DNA of 64,000 nt from contig NC_049984.1 of NCBI RefSeq assembly GCF_000003815.2, positions 8,701,342 to 8,765,341 of the forward strand. The letters run 5' to 3'. This document shows, in pieces, positions 1 to 64,000 of the stretch. A program made the position numbers and the translations under genes. This DNA is from Branchiostoma floridae (lineage: Eukaryota > Chordata > Leptocardii > Amphioxiformes > Branchiostomatidae). The stretch's first letter is position 1. The number at the start of each line of letters is the position of its first letter. The notes below the pieces were generated by a model. It was not told where the DNA came from, made no database searches, and was given only the letters and a program-made list of their open reading frames with translations.

Positions 1-406
1 GATCCAATTTTGGCCTAAATCTGAGCAAACAAACGAAGCCAAAATCATCAGGTAATCCATTCCTACCCGACCCTATTTTTTTCAGGACCATAATTAGAAA
101 ACACGACATTACTTTTCCCAGGCCTTACCACGGGGCCGTTTCCTCACGACAGGTGTGTTGGCAGTTGGCAGGGCAACGATACTGACAACAGCAATCTGCC
201 AGGTCGTTCTGGAACGGCTGCATACTAGTATGCAATGAGCTTATGAAACTTGAAGGATATATGGTTCCGGACCGAACGTATTCAAGTTAACGTCGTTTTA
301 GATGAGAAGTACGATTGTGGCACGCCTAGAGGACCGGATGACCATGGTAACAGTTTGATACAGAGGTAGCCACACGTAACAACTATACACGCAGCAGTTA
401 CGAGCC
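1..406. other. Upstream flank of the carbonic anhydrase gene
   Basis: No coding exon was recognised here. A TAA in frame with the carbonic anhydrase ATG lies at 377-379, so the open frame cannot extend further upstream without a splice. Two CAG trinucleotides at 392-397 leave room for an unseen 5' exon joining just before the ATG. No promoter motif is evident. The window opens on GATC, as does the sequence after the first N gap. Confidence 0.5.
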
Positions 407-3400
407 ATGGGCTGTTCATGTTCGTCTGTGCGGGAAAGGGACGTGGGTTACCCGCCGAAACTGGTAGCTGTTCACTACCCCGGGATGACACAGTCTCCCG
501 TCAATATCGACACAGTGGACCCGCTGGTGATGTACTGTGACGCCTACCTGTTGTCACATCCGCTAACACTGCAGAACTACCGGCCAGGATGCGCCCGGAG
601 GATGGTTAACGATGGGAACACCTTTAAGATAGAGATGCGTCAGGAAAAACAAGAGTCAGTTGCTTCTCTACCGGGTCACATCACTGGCGATAGCGAAGGT
701 AAAGGGCTTGTTCACATCAATGATGCCATACTTGAAATAGCCGTGCATGTGTCGTACAACCTTCAGCTGCCTTCAAAATATGGAAAATGATGTCTTAGAT
801 CCTTGTCGATGGTTGGTTATGTCAAATTCAATTTTTCGGAAATTTCTACGACAGCAAAATCCTACGACGACCTACGATGAAAAATATGTGACCGCACCGT
901 AACAAAATTGCGAATGAATGTCTTTCATCCTGAGAAGTCGCAGAAATTTCTTCCCATTCAATCCAACTAACAATGTGTTGTTTTCGCACACACAAAAAAA
1001 ATAGCAAACGTGCCTAAAATAAGCGGAGGCCCGCTGCATGATGAGTTCAAGCTGCTACAGATCCACGCACACTGGGGCGCCACGGACCAGGACGGGTCCG
1101 AGCACACGGTGGACGGGGACGTCTTTCAGGGAGAGGTAAATAAAATGTAGCTTGTCTGGTTACTTTCCCACATTGATTGATTAAATCATAAAATGATTGA
1201 TGGTAAACAAAAACGTGTACTTGATACGCTTTCCTCATCAATTAAGCAAGGTCCTAATTTGCACAATTCATATAAAATACGTTGGTCCTCATCAAAGTTA
1301 CTCAGCGTTATAGGTCAAAATCCATGAAATTACATTTATGCCTTTTTAATTCATCCTATTTCACGTCTACAACTAAACGCTCCTGTAATCTAAACGAAGG
1401 TGTTAGAGGGTCTAAACGTATGCCAAGGCACAAGAAGCTATTTATTTCAAGCTCAAAAATCATGATCATAGCTTGTGTGGAACATAAAATGATCTAAAAT
1501 CAAACACAAAGGCATATTGAACGTAACGTTGCACACGTTTTCAACCCGTCCGACCAAGGCTTGAAGCTCCTTGGTAGGGTAAAAAAATGACACATACAAT
1601 GCGTGCGTGTCACGAACAATTAAGAGTCTATATACAAGGAGGTTCTTTAGTTGTTTTGTTCTCTCTCTATAACCTACTTGATACAGATGTAAAGTAGCAT
1701 TGGATGGACGAAATCTGTGTAAACAGTGTCAGGCATGAAGCGCGTTTAATCTCTGTGTTGTTACATTTTCCAGGTACATCTGGTGCACATGAACACCAAG
1801 TACCCCTCCTTCGAACAAGCGCTGACCAAACGTGACGGACTGGCCGTACTTGGAGTATTTCTTCAGGTCCGGATATTCCATATAAATTTAAAAGGCGTGG
1901 TAATACCATGAGATCTTTCTAGATACTTAGTACTAGGTAGTAAACAGTTTGGTGCAATTCAAAACCTTTGACAACAGATGCTAACTGTATGTTCGATCCT
2001 GTACATTGCATCAAACAACAGACCGTTAACGTAGCGCTACTACATGTACAGTACATGCATATTTGTTTTCTTGAAGAATCAAAGTGTGATTCCCATGTCT
2101 GCAGCTCACAGACGAAGGGCATGAGGGACATGAAAGTTTCAAAACCATCACAGACAAGCTGGACAGTATCAGTTATAAGGTAGGTCGGCAGTCATGTTAC
2201 CTACTGATACAATCTTTTACTGTCATTATGGAAAACGACATATGCATATGGTACATATATTTAAAAGAATGACATTTCTAACAAAAGCAACAATGGTTTG
2301 ATAGTTTGGGGGATATTTGTTTGAATTCTTTGTTAAGAATGAAGGAGGGAGTTTTTACAAAGAAATTATTAATAGTCTTTATAGAAAAGATGTGATATCC
2401 ACGGTAACTTTGCTGATGAACCAATAAAGTAATTTTTGGTGTTCCTTTTATACAATCAAATGGTTTCTGCTTGCTTTGTTGGTGTGTTAGGGCGACAGTG
2501 TTGACCTCGATGACAACTTCAACCCACAATGCCTCATTCCAGACGGTAAGAGAACATGTTTGACCATAATACAGTATTTATCAAAGACAGGCATTCCTTT
2601 CATGGACATCAAAGTCATTTTCACAGTAGAAATGACACAGGGAAAAAAAATAAAATGCACTTAAGCTACCGTTCCTTGGTGCGGCCTATACCGGGGTTGA
2701 GGTTCTGCATAGCAGACAGAGTGTTTGTAAGTTGTACAGAAATGGTGTTAGACATGTGTGGCAGTGAGCATGTTCTCATATACTAGTACAAAATGTAATA
2801 CATGTTTCTTCTCCAGATCACCAAAAGTACTGGTCCTACCCTGGGTCACTGACAACAGGTGGTTACCAGGAATGTGTCATCTGGATTATCTTTAAGAACA
2901 CCCTCAAGGTGTCTCACCAACAGGTGTGTGTCAAGTCCTGTCTTTGCACCTAACAACATTTTAACACCTTAGTCAGCTGTCTGCCATCTCTCCCAAGTTG
3001 TATCTTATTCTTATAAGGCCTCACTATCTTGGCTATATGGAAGATATATAAATTTTCATCCATTTTGTGACAATATTGTATATCATACAAAAAAGCTGCA
3101 AAATCAGGAAATATTTGCCTTAAGTTGACATAAAAATGCCAGAGAGCAGATACTAATGAATGAAGTCTTCCAAAGTCAAAAAAAGAAAATGTGGAAGAAA
3201 AAAATCATTTGGAGTGATTTCCTGATATAGACAGATCAATATTATACATACTTCTTATAAGACCTTATATTACGTCTTGTTAAAGTGTACAGCTGACCAA
3301 TGTTACACCTTGCCCCTCTCTCCCAGCTGGAGGCACTGCGGAGTCTACGGTCCTATCCTCGAGGGAAGGACCCTAAAATAGTTCGCGATCCTATCACAGA

Positions 3401-3518
3401 GAGAAGACTGAGCGCTCACATCCTGGACAACTACAGGACAACACAGCCTCTTCACAAGAGGCGCATCAGGGCATCATTCCCTGGCAACTACTCTATGTAC
3501 ACATTTCAGAAAAACTGA
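407..3518 (+). CDS. Alpha-carbonic anhydrase, probably active, with a possible N-terminal lipid anchor
   Basis: Zinc enzyme hydrating CO2 to bicarbonate and a proton. Seven exons with consistent phases: 407-698, 1005-1135, 1774-1866, 2105-2179, 2491-2545, 2817-2923, 3327-3518; 314 aa. Seen: QSPVNI near residue 29; zinc ligands H118 and H120 (IHAHWG) and H143 (EVHLVH); the GSEHTV glutamate E130; and SLTT with T228 at the Thr199 position. The usual Pro-Pro after it is Gly-Gly, and the His64 proton-shuttle position is Asn71, which suggests slower proton transfer (inference). The protein starts MGCSCS, which fits myristoylation at Gly2 and palmitoylation at Cys3/Cys5, and it lacks a signal peptide. 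The ATG has a strong context (GAGCCATGG), but an upstream exon is not excluded. Seven coding exons match vertebrate cytosolic CA genes. Exact subfamily is not assigned. Confidence 0.88.
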
Positions 3519-3855
3519 TGGATCTTTAGTTACTTCTTGATGGTGGTAAGACCTAGGGAAAAAATGTTGTTTTTCGGTTACTCTACTAACCAAAGCAAAA
3601 CCCTGCCTTTTTTCTGACATGAGCTTTTTGACCTGACATTTGAGTGTTGAAAATGTTGTAGAATAGAATCGTTGTCAAACATGTTCTCCTTATTTCTGTC
3701 CCAGTAGAACCTTGTGTTCACAACATTTACCTGAATAATTAAAACATGATGTTGAAAATATCAGTGTACACATTTCAAATTTACATTGTTAAACTATATG
3801 TGCTTAACATTTTCTAAAATGAGACAATGGGACATTGACAGAGTGTAAAACATCC

Positions 3856-3861
3856 TTTATT
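3856..3861 (-). terminator. Candidate poly(A) signal of FEN1
   Basis: TTTATT on the plus strand, which reads AATAAA on the minus strand, about 345 nt past the FEN1 stop. It lies 5' of the plus-strand signal, so the two transcripts would overlap tail to tail. Confidence 0.4.
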
Positions 3862-3885
3862 CAGCTTGACAAGAGGGAAAACTTT

Positions 3886-3891
3886 AATAAA
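3886..3891 (+). terminator. Candidate poly(A) signal of the carbonic anhydrase gene
   Basis: AATAAA, about 370 nt past the stop codon. It is the first canonical hexamer I noticed on this strand downstream of the gene. Confidence 0.45.
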
Positions 3892-4204
3892 ATGTTCATA
3901 GCTCTCTAATGACATTTCTCCAGTAGAACATGAAATACACCTGCAGCAGTGACATAACACCAGATACTCCATACAGATATATGTTAATATGATTCTTGTA
4001 TCTATATAGGGACAACTACAATGTATGTTTCATCTTCTTATAAAAGAGTCAGTTCATTCTTGGCTGCTTAGGTTTTTTTTTCTATCATCAGTTCTGAACT
4101 TGCTCAAGATCTTGAGAAAAAGTACAAGAAGGATAGACAGGCAGTAGTGAAATCTTCATGAGTAATATTCTTAAACTGTGTAAGCTCCATCAGGGACTGT
4201 ATTT

Positions 4205-7200
4205 TTACTTGGGTTTCTTGAATTTCCCGCCACTCATCTTGGCTTTCTTGGATGCAGAGCCTTTTGCACCTTTTGGGGGCTGTATATGGAAAGACCAAAG
4301 AATTAAATGAATGAAACAAAAAATGGCAATTCCAGAAACCCAGACACACACAACGACAAATAAACACACCGACTGATAACAATCTTTACAGAGGAAACAA
4401 CAGATATTCAATACAGGCTGAATCAATGTATAGTCTACAGATTCAGCATTTGATTTGGAAAGGGTTAAAATAAGTGTTGGAGTAGTTCACATGATGAAAG
4501 CTACATGGTACCTCCAAGCATTTACATATAGAATTTCAATCCATATACTGTCTAACCATTTGATTGAATACATTTCTACAAATCATTCCACAAAAAAGTT
4601 TTGACTCTGAAAAAGACAAATCCCTTTTCCAACTCACCTCCTTCCTTTTGACTGATGGTGAGGACATGACCTTGAAAAAGCTGTCAAGACGACCTTGTGT
4701 GGACGTGTGGCGGGCATTCTTCAGCTTCTTTGCACCATTCTTTATCCTATCCTCACTGCAGAGATAGAAAATTACACTCAGCAAGTTCAAAAACCTAATT
4801 TAGACAATCATTTCTCAGTTACTACTTTGTTAATTGTACAGTATCATTGGAAAGCTTATTTACTCTTCCCAATGACACCATATTTGTTATGATCCTACAT
4901 TCAAAAGTTTCACCTACATTCACCAGAGCTGACTGTGTGTAAAAAAACAGAAGTGCTGAAATCCCCCTGCCAATAAAGTCCACAGGGGAATTTGGGGGCC
5001 ACACATGAACTCACAGTCACTGATGGTGCTCATTGCCCCAAACCTTGATCTTAAAAAATGCATCATGTTACAGGAAAATGCACAAAACTAATCCAATAAT
5101 GAAACACATAATACTGATCATAAAAAAATAAAAAAATGACTGCATTTTTTGTTCTTAATCTACTCAAACAAGCAACCCTAGGGTTGTATGTACAATCATA
5201 ACGAACGGGATATCAGAAAGGGCGCTTAATAAGCTGTTACTACAGACAGGATTCTTCAACTTGTAAAGAACAAAAAGTTTCTGCTAGGACACCCACCTGA
5301 ATCCCTTCTCATTGCTCATGTACTGTACCAGTCCCTCCTCATCTGGGTCAACCCATTTCAACTGGAGGGGGGGGGGGGGAGAAATCACAATGTTGTACAT
5401 ACAGCAAGATGGCACACAGGCTAAGTAATGCATTCTTCTTTACAGCACCTTGCCCAAGACCTGTACAATATACGTGTACTGTAAATACAAAAGCATTCAC
5501 TCTACATAGGAAAATGGCCCAGTACTGCTCTTCATTTCACAAACTTGTTGATTTTGAATACCATCACGAATACCCATACTGGCTGTGAAAGTTTCAAGAA
5601 TAGCTTATGGTAAAAGAACACAGATAAAAAAATAAAACATATATTAGTCACAACTTGGCACATGACGAGGGTGAAAAAATCTTCCTACCTCCACTTGGTC
5701 TGCAGGAGTAACTTCTGGTTCCTTGAACAGCTTCCTGGCCTGATCATATGGCCAGTCCTCAGGCACTGGGAACTTCTGTGGGTAAAACAGAAAGGTGTGT
5801 GAGTGGTGGGAAACTTCACAACAGACCAAGTGTCCATCAATCTCAGGTGTTTCACATATTAGAGGATGGCCATTGGCAGTTTGACCAATGAGGGAGTGGC
5901 TGCATGCACGTCCAATATCTGCATTTTTATGTTTTTATTTTGCAATCTCACATTTTTACAGAAATAGACCTGGCTATGGGATCAGCCTATTATTTCGTCA
6001 GGCTGATATTCTGCTTTCCACTGGCTTTGCACAGCTTACATCATACAATCAGCATGTAGATAGTAGCAGTTATATTGACAGAAACAAGGCAATAAGGTGT
6101 GTTATGCTTAAAGGTGGTTTACCTCTTTTGCAAAACAACCATACATTGTACCTTTGTGTCGATGTGCTTGAGAATTTCCTCGATAGACTTGTACTGACGG
6201 ATGAGTTCGATGGCTCGTTTGGGGCCGATCCCGCGGATGGAGTCACAGTAGTCACACCCCAGCAGGATACACAGGTCAATGAACTGCAACACACAACAAA
6301 CAACACACTGTGGTTAGGCCTAGGAAAATCAATGTTGTGTTTCCCGTTACAATACTGAAAAAAGGCAAGGTAGCTAGAGCTAGGGATTCTCTCTATTTTT
6401 TTTTTTTATCCAAGAAAGTTTAACAATGTAAAAATAAAAAGGATCAGGACATTGGTATTTTCAACATCATTTTATACTGATACACAAGTATATCAATAAA
6501 CTGGGCAAAGAAGCATGATATTTACTACATATGGTTTCATCAATTGTTCAAAGCCTTAAATCTGTTTTGAATCAGATTGAACATTCCTCCTAGGCCTTGG
6601 CATGTTCATGAATAAAAACAAACCTACAGGATATGACATAACACAATGGAGTCAACAGAGAGGACAAACGTGCAGTGTTTGTTCTTCAAGCAGTTAACAT
6701 TATATTGCAAATGGACAGAGTCTGTACCAAATTTATCAAAACTTTGTACGATTTACAATTAGACAGCTTGGGTAATGGAGCTGTCTGCTTAGCACTTAAA
6801 AGGACTAATTTTTTTTCTTCAAGAGCATGGATCTAAATCCCTCACCTGGTCCTGTGTGAGATCCAACTCAGCCAGCAGCCTGTCATAGTAGTACTCCTTG
6901 ATGGGCATCTTTCTGTAGGTAAAATACATTCAGGGTAAAACATACTGATTCAAATCTTCACTATCCCCTTTTTTCAACCTCCTTGCTAATAAACCATCAT
7001 TTTATTGATTGAAAATGTGACAACACTGCATAAAAGCCATACCAATCTTTTTTACACAAAAGTCAAAAGGTTAAACGTCACTTTGATGCCTATCAGGTAC
7101 CCTTTATTTCTTTGCAAAAAAGTTCTGATGACTTCCCCCATGACTTTTGATTTACAAGCTTTCTACTTCTGTGGGCATGTCCTCTAACCAGCAGTCAGCC

Positions 7201-9446
7201 AATCAGACAAATATCTTAACGTTTAAAAAAAAAACAAAAAAACTTTTATGTAGGTAAGGCCAATTTTCTGATGGCTGACAGCTAGTTACAGGCCACACCC
7301 ACGATAGGGGAAACCTCAGCCTGGTTTAGCAGAGCTTCTCCAAGGTATAATGTATAGGCTGGCGCGAGACTCTGAATAGAAGAATGCATCGTACCTGGCC
7401 TCGGAGAAGGTGAGATGTCTGAGCATGATGTTGGTGCCGAAGGTCAGCACATCCATGTCCTCTGTCCCGGCAGCGTACACTTTTCCCTTCTTCGCCAGTT
7501 CTGCACACTGAGCTTCAGCTTCACAGGGCGCCTACAAAGGTTTTCAATTAATCGGTAAGGGCAAAGCTCAAGAAAGAAAGAAACAGACATACCTTAAAGA
7601 ACCCCTTATCAACCTTGGATTGATGTGTTTGCAAATTCAAAAATCACACAAAAATCATCAAGCTATATCCAGAAAATTGAGCGGGGTCAGGAGAAATTAG
7701 AGTACATAGAGCAACACCTACATCAACATAAGGGATACCCATCAGTGTCAGCAACTTTTTACACTCTGCATTGTGTTCCTTGGTCACTTTCACCTTAAAA
7801 AAAACATTTACAATTAAAGCTGTGCAGCTAAAAAAATAGCAGTGTAAAACTGAAATGCATTAGGGTATTTCTTACATCATATTTTAACTACACAGGTATG
7901 TTTTGTACAAGCAAAAGTATTGTTAGAAAACATTTCTGTAACATGCATTTTCATCACTGACTCACATTAAAAATTTATTCCCCATGTAAGCATTTGGCCC
8001 GCCCCAAATTCTAGGATCTGCAGGTTCTTGCTAAAGTTTGTTCAGTACCCAAAAACAAAACATTTTTTTTCTAGGTTTTACCAAACGTTTCTGGAACTTG
8101 TTGACATCCTCGGCCTCTCCTGCCTCCTCTGCCTTCTCCAGCGCCTTCTGTGCCTCCTCACGGCGCTCTGCACGCTTCGCCAGCTGGACAATTAACATTA
8201 AATATTTTAAACATATTCTTGCACCATGTTAACTACAAGCAATTCCTAGGTCAAACACATCCTTACATCCTATAACTCTCTTCTCTTTATGGTTGCACTC
8301 AAAGCATAATGCTTAGAAAATGCTTTTAGACAGCTCATATGCACTTCCACTATGGCTTGCTTTCACAATTACCCAATCATCTCAATAAGTGTGTTGGGTT
8401 CTTTCAACTATAACAGTAATGTGTCATTATGCCTGAAAAAGGCCCAGTAAGTCAACTTTGACATGGCGGTGCACTCCTTACCTCTCCAGACTTCATGTTT
8501 GGTGGTTTGCCATCAAACACATAGACAGGTTTGATTCCATTGTCTACCATACGGATGGTCCGGTAGAACATGCCCATCAAATGGCTTGGAAAAAACAAAG
8601 ATCAAAATTAATCAATTGAGAGAAACTGGCGCTACATAATATGACAAGGACTCCTTTTTACAGTATTAACTGCCTTTCTCCTTCCACACTTCATGAAGTC
8701 TAGACACAACTCCTTTACCATAACACTGCATGAAATTACAAGAGCCTGGTATACCGGTAATTGTCTGAACATCTTTGTGACATTTCTGAGTGTGGGTATA
8801 GCCATGAGTGGACCTCATCAGCAAAAACCATACTTCCAATTCTTCAAGTATCCTGTTGCACCACTTTTGCAAGGAAACTGCAAGAAGCAGCTGAATAAGA
8901 AGTCAACAGACCTGGTGGCCTCGCCTGCGTCGTTGGTTAGCATGTTACCGTCCTGTCGCACAGCGATGAGGAACTGGTAGATACTCATGGAGGCATCAAT
9001 GGCAACCTTCCTTCCTGCAGGGTGAACGGTTTGTACTTAAACCTCAGAACAGTAGTCCACGTGTTTTCAAAAACCCCTTAGTGCTAGTACAAAGTTACTA
9101 CCTATGTTATCTTACAAAGTGTAATTTCTGTTTGTAACATTATATGTGTGGCCAAGGAGGTTAAAAATCACTCTTTTTTCAACCTCCTTGGTGTGGCCAA
9201 TACTGAATACATATTATAATGTGCACTTAACTTGCTAATAACACAATAGCCATCATTAGGTCCGGTCTTACACAGCTTGCCAGGCCCCTCCCCACCAAAA
9301 ATCACTTCAAACAGCCCGATAAAAATTCTGGCAAACCTCGATTTATTTACAACGTTATACTCACCAAAGTAGTTCTTGATCTCATTTTCTTTCATGGCAC
9401 CGGGTGCATGGTCGCCTATCAGCTTGGCTAGCCCTTGTATTCCCAT
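4205..9446 (-). CDS. FEN1: Flap endonuclease 1
   Basis: Structure-specific 5' flap nuclease of Okazaki fragment maturation and long-patch base excision repair, acting in the nucleus with PCNA. Twelve exons, listed in transcription order: 9446-9365, 9014-8912, 8584-8482, 8183-8082, 7793-7722, 7531-7395, 6912-6846, 6283-6152, 5775-5689, 5361-5297, 4755-4638, 4279-4205. They give 380 aa, the human length. It starts [12 protein letters not shown]. The catalytic acids fall at human positions: D34, D86, E158, E160, D179, D181 and D233. The PCNA-binding PIP box, TQGRLDSFF, ends at F344, and a Lys-rich C-terminus follows. The start was chosen because Gly2 must be exposed in this family; the open frame continues 25 codons upstream but is not conserved. 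It is divergent from DDX27 and convergent with the carbonic anhydrase. Confidence 0.97.
5872..6000. repeat. Dispersed repeat, family with CCAATGAGnGAGTGGCTGCATG core
   Basis: FEN1 intron 8. It shares a core and a GCATTTTTATGT block with copies near 43133-43262. Related sequence in the opposite orientation occurs at 52655-52870 and 61635-61790, where 'GATCCCAT' and 'ATGCAAAT' blocks recur. Probably a MITE or SINE fragment; the ends are not defined. Confidence 0.5.
7155..7356. repeat. MITE-like repeat with CTCAGCCTGGTTTAGCAGAG arm (copy 1)
   Basis: FEN1 intron 6. It contains CAGTCAGCCAATCAGA and the inverted TGGCTGACAGCTAG, then the arm ending in AAACCTCAGCCTGG and GGTATAATGTATAGG. The left end is diverged. 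It belongs to a family of about eight copies in the window. Confidence 0.65.
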
Positions 9447-9759
9447 CCTTGTGGCGGACACACCGAAAAATCGGTCACTTCTCAGGAAAATGCAACAACA
9501 ACGCGGGGCAAGCTGGAGCATGAAAAAAAGCGCGCCAAATCTTCATTTACCGCCAGGGGTAAAGGTTAAAGTTCAAAGGTGGAGCATTATTAAACAATTT
9601 TTACGTTTTTAGCCTCTTACTGAGTAACAAAATCATGTAAAAATCAGTTCATTAATAACTTGATGTAAAAGATATTTTTGTGACGAAATCATTCTGGGTT
9701 AAAGGACAAACTTTCGCTAACCAGCGGGTTAACCCATCAACCAATCTGAACCAGGCATC
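9447..9759. promoter_or_regulatory. Bidirectional promoter FEN1 / DDX27
   Basis: Only 313 bp separates the two divergent start codons, so the two transcription starts must lie within or very near this interval. No TATA box was recognised. Both genes are growth-associated (replication/repair and ribosome biogenesis), which suits shared control; that is inference. Confidence 0.7.
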
Positions 9760-12700
9760 ATGGCGGATTGGGATCACATTGGAACGATCGGGGACGACGA
9801 TGACGTCGCGTTAGCTCCAGAGAGCTCCGATAGCGACGAAGATGAGGTAGGATATCGTATCTTATCTTTACAGACATTTTACTCCAAGAAAAGAGAAGAT
9901 TTTAGTCGATTTGACTTGTATTTTTGAGTGAAGAGTGTGAGTTGGTGGGGAGGGGGGCAAGAACGCTTGCTTGCACATGTCGACAGCACACACGTGGTGG
10001 GCAAAATATGTGTATCAAGCCTTGAAACTTCATGACTACTTAAAGGCCACTTGTGAATGCCTTTCTGACGTGTTTTAAACTACTTTAAACTTTAAAGAAG
10101 CAGACTGCTAACGATTTATAGAGTAGAGTGCTGCAGTTGTTTCCATTTGAGCCCTTTAAATATTAGCCTGGCGGGTGTCATCCAAATTCAATGGGGGCCC
10201 CAAAGCCCTTTTCCGTAGAGCGTAATCGGTGGTTTTAATTCTACGTACTACGTAGCGGGACCGCTCGAATTCAACGTAGAGCGTAATGGGTGCATTTTGC
10301 GTCGAGCGATATTGGCTCCTTTAATTTAACGTATTACGTAGAAGCTAACCGGATTTTACCGTAAAACGTAATTCATATTTATTTTTCGAAAAGCGTAATC
10401 AAAGTTTCATTAAACTTATCTTGTCTACCGGCAAATTCTACTCGCGAAAATGCAGGAAATTGCGTTTCAAAGGGTCTAGATTTCAAAATTTCGCCGGACC
10501 TTCCTTGCGATGGCTTACCCATTCGGCATTGGACATGGTGAAAATATGTTGCGGGAGCGTCGCCCCCCAACTAGTAGAAATTTCTTTACCGAACTTAGTT
10601 AACAAGCAAAATGTGCCCCATACTAAATGGAGGGAATGGCATTTCAGAGGGTACGGGTCAAGATTTCAATTTTTCTCCGGGCGCCGGGCGGCCCTTGGGC
10701 TTGCGACGGCTTGGGCCTCTGGTGCTCAAGACTCTCCGGCGCTCGTCGCCCTCAAAAACGTTTCTCTGACAGAAATGTCATTACATTGAGCATATGGTCT
10801 GCCAGCAAAATTTATTTCTCAAAATGCAGGAAATGGTGTTTCAGAGGGTACAAATTTCCAAATTTTCCCGTACCTACCTTGCGACAGTTCGTGCTTTCGG
10901 CACTCCAAATCTGAAAAAGGTGTTTGGGGGCGTTGCCCTCAATAACTTAAAACCATGTGATTTTCTAATTGGAATGCTATTTAACTTAGCTTAGTCTGTG
11001 AGCAAAATGTGCCCTTTTAGATGCATAAAATGGCGTTTCAGGGGGTCAAGATTTCACAATATTCCCGGGGGAGCATACCCCCGGACGCCCTAGGATTGTC
11101 GCGCCTCCACTTTCGGTGCTACAAGTGCTGAAAATTACGTCACATAAGAGGTCATAAGAAATTTGCTGTCGCCGCCTCTGGCCAGCAAGACGTCTAAGTT
11201 AAGTTTGAATCTCGTTGATGGAATTATCAGTTTTGTTTACGTGTGCACGTGTTCTGCCGTCGGCGGATTTCAGCCAAAAGACGACAAAGATTTGCATAAT
11301 GCATTATGAAATTTCTTAATTTAGCGTAGAGCGTAATAAAGTGTCCATAATTTAGCGTATTACGTAGCCGACCCTCCCGAATTTAGCGTACAGCGTTGTC
11401 GGTACCCCCCCTTGGGGGCCCTCTTCAATGTCCCCCGTTTTTACAAACGTTTTGCCGTGAAGCCTTTGCTACCTGAGTATCGTGACCTCAAGTGAATGTG
11501 AAATTGTATCCTGGACACGTCTAAGGACACTCCGCGCTGACATGATCATATGGATGACATCTGCGTACTCATCAATTTTCATCCATTTCCAGAATATGGT
11601 TGCAACCATACTCTAGAGTCTAGAATAAGATTGTACAAAGAAACTGTGCAATGTGCCGATATATATGTTGAAAAAAAGTACAAAGGAATAAATACTATTG
11701 AACACATTTTTGGGGTGTCCAGATCTAGAGGATGTCACCAGTATAATCAAAGCAGTATAGCCTAATTATTATTATATTATGCTATTTTCCATCTAATGCC
11801 ATTTAGAGTGTTGGCTAATGATGATATTTTCAATGTATATTCCATCCAGGTTATACCAAAGCCCAAAAGGAAGAGGGGGAATAAAAAGAAGAATGTTGAT
11901 TTCACGGAGGAGTTCCAGTTTGAGGAGACAGAACTGGACGTGGAGGACAGCTGGAACTATGAGATAGATGGACTGAAGCACAAGGTGCATTAATACTAGT
12001 GGAATTTGTAATGACTAAGTATTGTTGAATATCAGTATAAGGAGGCTCATGCTTCTGTACATGTGTAATGAAATGCATTGTGTATACTATGTTGAAGTTG
12101 GAGGCCCCCAACAAAACACTTCTGGACATGTATCAAACATATCGTCCAGAATCCAGTGGGGGACTCTCTACTAGTTAGGGGCCCTCACCCTTGACCTCAA
12201 GCACTATGTAAATGGAGGTTGTAAAGTTTGTCAAAGTTGTAGATATTTGTGAATGAGTGATATTATTTCAACATGATTTCTTTTCTTATGTAGGCTGTGG
12301 CAACCACACTAGATGAGAAGATAGCACAAATCAGAAAAGAAAGGAAGAAAAGGGTGAGTAAACAATTTGGGAAATATAAAAACGCTGGTGTCAAATCGAA
12401 AACAGCTGGATTGTAAGGCTGATTCAGCTGCATGGTGTTCATAATTCTAATGAAGCATCAAGCACATGCAAATTTGTCTTCTTTGTTTTTTTTTTACCAG
12501 ACAATTCATTAACATCATTAGTTGGCTTGTCAGCTTGTTTCAGACCTAAGGTTCTTATGGTGCTTGTACAATAAGCTACATGTGAGTTGTAATCACAAGT
12601 TTCAATTGAAAGATATATATAACCGTTACATTATGCCATCAGAAACATCAGCAAGTGGAGGGAAAAGAGGAAGAAAGTACAGAGAAAAGACCAGCAAAGA

Positions 12701-15700
12701 AGGCCTCTAAAACTTTGGTTGAGAAAGAGGGAGAAGATTCAGATGAGGACAATGATGATGAGGAGGAGGAGGAGGACAATGATGATGATGATGATGGTAT
12801 AGAAATAGTGGAAGAAGATGATGAGGATGAAGAAGATGATGAAGATGAGGATGAAGAAGAAAAAGATGCAGAAAGTGATAGTGCAGAGGAAGAAGTCTTA
12901 CAACAGGAACCAGAGGATGAGAGTGAAGAAGAAACATCCTCTGATGAGGACACAATAGCAGGTATGTAGGAGAATGTGGAAAATTTTGTTCCCCTCTGGA
13001 GATGGTCAACATGAAAGGAAAATACCAAAAACATGTCTTGTGGTAGTCTTGGGTGTACTTGTAGAAGTTACTTTTTTTAAGGTTACCAGGAGTGTACTTA
13101 TAGAAGTGAAACTAGTTCAATCATACTGAAGTTGCATTAGATCAGTAGTCTGCAGAAGATGCCAAAATGTGCTTCCTGTGGCCTGAACAATACTGATAAC
13201 TCTATCTTGTTTCAAATTTTCATTCCTGCAGACAGAATCAGGATAAAAGAGAAGAAGACAAAGAAGAAAAGGAAAGACAACAAAGGTATTGTGCTATTAC
13301 ATCTCCCGATGTGCTTTACATTCTACTTTTCCTCCTCATTTTTTTAGATAATTCAGTTACGCTTGTTATTACATCATTCAAAACACATTAAATGCCTTCT
13401 TAACTGCCTTACAGTGAATGAGGAGAATGGTGATGACTCTGAGGTATGTAGCAATTTTGAATGAACATATACATGTAGTATTATGGGACAGAGTCTGATA
13501 ATGAATGTTCACCATATTATCAGTTCATCAGTATTTCTTCTTCTTTGTGGAAAATATACCAACAACTATCTTCTCTCTGTTTGATGACAGGAAGAAAATC
13601 AGACCTTCTTTGTGGATGCCCCGCCCCTTGATGAGTCCATAACCTTCCAAGACATGAACCTATCAAGACCTCTGGTTAAGGTGAAAGAATTTGACTGATC
13701 TGTTAAGTAACAGAGGTATTGTTTCTGGTCTGTGTGTTTGTATCTTTGTCTTGGTGTGTGTCCACAATGTTAGTGGTGGTATGTAAGGCATAAATAGTGT
13801 AATAGGATGCGTGAAGAGTTGGAAGTCTCATTTGGTCTAGGACCAATGTTGTTGTAGCTCATGGCTACGATTCCTAGGAGTACCCCATTAGAGTTTGTTC
13901 AGACAATTTTATGAAGCTCTTGTAATTTTATGTAGCAGTATATTTCTAATATAGTGATAAGAGAGCTGTTGATAACCCAAGACTTGTTTATGTTTGTGGT
14001 TTCCTTCAGGCCATTTCCCAGATGAAGTTCCACCATCCGACCCCCATTCAGAAGGCTACTATCCCCGTAGCCCTTCTGGGTAAGGATGTGTGTGCCTGCG
14101 CTGCCACTGGGACAGGTATGTGACTCATTCATTTTTGTTCATTGGTGCTTGGAACAAAATTACTTGCTTGTGTACGTGTAATGTTTTTCCATTTTTTTTG
14201 CAGTTGCCATGCAAATAATCTCATATCTGAAGCTCTGTGAAGATTGTGAGATCTCCGTTTGTATGCTTGTTTATATATGCATATCCAGTAATGTACCTTA
14301 AAGCGTAACATGCCAGTTTTGTACAGTGATTACAAGATACATAGGTATCAAATGATCCATGGTCAAGATGGATCCGTGCTCTTTTTACTCAGTGTGGTTG
14401 GATCTTTAACGTGTGGCTTTCCTCAAACATGGGATATCTCTGGCTTTATGTCCTATCTGAGAAGAAGTACCTAACCAAAGCTAGGTATTCATTGCTACAG
14501 TTGAGTGAGGAAATTTGTTGTTAAGTTCCTTTCCCAAGGGCACAACATTAGGCCCTTCTAATGATCTGAACCCTGAACCTTTAGATTTTAAGTCAACAAC
14601 CCTGACCACTCTTGTACCTGTAGGTAAGACAGCTGCATTCATGCTGCCAGTCCTGGAGCGTCTGCTGTACAAACCTCGGCAGGCGCCCGTCACCAGGGTA
14701 CTGGTGCTGGCCCCCACCCGCGAGCTGGCCGTGCAGGTGTGTTAGGGTGTATAACATGTAAATGTTATATCCTTAAATTGTTGAAATGCTGCTATAGAGA
14801 TGAAAACATCAAAGACTGGTTAAGAGGTTAAGGACACAAGTTTTTGACACTAGATACAACTCACTATTTTGAACGTGCAAACGTGCGCACAAATCATACA
14901 ATCAAGTTTAAAGGTACAAGCCCATTCACACTAAAGTTAACATTGACATTAACGGCAATAAAATGATCACAACCCACAGACAAGCCTGTTGAAAATTTTG
15001 GCAATAAAATAATGAAATTCCGTGGAATGGTCATTCCCGAAAAGATACTCACTCACTCACTCACTCTCCGGTTTAACGTCTGTTGTTCCCCATCCTGTGG
15101 GGGTTAGACGTGCTTGCACATAGATGAGGGGGCCTGATGGCAGCTCGCCAGCGTCCTCTGTCACTTGGGTTGACACTGTAGGTTGAGAAAGTTGATGTCT
15201 TCCTTTATGTTGTCCAACCATCTCTTTCGTGGTCGACCACGAGGGTTCTTTCCCTCCATGCTGAATTCCACAATCTTCCTGGGCCACAATTATAATTCTA
15301 ATAAGATTTCTACCCATTCTTCCAGGTGCACCAGGTGTCGCGGCAGCTGGCACAGTTCACCAGTGTGGAGATCAGCCTGGCAGCAGGTGGACTGGACATC
15401 CGGACCCAGGAGGCGGCCCTGCGGCTGGGGCCGGACGTGGTGATAGCCACGCCTGGACGTCTGATTGACCACCTCCACAACACGCCTTCCTTCGACCTCA
15501 AGAGTATAGAGGTGCTCATCCTGGATGAAGCTGACAGGTGAAATCTACCTGGATTTTTCCCACCTGAGATTTTATTGATCCAAACAGAATATGGCAATGA
15601 CTCTAGAGTCAGAATTTCTCAGAAATTTGATTATTCCTTCCCTAGGTTTATTGGCAGAATGGATGATAGTTTTTTAGTTACTGTCAGACAAGGAACTTTT

Positions 15701-18700
15701 GCAGTGATTTCCTTTTTTTTTGTTTTCACAATGACCTCTCCACTTTGATACTGCAGAACCATTTCATTCGTGAATTGAAAACCTCCTTCCCTTTTACCAT
15801 GAAATAGAACCGCTACAAAAATAGATTTACTGTATCATGTTCACAAACCAAAATGGAATAATCAACACATTTATAAACTAATTCCTTTTTGCTCTCCACT
15901 ATTGCAGAATGCTGGATGAGTTTTTTGAGGAACAGATGAATGAAATCATCAGGTTATGTGCCAGGAAGAGACAGACCATGCTGTTCTCTGCCACCATGTC
16001 AGACCAGGTAATCTGCCCTTAGGCATAACAGTTTTGTATAGCGTTAGTAGTCACAAATTGTGTAAGATAGAATTGTAAGGTTTGATTCACTCACACCAGG
16101 AAGGACTCCTACTCTTTTCTTTAACATGGTTTCCTCAAAAACGAGACCTATGGTTTTACGGCCTATCTGAGATAATGTTTCTAACTCTAGTCATTTCAAT
16201 TCAAATCGATTGAGGAAATACATGTAGGTGTAAAGTTCTTTATAAAGAGCACGACATTGAAGCCTCCTAGGGAACCTCTAGATTATAAATCAGCAACTTT
16301 ATGCACTAGACCACCTCAGGCTTTTGTATGGTGCTTAATCATTATATACCTTTGACATTTTGCACGGTACAGTAAGCTCGTTCCCTGTTTGATCCCAGGT
16401 GAAGGACCTGGCAGCTGTGTCCCTAGAGAACCCAGTGAAGTTGTTTGTGAATGAGAACACCGACGTGGCCTTTAATCTGCGTCAGGAGTTCATCAGGATA
16501 CGTCCCAACAGGGAGGGGGACAGGGAGGCCATCATTGCAGGTGGGGAGCCTTTTATAGTCTTTTTTAAGTCTTAATTGTTCATGATGTTGTTTATGATTG
16601 AGCTGTTAACTAAAAAAACACAAATTGCAAAGCAGGAAAAGAAGTGAAAATAAAAATCTTTTTTGAATTAAGAATTTTTTGTGACTGAAGCAGGCTGAAT
16701 AGACACAATAATCTTCAAAATTAAGATACACCGGTATAACCGTCAATAGAATCCCATAGGATTGCTGAATTCAATTCAATTACAGGATACTCTTTCCTAC
16801 TGGTAAATACTACTTTTTTATTTTTGTTCTTTTTTCTGCTTCAGTCTTGTGTAGCCCGGACGTTCCACGACCACTGCATCGTGTTTATCCAGACCAAACT
16901 CCAGGCCCACCGCATGCACATCATCCTGGGACTACTGGGACTCAATGTGGGGGAGCTGCACGGGAACCTCTCACAAACACAGGTAACAACAGGAAATGGA
17001 GGATCTCAGTTTTTGCCATAGCCTTAGTGAAGTCATTGATCTCGCCTGTTGTTGGATTATACAATGTACCACGCTACTTTCATGAATGGGTTGTTGACCT
17101 GTAATGTTGCAGTACCTAAAAGTATGTTACTTTGCTCAATGATTACCTAAATACCAAATGTCATACAAATCAAACCAAAAGGATCTTGAATTATTGGTGC
17201 CACAGCCAGAAACAGTTCCCTTGTCGGAAGGTGACTACTAACATCTGTAACTAAATATAACAGAAATCAAAAGTCCAACAAACCTAGTGGTGTTCTGTTT
17301 CCATTTGCCAAGAAATATCAATGATAATCTTTGAATGCTCTCCACAGCTGACCATTAAATGTGTTGCCTTTGTTCTTTCCACAGAGATTAGAGACTTTGA
17401 AAAGGTTTAAGGATGCTGAAGTGGATGTCCTGCTGGCTACTGACCTGGCTGCTCGAGGTCTGGATATACAGGGGGTCAAAACTGTGAGAACACTTTCTAC
17501 TCTTTGTTTAAAATTTTACTGTAAATTTATTTTACCTTGCAGTGGCTTCATTTTATTGTAGAACGGAGAGAAGCTTTTTGCTGTATTTTCGGCGGGGTTG
17601 AAACAATTCTGTGGTACAGTAGTCATACAAGGAGACATATTCACTGTGCCATAAATGCACAAACTATGAAAATAACCCCACCATGAAAGTTTCAAAGTTT
17701 ACAGTGTTCATTGATTGTTCTTGGTTCTTGGGTTGACATCCATTCACAAATGCTTGAAAGAAAAAATATGTTAGTACTTAATCACTGTAAATTCATTCAA
17801 CATGTTTAAATGTCTATTTTGTGCGGAATACAGGTTATCAACTTCACAATGCCAAGCACTCTGAAACACTACATCCACAGGGTGGGCAGGACTGCACGAG
17901 CGGGCAAGTCTGGAAGGTAGGCTAAAAAATCTCCCAGCACATCTCAATCATGTTCTCCTACATAGTCTCGTCCATATCCTGTAAAGATTACCTTGGGCAG
18001 GCTCTGCAAAATCAGGCTGAGGAACCCAGTTTTGTTGGTGTGTCCTCTAACCAGCTGTCAGCCAATCAAGTTAATAGCGTAAATGTTTTCTTTATGTAAA
18101 GTTGTTTCTCTGATTGGCTGATAGTTGGTGTGAGGCCACGTCCACAAAAGTGGAAACCTCAGCCTGGATTAGCAGAGCCTCAGAAAGGTATATTGTAAAG
18201 GCCCAAACCAGGCTCTGTGTGAGAGTAATGCTTAATCATGGTCACTCAGCATCTCACAGCTAATCCCACCTGTGTGTTTGTGAATAAAAAGAGGATTGTT
18301 ATAGACTATCTTCCTTTGTTTCAGGGCTGTCACATTGGTGGGTGAAAAGGAGAGAAGATACCTGAAGGATGTGGTGAAGAATGCCAGGAACCCTGTGAAG
18401 AGCAGAGTTGTACCTCAAGGTATGTTAAAGCAAATAAACCTTAATCTGACAAAACACTGTTTTATGTTGGAAGAGGCATCAGCAGGTCTGCCCAGTCCTT
18501 TGATTTGAACTTTGAAATGTGAGAAAAATTGAGGTTCACCTAGCCACCTTTCCTGTTGATTTCCTCAGAGGTTATCCTGAAGTACCGTGATAAGATAGAG
18601 AAGATGGAGAAGGATGTGGCGGAGATCCTGCGACTGGAGGCTGAGGAGAAGGAGATGGCTTCTACTGAGAATAAGGTCAGGGGTCACTGGGGTTCATGCT

Positions 18701-21333
18701 GACTTTATTTGTGGTCACTGTAACTGATGTCTTGTTACCTCTGTGAAATATTGTAATCAGTGTGTTTGTCTTGGTGTGATTTGTATGTAAAGGTTGATAC
18801 TCTCTCTTAGACTAATATGTAGTTTTGCTTGTACTTTTTACTTCCACTGATCATATACCAGGGATATATGTTTTTCTTACCTCTGAAAAAAGAGGCATTA
18901 TAATCAGTTGGTGTTTTTTGTTTGCTTGTCTTGGCGTGCGCCTGCAGCTTTGCGCATATTGCAGAGTGCCAGCCTTCCATCATGTAAGGCTGAAGTGGTG
19001 TAGTAGGATATCTTGAGAATTGAAAGTCTGGTTTTGCTCTAGAAAAATGTTATATACAGGCAGGAAGTAATTAATATGACTACACTCACACAGTTATTTG
19101 AGGTCCCATTTAGGGCATTATGGTATAGCTGGTGTGTAAGAAATCTGGTAGAAAATCTGGGAAGTTTGATTTTAATGACACAGAAGTTTTGTTGTGGTCT
19201 CTGATGGATGGCTGATTGTGCTTTTTTTTCCCTTCACAGATGAACCGTGCACAGAACATGTTGAACAGTCCAGACAACATGGCCCAACAGAAGAGAGGCT
19301 GGTTCCAAACTCATAAGGAACGTATGGAGGAGAAAGGTGGGAGTTCATTTAACAAAACTGAGACAAAAACGATAGTTAACTCTGATGTGATAGATAGTAG
19401 AGTGTGGATTGATGACTCATGGCCTAACATTACCCACTCAGTAATGTTAGGTCATTTGGGGTACCTCCTTCGAGTTTGTCACAGCAATGTTCAGCCAATT
19501 GAATCAGGCTCTTGTTTTCCTGTTTTGTTGTTTTGTCTCTGATTCTGAAACTGTGTCCTCCTACAGCACGCCTGGCCTTGGGAGAACCCATCGCTAAGGG
19601 GAAGAAGAAGGGAAAACATGTCAAATCAGCTCCTCTCAATGTAAGTACAACATCTTGGAAATGACTCGAGAATTATCATTTGGAAGGTTCCTGTTTAGAA
19701 TTTGTAACGAAATGTAACATCAGGTACAATCCTGATACATATCACTTAAACCTTGATGATATTTTGGACCTGTACCTAATTTTCAGGGTACTTGTTACCC
19801 TTACAGCTGTATTCCTGTTCTTGTGGAACATTCTGGTATAAATGGTAATTTCTGTACTTATTGCTATTGCAGGCTGAAGACCGTGTGCAGTTGGAGATGC
19901 AGAAGGCCCAGGACTTTGCCTTGAGACAGGCCAAGAGAGCCAGGAAACCCAAGAGGATCAAGGCCTTCTATGAGAAGGAGGAGGGGGCAAAGCCTGGTCA
20001 GTATTTTATGTAATATTCACCACCAACATTGTAGATCTGCGTTTAGGTTATTGATAGTGTTCATTTAGAAATTGGAAAAAAAAGAGTTTGTGGTATTGAC
20101 CTCTATGCTGACACTTGAATGTTGCCTATTCCTTGATAACTGTCATTAAAGGTGTGTACAATTTATACATATGCCGCACATGGTTGTAGCTTTGAACCAT
20201 GTTTTGACAGAATGTTCTTTTCTAAGATACAAGATAAGCTATATCAAATATGTTTTCTCATCAGCTAAGAAGATGAAGAAGCAGAACACAGGGCCCAAGT
20301 CTACCTTTGATAAGGAGTTGGTGGACACCAGTAGGAAAGCACTGAAGAAGTTCAGGGCAGGGTAGGTCTGATGTTTCTGGAATCTTCCTGTTTCTGTTCC
20401 TAATGTGTATGAAGATACCATGGAACATTCTGTCAAAACTTCCCAATAAGTCCACTCGAGGGGCCAATAAAATCTGGTCTATATGGAAAGATGGTCAAAT
20501 ATGGACAGGGTTGTGATTGTTACTGCTCATGTCAATGGGAAAAAGTGTTCACAATTTTGACTGTGCTGTCAATCAAGGTATAGTTACCATTAGGGCTGGG
20601 TACCGGTACAGCGTACCGGTACAAAACCGGTTTTTCTTATTGGACCGGTCCAGAAAAACCGGACCTGAAAAAATTAGGTGGACCGGATGTTGGACTGATT
20701 AGAAAATTATCAGGCATTCACACATTTTGGCGCTTGCAGGTGGAAGAGAATAACAAGAGTGAACTAGAGTACAGAGTTTATAGTCATTTCTACTAAGTTT
20801 GATAGTCAATCGTACAAGTGCAGTTAGCATTGTAGGATTCTAAAATGCCAGTGTGAGTCAAATATATATAGTCCACCAAACAGATTTCTTTGTAGTGAAA
20901 TGGACCATTGATATAAGTCATACTGAATCAGGTCCAGGTTCAGGTCCGAACCTGGACCTGATCCTCTGGACCTGAACCTCACCTGGACCTGAATTTTCTG
21001 TACCGGTACCCAGCCCTAGTTACCATACCTTATGTAAGCACTAGTATACCTTGCTTATATGCATAAGTCTTCATTGACCTGCACTGATTCATGTCTTTTT
21101 TTACATCAGGCCTTCTTATGAAGACAGGAAAAGACTTGGCATGTCTATGAAGTCTAAAGGAAACTTCAAGTCCAAAAATAGGTAAGTGATGAGATTGTGA
21201 TGTTTTATCTTGTGCCATGTGTATTTAGAACAGTTCCTGATTTCAATTTCTTATCACAATGGGTACATGTATATCATTGTCTCACCAGTTGCTTCCTTTA
21301 TCTCTCTCTTTTTTTAGGTTCAAGAGAAGATGA
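9760..21333 (+). CDS. DDX27: DEAD-box RNA helicase DDX27
   Basis: Nucleolar ATP-dependent RNA helicase of large-subunit ribosome biogenesis (yeast Drs1). Exons: 9760-9846, 11850-11984, 12294-12353, 12652-12961, 13232-13285, 13415-13443, 13591-13680, 14010-14115, 14624-14736, 15326-15537, 15908-16007, 16399-16540, 16855-16982, 17385-17483, 17834-17916, 18325-18419, 18569-18675, 19240-19336, 19567-19640, 19873-19996, 20265-20361, 21110-21181, 21318-21333. They give 809 aa (human about 796). Motifs in order: Q motif with HPTPIQ at 264-269; I (ATGTGKT, 287-293); Ia (APTREL); DEAD (395-398); SAT (426-428); V ([11 protein letters not shown]); VI ([10 protein letters not shown] from 570). The N-terminus is acidic and low-complexity (exon 4); the tail is Lys/Arg-rich and ends FKRR. 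The exon 13 acceptor is the second of two tandem AGs, because the first shifts the frame. Confidence 0.96.
10194..11423. mobile_element. Non-autonomous DNA transposon, ~1.2 kb, repeated GTAGAGCGTAAT termini
   Basis: In DDX27 intron 1. Flanked by TTCAATG at 10187-10193 and 11424-11430 (a 7-8 bp target duplication). The ends are GGGGCCCCAAAG and its rough inverse, CTTGGGGGCCC. Both terminal zones carry clustered GTAGAGCGTAAT and GTATTACGTAG units in inverted arrangement (10220-10370 and 11320-11400). Inside are three diverged units with 'AAAATGCAGGAAAT(G)GC/GTTTCA'. No transposase frame was recognised. An 8-bp duplication would suit hAT. Confidence 0.65.
12740..12900 (+). repeat. Coding GAT/GAA/GAG low-complexity run in DDX27 exon 4
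   Basis: A near-pure Asp/Glu stretch (GATGATGAGGA-type codons) extends the acidic N-terminal linker. The open frames on the opposite strand are Ser- or His-rich shadows of it. Confidence 0.7.
13712..13915. repeat. Dispersed repeat family R4 (TAATAGGATnnnTGAnnAnTTGGAAGT core), copy in DDX27 intron 7
   Basis: Shares ordered blocks (GTCTTGGTGTGTGTCC, ATGTAAGGCA, AATAGGAT, AATGTTGTTG, GGCTAC, AGGAGTACCC, TTAGAGTTTGTT) with copies at 18735-19110, 30388-30620, 30900-31080, 35185-35720 and 47320-47590. Confidence 0.6.
14360..14612 (-). repeat. tRNA-type SINE, reverse orientation, DDX27 intron 8
   Basis: Reverse complement of the family at 56747-56975. Shared blocks are ACATAAAGCCA, TTTGAGGAAAGCCACA and CGTTAAAGAT. 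It abuts the exon 9 acceptor. Confidence 0.6.
15048..15300 (-). mobile_element. 3' fragment of a non-LTR retrotransposon (LINE)
   Basis: DDX27 intron 9. The minus strand translates as a broken reverse-transcriptase C-terminus with the hallmark [15 protein letters not shown] and, after a frame break, [10 protein letters not shown]. It ends in a (TGAG)n microsatellite tail (ACTCACTCACTCACTC on the plus strand). The fragment is 5'-truncated and dead. Confidence 0.7.
16085..16325 (-). repeat. tRNA-type SINE, reverse orientation, DDX27 intron 11
   Basis: Same layout as the intron 8 copy: TCCTCAAA, GGCCTATCTGAGA, GAGGAAAT and TTATAAAGAGCACGACATT, ending in a tRNA-like ACTAGACCACCTCAGG. Confidence 0.5.
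17986..18205. repeat. MITE-like repeat with CTCAGCCTGG(A/T)TTAGCAGAG arms (copy 2)
   Basis: DDX27 intron 15. Both arms are present: GGCAGGCTCTGC and AACCAGCTGTCAGCCAATCA on the left; GATTGGCTGATAG and CTCAGCCTGGATTAGCAGAG on the right. This is the best-preserved full copy with 30-190 bp arms. Confidence 0.7.
18735..19110. repeat. Repeat family R4, partly duplicated copy, DDX27 intron 17
   Basis: Begins TTACCTCTGTGAAA. A second start (TTACCTCTGAAAAAAG) lies near 18879, followed by GTCTTGGCGTGCGCCTGCAG, ATGTAAGGCTGAAGTGGTGT, AGGATATCTTGAGAATTGAA and CAGGCAGGAAGTAA. Confidence 0.6.
20591..21018. mobile_element. hAT-like non-autonomous element, copy 1 (428 bp)
   Basis: DDX27 intron 21. The terminal inverted repeat starts TAGGGCTGGGTACCGGTAC and ends GTACCCAGCCCTA. 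A perfect 8-bp duplication, GTTACCAT, lies at 20583-20590 and 21019-21026. The interior is rich in ACCGG and AGGTCC units. The 8-bp duplication is the hAT signature; there is no transposase frame. Confidence 0.85.
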
Positions 21334-21468
21334 GAATGACTACTGGAAAGAACAGTTGTAAGAGGAACAGAAGAAGTGTTTAAAATCTGTACTGAAATCT
21401 GGGCACTTGATTGTGTACAGATTATTCTTCTCTCAGATAATGTAACAGTAATGCCAGCTGTTTATGGA

Positions 21469-21474
21469 AATAAA
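21469..21474 (+). terminator. Candidate poly(A) signal of DDX27
   Basis: AATAAA 136 nt after the stop codon in an otherwise ordinary short 3' UTR. Confidence 0.65.
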
Positions 21475-22520
21475 AAAGTATGTCATTGAATATGATCCAC
21501 CATACATGTATGATATGGTATGATGGAAAAGTTCTGTTGATTGTCTTTAATGATCGATAACCTATGTATGAAGTGTCAAATCTACATTAAAACTAGATTG
21601 CAAGTTTCATAAATGTCTTATTTTATTTCTCACAAATAAAAGTCTGAATTTACCCTTTACACTGTGTGAAGTCATTTATATGTGTTCATTAGCAAGGCTC
21701 TAGGAGTTGCACAAAATATAAGTACATTTCCTGATTTAGGGCAATTGCCCTAAATTCTATCAGTTCTTCCTTTAAAAAAAATGGTCCTTGCAAACTTTCT
21801 TCAAGAAAACCTCTTGTTGCGGTTTTCCTGATTCTCATGATGCCCTGGCACCCCTACAGTCTCATAATTATTTTCCATTGGTCTTCAACTTGTTCAAAGT
21901 AAAATGGGTTAACTGGTTGCAATCGCCTTGATCATAATCATTCCAAGCCTATGGCATGATGAACTTATGAGCAGATACTACATCAGTAAGAGGAAATGAG
22001 AAACTATCATATCAGTAGTGAATTTCCATTACAATTTAACTGTTACACGTATTTATAACAGTATGAAACTTTAATGCATAGTTCACAGAAAGTAAGGACC
22101 ATTGTTGCACCAAGGAGTGATGGACGAAACAGATCTGTACTAGTCTTTTGTTAAAGAAAACACAAAGAGAGCATATAACGCTTCTCCCGAACTCTTAGTC
22201 GGCTTCTGCTTCCCTTGTAGCAGTCCAACTGGACTAAAATCGTTCACTTGTTGAAAAGTTCATTCACAATACAAAAGCGCTGCCTATTAAAATGATTTAA
22301 TATTGCAGCATTATGTGAAATTAATCCCACACAACAAAGCACCTTTTTTCCTGACATTAACGAGCAATTAATCAATACTTTCATATATTTATATCCTGGC
22401 CCGGTATTCCACATTCATAAAATATTGTGACAAACGTTATTACTTAAGAGCAGTGTGGAGACTGCTGTACTGAACCATCTTAATAGGGGGCGCTTTTGTA
22501 CCATAATTTTTTTACCAGCC
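21475..22520. other. Intergenic DDX27-INTS8
   Basis: AT-rich single-copy-looking sequence. I found no exon, repeat arm or RNA gene in it. Confidence 0.5.
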
Positions 22521-22536
22521 CAACATGGCGGCATGA
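22521..22536 (+). promoter_or_regulatory. CAACATGGCGGC motif (YY1-type) and minimal uORF upstream of INTS8
   Basis: CAACATGGCGGC matches the YY1 core ATGGCGGC. If transcribed, its ATG (22525) opens a three-codon frame, Met-Ala-Ala-stop, ending at 22536, 49 nt before the INTS8 start. Confidence 0.5.
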
Positions 22537-22585
22537 TCAAATCCATTTTCTTGTTGTTCTCGCTACACATCCGTCATAAGTTGAT

Positions 22586-25500
22586 ATGATGAACGATCCT
22601 GATGCGGAGCGGCCGCGGTCGCGTTCCCAGTCACCCCTGCCACCCGCTTGGTTCGAATTTCTGCTCGATCCTTCGTTGCTGTCCAAACATTTGTCCACAG
22701 AAAGTCCAGGTAAGTGATGGGGGAGGGGGGCTTTTAGCAAAAATTTCGAGCATTGCAGTAGCCACTAGGTTACCATCCAAAGCAGCAGGAATGAGACTAA
22801 CTTCTCCATCGTCCACAGACCCTTCGGCCTCCCAGCTGATCGTCCAGTTCCTTGACCAGGCCACCAGGACCATGGTGAATGAGCAGAACCAGATCCTGCC
22901 TCCTGCCGATAACAAACGTAACCGGGCACTCAGGCACCTGGCACTGCAGGCAGCCGCACACCTGCGCTGGGACCTCAACCAACTGGAGACCAGGTAAAAC
23001 TTGCAGAACACAACTTGTTTATCTACTACCCCCAGAGCTTTAATGACATAAATTGTGGTTAAAAAATAGTGTGACGAAAATCTTGAAGGCTTCATAGAAA
23101 TTTTGATGTGGAACAAATAAGCAGGTTTGAAGATTGCTTAAAATTATTAGAATGTGAAGTTTGCTTCCTCATCGTCGTAGAGATACCGGGGATACATATG
23201 AATATCACCATTGCCTGTTGGGATGAGTCAGCTGCAATGTCGTTAAAAAAAATGAAATTTATTAGTAGATCAGAAGAAAATCATGCGTTGTTATCTCTGA
23301 CAGCCTGTCGAACCATCACACGAATCTGTTGCTGAACGAGCTGCTACGTGTGGCTCGCAGCCCCACGGATGTGAAGCACACGGAGATTGACCTGGCGTCC
23401 ATCCCTGACTACACCACCATCGCACTGGTCCTGTATCACAGATGGTAGGGGGGAACCAACCATTACATTCAGTATAGGGAAAGGGGTTACGTTACACGGA
23501 TATGTTGTGTACAAAATGTATTGCTAGTTCACCTTTATTCGCTGGGTAACTTTTATTCGTTGTATATACAATCGGAGTATTCAGGAATATCAAGTCGACA
23601 GACTGCTGTTTCAGACTGGAATGTTATGAAAAAAATTCAATTTAAAACCAATGTTCATCGACTAGGTATTCCTAAATACATAATTTTAAAAAACAATGGA
23701 TATACGTTGCCATGTGGATAAAGGTGAACTACCGTTACCTCGCTTGAGAAAAAGTGTTACGGCAATTTCTTGACTAGGGTTGTAGATGTAAAATCCACTC
23801 TTAATGCAGCTTGTTCTTATCATAATGCCTAAAGACATTTTTCCAGTTATGTAAACAAACAAATAAGCAAACTATGTTTTATCCTCATTTGTCAAATTTC
23901 TTTTTGCAGACAAAACTCAATGCTCTATCTTTAACAATATTGTCATTTATGTCCTTAACTTGTTTTTTTTTCATCCCACAGGGCCATCCGAGTGGTAGTG
24001 TCCAGTTCTTTCCCTGTCAAACCTGTCAGAACATTTCCTAATAAGTAAGTAACAAAAATTTTCCAGAGGACCAAACTTGTCTTTTACATAATTATACAGT
24101 ATTCATAAAGATCTTACCGATTCTTTCTTAGCAGAAAAGACTATTTCTGACCTTCCCTTACAATTAGAAATTCAACCAATGAAAGAATGGCAATAAGCTG
24201 TTCAACAAATGAAAAACTAGCTGCATGTCATCAAATATTGCATATTTTTGTATGTTTTATTTTAAGTCTATGTTGAATGTATGTCCACAGCATGCTGGGA
24301 ACTGCCCAGGCAGCTGGAGAAATTGCAGAAGCCTTACTGAAGGTGGTAAGTGTGTCTTCTTCACTCGTGTGTATCTGAAAATGCAATTGATTTGGAGTGT
24401 ACTAAATAGTAGTTGGACTAATAGTCCATGCCCCCTGCCAGAAACATTGCTCCCTATCCCTGCCTATAGTTACGCGACCAGTTACCAGACTCATGTATAC
24501 TGGAAGACCGTGTGGCACTTCATTGCCACCTACCAGAAAATATTTACATTGCACCCCTGTCCCTGCCTAGTTGCATGACCAGTTAGGGACTGGTCGATAT
24601 TTAGCGGGGGGGGAGGGCCGGTCGTCAGAGGGTCGGGTCAAAAAATTTTTCGTAGGCCCTCCCCCCCGGTCAAAATTTTTTTCCTAGGCCCTCCCCCCAA
24701 GTCAAAATATTTTTCCTAGGCCCTCCCCCCTCCTATCAAATTTGAAAAATATTCAAGACGCAAATAAATCACCGCGCCCCCGCTTGGAAATATCCTTTAC
24801 GCCATACTGATACTGGTTTTCCGTTTTTAGTCGCGAAGCAGATCTCTTACCCCTAGGAAAAAAGGGAAATTGAATGGCTCGGAGCCCGTAAATATATTCT
24901 TCATGGAGGCTACTTTATTCTTTTGATATTCATAAATGATGCCACTCTACTAGTCCAAACAACATTGCAAAAGTATTTTGTACCTGGATTTCAGCTAGTA
25001 GATTTGCGCCGCTCGCGGCGCGCGCCCCGCCCGGAGCAGCTTGTCGGAGACTATTTTCAAATAATATACATACCTTTGGGACTTGTTGGTTCTGTGGTGG
25101 CAATAACTGACTGTGACTCGGGGGAAAATGCCAACAAAAACGTCAGCACAATGCGACTAACCAAAACTGTAGTGGGGAGGGGGGCGCCGAAGCGTAAGGA
25201 CGATTTTCCCACGGCGGGCCGGGGTCGACCGGTCGCCTTCAGTCTCTACCTCTCCCGGGGCGTTAGAACGCAGACTTCTACTCGGGAGATCTTTTAAAAA
25301 TGCCACGCTTTTTTTGTACATCCATTTTGTCGGTCAAAAATGACGGAATGGGCCTGCACATAGTAGGGATATTGCGATGATTTGAAAAAAAAAATATTTA
25401 CAAAGTGGCACGCCCGCTCGATGTTGCAGCAACATGTTAGCGCGTAAGAAAAGTTCTAAATCAAAAGGCCATTTGTACTGGTGTTCTAGGTGTACTGGCA

Positions 25501-28500
25501 CATGAACAAGCATGACAAAGAATTATGATACTATTTCTTCGGTAAAATTCACTTTTATTCACGATTCTAATTTGCAATGCCTGCAAACTCCGATCGGAAT
25601 CACCCGGAACCTGTACGATTTAAGGCATTTTGACGGGAATTCATTTATTTTTTGACACGTTAGTTCAGATTCTTTTCTCAGTAGCTGTGCCTGTATCACA
25701 GGACTCATGAACTGTCAAGCTTCCGATTTTCATAGTTTTAAAACTATCGACAAAGGAATCGTTTAAGGATGTTTTCCTCCTGGTGCAAACTGTAAACAGA
25801 CGTCACACACCACTCGTCTCCGACGTGACAAAGACACTGCCGCCTCTTGCGCCATTTTTCTTTGATTTGAGAGGCTCGAGCCGTCCACCGCGGCTCCGAC
25901 ATCGTTTCCTCGCGATCTTTGCCAGCCCTGACTCCACCGTTGCCCCTTCTCCTTGTCCCTCAACACTTGTAGTAGAAGCAATAGTTTCCGCGTCATCCAC
26001 TTCTACTTGACAAGTCGACGCCTTGGCGAGACTTGTGTATGTTGTCCAGTCCCAAACATTGCAGTTTCCCGGGTTATTCCCATAGTTCGCGCTTCTTCTT
26101 GGTTGACGTTTACCGCCTTTTTGGCGCCGCAGCGGGCTGTGATTGGTCGCAAGTTAACTCGATTTTACGCACAAAGTGGCACGCCCTGTCCAACCGGTAC
26201 ATCTAAAGACTGCAGCCAAGGCTGTTGCCATGGTAACGACACGTACAACAGCATGTCCTACGTGGGAATCGGCTTGCACACGTCTTGTACTGCGTGCTTT
26301 TGATACTTATGATAGTTCCCAAGCCGAGCACTCGCTGCTAGCTGTACAGGTTACAACAAGGACGTTGTGTAAGATTTTATAATATAGTAGTGGGGAAAGA
26401 GGTGTCCTGTCTGCAAAATTTCAGGTAGCGCAGTGGGTTTAAAATCACGTTGCGCCAAGCAAAATATTCCAAGCCCTCACGATGCGCCAAGCCCTGTGAC
26501 AGTCGTCTTTTTTCCTTCTAAGCAAATTAAACATTGTCGACAAAGATTTTGATCTCCAAACACACAAGTTTGCTGACGATGTACAGCGAGAGAAAGCGAC
26601 ATGAAACGCGGAAAGCTGAATTCACAAGTCTCACCGGCCGTTTCACAGACGGCACTTTGTCGCAAGTCATCTTCCAGAGCGTTCCAAATTATGAAAAAAA
26701 TACGCATTTTCACGTCATTTTTGCGGTAAAATATGAGGAAAATACCGGCATGTGTTGGTGCGCAGATGTTGTGTTGGTGCGCAGATGTTGACTAGATATG
26801 CAAGTACGCTAAATTTTGTCACCGTGACTGAATGGTAGCATTGCAAACCGGAAGTAACGTTATATTTTACGTCGCGTTTTGGTAACTTTATCGGCTTCCT
26901 GCCTTTGCCGCGCCAGCTTCATAAGAAAGGAAAACAAATTTGACTGATATTTTCTCCGCCCACCTCTATTAATACAAGCGTTAAAACGGTAAATGAACAC
27001 TGTAACATTAATATTTTTACAACATTGTAGCGGTGTTAAACAGAGATAGAGTCAAAGGCGCGGCAGTGAAATATTACTGAGCGAATTTTCAACATGTGGA
27101 GCGGCGAGCCACCGGCCTTTTTCTTTATACCATGTCGGGCGCCGAACCTCGGGTGCGAGGCGTCTCAAGCTTGTGGAGGCCCGGGGAAATTTTGAAATCT
27201 TGACCCTCTGAAATGCCAATTTCCGGCATTTTGAGGGACAAATTTTGCTGGTAGTCCGATAAAATTTTTTTTCCTAGGCCCTCCCCCCGGCTCAAATTTT
27301 TTTTCCTAGGCCCTCCCCCCGGCTCAATTTTTTTTTCCTAGGCCCTCCCCCCTCTGACGACCGGCCCTCCCCCCCCGCTAAATATCGACCAGTCCCTTAC
27401 CAGACTCTGTGTGTAACATTCACAATGCCCCCTGTATTCTCCCTAGTTACATGACCAGCTACCCGACTCTGTGTGTACATTGCCCCCCAGTCCTCCCTAG
27501 TTGCTAGACCAGTTACCAGCTTCCTTGTGTATACTGGAGAACTGTGTGAGCCCTGCCCCCTTCACCCACACACCAGAAAGTTTTATCATTTCTCCCTGTC
27601 CTCCCTAGTTATGTGACCAGTTACCCGACTCTGTGTGTAACATTCACATTGCCCCCCAGTCTTCCCTAGTTGCGTGACCAGTTACCCGACTCCGTGTGTA
27701 TCCTGGAGAACTGTGTGAGCCCTGCCCCTTCACCCACACACCAGAAAGTTTTATCATTTCTCCCTGTCCTCCCTAGTTATGTGACCAGCTACCAACTCTA
27801 TGTGTATACTGGAAGACTGTGTGGCACTTCAGTGCTCCCTACAGAAAACATTTACATTGCACTCCTGTCCCTGCCCAGTTGCGTGACCAGTTACCCGACT
27901 CCGTGTGTATACTGGACACTGTATGAGCCCTGCCCCCTTCCCCCCACACCAGAAAGCGTTCACATTGTGCCCACCTATCTTCCCTAGCTACGTGACCAGT
28001 TACCCGACTCTGTGTGTAACATTCACATTGCCCCCCTAGTTACGTGACCAGTTACCCGACTCCGTGTGTATCCTGGAGAACTGTGTGGCTCTGCAGCGCC
28101 CCCTACACCTGCCGACGGTGCAGTCCCTGGGTGATCCTGAGGAGGGGGTACAGGAGGGGGGGCTGCTGCTCAGCACAGAGGATATCACCTGCCAGGTATT
28201 GGTTGAAGCAAAATTCAGATTTTCCTTGACCTATCGTTGAATGGAACTCATTATCACCATGTACAATAGAGACAGCCACTAAATAGCTTCAAATAATGCT
28301 TACAGATACATGTAGATGGCATTGTGCAAGGGTTGCGTAGTTTGTTTGTTTGTTTGTTTGTTTATTGCGATCTCCAATTAGACTTTACAATGAAAATCTA
28401 TTCTTCCTGGAGTCGATTTAAAATTACAGAACAATCAAATAACAGAAGTCAACATAAGTGTACATAAGTATAACATGAGAAGAACTGAAAGTCAACTGAA

Positions 28501-31500
28501 TGTAAAATTGAAGTAAATTCAGTGAACTTAAAATAATGAGGATTGAGTTTGATATAACCAGCTACATACATGCCACATACCTGTGTGTTAGCTAGTGTGT
28601 TATGCTGAAGGGCAGTTGTACAGGTTATACGAACACAGATACTTAATGACAAGACCATACTGTTGTTGTGCAGGTTCAGTATGACCTGGGTACCCTGTAC
28701 TTCCATCAACATGAGTACCAGAAAGCACTGAAGTCTTTCACTTCTTCTTACCAACTTATAAAGGAGGTGGGTATTAGTAATATGTTTGCACTGTGAATTT
28801 CCTCAATATTACTAGATGTTGTCTAGTTACCATAGATGGAAAAAGAACATCTTTGTAATACCATAACATCATGGTAACAGCTTTTTGTGATAACGAGTTC
28901 TAGTACGGTACATAAAAACATGTAACGTTATTTGTGTAGTTATTGTTAATGTTCAAATCTAACCCTCATGTACTATAACAACAAAATCTTTGTGCATGGA
29001 TGTCCCTTTACAAGAGTTAAACAACAGTTAGATATCTTACATTTGTCAAAGTTGTTGTGCCTACTTCCCACCCAGCTGAGCGATCCGATCTTCTGTAAGA
29101 TCGATGTCCCGAAGCTGGAGGGTTACCTGAGTGCATGTCAGGGGCTTGCTGGGATAGCTCCCTCCGTCAAACCTTCCTCCCTCTTCGATGAAGTGGAACA
29201 GTCCAGAAAAAGCAATTACAAGGTAAAGAATTTGCCTAATCAAGCATTTGCAAATAATGCCAAATTTGTCAAGAACTTTCGTCAAAGAAGACGTGAAAAA
29301 ACAAGAATAAAGATTGTTTGGAATACAATATTCTGTGTCCACGTTCAATGTTCAAGGTTTTAAATCATTTGTTCAATCTTCCTGACCACTTACATTTCAT
29401 ACTGAAGGCAACTAACTTTCTTTGCCCAACAGTTTTGGGTGCACAGAGGATGTCATCCATGTAATCAAATCAGTATGCCCTAATCTATAGGACAAATTTA
29501 CCAAACTTTTGAATGGAGAAACCTCGGTATGAGACCAGTTCTGTTCTGTTGCCAGGGTTTACTGGAGCTGCTGGTGAGAGACAACCTGACAGCAGAGGTT
29601 CCCACGTCTTACAGACACTTCCTGGAGCAGGAGCTGGAGAAAAAAACTAGGAAGGAAGACAAGTAAGCAGCGTGGGCCACTGTACATGTAGACTGTTACA
29701 GTTGAACACCTTACTTTGAAATTTCATCTGTGTTGATTAAAGCCATTCTGGATCAAAGTTGAATTGCAATTTTCAACACAAAAATTTCACTTACCCAAAT
29801 TTTTAACTGTCAGATTCCAGTCTTTGTCAAGGAATTAACAATCCGCCGCCTTTGTGATGTCGCAGTATGCAGATAGAACAGATGACTCAGTGAGCAACAG
29901 ATCATAATTACAGTGCAACTTTCATCCAGTTTAACTTGTCATTAATAGAAATTAGTGTATGAAGGTGGCAGCTTTATATTAGTACATATACTTTGAGGAG
30001 GCTCTGCTAAACTGGCTGAGCTTTCCACTTTTGTGGGTGTGGCCTCTGATCAGCTGTCAACCAATCTGTCAGAGAATCACATTAAGGCAATTCTTTGATT
30101 GGCTGACAGCTGGTTAGAGTCAACTTTTACAAAGTGGAAACCTCAGCCTGGTTTAGCATAGCCTCCTCAAGGTATGTATAAGGTGGGAGAAGGCTCTGCA
30201 TAAAAGAATGAAGTTATAAGATTGTAACTACATGTACTTCCTATCAACAGGTTACAGGACACCTGGCTGAAGGTGTGCTGCTGTAATGCAGTATCTAATG
30301 TGGTGCAGGGCCGACCTGTACAGCCCAGCTTCACACACCTGGTGCCACACCTGTCCCAGGATATGGTCCACTTCCTCATCAAGGTTTGTTGTTACCTCCG
30401 TGAAAATGTAGATATTGATGTATTTGGTGTGCATTCAAAGTTACGTGAATATCACAGAGTGGCAGCATGTAAGGCAAAAGTGGTGTAATACGATACTTGA
30501 AGAATAGGAAGTTTGCTTTGGTTCAGGTCCAATGGTGTGGGAGCCATCATGATCTCATGGCTACACCCACACTGTAGTCAGGTATCTACATAGAGCTTGG
30601 TTGTTTGTTCCTTTATTTAGACTTGAATAGTATTCTATTCGGCTGGTGACAACATTGTTTAGCCAATTGTATACAAGGTCACTGAAATGGGACTATTCTT
30701 TCCAATGATACAGATTTGTAAGCAGTCAGTTCATTCCACAGACCAGAGGCAGCATGCAAGGATGGTGGATTTTATAGGGTGAGTTTTCATGCAGAAGAGG
30801 TAGATCATTAAATAGACATCTTTATATTGTAAAGCAAGCCAGCAGCAAAGCTGTTAGGATTATAACCTAGTGTATCAGCCTGCTACTGATGTAAAAAAAA
30901 GGTAATGTTTTCAAGATTGTTTGCTTGTCCTGGTGTGTGTTCAAATTTGTTCCTTCATGAGTTGTAACTGGAGACTGGCAGGATGTGAAGGTTGAGCTGG
31001 CCTGACTCAAATTTTTTCAGTAGGCTGGAAAAATTGAAAGTCAGGAACCCAAAGATGTTATGTGCCATAGAGAGGAGCATGTGATATGTGAAATGAACAT
31101 GGTTGTGTCAGATTTTGTCAAGATACAACATATTTCATGTAGGTATGAGATCTTCTATTTCTTGTTGGATGAACGGTATAGATATAACTAGGATTACATA
31201 ACAATATGTGCCTTTAACATTGTCTGCATACAGACATGTGTTGCGACACATGAGTGGTAGTGTGGTGTTGGAGTCAGTATTGGAGACGTCTAAAGACCTC
31301 CTGACAACACAAGAACTGGAGACCATCAGGGCACAGTACATCCCACAGCAGACAGCCATTCCTAACTACACAGGGGAGAGACCTCACACTAATACAGGTA
31401 TGGACTGGATTGTGGCACTGTTAAGCTAAGGGCACCACCCGCCGTACGTGCATATACGTGCTGTCTAGATGCCAAAATGTGGGCAATCTCCGACGGACTT

Positions 31501-34500
31501 TGGAGCACGCAAACATGCCGTAGAACTTTACGTGAAGGCAAAACTTTGTGTGCCATCTGGCTGAGGATTAGCCCCCCATGCGTGCCAGTTCGGGTGACGC
31601 ACCTGCCCTGTACAGCCTGAACGTTTTCAGAAATACGCGCCGGACGTGGCCTCCCAAAGGGCAAAAGACAAATTGCACGTACGGCGGGCTGTGCCCTTAG
31701 CTTAACATAGCAGGAGATTTGGTAGGTCATGAGATCAACCCCATGCAGTGTCATACCAAAGAGTCTAAAGATGCTACATATACCTTTTCTGCTTAGCACT
31801 CAACATTTGAGAAAGAGTAAGTAAAGTGGTAGTTGAACCTGTCACTACCATATTCCAGTGGACTAGCAACCCCCTGCTGTAGTAATTGCATTAAATTGTG
31901 TGGCCCAAGGGCTATTGAAAACGGATAGGGGCATTGCTCTTTGTACCATCTGGTGCAGGAAGGACTTTGACTTTTTGATACAGCAGGAAAATTGATTGAC
32001 CAACAAGTTTGTGAGCCCTAAATTTCATTTTAGCCAGTAATTAATAGTATTAGTCCACTGTGTTAATCAATGTATTGTAACAGTAAAATAAGAAAGAATA
32101 GCTGTTTATAAATAGCTAATACTGGATAAAAAGTCATTCTATTGTCAATCCTGTGTGTTCCTGTTGCAGGCAGCCGGCAGCAGCAGCAGTGTGACCTGGA
32201 ACAGGCTCTGATGAACACCCTCAGCCCCAAGACTATCCAGAGACTGGTCATGGAGCTTCATGGCATGGCAACAGACTCCGCCTACTGCGTACCTTACCAC
32301 AAGGTGGGACAAACTTTCAATATAATACATACAAATGCAAAATGTTTAATTGCGAAAACACAAACTGACCAAAACCAATACCACTATGAATTAGAAGCCT
32401 CTTCCACTGACCCCATGACATGTACTGTCAAGTCTGATTAACAGCTTGTTCTCCCACCTCTGACCTGTATTTCCTGCTACTTCAGCGAGTCTGGTCTTTG
32501 CAGTCCTCTTCCCACTCACTTCCTGTCACTCTACTGACAGTGCACACCAGTCCAAACAAACACACATTCTACAGAACCAACTGCTGAGAAGGATCTAAAA
32601 CAGCGTTTTATGTAACAAATACATACACGGAAAGCATGGACTTGTATGAACATGGAGTCAATTGTACTACACTGCTGTATTGTGTCGTATCAGTTTCCCA
32701 AATCCCAGTTACTATGTACTATTTAGTTACTATGTTACTATCAGACACAGGTCATACTAAAAAAATAACATGATCTGAATCCAGATCATGTTATTTGTTT
32801 AGTATGACCTGTGTCTGATTCCCCTGTATAGTGGGAGATGCCCCGTGAGTATGTATCGTTCCTGTGGGACCATCACAACTCAGTAGGCAGTGTCACTCAT
32901 GATGTCGTGTACCTCATCCTGGCCAAGGCACTGCACTGTGCAAGTATGAAGGTAGGGTTGTCAATGCTCATCTGTTTAACACAATTTAAATGTTGTTCTT
33001 TTCTTTTAAAGAGAGCCACAACTTTTTCGCATTGACGAACACACCACACTTTTTGAAAAGAGTAGGGGTCTATCCTGATATGCATATGAGTGAATAAAAC
33101 CTTTCAGTCTGTTCTTAAGCAGCAGTACTTACCCTATAAAACTTTTGTGTTTTGCCTATAGGCTGTTTATCGGCTATGCATAACAAAATTGAAATTAAAA
33201 AATCATTTTGTCTTGATTTAACATGATTCCCACACAATTAGTTTGTTGAAAGATTGTAATGGTCTGTGATAGCAATGACTTTTTATGGCACACTGAACAT
33301 ATCATGTTGCCCTGTAAACATACCTGGTATGTACTGCCATCTAGATGGTTCAGATACATTTAAAATGGCATGAATTATAGCAAAGATTTCCTCCTTTCCA
33401 AACCTTGTCACCGCAGGACTTCCCAACAGCGAGAGTTCTGCTGCGTCACGGCGTGGAGCAGGTGCGGGCGCTGTCCTTCCGGCTGGGCGCGATCGTGCAC
33501 AACGAGCTGCTGCTGCTGGACATCACGGACCACGCCAGCCGGCGGGACGGCAGGAAGGCTGCCCAGGAGCTGGTGCAGGCTGTCAAGAACCAGCTCAGCA
33601 CCAGGATCCCTGGTTAAGGGCATAGCTTCTTCTTCTTCTTCTTCTTCTTAAAAACGTCTTAAAAACGTCCGAGCCACCTTGGTCCTTTTCCCTAAATCAT
33701 GTCCAATAATATTTTGTGGCCATTAGTTGTAATGACTCCCATCTTAAGCTATGTCACAATTCTTTTGCTCTCTCCACGAAGATGTACTCATTCTCCATCT
33801 CATCCCTTGACCTCCAACATAGCTTACTTCTAATCATTATTAGGTTCAGGAAATTAATGTTGAGTTTCTGATTTTAATCCTGACAAAATAGGGCTGTTAG
33901 GTGAAGATTCTTCATTTGTTGAATATGTGTTGTAAGTTAGTAATACGTTAGTGATGCATGTTCAACCTGTATGATTTGTGCTTCAGAGGTTCCTGTGAGG
34001 AAGGAACTGCATGAGACCATGGCAGCATTCCTGCTCAACATACGAGAGTTTGAGTATCTGTTCCAGTCTCGCAACACTGTCGGGGTCTACAGCAATAGCT
34101 ATTTGTGGGTAAGTTGATTTGATTTCTTATGAAGTCATGTACAACACAAATTTTTCAGGAAATGCGACTGAATGGGTTTTTGAATATGTTTATTATGAAA
34201 CTTCCTACTTATTGTTTGTTGCAGCTGGCCCACCTGATAGCCAGTGTTAGTAAGGATCTCCCCATGCTCAAATCCTTCAGGCAGCCTGGCAGGGAACTAT
34301 GGGACTTTGGTCAGTACATTCAACATCGCTTAAATGTTTTCTTTAGGTAAAGCCAATTCTCTGATTGGCTGAGAGCTGGTTAGAGGCGACGTCCACAAAA
34401 GTAGAAACCTCAGCCCAGTTCAGCGGAGCCTCCTCATATTGTATAGGCCACAGGCGAGGCTCTTAATAGGATCATTTTGCATGACAAAACACATTACATA

Positions 34501-37500
34501 TGAGTACTTCAATGTACCTTAATATCTTTCTTGTGTATAGTGGTATCAGTCTTCGTGGACAGTCACCAGCACAAGAGAGGGAGTGATGGGAAGGCCATGG
34601 GCATGATGCAGAGGGACTCAGCTATCTCTCCTCTCACCAGGACAGAGTTCTTGGACTTTCTGAAGAACATTCAGGTGATGAACATGTGTGCTGAACTTCT
34701 AGCATGCCAGCTCAGTTTTTGGCACAGTCACATTTGTCATAACGATAAGTCGTTGTGTGATTATGATGTCGCACAACTTAACCATTAACTTTAGAGTGAG
34801 TTTTCTGACTTTTTGGCATTGCATGTATTATCTTATTCCATGTATACATGTTGGGCAAGTGATAAAAAAGATGATATGAATCACTGATGGTGTTGTTGTC
34901 TGTCTTTCAGGACCCAGTTTGTCTAAGTTTGATGGTCTCCTGTCTTGCTAAAATTATCAACATCTTACAGGTAAGGTCAAAATCTTGTTTGACCTTGTGT
35001 TGCTACCAACATTTAACAGACAACTTTCAGTTTCCTTTAAGTTATAAGTTTGGTCCAGTCACTCTTGATCTTTTTTTCCTTTTTCAGGATGATTCCAACA
35101 AAGACGTCAGCAATGATTATGCCACCCTGTGGCCACAGGGTCTGGGGAAGTAAGTGCTTTACCTCGACATTGGATGGGTTTTATTACCTCTATGAAAATG
35201 GAGGTATCGTTGTCAGTTGGCATGTTTGTTTTTCTTTGTGTGTATCTGCATTGATGTAACGCTAGTTCACCTTTATTCGCGGGGTAACCTTTATCCGTTG
35301 TATTTCACACCAGGGTATTTCGGGATATCAAGTTGGCAGACGGTCTCAAACTGCATTATATTGAAAAAAGCAATTTGAAACCACCATCCATCTACGTGAT
35401 ATCCCTAAATATCTTGTTTTTAGGTAAAATAGATATAGGTTACCCCGCGAATAAAGGTGAACTAGCGTTAAATATTGCAGCTGGTAACCTTCCGGAGTGT
35501 ATGATAGAAATGGTTTAATAGGATACATGGAACATTGGAAGTACGGTTTAGCTCTGGTCCAATGTTGTAGGCAGGCAGGAAAGAAGTGATCAAATGCAAA
35601 TAATTATATGCCATGGTCACACCCACAGTAACTCAGGTCGATAGGGGTACCCACTTAGAGCTTGTTACAATGTTGTTTTAACAGTTGTACCAGTCTCTTG
35701 TTCTGAATGCAGCCAGTGTCTCATTATTTGGTTTTAAAAACAAATAAAACTTTCACTTGCCAGTAACAGTATGTCACCTGTAATCCACCTGTAACACCTG
35801 TTTCAGTCATAAAAACACCCATGTGTCTGATGACTCCGTGGCCCTGGTGCTGAGAGAGTTGTTAGGACATGCCCTGTCTATCAACCCTGGGCGACCTTCA
35901 TGGCTCAAAACACAGGCTGATCTCAGCTATGGTAGGTACATGTACTAAAAGTGACACTTTTGATCTGTTTGTAATAGTTTATACAACACAATTAGAACAA
36001 ACTAAGGACAGACAATACACTCTTCTGTTGATGTGATGCCAAACTCCGTCAGGTTTTAGAAAATTGATAGATGTAACGCTAGTTCACCCTTAATCCGTTC
36101 TGTTGTTTTTAAAAATAGAATATTTGGGATATCAAGAATATTCGGGATATTTCGGGATATCAAGTGGATGGTCAGTGGTTTCAAAGTGCAATATTTTCAC
36201 CGCCCGTCAACTTGATGTCGCCAAATACCCTATTTTTAAGATGAACAGATATAGGTTACCCTTCAGATAAAGGAGAACTACATTGTAGCATTACTAATAT
36301 AATAGATGAAGCATATGTAATTTATGCTGTAACTATCACCAATTTTTTTTTTATTCTAATAGTTCAAGTAATATTCTCTTCCCCATTTCACTACTCATAC
36401 ACATGTACCTCTGCCATGTTTACTCCCAGCTGCAGGCCAGTACTCTGCAGCCCTGCGGTTTTACCTGCAGGCTGGGATGGTCTGCAGTGACTACTTCACT
36501 CACCAGGTGCCTAAGGGAGTGTACGATGAGCAGGTCAGATTACACTTCTGTCCTACAAGTGGTCTCTAGATGTTTTGCCACCAAGACATTTCATCACTGC
36601 CAGGCAAATAGTCATTACTATCTGGATCATTCACCATCACTGCATGGACTTGGACAAACCCAAAAAATGAGCCAAAACTTGTTTTTTGACCAAATCTGAA
36701 AGTCTATACTCTACGCTCTCCCATCAATCTAAGATTTCTTTTACACATCCCAAGAAAGGGGCTTCTACAAGCCTGCCAACCCAGCCATAAAGGCCTCTGA
36801 CCTACTGTTAATGTGCCTGTACAATATGGCCTGGCAGCTGGTTTCACTCTGTAGTTGTGCATGGAAAAAGCCATCTTTGCTTTCTGGGATCAACTGATAT
36901 CTTGGCTTCCTTTGATTCATCTTTTGGCAAGTTAGGGTTATGCAAGGAGGTTCCTTGGTTAATGTTACCATGTGATATGTTGTACAATTTTGTTAGATGG
37001 GCATGATGTTGGCTAATACCTGTAAAAGTCTTGAGTCTTGAGTATTTTTTTCTCATTGACAGGTGTACAAAAGGATGATCAAATGCTGTAAGGAGCTCCA
37101 GTGCCACACTCATGTAAGTCTCCAGCAGGAATGTATTTCAAAACTTATCTTTCAAGCCTTCATAAAGGTAGTTGTATATCTTGTAAGTAAAGCAATACTG
37201 TAATCAACAATTTAGAAGGGAGTAAACTCACATATGACTCCTTCCCAGGTGGCAGTGCTGTGCCAATTTCTGAAGGAAGTGGACTATTCCACAGCTTTCA
37301 AGGTACTGCAGGAGAGAAACAGGTGAGGATGTATTATAAAAAGTGCAGTTCGAATTCAATGTGTATTATATATTTAAGATGAAGAGTAATGTATTTTTGA
37401 CAGCTAGCCGTGCAATGTGGCTTTATTACGGCTCATGTAACTTAGCCATGTACGAGGGGTGATCAATAAGTCCTCGGCCTCACCAAGAAATAACAAGCAC

Positions 37501-40221
37501 AACTCAGATTTTCAGGCGAAACTTCATAGTATGAAGTCTTTTATCAATATCCTCCAAATTTCAAATCATCGGAGTCATTACTTTCCAGGCATTCGTTTTT
37601 TCTAAATTAGAAGGTAAGTGGGGAGAAAAAGAAGGGTGAATTGTGATCAGACAATTTGACCTCACACCTCAGGTTGCAGATCAATTGTCCACCTTTTTTT
37701 TTCGTTATGACTTACCTAACGTTACTGGGTGTCGCCTGCAACATAATGATCACAATAATTTGAATTTTGGTTGAATTTGGGTACACATTAATATAAGACT
37801 TTATACATGTACGGGGGGTTATCAATAAGTCCTCGGATTTACCGAGAAATAATAAGCTCAGCTCAGATTTCGAAGCATAGATGTCAAGTATAAAGTCTTA
37901 TATAAATTTGTGCCAAAATTCAAATTATTGTGATCATTACTTTGCAGGCGACACCCAGTAACGTTAGGTGAGGGAGAAGGAAAAAAACGTGGACAATTGA
38001 CCTGACCTGAGTGTGCGGGTCAATTTGCGCTGCTGGAAGTTAGAAACCCAATTCTTTTTGCTTGAAATAGGAAGAGAATCATTATCAAATATTTTGACAA
38101 TGTCTTTTGTTAATTTACGGCATGGGGAACTCGACCCACACATGTCTGATCACAATTCACACCACTTTTTTCGCGCCACTTACCTTCTAATTTGCAAGAA
38201 ACGAATGCCGGGAAAGTAATGACTCCAATGATTTGAAATTTGGAGGATATTGATAAAAGACTTCATACTATGAAGTTTCGCCTGAAAATCTGAGTTGTGC
38301 TTGTTATTTCTTGGTGAGGCCGAGGACTTATTGATCACCCCTCGTACACTGGGTCACCCCTATTCTTCTCAGTAAGCGTGCTGGTTGTTTAACATGATGG
38401 TGAGACACCTGAAGCTCCCTCATACACAGGGGCCACTGACTTTACGTCACCATCCCAATCTCTCACAACATGTCCGAGCTGGGGCTAACACTGGGGTTGA
38501 ACCCCCGCACTTGGATCCACATAGTTTTAGCCATATGGCCAAATGATAGGGTTGACGTACCGCTTGAGCAATTAGGATATGTATTGACTTTTTAAAAATG
38601 ATTGAAAATGTTTGCTGCATGAGAAAGGTGGGGGAATAAGTGGTATCCTATAATGGTATCTAATATCCTGTTTGAGTGAGTGAGAAACCCATTTCTTACC
38701 TTCCCTGTTCGTTTCAGCTATGATGCCATGGATGATTATTACGACTACTTCTGGGATGTGGATATACTGGAGTATCTTGTCAGTATCCTTTTCAAGTTGA
38801 ATGTGTTACGTTAAAGTACAAACTCAGTTGGTGGTACACTGGTAAGGATGAAAGGTTACAAAGGTTTCCAGGACTGTTCCACCTGTTAATTTCAGTTTTT
38901 CCCTTGTGATTTATTCTCACATGCACAATCTTGGTTTATATTTACTATAATTGTCTTCAAGTGTTTCCTTCACCTACTCTCAGACATTCATACCAAGAAA
39001 GGTGAATTGGACAAGAGACAAGCAGTGGTAAGAAACTTTCTTCTACACAGTTTCCCTTAGAGATGAACTCAACATAACAGCAGGTGTTTCCTTCTAAACA
39101 TCCATGTTTTTATGGATATAAAATCTCCTAAAAAATGTAAAATCTCATCACAGATTAATAAAGAAATGAACCATTTATAATCCAGTAGTTGAGGGGTGCC
39201 CACCATGCAGACCCATTATGGCTTTATTGTTATTATTGGCTTTATTGGTCCATTAGCTGTTATACAAGATGGTACACCGCTAGTCTTGGAAATGATGCTG
39301 ACCTTAGATATGGGTTTCCATTTAAACAATTGCTAAAGCTCCATATCAAGTTACACATCAAAGCAAGAGTGATTGAGGCTGCAAATTGATGAACAGCTAT
39401 TCACACGGACATAACAAACATTATTCTTAGGATGACACCCTGAGATTTCGAACCATCACTTAATTTTTTTGAGGGTTACTGTTATCAAATCTTCACTGGG
39501 ATGATTGCCATGAGATTACATGAGGTACTAGGGCTGGGTACCGGTACAGTGTACTGGTACAAAACCGGTTTTTCTTATTGGACCGGTCGAGAACAACCGG
39601 ACCGAAAAAAATTTGGTGGACCGGATGTTGGACCTATTGGAAAATGAACAGATTATATGATCAGACATTCACACATTTTGGGGATTACCAGTCGATGAAA
39701 ATAACAAGGGCAAAGGAGAGTAGTCTATAGTCATTTCTACCAAGTTTTACAATCATTCGTACAGATGCAGTTAGCCTTGTAGGATTTTATAACGCCAGTG
39801 GGAGTCCAATACTCCACAAAACAGATGTCTTTGTTGCGTAATGGACCATTGCTTTGAGTATCGTCTATTCACAAGTTTTCACATACTAAATCAGGTCCAG
39901 GTTCAGGTCCGGACCTGTACCTAATCCTCTGGACCTGAACCGGACCTGTGCTGGACCTGTACCTGAATCTTTTGTACCGGTACCCACCCCTATGAGGTAC
40001 ACTTTGTAATCAATAATCCAGCAGTATGTAAAGTTAAAACAAGTACCTTTCCCTCACCAACTGTATGAAGTGTTTGATCAGTATTTCTGTGTTGTTGTTG
40101 TCAGCTACAGGTGCTGGGCCAACAGGAGTTGAACTCCAGTAACAGCGAGGATGTCCTGATACGTGCAGCCAACGCCAGGAAGAGCAGATTCTTCCGTATC
40201 TTGTGTAAGATGTATGTTTAG
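22586..40221 (+). CDS. INTS8: Integrator complex subunit 8
   Basis: Part of Integrator, which cleaves snRNA and promoter-proximal nascent RNA and recruits PP2A to RNA polymerase II. Exons: 22586-22709, 22819-22993, 23304-23444, 23982-24044, 24291-24345, 28040-28195, 28674-28766, 29076-29222, 29556-29662, 30251-30383, 30714-30778, 31234-31397, 32170-32303, 32832-32951, 33417-33612, 33987-34108, 34225-34309, 34541-34674, 34911-34970, 35088-35149, 35807-35931, 36430-36533, 37063-37113, 37249-37322, 38718-38782, 38984-39027, 40105-40221. They give 971 aa (human 995), all phases joining. Family marks: WFEFLLDPS near the N-terminus; LIVQFL and NEQNQILPPADNKRNR; SSFPVK; HQHKRGSDG; AALRFYLQAG; and the C-terminal DAMDDYYDYFWDV then KMYV. 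TPR-like helices. Start: the first of two adjacent ATGs. The exon 25 donor (GTATCC) is weak but is the only one that keeps frame. Intron 5 is extraordinary (see findings). Confidence 0.96.
23523..23733. mobile_element. Foldback MITE family R2 (CTAGTTCACCTTTATTCGC arms), copy 1
   Basis: INTS8 intron 3. The ends are inverted: GCTAGTTCACCTTTATTCGC against GATAAAGGTGAACTACCG. The inner arms, ATATCAAG and GGTATTCC, also fold back. Confidence 0.7.
24470..28039 (+). repeat. Tandem array of INTS8 exon 6 acceptor plus exon start
   Basis: Nine intronic units start at 24470, 24571, 27447, 27501, 27609, 27670, 27777, 27879 and 27988; the tenth, at 28040, is the real exon 6. Most begin with CCCTAG or a variant followed by TT(A/G)CGTGACCAGTTACC, which is the exon 6 acceptor and first codons (L R D Q L P D S V C). 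Units are about 50-110 bp. The AG is kept in every unit. The array is split by the element at 24586-27396. Confidence 0.85.
24586..27396. mobile_element. 2.8-kb TIR transposon with TTA duplication (PIF/Harbinger-like, non-autonomous)
   Basis: The termini GGGACTGGTCGATATTTAGC and GCTAAATATCGACCAGTCCC are perfect inverted repeats, extending through a G/C tract to GGCCGGTCGTCAGAGG. They are flanked by TTA at 24583-24585 and 27397-27399; removing the element restores CAGTTACCAGAC of the host array. A 3-bp TTA site is typical of PIF/Harbinger. Each end has several CCTAGGCCCTCCCCCC units, in the same orientation at both ends. The interior is G+C-rich with no recognised transposase. Confidence 0.85.
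28335..28500 (-). repeat. Possible LINE/SINE tail with (GTTT)n
   Basis: INTS8 intron 6. (GTTT)5, then ATTGCGATCTCCAATTAGAC. On the minus strand this reads as a retroposon 3' end with an (AAAC)n tail. The family is uncertain. Confidence 0.35.
29988..30182. repeat. MITE-like repeat with CTCAGCCTGGTTTAGCA arms (copy 3)
   Basis: INTS8 intron 9. Full copy: GAGGAGGCTCTGCTAAACTG on the left, and AAACCTCAGCCTGG then AGCCTCCTCAAGG on the right, with the inverted GATTGGCTGACAGC core. Confidence 0.75.
30388..30620. repeat. Repeat family R4, starting 5 bp past INTS8 exon 10
   Basis: GTTACCTCCGTGAAAATGTA, GGTGTGCATTC, CATGTAAGGCAAAAGTGGTG, GATACTTGAAGAATAGGAAG and CATGGCTACACCC. Its start lies only a few bases beyond the 5' splice site of intron 10. 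A weaker second copy spans about 30900-31080. Confidence 0.65.
31421..31705. mobile_element. MITE with 30-bp TIRs, INTS8 intron 12
   Basis: TTAAGCTAAGGGCAC and CCGCCGTACGTGCA on the left are mirrored by TGCACGTACGGCGGG and GTGCCCTTAGCTTAA on the right. 285 bp, non-coding. Confidence 0.8.
32741..32818. repeat. Near-perfect palindrome 13 bp before INTS8 exon 14
   Basis: TCAGACACAGGTCATACTAA and ACATGATCTG are mirrored by CAGATCATGT and TTAGTATGACCTGTGTCTGA around a 4-nt loop. The arms are about 37 bp with a few mismatches. Confidence 0.85.
33630..33650 (+). repeat. (TTC)n microsatellite just past exon 15
   Basis: A CTT/TTC triplet run in INTS8 intron 15, about 20 bp downstream of the donor. 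Confidence 0.7.
34348..34450. repeat. Half copy of the CTCAGCC MITE (copy 4)
   Basis: INTS8 intron 17. Only the right arm: CTGATTGGCTGAGAGCTGG, GTAGAAACCTCAGCCC and GGAGCCTCCTCATATTG. It begins soon after the exon 17 donor. Confidence 0.6.
35185..35720. repeat. Repeat family R4 split by an R2 foldback MITE
   Basis: INTS8 intron 20. The left part is TTACCTCTATGAAAATGGAG; the right part holds AATAGGATACATGGAACATT, GGCAGGCAGGAAAGAAG and GGGGTACCCACTTAGAG. The R2 element at 35257-35470 sits between them, so R2 inserted after R4. Confidence 0.7.
35257..35470. mobile_element. Foldback MITE family R2, copy 2 (best arms)
   Basis: TAACGCTAGTTCACCTTTAT and CGCGGGGTAACC are mirrored by GGTTACCCCGCG and ATAAAGGTGAACTAGCGTTA. 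The inner ATATCAAG and GTGATATCCC blocks also pair. 214 bp. Confidence 0.85.
36074..36293. mobile_element. Foldback MITE family R2, copy 3
   Basis: INTS8 intron 21. It starts TAACGCTAGTTCACCC and ends in a diverged AAAGGAGAACTAC with GTAGCATTA. The middle carries a duplicated TTCGGGATAT unit. Confidence 0.7.
37453..38344. mobile_element. Mariner/Tc1-type foldback element (892 bp)
   Basis: INTS8 intron 24. CGAGGGGTGATCAATAAGTC and its inverse GACTTATTGATCACCCCTCG are flanked by TA at 37451-37452 and 38345-38346. Nearly the whole element folds on itself: CACCCAGTAACGTTAGGTGA pairs with the left-arm TTACCTAACGTTACTGGGTG. A second terminus-like GGGGTTATCAATAAGTCCTC lies inside near 37815. No transposase remains. 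Confidence 0.8.
38390..38565 (-). repeat. Possible tRNA-derived SINE fragment
   Basis: INTS8 intron 24, next to the mariner element. GGGTTGAACCCC followed by CCATATGGCCAAATGA looks like a reversed tRNA B box/A box arrangement. The ends are unclear. Confidence 0.35.
39529..39992. mobile_element. hAT-like non-autonomous element, copy 2 (464 bp)
   Basis: INTS8 intron 26. Starts TAGGGCTGGGTACCGGTAC and ends GTACCGGTACCCACCCCTA. Perfect 8-bp duplication TGAGGTAC at 39521-39528 and 39993-40000. Same interior as copy 1 (ACCGGTTTTTCTTATTGGAC). Confidence 0.85.
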
Positions 40222-40355
40222 TGACAACCCAGCAGAGGACATTTTTGAGGTGCAAAATATGACATTACAGGAAGCTACAAGAAAACGTACGGCAACAGGA
40301 CTATGGATAACTTTGATGGCAATTGACTGATCTGTGGATGGTGGATAGCAAGTTA

Positions 40356-40933
40356 CGAGGGGCGTGCAATAAGTAATGGTCCTGACCCACTTCCAGTTGT
40401 CTGATCTAAATGAAATTTTGTATGTGTAATAATTCATATCTCTATGGGTTATGTTGCAAAAGACAGCTCTGAACTAATTGTGGTTTCTGATTTACTGGTG
40501 TTTGAACTTAGTCAGGTGCGAAATGGACCAGGTGTGAAATGGAACCAGTCGAGTGTCGCGCAGTGATCCGGTTTTTGTATTTGAAAGGACGCACACCAAA
40601 GAAGACTTTTGATGAAATAAATGAAACTTATGGTGATGATGCCCCATCATATGACCTTGTAAAACGCTGGCATCCTGAATTCAAACGTGGCTGGAAGTCT
40701 GTGGAAACAGCTCCCAGACCTGGTCGTCCCTCTTGTGCCATTGATGAGGCATCAGTTGGAGGACCAACCTGGGGTGTCCTACAAAATCGGTGTCCAGAGC
40801 TGCATCAAACGATGGGAGAAATGCATAACTCTGGGTGATTCCTATGAAGAGAAAGACTAATAACTGTGCCAAGTTTCATTAATCTCCTGCTATGGGAAAT
40901 GGGTCAGGACCATTACTAATTGCACGCCCCTCG
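40356..40933 (+). mobile_element. Internally deleted mariner just past the INTS8 stop
   Basis: The inverted ends CGAGGGGCGTGCAATAAGTA and TAATTGCACGCCCCTCG are flanked by TA (40354-40355, 40934-40935). Inside, 40539-40838 encodes about 70 residues of a mariner transposase N-terminal helix-turn-helix region (YLKGRTPKKTFDEINETYG, YDLVKRWHPEFKRGWKSVE, RPGRPS); then the frame is lost. The DDE/D catalytic part is absent, so the copy cannot mobilise itself. It lies about 130 nt after the INTS8 stop, so it probably sits in the 3' UTR. Confidence 0.85.
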
Positions 40934-41184
40934 TACACATTTCCAATAAACGCCATTAAAAATTCAGTTGTTTTTTAGGCACAGGAATCATATCCTCCCT
41001 TGTTGCCCCAAATCCTAGATATCTAAAGTGTACAAAAATACCTCCATTGCCAATCAACACTGAAGACCCACCATGCATACAATAAATTTTCATGTAGGTA
41101 ATAGTGTTGTTTCTTTTTTTCTCTTCTGGTGGTACATAAGGAAAACAACTTCTTATTACTGTGCAGTATTATGACAGCATACCA

Positions 41185-41285
41185 GGCTTCAAGGGCCTCT
41201 TTTGTGGGTGTTGCCTATTACCAATTGTCAGCCATTCAGAGAATTGCCTAAATGCTCTTTTTAGGCAAAGCTGCTTTGTTCCCAG
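41185..41285. repeat. Half copy of the CTCAGCC MITE (copy 5)
   Basis: AGGCTTCAAGGGCCTCTTTT, GTGGGTGTTGCC and CAATTGTCAGCCATTCAGAG; the left arm only. Confidence 0.45.
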
Positions 41286-41974
41286 ACAACAACTTTTTAA
41301 ATAGGAGACAGCTTTGTTTTACCATAGTTTTATTCTGCTACATACCGGTATCAGCAGGTTAGTACAGCAGACTGTGTTATTACTGTCACAGCTTGTAAAG
41401 TCCTGTAGACCACAACAGTGAAACAATCTCCATCACATGGATAGCAGTTCTGCTGATGGCACATTCTAGTGCACTAGCAAAGCCTTGTATACAACAAGAA
41501 GAATAAGTAATTGGCACACTTTAGAAACTACATAAAATTTTCAGCAAGTTGTTTGTCTTAACAAGGGAAACCTGGATAATAACAGCATAGAACAATATTG
41601 CTCATCATAGGCTGACACACTAGTGGTCCACTGTATCAAACAAAGTACACTGTTGATGCACAACAGTACACTACATTGCAACAAATAATTGGGTTTAAAG
41701 CTCTCTGCTCTATCAAAACTGCGTGTGAAAAAGTAGACTTTGAGAAGTTACAAAACTTGAACATGAAGGTACATACACGTAGAGAAAATGGTGATAAAAC
41801 ATGTCCAGGCATCACAGCAATACCAAACTAGCCTAAAACTTCAGCATCATTCATGTCAACTTACACCAGGTCCTACTTTGTACATACATGACTGCAACAT
41901 GGGCTAATATTGCCTTCACTGTAAACCCCTATCACAGGAACAACGTTCTATGCTCACCTGCGGCCTTTACAATA

Positions 41975-42168
41975 TACTATGGAAAGGCTCTGCTTAGGCT
42001 GGGCTGAGGTTCCCACTTTTGTTGGTTTGGCCTTTAACCAGCTGTCAGCTGAAAAGGTTTTGCCCCCAAAAAGTTATGCTAAGAGCAGTTTAGAGGCTGC
42101 ACCCACAGAAGTGGAAACCTCAGCCCAGTTTAGCATAGCCCCCAAAGGTATATGGTATAGACCTCTGT
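41975..42168. repeat. MITE-like repeat with CTCAGCC arms (copy 6)
   Basis: Full copy: AAAGGCTCTGCTTAGGCTGG on the left; GAAGTGGAAACCTCAGCCCA and TTTAGCATAGCC on the right. Confidence 0.7.
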
Positions 42169-42904
42169 AGAGAATGGAGAACATTTACATCACTTTTCCA
42201 TTTGAAATGTCCAGTTTGTTACTTTCTTAGCTGACAAATGGCCTTTTAGATGACAATATGCATCCAATCTTGATCAAAACTGAATACAGCACTAACACTT
42301 AGTTATTACAGAAGTATAAAGAATATCAATTTGGCTACTGCATCAAAGCAACATATGAAGATGGGAATACATAAAGAAGTTCCTATTAAATGCATATATG
42401 TCACAGCTAACAAGCTTTAGCCGTATTTGTTAATAATTGCCATAATGTTACCAAATCTCAAAATTGTGTCACTTAAAGCTCATAGCTGCCGGCCGAATAG
42501 TATTCCTGCTGTATGATCATGACAGGTATAACCCCCAACAGTGTTGAGAATAACACCACTCGCCTGCAGATACATTGTGCTACCATTAACATAGTCATGA
42601 TTGTTACAAATTGTTTCAAGAATACAGTGCACTTTGATACATTTACCTCTGACTGAATTTCTGACATATTAACATCAGCAAAGCTTTCCACAAAAATAAA
42701 TATACAGAAAATTTAGGACTTGTACTACATGTAGTAATCAAATAAGTCTGATTAGATACACATAAGAGCTTGTTACATGTACTTTGTTGAGCATTGATTT
42801 AAGGCAAACAGTTAAAATGAGCTACATGTAATTTCTGATAAACATCAGTAATTCCTGAAGACCATGTCCTAAAATGGTCACTTGACTATATTACAGTTAA
42901 ATAC

Positions 42905-43042
42905 TTCTTGTATTCAGTGACCGAAAGGCACTCCGCTTTCAAACTTATACAGTATGTACATAAATATTTGGAACATTGAAGTTAGTCATCTACACCTAAA
43001 AGTTCAATGTGCTTAGCCTTTCAATCTGAATACAAGATTTCT
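42905..43042. repeat. Small foldback (~135 bp)
   Basis: TTCTTGTATTCAG and CGAAAGGC are mirrored by GCCTTTCAATCTGAATACAAG. Non-coding. Confidence 0.5.
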
Positions 43043-43132
43043 TTCACATATAATCTTACGCACCAGGTACAAATCCCTGAAAAAGCATTCTACACATTAA
43101 TAGTAGCTTAAGCTACGTATAGACCGATCCTA

Positions 43133-43262
43133 ACTGTCAGTCACAATTAGCCGTTCAACCAATGAGAGAGTGGCTGCATGTCCTTCAAATGCTTGCATTT
43201 TTATGTCCTACATTTTGATGGAGGTAGGAGAAGCTATGGGATCTACTTCCGTCTTCAACATG
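43133..43262. repeat. Dispersed repeat, CCAATGAGAGAGTGGCTGCATG family, second copy
   Basis: Matches 5872-6000 over CAACCAATGAGAGAGTGGCT and TGCATTTTTATGT, then GCTATGGGATC. Confidence 0.55.
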
Positions 43263-43477
43263 ACACTCTTACTACCGGTAGTCATATACTAGTAGTGGCG
43301 GCCACTCTAGCTTTTACACACATGTCAAACACACTTGTCTTATGTTTCTATTCTTAACATACAATGTGAGTTTTTACTTGCACTGCAATAAATTTCCATT
43401 AGTATTCCATGATTGGTTTTTGTTGACGAGATTCTAGTACCAAGTTACCAAGAACAGAGACATCTTATTTGTGTGAC

Positions 43478-43690
43478 GTAATAAACCCTTTCACGGATCC
43501 AACTGCACATGTGCAGGCAAAACGAGAAGACCCAAGACATAAACAGCGCCATTGTTATGCAAACTAACAGAGGCCATATATATCTGAACATGTATAAAGC
43601 ATGTTAGAGACAAGAACAGTTTACAAGTTGGGAGCATTCACCTTTGACATGCACAGTCGGATCCTTGAAAGGACCTATTTGTTAATTGTT
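43478..43690. repeat. Candidate MITE with GGATCC-containing arms
   Basis: CCTTTCACGGATCCAACTGC is roughly mirrored by GCACAGTCGGATCCTTGAAA. Arms about 70% similar by eye. It lies directly downstream of the SNX21 stop. Confidence 0.4.
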
Positions 43691-43727
43691 ACTTTCTACT
43701 TTGGTACAGTCCAGTTTCCTGACTCTG

Positions 43728-46700
43728 TCAATGCTTGTTCATGACAATGTCTTTTAGAGTCGGACCACTGTTGACATCGATGCCTTTGGCTGCAACTTCG
43801 TGTAAGATGGCTTCCCAGTCTTTCTTGTCCTTGCCCAACCTCCAGCACAAGCTGATGTGTGCCTGCAGCAGTGGAACCAGGAAGCTGTGATGGAGGTAGC
43901 CTTTCACACAGTTCAGCGCTGTTTCAGAGTATGTCTGGGCGTGCCACAGTTCATCTAATGCCTCGTAAGCCACCACGATTGCGCAGTGTGTCTGTAATAC
44001 TGTGTCATGGGTCTCACCCAGCAGTTTCTCCTGTAGGTGCAGTGCATTCCTTAGTGAGGGAATTGACTCCTTGTAGAGACCGGCACGGATCATTGCGTAC
44101 CCCTTCCTTATGTCCTCAAGATAGAAGAAGTCTAAAAACTCGTGGCAGGTGGCTACTTGTGGAATAGAGTGTAAGTGCTGGAGGTATTGTTCAAAGGCCC
44201 GGCTCCTCTCCGCGATCGTCTGGGTCTTGAAGTTTCCCGTCAGAGTCTTCTTGGGAAAGGCGACGCTTTCTAGGAGGTGAGGAAATCTCTTGCGAAGACA
44301 CTGGTTCAGTTTGTCGAACTGGCTGTAGCGTTTCTCGATGAAGGCTGGTGACGTGTCCAGACCTGGACTCTTAACCACGTGGACTTGGTAAACCTGGAGA
44401 AAGAAAACAATTCAAATAAGGCTTTTTTTATTTTATTTATGAACTTTCAACATGCAAAAGAAGTATGTTTAGAACAAGCAAAACCATACTTCCAATTCTC
44501 CAAGTATCATATTACACCACTTCTGTCTTACATTCTACAACTATATAGATTGTAACATTCACATAACTGTGGATGCACAGCAAGACAAACAAACAAACTG
44601 ATAATGATACCCCTGTTTTCACAGTGGTAAAAATGCTACAATTACCTGCATGTATACTTTGCAGGTGCATTGAATTAATATATGATACAAAATAATGTTA
44701 GTGATGTTAAATCCTTACATAGCAGAGCAAATTGCATCTACAACCAATCTTTGTGATTGGCTACCTACCACATATTTGGAATGTCCCTCCTTCACTGTCC
44801 TGGCATTCATGACTTCAAACACTATCCTTTCCTGGGCGTGCCTTCCCCCACCCCCACCACCGCTGCCTCCCCTGGGTTTCCTCCCTGGGGGATGATCCTG
44901 GTGGGGTTCTTCAGCTGGGGGATACACAAAATGTAAGGTGATTTCATTCATGAGTTTTTCTTTTGTATTGTGGGCAATAAAAAAATACACATGTCATACA
45001 TACTCTCCAAGCAGAGGTTAGGCTCCGGCTTCAGGCATTTTTATCTGACTTTCTATTTTGAACCTTTTCTTTATGTCTCACAAAATGGTATAAAATAGAA
45101 AACCCGATAAAAACGTCTAAAAAACGGCCAGAGCCTAACATCTGCTTGGAGAGGTACATGGGTGTGGGCCATTCTACCGTGGAACCAGGAACTGGAGAAA
45201 TGTTACAATTTCGCTTTTCTACATCTACTTGGGGAACTACTGCTGACTTTCTAGTATCAAGGTATTTTTTTAGATGTCAAATCAACCACCTGTCTTTCAA
45301 TGTAAATCCCTAGCCAGAAATACTGTCATGTTTGATGAAACAAGGTGACCATGAACAGAAATAGGGACAAAAAAAATAAAGATGAAATTTGTGACCATTA
45401 GACACCTTGGATAGCCAGTTTAATTTGTTTTGTATGTGCTGTATTATATGATTGTAATGGCTACCAAATACAATGTAATTAATGACTACACAAAACAAAT
45501 GAATTTTCCTAGAGCAGCCAAGTGTAAGCACTTTACGATCACAAAAGAGCCTACTAGAATTGCAGATATTAGGGAGACATACAGTTCTTTAGACACACAA
45601 CAGTATTTATCCCACATTATCAAAATGTGTACATTCAAAGAATTCTGCAATCTACAAAACAATCTAGGACAAGGCTAATTCAAGACCCAACACAAGCACT
45701 GACCTTTGAGTTTTTACACACTCCAGTTGTGGTACCTGTACAACACCTTATTCACATTACAACCATATTTGTCCACGTCTACATGAGAATATCATGTAAA
45801 AGATGGCATCATATGGTACGACAGATTCTCCTTCAGTACCAGAGAAATTACAATGGATGTCACATGTATGGCAACCTACGTATGATGCCTTATGCCTTTA
45901 CAGAGTGTTATTATACTGAGAGATGGTAATGCACAGGAAGCGAGAGGGGCATGAAATCTTACTATGGTAACCATATTTGGTAGTCTTTTCATCTGGTGAG
46001 CCTTAGGCTTAACTGCTTTCAAAAGCAACAACTCACTACGCCATTCAATGGCATGCAGCTTTAGGCTAAAGGTCATTTACTGTAATAAATTTAGTTTCTC
46101 AGAGGTTTCATATCCCGTTAAGGGGGAAAGGAGACTTTCATGGTGTTTTATATCTGCAATAATCATACAAAGGAGACATGTCACTTGGGAGATTGCGGTG
46201 GAGAGGGCACTGTCAAAATAAAGCTGCCACAAATGTTCCCAGATTAAGTTTTACTCCTTGTGTGCCATTGAAGGAGATTTAAAAAAAAACGAGTACCACA
46301 TTAGAATTTCTGGAGCAATTTTTTTAAAATTTCTAATATTATATAGCTTGGGGAATCATGATATACTTCTACTCATAATATGTATGGGCCATCTGTAAGG
46401 CTTAGTCAGCAAAAATCTCAAATGTGTCCTATCCTCTTTTTTTAAGAGCTTACATGTATGCAAAATAACTTAAGATGACAGGATTAATGAGAAAACTGCA
46501 AAGTTTTGACAGGCAGTTGCCAAGAAGCAAGGAATTTCATTACAATGGAGAAGATGGAAGATTAATTTTCACTGGCCTTGCTGCCAAGACTTTCATTTCC
46601 CTCCACACAGAAAGGAAATAAAGTCACCTAAGGTCAACTTCCTACTCTGGCTTCAATTGCCTGATGGGTGAAAGTCATCACAATAACAGGCATTATGCCT

Positions 46701-49700
46701 GCTGAGTGCGTAACTGCAAATACTCATTGGCAAATCAATTAAATGGATTCAGAGCTATCCGGACCTTTTTGTGGCCTCCTCATTCATAGCAGGCTCTACA
46801 AGTCGGCCTTTTGGGGGCCTATGATATGCTTTATTTCTGTTCTATTGCATTTCTTGTTGATAAGCACAAGTGCAAAAATAGTAATATGCCATCAGAAAAA
46901 AAAAATCCATAAGCCCCCAAGTGGCTGCTGCTAAGGAAGGCTTAGAAAGCTAACATTTTCCATTGGTTGAAACCATTGAACCCATCTACAATGGATTCTT
47001 GACTTTCTCAGAACTCACAACAAATAAAATATGCTGGTCTTGGTGAGATTCTGGTAACAACATTACTGTGACAACATTACTGTGATTATTTTGGCATGAG
47101 CATTTTCCTGAGTTTGTACTTCAAATTATCTGTACTCTCACTCCGAGTAACGCCAAGGAGACCTGAGTGATAGATCCTAGACATAGGTTCTGTGGTCGAT
47201 TGTAATTCAGTTAGTCTACATTTAGTGAAAAGATAACTAGATTTAGGCATGGTCCAGTCCAATTGCTTATCACCAATCAATATAATTCAGATGCATATGA
47301 TTGGAAAATATTTTGTGTTGCTTTTTACCTCTGTGAAAATGTAGGTATTGTAGTCAGCTGGTATGTTTTTATGTCTAGGTGTGCATCTGCAGTTGTGTGA
47401 ACATTGCGAGTGGCAATGTGCAAGGCACAAATTGTGCAATAGGATACTTGGACATAGGAGAATTGAAAGTTATGTTTGAGTGCAATGTTGTTGTCCTGGC
47501 TACACCCATACAGCAATATTAGGTTTTTAGGGGTACCCTCTTAAATCTTGTCACAACAATATTCAGCCAATTGCATCAGGCTGTTGTTAATCTAGAAGTC
47601 AAAAAAGCTTATTTCAGCCCACACCTAGCCCATGCATTCAGAACATACCTTCTGTTCCCATGTCCTCCTCCCCACTATCAGTGATGTCTCCATCAAAACT
47701 CAGGGTCCCGCTGATGGACAGGTCATTGTCATCTGTGTCAGAGGTCAGCTCAGTGTCCTCTTCAACCTCCTGGTACAAAAACGGTTACAGAACAGTTTCA
47801 GTAATAATATCTAATACGAACATTGATCAAAAGTACTGTCAAATACTTGTTGTCAGATGAAGAGCAACAGTGGTTTTCAATTAATTTTTCCCTGATAACC
47901 AATGGGATGGATCCACGATGGTTTCAGTTGGCACAGAAGTGTGTAATTGTAGGTGGCACTGAGCCTTCAGATGAAGAATCACCAGTATGTGAACGTCAAA
48001 TTAAAACCACATTAGGCAAGTAACTTTTATGGATGACATCTTCTACAGACTCCAAATCTAATATGATGAGATTAAAAAAAGAAAGATGTCTAGAGATCAA
48101 GACCTGAAGGGGCAAAACATGGTATTACAGCCAGCAAGTCTTTTATTCCTTTATTCAAGTGTGGTCGCCTAGTATCACTAAAGGCCCCCTCTCACTTGAC
48201 GTGCGGCACGCTTGCGGCATTGCTGCGTTCGGAAGATGCTCAACGAATTTCAGAGATAAAGAACGAATTTTCTTACTTGTTGTATATTTTGTCGTCTTTT
48301 ATGTTATACTTTTACGTATTGCGCAATATCTGAATCATAAAAAATCGAAGAAAATAACAAAACAGTGACGCAGTGAACGAACGCAGCAATGTCGCAAGCG
48401 TGCCGTACGTCAAGTGAGAGGGGACCTTTAGCAAGTCAGCCACTACATGCTGGCTACCACATCAGTGTCACTTCAATAAGTACAATTAAGGCTACAACAC
48501 ATTTTTTTCCATTTTCTGTATTTTCTTGTAATGTAATGATCATGCCGACCATCTCTGCAGAGGAAAACTTTACTTATTCAGTAGGTCAGGCAAAAATCAA
48601 ATCTTGCTGAAGTCTCAGGTCTTAATCGACAGCAGAGCACAAATTTGCAATATTTTATGATTATGATTTATGATGTCATTTTGATTTACGTCATGTATTG
48701 GGTATTGGATTAGGCACCATTCTAGTCAAGGTACCAAACGTTTGTCATTTTTATTTTTCAATCAATAAATCAAACAATTGATGAATTAATCTTGAAATGG
48801 TATTGGATGGAGTGTCCATGTGCCGCACTTGAAAAAAAAATTAATACATTCTTTATAGATGATTGATATCAGAATTGGTATATGATTGGTCCAAACACTA
48901 ATTTGATAAACATTCTTTCATACAAGTGCTTCTGGATCTGTCTCCTCCAACAGTTTCCTGAGATGGTGGGATAGGGAGGAAGTGATGTCATGGTCAGGTG
49001 AAGGGTCAACATCAGTTGGTGAAGGTTCCTCTTTTACTCCCTGTGTCATTACCAGAAGGGGTCAGCAATATATCAAAAAAATGAAACTGTTAAGTTCAGC
49101 TTACTTACAGCTATCTTTTTCACTTGCATAATGGTTGACAGGCTTAAACATTCAGTTACCACTTCAGTCAACGTCTTGTATAATACAGTAAATCATGAAA
49201 CTTTCACAGTCTGAGGTTTCATTTTCAAATTTCATGGTAACCTCTCCACTGCAAATCCGGGAGACCACAAAATGCCTCCCACATATGCATACTAGTACTG
49301 TTTTACAGAATTTCCTCATGCGCAAATTTAAAACACTGTTAATCCTCCTTTTTCTCCTACTGCATAATAAAGCCACTGCAAAAATAAATAAATTTACAGT
49401 TCACATAATGATCATGACTTGTTCTTCATATAGGTCGGACAACAAACAGATTCATGAATAGCTTTTTGTAATGCTCAATTAAACTAAATTTGTCACTTAT
49501 GGCGTTATGCACACNNNNNNNNNNNNNNNNNNNNNNNNNNNNNNNNNNNNNNNNNNNNNNNNNNNNNNNNNNNNNNNNNNNNNNNNNNNNNNNNNNNNNN
49601 NNNNNNNNNNNNNNGATCCAATGCAGACTTTGCAATATGCAAGACCCAAGTAAATAACTTGGTATTGCCTTAGGACCTATCCCTTCTGAGCGTTGCATGG

Positions 49701-52371
49701 AACATATACATTGTGTTGGCTGCTGATTTGACCATTCTCTGATGAACATTGAAAAGGCAACAAAATTACTCTTTATGATCGAATTAACATGCAAAAAGGG
49801 CGAAGTCCTAATCGCTTGAAAATGGTGAAGTTTTCTTTGTCTTGTTACCCCAAGGACGGTTAGATCTAGCGTCACTTTTTAACAACACCAACACAAATCC
49901 CTGATCACAGGAAATATCTTGAAGTTTTCAGTTTTGTGTTTCGGTTCCTCAAAGTACAGCGGAACCATGCATAATCAATACCACAGTGGAACGAAATCTT
50001 GTACATTCCTGGGACCCAGATTAAGCACAATTTATAGATCGTTTTCACAATGACGTCACAGTCGCGTTCGAACGTTCGAACGGCCATGTTGGATGATAAG
50101 CGGCTCGATCTCCACACGGCTGTGTGTTGCACGTGGTGGACCCGTTCGTGGAAAGAAGCCTTTTTTATTCAGAAACGGACTAGATGTTTGCCGTGCTAAC
50201 TGCGAGTTCCATAAACACTCGCCGTTTCTATTCAACAACATTACCTGTATACAGTCCGTCCTATTTTCAATAACCTGATTAAACCACTATCCTACTAGCC
50301 CACCAACAGTAGCCCTGAGTTTGTGCATGCTTTTTAAAAAAAAAATTTGGGAGAAAGTTGGTTTCTGGTACAGTGTATGTCATGGACGTATACCATGTTA
50401 CACGAAAATGTCAGCAAGCTTGTTCTATTTCTTCTTCATAAAACACGGCACATCGCGTCCTGAGTACTGCCCCCGATGTTCTGTCGATAATCAAGCGAGG
50501 ATTGAAAATTGTTTGGCTTGTTCACGAGGAACGAAAATCGAACTTTTTTACCCACGATTGTGTAGCTGGTAGAACAAAACAAAAAATGTCTTCAGCCGCA
50601 AACTTTACCTAAGGCAAGACAAAACATGTCAATGCGGAACTTACACGTGTTAACGGGCACAATACACCCCTCACGCGCATCTCAATCGTTGTGTCAGTTT
50701 TACGCTCAGCACGGCCCAGTACGCTTACCTAAAAGTATGAGGTGAGGTGTGCATTGTGCATACGACTGGTATGATCATATGAAGAAAAATGTCAATACGG
50801 ACCTCATATGGACTTGATATATACGCTCGTGTGACTGCACCTGAAGGATTGCACATGCGTACACATTCAAGTCCGTATGAGGTTCGTATGAAATTCTTAG
50901 CCCCCACCGTGCTCCACAGGTCGCTGGGAAAATAAAATTGGACAAAAATATACAGATAACATGCCAGAGGAGTTAGCTAGGTCGCAGGCCATACTCCCTC
51001 GGCCAACTAACTTCTCTAGCATGTTATCTGAGTGTATATATTTGTTTAATTTCTGCTTTTTCCAAGTGATATATGTGAAGCCTGATAGAGACAAATAGTC
51101 CATAGGTACCTCATACGAACTTTGATAAAGATTCTTTATTGAGACACGGCAAAAGTACGGAGACTTTCGTAAGATCTACATGTACAACAGATATACGCAC
51201 GTGTGACGGCACCCTTACACAAAACTTTGACAGCCCCTTCCGTATCTCGCACGATTTCAGTATTGAATCGACAAAGTGTGGCGTGTACATGTCTTCCAGC
51301 GAGCTTTGCGCTTGTGGCGAGGGAAGTTTCTACAAGTCTGGTCGAGTTCTGTCACCTCCATGTCGCGACGGGCACTAAACGCAATTTGGCATCTGACTAA
51401 ACATGTGCTAAGCATTCTCAGAGTTTGAACTTTCAGTATCAAGTGCAACGTTACAGTCTGTCGCAATTACGTCAGCGCTAGCAGCCCTGATTCGTATGTT
51501 TAACGTTAGTTGATCAACTGAATTGTAATTTTGTAAACAGACCTTTCTAATACACATGTTGACAAAGCCAAAATACGGAAAAAAGACGCGCGCACGAACT
51601 TTTTTAATACCACTATCCCGCTGGCCCCCACTTGCCTCACGGAGTTAGGGTCGGGGAAGCGCTAAATCTTGCCCCTTGTTAGGCAAGTGGACAGTGAGGG
51701 CCAGCTCGTGCGCGCATATGCATGTGGTGGGGATTGGTAGCTAGTCCTCTGCACGCCGCCTGTCAGTGAAAGGATATCACCCAGGGTAGCCGGGCCAGGT
51801 ACAGTGAATGATCGCGTTTTTTGCGAGGCCGCTTCACCGCGAACTCTAAACCACCGCGAACACTCCATTTCCCGCTACCGCAAAAGTAAATCCTCGCGAT
51901 CGGCACCAGCATTAGATCGTTGAAAAAAGTGCCATTTTTAAAAGTATATAGATCAAGACGTATTATTGCAACTTTGTCCTGATTATTGCAACCTTGGCTA
52001 CATCACTTAATGATTCACAGAATGGAGACAAAACAGCACACTTGAACCCGCAAGTAACTTTGCTGGTGCCGTTCTGTGTTCTAGTCATCCAGGTTATCAT
52101 CCAACATGGCGCCCACGCGTGATCGAACGGTTTTCGAACGTTCTGTGAAAACGATCTTATACATTACAAACGCAAAATTAATCGATCGAGAACTATTCTA
52201 AAGACTTATGATATGTGTCTCAGATGTACCCTTTTGTACCCTTTAGGAAATGAGCCTCTCCAAATAGTAACACACATCAACTGATCATCACAAAGAGCCA
52301 AACCGTACCTCCATATCCAGACTGATGTCGCATTTTAGTCTCTTTTTCGGCTCCGGTGTCCCTGTAGCCAT
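43728..52371 (-). CDS. SNX21: Sorting nexin 21 (PX domain)
   Basis: Endosomal phosphoinositide-binding protein of the SNX20/SNX21 group. Exons in transcription order: 52371-52309, 49040-48924, 47769-47649, 44914-44769, 44393-43728; 370 aa (human 373). The N-terminus is acidic and disordered and carries LSISGTLSF, matching the LSGTLSF of SNX21; a Gly-rich linker follows. The PX domain begins near RIVFEVMNARTV (about residue 127) and has KRYSQF, where the Arg of the RRYS(D/E)F motif binds PI3P, and FPKKTLTGNF. The C-terminal TPR-like PXB region has ERSRAFEQYL, LLGETHDTV and LCWRLGKDKK. SNX21 is preferred to SNX20 because of LSGTLSF, SRAFEQ and WRLG-DK. Intron 1 holds a 100-N gap, and intron phases join cleanly across it. 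Confidence 0.92.
45003..45153. mobile_element. MITE with CTCTCCAAGCAGA TIRs, SNX21 intron 3
   Basis: CTCTCCAAGCAGAGGTTAGG is mirrored by GCCTAACATCTGCTTGGAGA. About 150 bp. A conserved inner TTTATC/GATAAA pair is also present. Confidence 0.75.
47320..47590. repeat. Repeat family R4, fullest single copy
   Basis: SNX21 intron 3. TTACCTCTGTGAAAATGTAG, GGTATTGTAGTCAGCTGGTA, GTCTAGGTGTGCATCTGCAG, AATAGGATACTTGGACATAG, GGCTACACCCATAC and GGGGTACCCTC, ending CAGCCAATTGCATCAGGCT. Confidence 0.7.
48179..48430. mobile_element. MITE with ~50-bp TIRs, SNX21 intron 2
   Basis: TAAAGGCCCCCTCTCACTTG and GCGGCACGCTTGCG...GCAGCGTTCG-type arms are mirrored by CGAACGCAGCAATG and CAAGTGAGAGGGGACCTTTA. About 250 bp, non-coding. 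Confidence 0.85.
49515..49614. other. Assembly gap, 100 N
   Basis: Exactly 100 N, the conventional placeholder for a gap of unknown size, inside SNX21 intron 1. The sequence resumes at GATC. Confidence 0.99.
50037..52156. mobile_element. 2.1-kb TIR element, SNX21 intron 1
   Basis: GATCGTTTTCACA and its inverse TGTGAAAACGATC are flanked by TTATA at 50032-50036 and 52157-52161. Inside the ends, CGAACGTTCGAACG, then GCCATGTTGGATGATAA, is mirrored by TTATCATCCAACATGGCG and CGAACGTTC. No transposase frame was recognised. A nested hairpin, ATAACATGCCAGAGGAGTTA to CATGTTATCTGA, spans 50956-51032. The superfamily is not assigned. Confidence 0.75.
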
Positions 52372-52479
52372 GGCCTGCTTTACCCTAACTTCTTCACCTA
52401 GCCTAAACGACAACCTAGGGTTTAGAGCACATGACTTTTGATGCAAAAACCGCAGACTCCAGGAAATTCACGTTCAAGC

Positions 52480-52491
52480 ACCGCCATTTTG
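52480..52491 (-). promoter_or_regulatory. CAAAATGGCGGT (YY1-type) site upstream of SNX21
   Basis: The minus strand reads CAAAATGGCGGTG, about 110 bp upstream of the SNX21 start codon, in the position expected for a promoter or first-UTR YY1 site. Confidence 0.45.
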
Positions 52492-52654
52492 TGAGCAGGA
52501 AATGGTGACCTCTGACATACGCAGTGTCGTCAATGGCGCCAAATTCTAACATGTAAACCCAGGGTTGTTTCTCACGTTTACAGTAAGGAAACGACACCGG
52601 TTCACCATAAAATACCATCAGATATTTAGACGCATATATGAATGAGTTTTATTT

Positions 52655-52870
52655 TGGGCCGGCCAACCCATTTTAGTTTCACACTAAATGCTAAATTATT
52701 ATAAAGTGGCCGATCCCATAGCCCCGCCTACCTCGGCAAACAATCTATCTATCCATATTAATACTGGCCAAAACCCATTACGAGGTATCCCGGCCAGGTA
52801 ACAAGTAACGTTACACGTAGAAGTGCAAAATAGAAACATAAAGATGCAAATATTTTACGGAAATCCAGAC
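52655..52870. repeat. Dispersed repeat related to the 5872/43133 family, reverse orientation
   Basis: CCGATCCCATAGC, GCCTACCTCGGC, AGAAACATAAAGATGCAAAT: reverse-complement blocks of the family at 43133-43262. Confidence 0.45.
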
Positions 52871-52902
52871 TAGATTGACTTCAGCAGGGCAAAACTACCA
52901 TG

Positions 52903-53000
52903 GAGCCCAGCCTTGTTCGCTTTATAATTAGTCCGTTCCCCAAGGTCACTATGTACAGGGTAGCGACCTTCGGGAGTGTAACAGTTACAAGGCTGGGCTC
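52903..53000. repeat. 98-bp foldback with GAGCCCAGCCTTGT arms
   Basis: GAGCCCAGCCTTGT is mirrored by ACAAGGCTGGGCTC. Between the arms, GGTCACTATG and GTAGCGACC also pair in part. Confidence 0.65.
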
Positions 53001-54050
53001 TATCACGGTCATAGCATTTCAGCACAGTACGTTAACACTACTACTATGATCTAAAAGCCTTTCTGAAACTTTTCCAAAATCCCCTTGACGGTCCCTAGTT
53101 AAACTTAACCCGTGCATATAAATATAAATATGTGATCAATCATCCCTACTGGCTAGTCAAACCAGTTCGACAGGCAAAGGCATGCCCTTAATTTGCAATT
53201 CCCGCCAACAACCAGACACGTTTCCCTTCAGGCAATCCTTAGCATTCAAAAAGACGAGTAGAGGACGTTTCCTCCGAGAGTTTTGGACGTCACATTCGTC
53301 TATATTGAGGTGAGTTTCCGATTCCTCTTATGCCTTACTTCTCACAATGCTAAACACACATACATTTGGTACAGGCTGTTTCAGTGTGCAAAAGTGTGTC
53401 GCGGAATCCTTCACTATACAAACATACTAGCAGTCAGTTGTATTTGAAAAACACTTTTCATAACGATCATGGAAAACTCGTTGACAGACGGTACACCTAG
53501 TATATAGGTACATCCAGGGGCTTTAATTCTTGCATACAAATGCCCCCGGCCGTAATGAGCAATACTCTCTAACCTATTACCTCCGGTTGGGATCCGTAGG
53601 CAAAAAAAAAAAACGGGTCAACGCCCAGAGGATCGTAGGGTGGGATCCCCCTAGACGAAGGCGTGGGTGTTATTCTGCTTCATAGAATAAACAAACATTT
53701 CCTTGCATTTTTACCCCTTTTAATTGCACAGCCACAGCCTGTGGCACTAAAATACGCCATAAGGCTGACCCCGAGATAACAATTCAGATAAGAAAGTGAC
53801 GAAGGTCGTCCCTTACTGAAGTCATAAGTTCGAATGGTCTTAGGCTTAAAATTGTTTATCCCAGTGTTCGTCGCCACAGTGCCTTTTACTACTGAGTACC
53901 CTTTATCATACCTCTAGCTCTTTACTTGCCACCATACAGTGTTCTTGGTCAATTCAAAATCAGTCACCCTCGACTAGGACTTCTAGTGGCGAACTCAATT
54001 CTATTGTGAAGTGAAATTGAAATAGTCTTTGGAGATAATAAAACACATGG
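53001..54050. other. Intergenic SNX21-NAGPA
   Basis: No exon, repeat arm or RNA gene recognised. The two genes diverge from this interval with about 2.6 kb between start codons. Confidence 0.5.
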
Positions 54051-54059
54051 GGCAAGCAG

Positions 54060-54395
54060 AAACAGTCCCCTGGCTGCCGTGATTGGAACCCGAGCCTGCC
54101 CGCCCGAAAGGTGAGGACCCGGTTGGACTGGTTAGTTGGTCGCGCTTGAACTACTCCTCCTTTCCTTTCTTAGATTCGTCCTTGAATCTCTGAGTATCTC
54201 TGCGCGGCACATATTTGCTATTACTCACAGGATCTAGTGTGGGAACCACCACAACACAGGAGGCGAGTAAAGGTAGTCCCCTGGCTCACAGGATTAGAAT
54301 CCGGGTCCACCAGCTTACTAGACCAACGCCATAACCACTAGGCCAAAATGCCCGGACCAGTTGGAATGGTCAGTTGGTGGCGCTTGAACCCCACT
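54060..54395 (-). repeat. tRNA-derived SINE, two diverged copies in tandem
   Basis: 54275-54350 on the minus strand has an A box, TGGCCTAGTGG, and a B box, GGATTCTAATCC, in the correct order. A related copy lies at 54060-54150 (GTCCCCTGGCTG, GATTGGAACCCG). Both are followed by GTTGGAnTGGTnAGTTGGT and GCGCTTGAAC. Too diverged and lacking tRNA stems, so not called as tRNA genes. Confidence 0.6.
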
Positions 54396-54986
54396 ATTGC
54401 AATAGCTTTATTTCTCTGTCCACTGATAAATGACCCATGTCCTTTTTGTGACCGTTAGTAGGATGTGAAATCACTATTACTGTATGTAAGGTATTGTATT
54501 GAAAATCGGATCTCATCACTCTCTTTCTACCGACAATTTTTCCCAATGACACAGCGTCAAGCTAGGAATAATATGAACTCTCAATCTCGTATACGCTAGC
54601 CCAGGCACTCGACAGTGTATGTGCGGACTATCAAACTTGAGACTTTATTAGAAAATTCATTAGTGATTAGGCACGCCACTAATCTTCCTGGACTTCATAC
54701 ATAGATAACGTACATACAATTGTCAATATTTACAAACATCAATTAAAAACAGTCATGCCATCAATATATACACAATACATAAAATGAAACAGTCAGTACA
54801 TGGTATAACGTTATACATAATACGCAAGTCATGGAACAGCCAATATCATTTTTCTAGTTTCAATTCAGACTAGAGATCAGGTCACAGAGACCACATTTCT
54901 TTCCTTGCAGCAATATTTACACTGGCACCTAAACTTGATTTTTTTTTCTCTCTCTCTAGAACTCCTAATTCCGTTAGCAGCGTGGC

Positions 54987-57900
54987 ATGGCGAGATACCA
55001 GACGACATTGTACATCCTGATAGCGTCGGTCTTCACAACCATCTTCGTCATAACAACCAACAACAGTGATTACGTCAGCGCCATCATGAAACCAAGCACA
55101 ATCAGTGTCTATAGATCACCAGGCAGATTCCTGTTATCTAACAAAGACGCTCCTGTAAAAGGGGAGGGGGAAATACTGAGGTAAACGCGGTGCCATACTC
55201 CCACACAGAGATTAGCGCATGGCCTATACAATTTACATGCATTGGGATTTGGGGGAAGCTCTGCTATACCTGGCTGAGGTTTCCACTTTAATTGGTTAGC
55301 GTGAACTCTAACCAGCTACCAACCAATCATAGAATCGCCTTTACTGATGGCTGATTTTGTTGTGTGTGTGTTTTGTTGCCTTTTATATCATATGTTTCGC
55401 TTCCGAAAGCTACCCGGCCGGCCCGAGGTTGGGAATTGGGACCTAAGCCCAAGGCCAGAGCCCAACGTACATTGTACAGGTCTCGAGCGGTGCTCTGTGT
55501 AGGAGATTGAGCGATGATAACTGCTGTAAAGTGTATCAGAATTGAAAGATACCCCGTGTAGCATTCTTTGGCCGAGTTGAGTAGTTTTCTCTGTGAGGGA
55601 TGTTAAAATCCTGTCTACAAAAATGGCCTCTCTCTAAGGTGCTGATTTGACCTTCAAGTACATCAAATGCGTCTTCCGTCACTAGTGCACTGAAGATTAC
55701 GATATATGCTCTTTGCTGGAGGTATTCTTTTTTCACACAAAGAAAATTCATTATCTTCAACCTTTCAGATCACCAGATAATGACTCACTGGTGCCATTTT
55801 CGCAATCCGAGGAGTGGCACCGCCATGTCAAAGGTTGTCGTGTCGTCAAGTCTGGTGAAACCGCCCACGAAACTTTCCCCGCACATAAAAACTCGTCGGT
55901 AACATCTTCATCCGACACTAAATACTTCGTGGACAAAGTGCTGGATTCTCGGGGAATCGCTAAAGACGTTTATGGACATCACACGGTGATCAACAACCCG
56001 CTGAGCACTTTTTCAGTCGTGGAGCCCGGTGGCCCGGGAGGTTGTGTAGAACGAAGACGCAGAGCTGCTGTCAAGACATCCCGAGCCCGTCGCTGTCACG
56101 CAGCGTTGAATGCCGGTTTCTTCGGTTCAGAATCGCATGCCTGCATGGGGAATGTGGTAACAGACGGGAAACGTATACAAGACGGAGGTGGTGTTCAGAA
56201 TGCAAACTTCGGTATCAGAAAGGACGGAACCATTGTAGTTGGGTAGGTAAACTTTGCAACAAAATCAATTAAGTCGTGAACATGAATTAAAGGACGTACT
56301 TTGATCGATCAACAGAGGCTGCGATTAGAATCCTAGTAATGTTTCCATTTGATGTAAACTGGCATGCATGAATTGAAGGTAGGCAGGCATGAATTGAAGT
56401 TGAAAAGTTCTGTCTTCTAAGGAAATATCTTTACTGTTACAGACTCCGATCGGGATCCCTACTGGCAAAATCGGCAATTCTGCAATCCCTGATCTGACAT
56501 ACACATGTATATCTATACTATATCAAACATTTATCCACTTACAAACTTTGATTTGTTGCCGACTTTTGCAGGTACCTTTCTGAGATGGACGTGTTACGGG
56601 AAGACAACCCCTTTGTACAATTGATCACTGGAGTTATCTGGTTGGTCAGGAATGGGACTGTCTTCGTTAACGAGAGCAAAGCTCAGGACTGTGGAGGGCT
56701 ACAGGAATATGGTGAGTTTTATAATTAAAAAAAGACACGAACACGCGACAAGGTGGTCTTGGGGCTAGGCTAATGGTTCTGGGTTTGAATCCCTACCAGG
56801 CTCCAATGTTGTTCCCTTTGGAAAGACACTTCACACCTATTTCCCCTCTTTACTCAATTTAAAATGAGACCTGGCCTTTGGTTAGGGACATGCTCTCAGA
56901 TGGAAAATAAAGCCAAAGGGCCGTCTTTGAGGAGAGCCACACCACGAGCTCGTTAAAGATTGAACCACATTTATCCAATGAGGGGACCAAACGTGTCAAC
57001 CTGGTTTTAATACTAACAACAAAAAGGTGTTGTTAGAATGACACTGACAGGCAAAGGCATGTCATGATTCTGTGAGTCAGACACGATACCTGGAGCCTAT
57101 TCAGTATCATAAGACATGTCGTGAAAGTAGTAGTCATTAAAATACTGTTCCTTTGTTTTGCACTCTGCAAGGCCCCATGGACAAGTTTGTGGATGTCCTG
57201 TCAGCTAGGGTCGCAGTGGGGCATGATGATCAGGGGAGGGTTGTTCTGGTGCACACAGATGGAAACACCGAAGAAAGAGGGTGAGTAAAACACATTCTTC
57301 TAAGCTATTTTCTGGCTTCTAAAATATTAAGGTGATTCTCTGATTGGCTGGAAGCTGGTTGAAAGGCACGCCCACAAAAATGGATACCTTCTGAAGGCTC
57401 TTCTAAACTGGGCTGAGGTTTTCACATTTGTGGACATGGTCTATATCTTCTGCCAGCAGAGAATTGGCTTTACACAAAGATCTAGTAGACGATTCCGACT
57501 GGCTGTGGGGGCAGTGGGTGGTTTATATAAATCACTGTGTCTGGGGCACAGAATTGGAACTTGGAGCCCACCCCTCTCCTTACCTCCCCACTGAAGTCTT
57601 TACACCTGGGTGGAGTGAGTTAAGTCGTGATAAGTTTCTTTCCCAGACACAACATATAGCCAGAAATCAAACCCAATACTTCTCATGTCTGCTAGCCTAG
57701 GCACTCAATGCCACTATGTCTTAATGGGCAAATTGTTATTTGTAGCAAATTGTTATTTGTAGTAGCTATAGATTAACTGATTTTAAGAACTCACACCAGG
57801 CTTTTACATGTATACTCACAACAACTATCAATGTCTCCATTTGTATTTTAACAGACTGAACTTGTGGGAGTTTGCAGAGTTCCTGCAGAGACTGGGCTTG

Positions 57901-58559
57901 GTAAATGCGATCAACTTGGATGGAGGAGGTTCAGCCACATTTGTACTGGATGGAACTGTTGCTAACTATCCTGCAGATCATTGGTAACTACTAGCCTAGG
58001 TACCACCATCAGTAGTTACCACTGGCCCTGCCTTTTCTCTTGCTTACCAGGTGGTACATGTTAAGCAAGTGGAAAAGAGAAACAGTGTTAACTGCAGATG
58101 ATGGGATCCAGGCTTTGTACGTACTTAACTTACTAACAATAGAAACTATTTGACATATCATACACCTTATTTTGAACTGCTAAGTATCTAAAAATTGCAC
58201 ATTTTCCAGTTGGATCAAGACCAACAGGCTACTCACAATGTAAATATTGCTTTCATTCCAGTAATGACAACCACAACCAGACATGGCACTGCCCCCGAGA
58301 AGTTTCCACCATCCTGTGCGCTCACGATCCAGATGATGTGACATCAAACTGCAGAGCTGTCAACTCTTACACTTGCTTGAAAGTCATAATTTTGTGTGTA
58401 ATTCTACATTGGATCCTGCAATAACTCACAAAAAAACACATCTTTGCTAGAATGAAAGTAATAGCAAAAATCATGAACCCCTTTTTGGCTTGTATGGCTA
58501 ATCCTGTTTCAAAGTCTGACACTTACATGCCCCTGCAAAGAAAGCTGCTACTAATATGA
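54987..58559 (+). CDS. NAGPA: N-acetylglucosamine-1-phosphodiester alpha-N-acetylglucosaminidase (uncovering enzyme); C-terminus uncertain
   Basis: Removes the covering GlcNAc to expose mannose-6-phosphate on lysosomal hydrolases in the trans-Golgi. Exons: 54987-55180, 55769-56242, 56572-56711, 57172-57280, 57855-57983, 58262-58559 (447 aa as read). It has an N-terminal hydrophobic signal or anchor (residues 6-22). Then come marks of the catalytic domain: FSVVEPGGPGGC, LNAGFFG, CMGNVV, GGVQNANFGIR, GYLSEMDVL, NPFVQLITGVIWL, LNLWEFAEFL and NAINLDGGGSATFVLDGT, followed by WHCPREVSTILCAHDP. Human NAGPA continues into EGF repeats and a transmembrane tail; none is seen here. After SYTC the frame runs to TGA at 58557-58559, or exon 6 may splice onward to an exon I could not find. 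Confidence 0.9.
55252..55350. repeat. Half copy of the CTCAGCC MITE (copy 7), NAGPA intron 1
   Basis: GGAAGCTCTGCTATACCTGG, CTGAGGTTTCCACTTTAATT and CTAACCAGCTACCAACCAAT. Confidence 0.55.
56740..56985 (+). repeat. tRNA-type SINE, forward, NAGPA intron 3
   Basis: A tRNA-like head with B box GGTTTGAATCCC (56783-56795), then TTTGGAAAGACACTTCACAC, AATAAAGCCAAAGG, TTTGAGGAGAGCCACAC and CGTTAAAGAT. It defines the family whose reverse copies are in DDX27 introns 8 and 11. Confidence 0.65.
57335..57435. repeat. Rearranged CTCAGCC MITE (copy 8), NAGPA intron 4
   Basis: GATTCTCTGATTGGCTGGAA and CCACAAAAATGGATACC, then AGGCTCTTCTAAACTGGGCT and GAGGTTTTCACA. The arm order is rearranged, so this is two fragments back to back. 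Confidence 0.5.
57500..57725 (-). repeat. SINE-like repeat, reverse, NAGPA intron 4
   Basis: CTGTGGGGGCAGTGGGTGGT, TTTCTTTCCCAGACACAACA, CCAGAAATCAAACCCAATAC and GCTAGCCTAGGCACTCAATG, with a reversed tRNA-like head at the 3' side. Confidence 0.4.
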
Positions 58560-59079
58560 CTTCCCCTCCAGCATTACAGCTACATGTATCTACCACCCCC
58601 AAATTGTGACCATAGCTTGTACTTCTTTGGTATTCCAGTCTCAGCTTGTCCAGAACACAAGAAAACAAGTATCTTTGGTGCAGTACCTTGCAAATCTAAT
58701 AGCCTCTTCATTTCACAAACCTGTACCAACGTGCAAAGTATCATAAAGATCCATCCACAATTTATGTTATGTGATCCGTAGACAGACAAACACACACAAA
58801 CACACATTCCTCCTTGATGAAGGAAAGAACTGATGGACTTTACAGTAGCACATGCAGACTTGTTCTCTTCTGCTGGCACATGGCATATGTATGAAATACC
58901 AGATAATGGTAATTGTATTTCAGGATCATTTGACAATCTCTGAAACCTTTATTCTTGGCAGCTGAAATGCAATTAAGTTTATATAAAGTCAGAGAAATGT
59001 GCACATCTCTTCAATGCTTAAATTCCTGTGTCATCAGTTGCAGTTGGCTACTTAAATTTTTTTATCATCATATCAAAGA
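58560..59079. other. Convergent 3' region NAGPA / NDUFAF6
   Basis: No EGF-like or other exon recognised. It includes a TTTATT at 58948-58953, which is AATAAA for NDUFAF6, 127 nt past its stop. Confidence 0.5.
58948..58953 (-). terminator. Candidate poly(A) signal of NDUFAF6
   Basis: AATAAA on the minus strand, 127 nt downstream of the stop codon. Confidence 0.5.
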
Positions 59080-62000
59080 TCAGAACATCCTTCTCAGTTT
59101 CTGCAGCAGTAGATGAAGTGGTAGAAGGGTATCTCTTTGGTGTAACGATGAGTCAAAAACGTTGAAGTCTGCTTTTTGTATCTTCTTCAAGTAGGAGTCG
59201 CAAGAAAGCTGCAAAGAACAATGTTAAGAATGATCACTATCAATCAACATGTTGGCAAAACACTGGTTCTCGTAGAGGTACTATACATACATATTTTGTT
59301 ATGTTAAAAATAATACATTCCACTTCATACAAATTATAATCATGATGACATATGTCTATGCTATTGCTTACCAATCAAACTATAGGTAACCTGTTTAAAA
59401 ACACATTAATTTACAAAAACACCTGTCTATGTCAATGGAACTTACTGCAGGAAGGAAGGCTGACATGGCTTTTCTGGGTACATCTTTCTTCAATGACCTT
59501 GCCTGGAAACATACATGTACATAGTCCATGAACTCAGATGTCCTCCGCAGGACATAATTTAATTTGTGTCTATTAAAGGGTACACATTTACCAGTATTCT
59601 GCTGTTAATTCTGTGAACGAATCTTCTGTTTTGGGTGTGTGCCTGTCTGGACTGGACAGGGTTTTCCAAAAACCCGAGTTAGTTTGGGTTGGTGCATGTG
59701 TCCAGAATCATTCAAGTGACAGCTAGTGAATGGAAAGGCAACCACAAAGGTCAAACTTGTCAGAGAGGCAGGAAGTACAGGAAATACAGTTCAGAGATGG
59801 CAGAACTAGTCGTTAGTCAGAAATGACATTCCAGGTCATGAAAAAGGCTACTAATTTAAGGGAAGGTATAATATTGGATTTGTATGTTTATCTGTGCTAT
59901 ATATTCTCCTCCATGAGCTAGTTGTTTTTGTAAAGTAAGTTGGACAACACTATGTACTGGTGTGAGCCTCTCTTACTTTCTCCAGATGTGAGTGAGACAG
60001 ACTGGCTATCTCATACATCACATCCTTCACTTTCTGGTCCTGCTTCCCCCTCACTATGTCCTCTTGGGAAACTCCAAACTGTACAAAATAAGAAACAGTA
60101 ACCATAAACTCGAATTCCACTTGCTGTTCTAACATCATTACATCACTACACTAACAAAACTCACTACCCGGTTTATCGGCTGTTGCCCTGTCATGCGAGC
60201 ATTACATGTGCTAACATAACACTACAAAATTCAAGGATCTGAACTAAACTTCTCATTAAAATTTCTTTTGCTTCTATAACACAGAAAAGACCAGTCAATA
60301 CAAAGTCACTTTTGCAACTGGATACAGTTTGTAGATGGCCAGACATTTCAGACATCATCCTTTGTCATGAGTCACTGAACAGAATCTGAAGTCCAACAGC
60401 TATTTCACTAAGACCACGAATTGAATGTAAAAGAGGGGATTCAAAACAAAATCAAGACAAGACAAGACAAAGACCATTTCCAAGGCTTATCCAGTTCCTT
60501 TAGTAACCTTTATATTGAGTATCGTACAGGACACAATGTTCCGTAAGGCACTTTGTCCTGTATTATGTAGATTCTGAAGTAGAAGAGTATCTTGTAACAG
60601 GTATGTGGATGTCTAAACATTATTAACTCACAGAAAAAGAGATAAACAACTAACCTGCATCATAACATCCATTGGCAGAAAGACTCTCCTCCTATTGGCC
60701 AGGTAGGGTGCAGCTCTCAGTGCTGTACAGATGCCAATGGCTTTACCAATATGACTAGCAGCATGGTCTGCATGTACATCTTTGATACCTGTGGAAGACC
60801 ATTGTAAGAAAACACATCACACCAAGGAAGCTGAACATAGCTATACTATCGTAGGTGATGATGAAAAGGATATTATGCAGATCCAAACGAACACCTGAAG
60901 AGAAAAATGTTTAGACACTTAAAATGATGTTGGGAGTATTGGTTATACTCCCAACATCATTTTAAGGTTTATAATGTCTAAACATTTTTCTCTTTAGGTG
61001 TTTGTTTGGACCTGCATAATATCCTTNNNNNNNNNNNNNNNNNNNNNNNNNNNNNNNNNNNNNNNNNNNNNNNNNNNNNNNNNNNNNNNNNNNNNNNNNN
61101 NNNNNNNNNNNNNNNNNNNNNNNNNNNNNNNNNNNNNNNNNNNNNNNNNNNNNNNNNNNNNNNNNNNNNNNNNNNNNNNNNNNNNNNNNNNNNNNNNNNN
61201 NNNNNNNNNNNNNNNNNNNNNNNNNNNNNNNNNNNNNNNNNNNNNNNNNNNNNNNNNNNNNNNNNNNNNNNNNNNNNNNNNNNNNNNNNNNNNNNNNNNN
61301 NNNNNNNNNNNNNNNNNNNNNNNNNNNACAATATGTATACTTTTATATGGCTGAGTAACAATAGAATCCATTCTGGCAGAGCCATCCTACCATTGTGCAA
61401 AGACTTCAAAAGTCTCTTATCAATGACTCACAATAAATTGAGCCCACCAACTTGAAACAAGAGAAGTTCGTTCATGAAGACCTACCTTGGCAAGTTCTTG
61501 AGCTACTGGCTGCTGTGGAGGTCTTTCCTGCATGAAGAAATTAAGAAAAATCCAACAATAACCTTAAAATCTAGAAAGGCTAGTGTTTGTTAACATATTG
61601 TTAACATCCTCTTAATTTCCATCCCTAGCAGAATAGACTGATCCCATTGACCCACCCACCTCCATCAAATGTAGAAATGCAAATTAAAAACATAGAAATG
61701 AAAATATTTAATGGGTATGCAGCAACTCTCTCATTTGTCTAACCACTTATTGCCATGCCCTTATTGGTTGAATGCTCTGACTGACAGTCAGGAAGGTTTT
61801 GTCAGGCCCTTATCAAGGACAAAAGGGTTTTTAAAAATATCCAAATAAATTTCTGTACCCGATAAATGTCTGACAGAGTATCCTTCCAGAACTGCATCCT
61901 CATCTTTCCTATGTTCTTGTCTGTTACTGAGTCTCTGACCTGCAAGGAAACAAATTATACAATGACTATTATGTATATAATGTAATATAAACAAATTGTG

Positions 62001-62840
62001 AAGCACTTTTTATCATGGTCATATATTGCACAACAAACAAACAAAAGTTTTATGTTTTTTTTACCAATGCCAGTTCCACGTTGAAGGCCCTAACTGCAAA
62101 CGCAGCCTGATGTGCAGTGCTGGGGAGGAGCAGCACACAGAGGTAGTTCTCGTAGTCATGCTTTCTGTAGGGGAAGGAACATGAAGAAGTGTTATGTAGA
62201 CTACATGATAAAACATTTTGCAATCTACAGTACAGACACATCATGCATTGATAGACCCCTTATAATTAATAGTTTAATTGATGTACATAAATTGTTTTTA
62301 CAGCATGGTATAATATTGGCAAGAACACCCTGTCAATAGTAAAAGATCTTATTGGTGGGAAGTATGGGTCTGAAATACCTCTGAATCAGTAAATAGTCAA
62401 TTGTTTCAATAGCTCTGTGGGTAGTGTGGTTGACACTTAGGTAGGTAGACAGGATCGTGAGGTGTTATTCAGGTCAAAATCCTTGATTGTGCAAAGACCC
62501 ATTCTGTCAATAGTGCCAAATAATTCTCATTGACAGGAACAACATGTCTATTAGCCTCGGCACATTATTCTTAATATGCCACGCCCCCTTTCTGACCCTC
62601 ACACCGAAACAAAATTACGTTTGTAAAATATGAGTAGGTCATCGAAGATCCATCTAAACGTTATCAAAAAGTCTGTAAAATGACGGCTCACCTCACTAAA
62701 TCCATGCAGTACTGTCCATGTGATTGTCTTGTTGTTGAAGCACTTCTCCAAAGGCAGCTAGCGCAGGGTAAAAGCTTCTGTGGTGTCAAAAACACAGACA
62801 ACTGACGACCCGACCGAAACAAGTTCATCTGTGCCGCCAT
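59080..62840 (-). CDS. NDUFAF6: NADH dehydrogenase complex I assembly factor 6 (one segment lost in a gap)
   Basis: Mitochondrial squalene/phytoene-synthase-fold protein needed for early complex I assembly; it lacks synthase activity in known members. Exons in transcription order: 62840-62692, 62164-62065, 61939-61859, 61527-61486, [gap], 60788-60655, 60078-59977, 59502-59446, 59208-59080. Family marks: an N-terminal presequence rich in [86 protein letters not shown]; and [11 protein letters not shown]. The stretch between PVAQELAK and GIKDVH (about 53 aa in human) is missing. The phases on either side (0 and 1) require at least one more exon, most simply inside the 301-N gap. Head-to-head with the gene at 63071. 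Confidence 0.93.
60843..61026. repeat. Long palindrome ending at the assembly gap
   Basis: The left arm (AAGGATATTATGCAGATCCA, GAGAAAAATGTTTAGACA, TAAAATGATGTTGGGAGTAT) is mirrored by ATACTCCCAACATCATTTTA, TGTCTAAACATTTTTCTC and TGGACCTGCATAATATCCTT. Arms about 85 bp around a ~5-nt loop. The right arm runs into the N gap at 61027. Confidence 0.85.
61027..61327. other. Assembly gap, 301 N
   Basis: A sized gap inside NDUFAF6, bordered on the left by a long palindrome. It probably hides at least one NDUFAF6 exon. Confidence 0.99.
61635..61790. repeat. Dispersed repeat, fourth copy of the 5872/43133 family, reverse
   Basis: CTGATCCCATTGACCCACCC, AAAAACATAGAAATGAAAAT, GCAGCAACTCTCTCATTTG; NDUFAF6 intron 3. 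Confidence 0.45.
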
Positions 62841-63070
62841 TTTCTTTTGACCCCCGACCTTCGTTAACTAGCACTAGCTGCCTAGTGCCTGTTGCCACTA
62901 AAATTTTTCTAGCACATTTTCACTGCTGAAGTTCCAACTTTTGACGACAATGACAGATTAAAGTATTATCAACCTAGACACTAAGTTAAATCCATACTTT
63001 AGAGAAGGTTTGTTCAGTTTAGTTAACACAAGTTAATATTGAAAGTTCAAAGGTCACATCGGCAGGAAAG
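62841..63070. promoter_or_regulatory. Bidirectional promoter NDUFAF6 / next gene, with YY1-type motifs at both starts
   Basis: 230 bp between divergent ATGs. Both start codons lie inside an ATGGCGGC YY1-type core: AAAATGGCGGC on the minus strand (62833-62843) and AAGATGGCGGC on the plus strand (63068-63078). No TATA box. Paired YY1 sites at the start codon are typical of short-leader housekeeping and mitochondrial genes. Confidence 0.7.
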
Positions 63071-63155
63071 ATGGCGGCAGTCACGAGTATGAAAAGTGTC
63101 CTCGTCAACATTTTGATTGTTTTTTCATCTGTACGGGCATATATCTCGCCAGGAC
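63071..63155 (+). CDS. First coding exon of a secreted or membrane protein (partial, unidentified)
   Basis: ATG in AAGATGGCGG context. 28 codons, then a donor, CC|GTAAGT. The peptide has a classic signal sequence: a basic start (MAAVTSMK), a hydrophobic core (SVLVNILIVFSS) and a likely cleavage after VRA. The exon ends in phase 1 within YISPGP. Following exons were not found in the last 845 bp, so the gene leaves the window. I do not recognise the protein. Confidence 0.6.
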
Positions 63156-64000
63156 CGTAAGTAATACAACATATAATGTTCGAGTGACCGTGGCAAGATT
63201 TGCTGCTTTTGTTTGGTGACGATCGTCATGGATTTTTAGATAGCATATGGTGTTGGGGGAGGGGAGGCGGGGCAGCTAACGTTATGTAATCAAATTGTAA
63301 CGCGTGCGAGTTATAATATTGCTGCGGTAAATAATTCTACTACAGTAAAAAATATTACAACTGAGATTTTTCGCTTCCCAGATATTGTTTTCTTGCCAAA
63401 TATCTTCGATCAGCCAGTAATTATGAAAGTTGGAAAAATGAAATAAAATCGCAAGGTTGAAGAATTATTTCCAACCTTGGTCCTACCTCCTTGGTCCTAC
63501 CGGATATCCGTGTTGACAATTACCTTGTAACAACCTGGTAACAATTGACAACATTACATCATCAGTATATTGATACTACATATTAGGTACTTTGATTTAT
63601 CTGGTTTCTTGAAATCCATCACATCTTCCTAGCTGTTTGCCCTTAAGTTTATGATATCTTATTCAATATTTTGTGGCTATTACCATATTTCCCAATGTTT
63701 AGTATCTAGTATAATGTTATAATTCAATGTTTCACACACATGTAAACTGCAAAAACTAACATACAGCCAGCAAAATAAAATGGCCCATGTTGTCACTGTC
63801 AACATACATTCACATGCCAGGGCTCAAAATACTTTTTCTGCATACCTACACTGGTGCAGGTAACATTGAAAATTACCTGCACCAGACAACTTTTACCTGC
63901 ACCACTCTGAATTTAGGAAGTATGGATCATACCAAAATTGTTCAGGAACCATTTCTGTTTTTTTCTTTGCCAAATAGGCTCGAATCCGCCACCGTCTAGG
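63156..64000. other. Probable first intron of the gene at 63071
   Basis: AT-rich. A short tandem of (AT)TACCTGCACC units at 63850-63905 is the only pattern noticed. No exon with a convincing acceptor and donor was recognised. Confidence 0.4.

Follow-up and report, generated by a model that had tools for sequence, protein, structure and literature searches.

In this study, we analysed a window of 64,000 nt from Branchiostoma floridae (the whole stretch of DNA considered here) and found that intron 5 of INTS8 carries nine copies of the exon 6 splice acceptor upstream of the real one, with the AG kept in 9/9. The array is very probably a minisatellite of the type known in lancelets as a 'mirage', with a unit that runs from the last part of intron 5 into the first part of exon 6, and is most likely neutral. 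Growth of the array may have proceeded by slippage or unequal crossing-over, while insertions inside the coding exon would be removed by selection, and copies would build up only on the intron side because of this removal. The spliceosome would normally link exon 5 to 28040, the acceptor that goes together with the donor of exon 6 at 28195; if one of the upstream copies were occasionally chosen instead, the message would contain an early stop.

Gene context and architecture of the array

The identity of the gene is taken from exons 1–10 of the model, which align with PDB chain 7cun_H (Integrator complex subunit 8) at E 3.6e-87. The join of exons 10 and 11 is out of frame, owing to an overlooked exon or a local assembly error; exons past 10 were still used as edges in splice-site scoring and repeat counts. 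The alignment passes from exon 5 directly to 28040 with no break at the exon 5/6 join, and this protein alignment is the one line of support for kept splicing of INTS8.

The first-pass annotation had reported a tandem array of acceptor copies in intron 5, listed over 3.7 kb (24470–28195). Nine copies are indeed present, and an AG precedes all ten starts, that of the real exon included (Table 1), but an unbroken array of this length was rejected, since 24586–27396 is a DNA transposon that splits unit 2 after 15 nt; the repeat portion comes to about 0.85 kb. Two unit forms can be distinguished, a long one of 101–109 nt (five units) and a short one of 52–62 nt (four units, starting at 24571, 27447, 27609 and 27988), and a partial unit tail lies ahead of the first copy. 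The extent of 12–16 codons formerly assigned to every unit does not hold for the short form, which contains only about 10 codons, and the motif CCCTAG, described as common to all, is likewise variable ahead of the constant AG (CCTATAG at 24470, GCCTAG at 24571 and GCCCAG at 27879).

Table 1. Coordinates of the INTS8 exons, the repeat units and the inserted transposon in the window
Feature	Position	Strand	Basis or remark
INTS8 exon 5	24291..24345	+	splice sites; similarity to Integrator subunit 8
Partial tail of outermost unit	24427..24469 (left end approximate)	+	alignment
Unit 1, long, 101 nt	24470..24570	+	AG check and unit alignment
Unit 2, short, first part (15 nt), cut by transposon	24571..24585	+	alignment
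Target-site duplication TTA, left	24583..24585		sequence comparison
DNA transposon, 2,811 bp, within unit 2	24586..27396		inverted ends and TTA duplication
Left terminal inverted repeat	24586..24632	+	47/47 nt match to right end
Subterminal 32-bp repeats, 3.0 copies	24636..24730	+	repeat detection
Subterminal 32-bp repeats, 2.8 copies	27262..27352	+	repeat detection
Right terminal inverted repeat	27350..27396	-	47/47 nt match to left end
Target-site duplication TTA, right	27397..27399		sequence comparison
Unit 2, short, remainder (62 nt in total with first part)	27400..27446	+	alignment
Unit 3, short, 54 nt	27447..27500	+	alignment
Unit 4, long, 108 nt	27501..27608	+	alignment
Unit 5, short, 61 nt	27609..27669	+	alignment
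Unit 6, long, 107 nt	27670..27776	+	86% identity to real exon over 71 aligned nt
Unit 7, long, 102 nt	27777..27878	+	nearest relative is unit 1 (88%)
Unit 8, long, 109 nt	27879..27987	+	alignment
Unit 9, short, 52 nt	27988..28039	+	ends in the functional exon 6 acceptor
Real INTS8 exon 6	28040..28195	+	first ~68 nt (to 28107) common to array

The copy number of the array lies beyond chance expectation in the window. From a BLAST search (E ≤1e-4) of the 70-nt exon 6 acceptor segment against the window we obtained seven other matches, all within the array (best E 5.6e-25); the same search with the other 49 splice edges of the INTS8 model gave no matches in the window, so no second INTS8 mirage was seen there. 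Among random 70-mers of the window, one or more same-strand copies within 4 kb exist for 44/1,487, and those with at least six copies, ten in all, fall without exception in 27405–28008. A special RNA structure of the array was rejected, as the fold of 27400–28120 yields z 0.62 and 14/20 shuffles fold at least as well.

Splicing potential of the decoy acceptors

Scored with an acceptor matrix built from 24 other INTS8 acceptors, eight of the nine decoys surpass the real exon 6 acceptor, which bears out the earlier suggestion of competing acceptors insofar as the copies are acceptor-like; this is to be read against AGs elsewhere that reach the score of the real acceptor, namely 33/136 in the transposon (24610–27396) and 103/599 inside other INTS8 introns. 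A branch-point-like motif is located at −24 to −26 in 7/9 decoys and at −15 for the real acceptor, and for all the decoys the reading toward exon 6 runs into a stop (9/9). Given the scores and branch-point-like motifs, silence of the decoys in splicing is not obvious from the sequence; they resemble good acceptors, and unproductive splicing is possible.

These scores and stops would favour a role as splice regulator, in which the decoys compete with the real acceptor to give early-stop messages and the number of units tunes INTS8 output. We nevertheless regard this as quite unlikely, since AGs with high scores are common in the transposon and in the other introns, and since the authors of the published lancelet mirages suggest, in the passages on these repeats, that splicing of the host genes remains normal (PMC3087553, PMC3902484). 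Very unlikely, in our view, is also a length-variable dial, in which stronger decoys would divert part of the transcripts to stop-bearing messages, the working acceptor would itself have been replaced by an array copy via unequal exchange, and unit number and order would set INTS8 output between individuals.

The first-pass annotation had further considered the units as cryptic in-frame micro-exons, for which the unit at 27670, translating to LRDQLPDSVCILENCV like exon 6, and a slight synonymous excess could be cited. Counting each distinct change once and ignoring gaps, 13/28 of the distinct unit-versus-exon differences are synonymous (p 0.015 without weighting, 0.059 when transitions count double); for want of alignment, the count excludes units 4, 6 and 8 past exon position 48 and, past position 31, the four short units. 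This excess is borderline; it is expected if divergence partly arose in the selected exon, yet compatible with past coding use. Against micro-exons, donor-like sites in the array reach 2.5 at best, compared with a minimum of 4.6 for authentic donors, and although the transposon holds eight donor-like sites with scores of 4.7–6.5, none of the 16 ways of combining them with units 1 and 2 (0/16) is both in frame and open. Frameshifting gaps are found in several units upon alignment to the exon, and the Integrator subunit 8 alignment continues directly from exon 5 into exon 6 at 28040. On donor scores, stops, pairings and protein alignment, in-frame micro-exons were therefore rejected, and we consider them next to impossible.

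Local repeats at exon edges

The framing of the copies on a splice boundary had been taken as unexpected for an ordinary minisatellite. This argument does not carry, since the point at which a tandem repeat is said to start is arbitrary, and since edges of Ras-family exons lie in local repeats about as often as their flanks. Of 52 edges (26 exons), 3 were situated inside a local direct repeat (95% interval 1.2–16%), compared with 83/1,534 flank points (Fisher p 0.76) and 2/497 exon-interior points (p 0.007); 3 events underlie the edge rate, the survey points are not independent, and the overlap required for edges (10 and 15 nt) was slightly looser than for points (15 and 15 nt). All three loci (L039, L040 and L056; 3/26 exons) have acceptor-side copies as read by eye. 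Ras and globin edges are ends of the protein match and not proven splice sites, and flank points may include coding bases. The 26 exons were hand-picked, broadly in the order of a list with 150 matches; the first 11 rows were omitted, as were rows with an internal stop and no fewer than three open rows close to others (one on C4, two on C19), and one row was added from lower in the list; L039 and L051 overlap and represent neighbouring exons. Within 23 stretches of 10 kb, 20 of them random draws from only five contigs and three at or beside the window, 393/11,306 points lay within local direct repeats. For INTS8 the count is 1/50 edges, in a gene picked because of that edge.

Globins were chosen for their known mirages and serve as a positive control, not as a rate. 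Two of the nine globin exon loci in the genome display boundary repeats, one on the acceptor side with spacings of 150–158 (L017) and one on the donor side with a spacing of 157 (L013); by side and spacing, with sequences uncompared, they fit the published globin mirages BflGb6 and BflGb9.

A dedicated mechanism directing tandem duplication to exon boundaries, which would set mirages apart as a class, would find support in the frequency of boundary repeats in the genome, with 3 of 26 Ras exons affected, and in the acceptor-side position of five out of six counted boundary repeats. However, edges are not richer in repeats than the flank, and the acceptor-side bias is not significant (5/60 acceptors versus 1/60 donors, p 0.21), so that we judge such targeting highly improbable. 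With edges about as repeat-rich as flank and interiors poor, no special boundary targeting is needed, and ordinary local duplication across an exon edge would do. The survey thus suggests that mirages commonly arise as a side effect of tandem duplication, sifted by selection on exons, rather than through a dedicated boundary mechanism.

Relation to known lancelet mirages

Arrays of this kind are already in print: tandem repeats across exon/intron boundaries of lancelet genes are described as mirages for Adh3, TnC, globins and PGBD5, with similar repeats in PGBD5 reported, and Adh and TnC cited, in the relevant passages of PMC3902484 (see also PMC3087553). The INTS8 array has the boundary-spanning tandem unit of a mirage together with the AG in its upstream copies, and INTS8 joins the short list of named mirage genes. 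As described in PMC3087553, BflGb6 and BflGb9, which probably come from the same genome as the INTS8 array, likewise contain tandem boundary-spanning copies, many with splice signals kept, and BflGb6 resembles INTS8 in its acceptor-side location. The globin unit of 150–160 bp is, however, longer than both INTS8 forms, the BflGb6 haplotypes have 6 and 3 units compared with nine, and the passages on globin mirages mention no transposon such as the one splitting the INTS8 array. The PGBD5 repeats are similar to those of INTS8 in their imperfect copies and in unit lengths near both INTS8 forms, but belong to another gene and take in 5′ and 3′ splice sites; again, no transposon is mentioned in the passages on them (PMC3902484). 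Adh3 mirages (Canestro et al. 2002, as summarised in PMC3087553) share the duplicated boundaries and have a unit of 10–72 bp; somatic instability is reported for them there, while the INTS8 array is known from one assembly. Mirages lend themselves to studying how the spliceosome chooses between almost identical acceptors, and to testing models of intron gain via tandem duplication.

The transposon within unit 2

Terminal inverted repeats together with a 3-bp TWA target duplication are the hallmark of PIF/Harbinger elements. By its TTA target site, the insert is a candidate PIF/Harbinger-like element. Its terminal inverted repeats and 3-bp TTA duplication are shared with non-autonomous PIF/Harbinger elements; in a Pfam scan of four transposon ORFs zero matches were obtained and no transposase was seen, and the element is apparently non-autonomous. 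Compared with 59 sequences (347 kb including the window, excluding L001–L005), only part of its inner segment, at about 2539–2672 of the 2811 positions, recurs outside the element, elsewhere within the window as well as in L018, L021, L026 and L032.

Results and discussion

The exon model of INTS8 was assembled by hand, and its exons 1–10 aligned with PDB chain 7cun_H, annotated as Integrator complex subunit 8 and taken here to be the human protein, with an E value of 3.6e-87. Since this alignment is unbroken and passes directly from the end of exon 5 (KV) into LRDQLPDS at 28040, this position is assigned as the start of the real exon 6, whose acceptor is CCCCCCTAG in phase 0 and whose end lies at 28195. 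Past exon 10 the model is less certain, because the join of exons 10 and 11 (30384–31233) is out of frame; this interval contains either an overlooked exon or a fault in the assembly.

The first-pass annotation had described, within 24470–28195, nine upstream copies of the exon 6 acceptor and initial codons in INTS8 intron 5, all keeping the AG, which we could confirm, as all ten starts, 28040 included, come after an AG. The 3.7 kb assigned to this array must be reduced, however, since 2.8 kb of it is a DNA transposon and not array sequence. The insertion point lies 15 nt into unit 2 and the array therefore predates the insertion. From its TTA target sites and inverted ends the element may be of the PIF/Harbinger type; a Pfam scan of four of its ORFs returned no match. 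About three 32-bp repeats are located close to each end, and part of the inner segment recurs at other places in the window as well as in four loci fetched from the same genome. Repeats at 10447–11069 resemble the inner part at about 27177–27257. The T-rich subterminal repeats carry acceptor-like CCTAG at 27278, 27310 and 27342, with scores of 5.0–6.5.

Positions of the array units, the inserted transposon and acceptor mirages in Ras-family genes
Feature	Position	Length	Remarks
Long-form units	24470, 27501, 27670, 27777, 27879	101–109 nt	aligned units
Short-form units	24571, 27447, 27609, 27988	52–62 nt	aligned units
DNA transposon	24586–27396	2,811 bp	47/47 identical inverted ends, TTA target triplet on both sides
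Acceptor mirage	L039 133–366		Ras-family gene
Acceptor mirage	L040 52–409		Ras-family gene
Acceptor mirage	L056 489–850		Ras-family gene

By alignment, the units fall into two forms. In the long form, at most ~68 nt of exon 6 are copied, and an intronic tail containing a pyrimidine tract comes after them; the exon part of the short form is ~31 nt; pairwise identity among upstream units is 65–96%. A repeat finder returned nine copies of a 26-nt core at 24467–28062, counting the real one and omitting the split unit at 24571. A higher-order repeat of 169 bp spans the region around 27439–27809. As a control for chance, 1,487 70-mers were drawn at random from the window: 44 recurred on the same strand at most 4 kb away, and the ten with at least six copies were all located at 27405–28008.

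Boundary repeats of this kind, lancelet minisatellites termed mirages that duplicate intron/exon junctions, are reported for Adh3, the globins BflGb6 and BflGb9, TnC and PGBD5 in PMC3087553 and PMC3902484, which both suggest that normal splicing is retained. PMC3087553 (on globins) backs this with its own RT-PCR and with the Adh3 data and states that cryptic use could yield aberrant transcripts. In a full-text search of one open-licence library, ranked by the number of matching terms, none of the 15 papers listed combined INTS8 with "mirage". A globin-domain search of the genome gave nine exon loci, two of them with boundary repeats: L017 on the acceptor side (spacings 150–158, three copies ahead of the real exon within the locus) and L013 on the donor side (spacing 157). 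These agree with BflGb6 and BflGb9 in side and length, which points to Branchiostoma floridae as the probable source of the genome.

In 26 Ras-family exons, hand-picked from 150 matches, three showed copies of the acceptor, recognised on visual inspection by a CAG directly ahead of the opening bases of the exon. The genes are presumably Rab11-like (L039), Rab9-like (L040) and Rab5-like (L056). All three were among the first 20 exons fetched, with 0/6 in later ones. The accessible portions of PMC3087553 and PMC3902484 contain no mention of them that we found. For the Ras exons, points in a local direct repeat amounted to 3/52 at edges (95% interval 1.2–16%), 83/1,534 in the nearby flank (p 0.76 against edges) and 2/497 in exon interiors (p 0.007 against edges); with 1/50 for INTS8 edges and 393/11,306 (~3.5%) for 23 fetched 10-kb stretches (20 random ones from five contigs and three at or adjoining the window), these rates are a first estimate, since points are clustered and loci few.

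The idea that a repeat is unexpectedly framed on a splice boundary is thus not borne out: edges resemble flank, and a tandem array has no intrinsic starting point, so that the AG seems its frame only when read from the exon. Were duplications to fall equally on intron and edge, with exon interiors shielded by selection, boundary copies would be expected. We therefore interpret the INTS8 array as a mirage that is neutral and predates the transposon, and whose units were exchanged in the past. That a short unit now ends in the real acceptor suggests that exchange ran through the working splice site.

An acceptor matrix derived from the sites of 24 other INTS8 exons gives 2.2 for the real exon 6 acceptor, and eight of the nine decoys score higher (range of all nine 1.1 to 5.9). 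A yTnAy motif is found at −24 to −26 in 7/9 decoys and at −15 for the real acceptor. From these scores and motif placements, the decoys are plausible acceptors. The score of the real site is, however, also reached by 33/136 AGs in the transposon (24610–27396), 10/32 other array AGs and 103/599 inside other INTS8 introns. Donor-like sites in the array score 2.5 at most, the lowest authentic leave-one-out score being 4.6, and none from the right end of the transposon up to exon 6's own donor reaches 4.6. The transposon itself holds eight donor-like sites (4.7–6.5); paired with units 1 and 2, they give 16 combinations, none of which is in frame and open at once. For all nine decoys, the reading toward exon 6 runs into a stop 15–105 codons on; for units 1 and 2, left of the transposon, it lies at the transposon junction or within the element. 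The RNA fold of 27400–28120 is no better than that of shuffles (z 0.62). Two results run against the neutral reading and leave room for a weak splicing effect: the high decoy scores and a modest synonymous excess among unit–exon differences (13/28; p 0.015 or 0.059 depending on weighting).

Further elements were observed in the window. Two large inverted-repeat (MITE-like) elements reside in INTS8 introns, at 37449–38348 (arms 96% complementary) and 35254–35473 (79%). Just beyond INTS8, a Mariner-like remnant at 40354–40937 has 65-nt inverted arms, 82% complementary, and an ORF with a Mos1-type HTH domain (PF17906). On the minus strand, an ORF at 43728–44411, which we take to be sorting-nexin-like, matches the PX domain above the cut-off and, less strongly, TPR.
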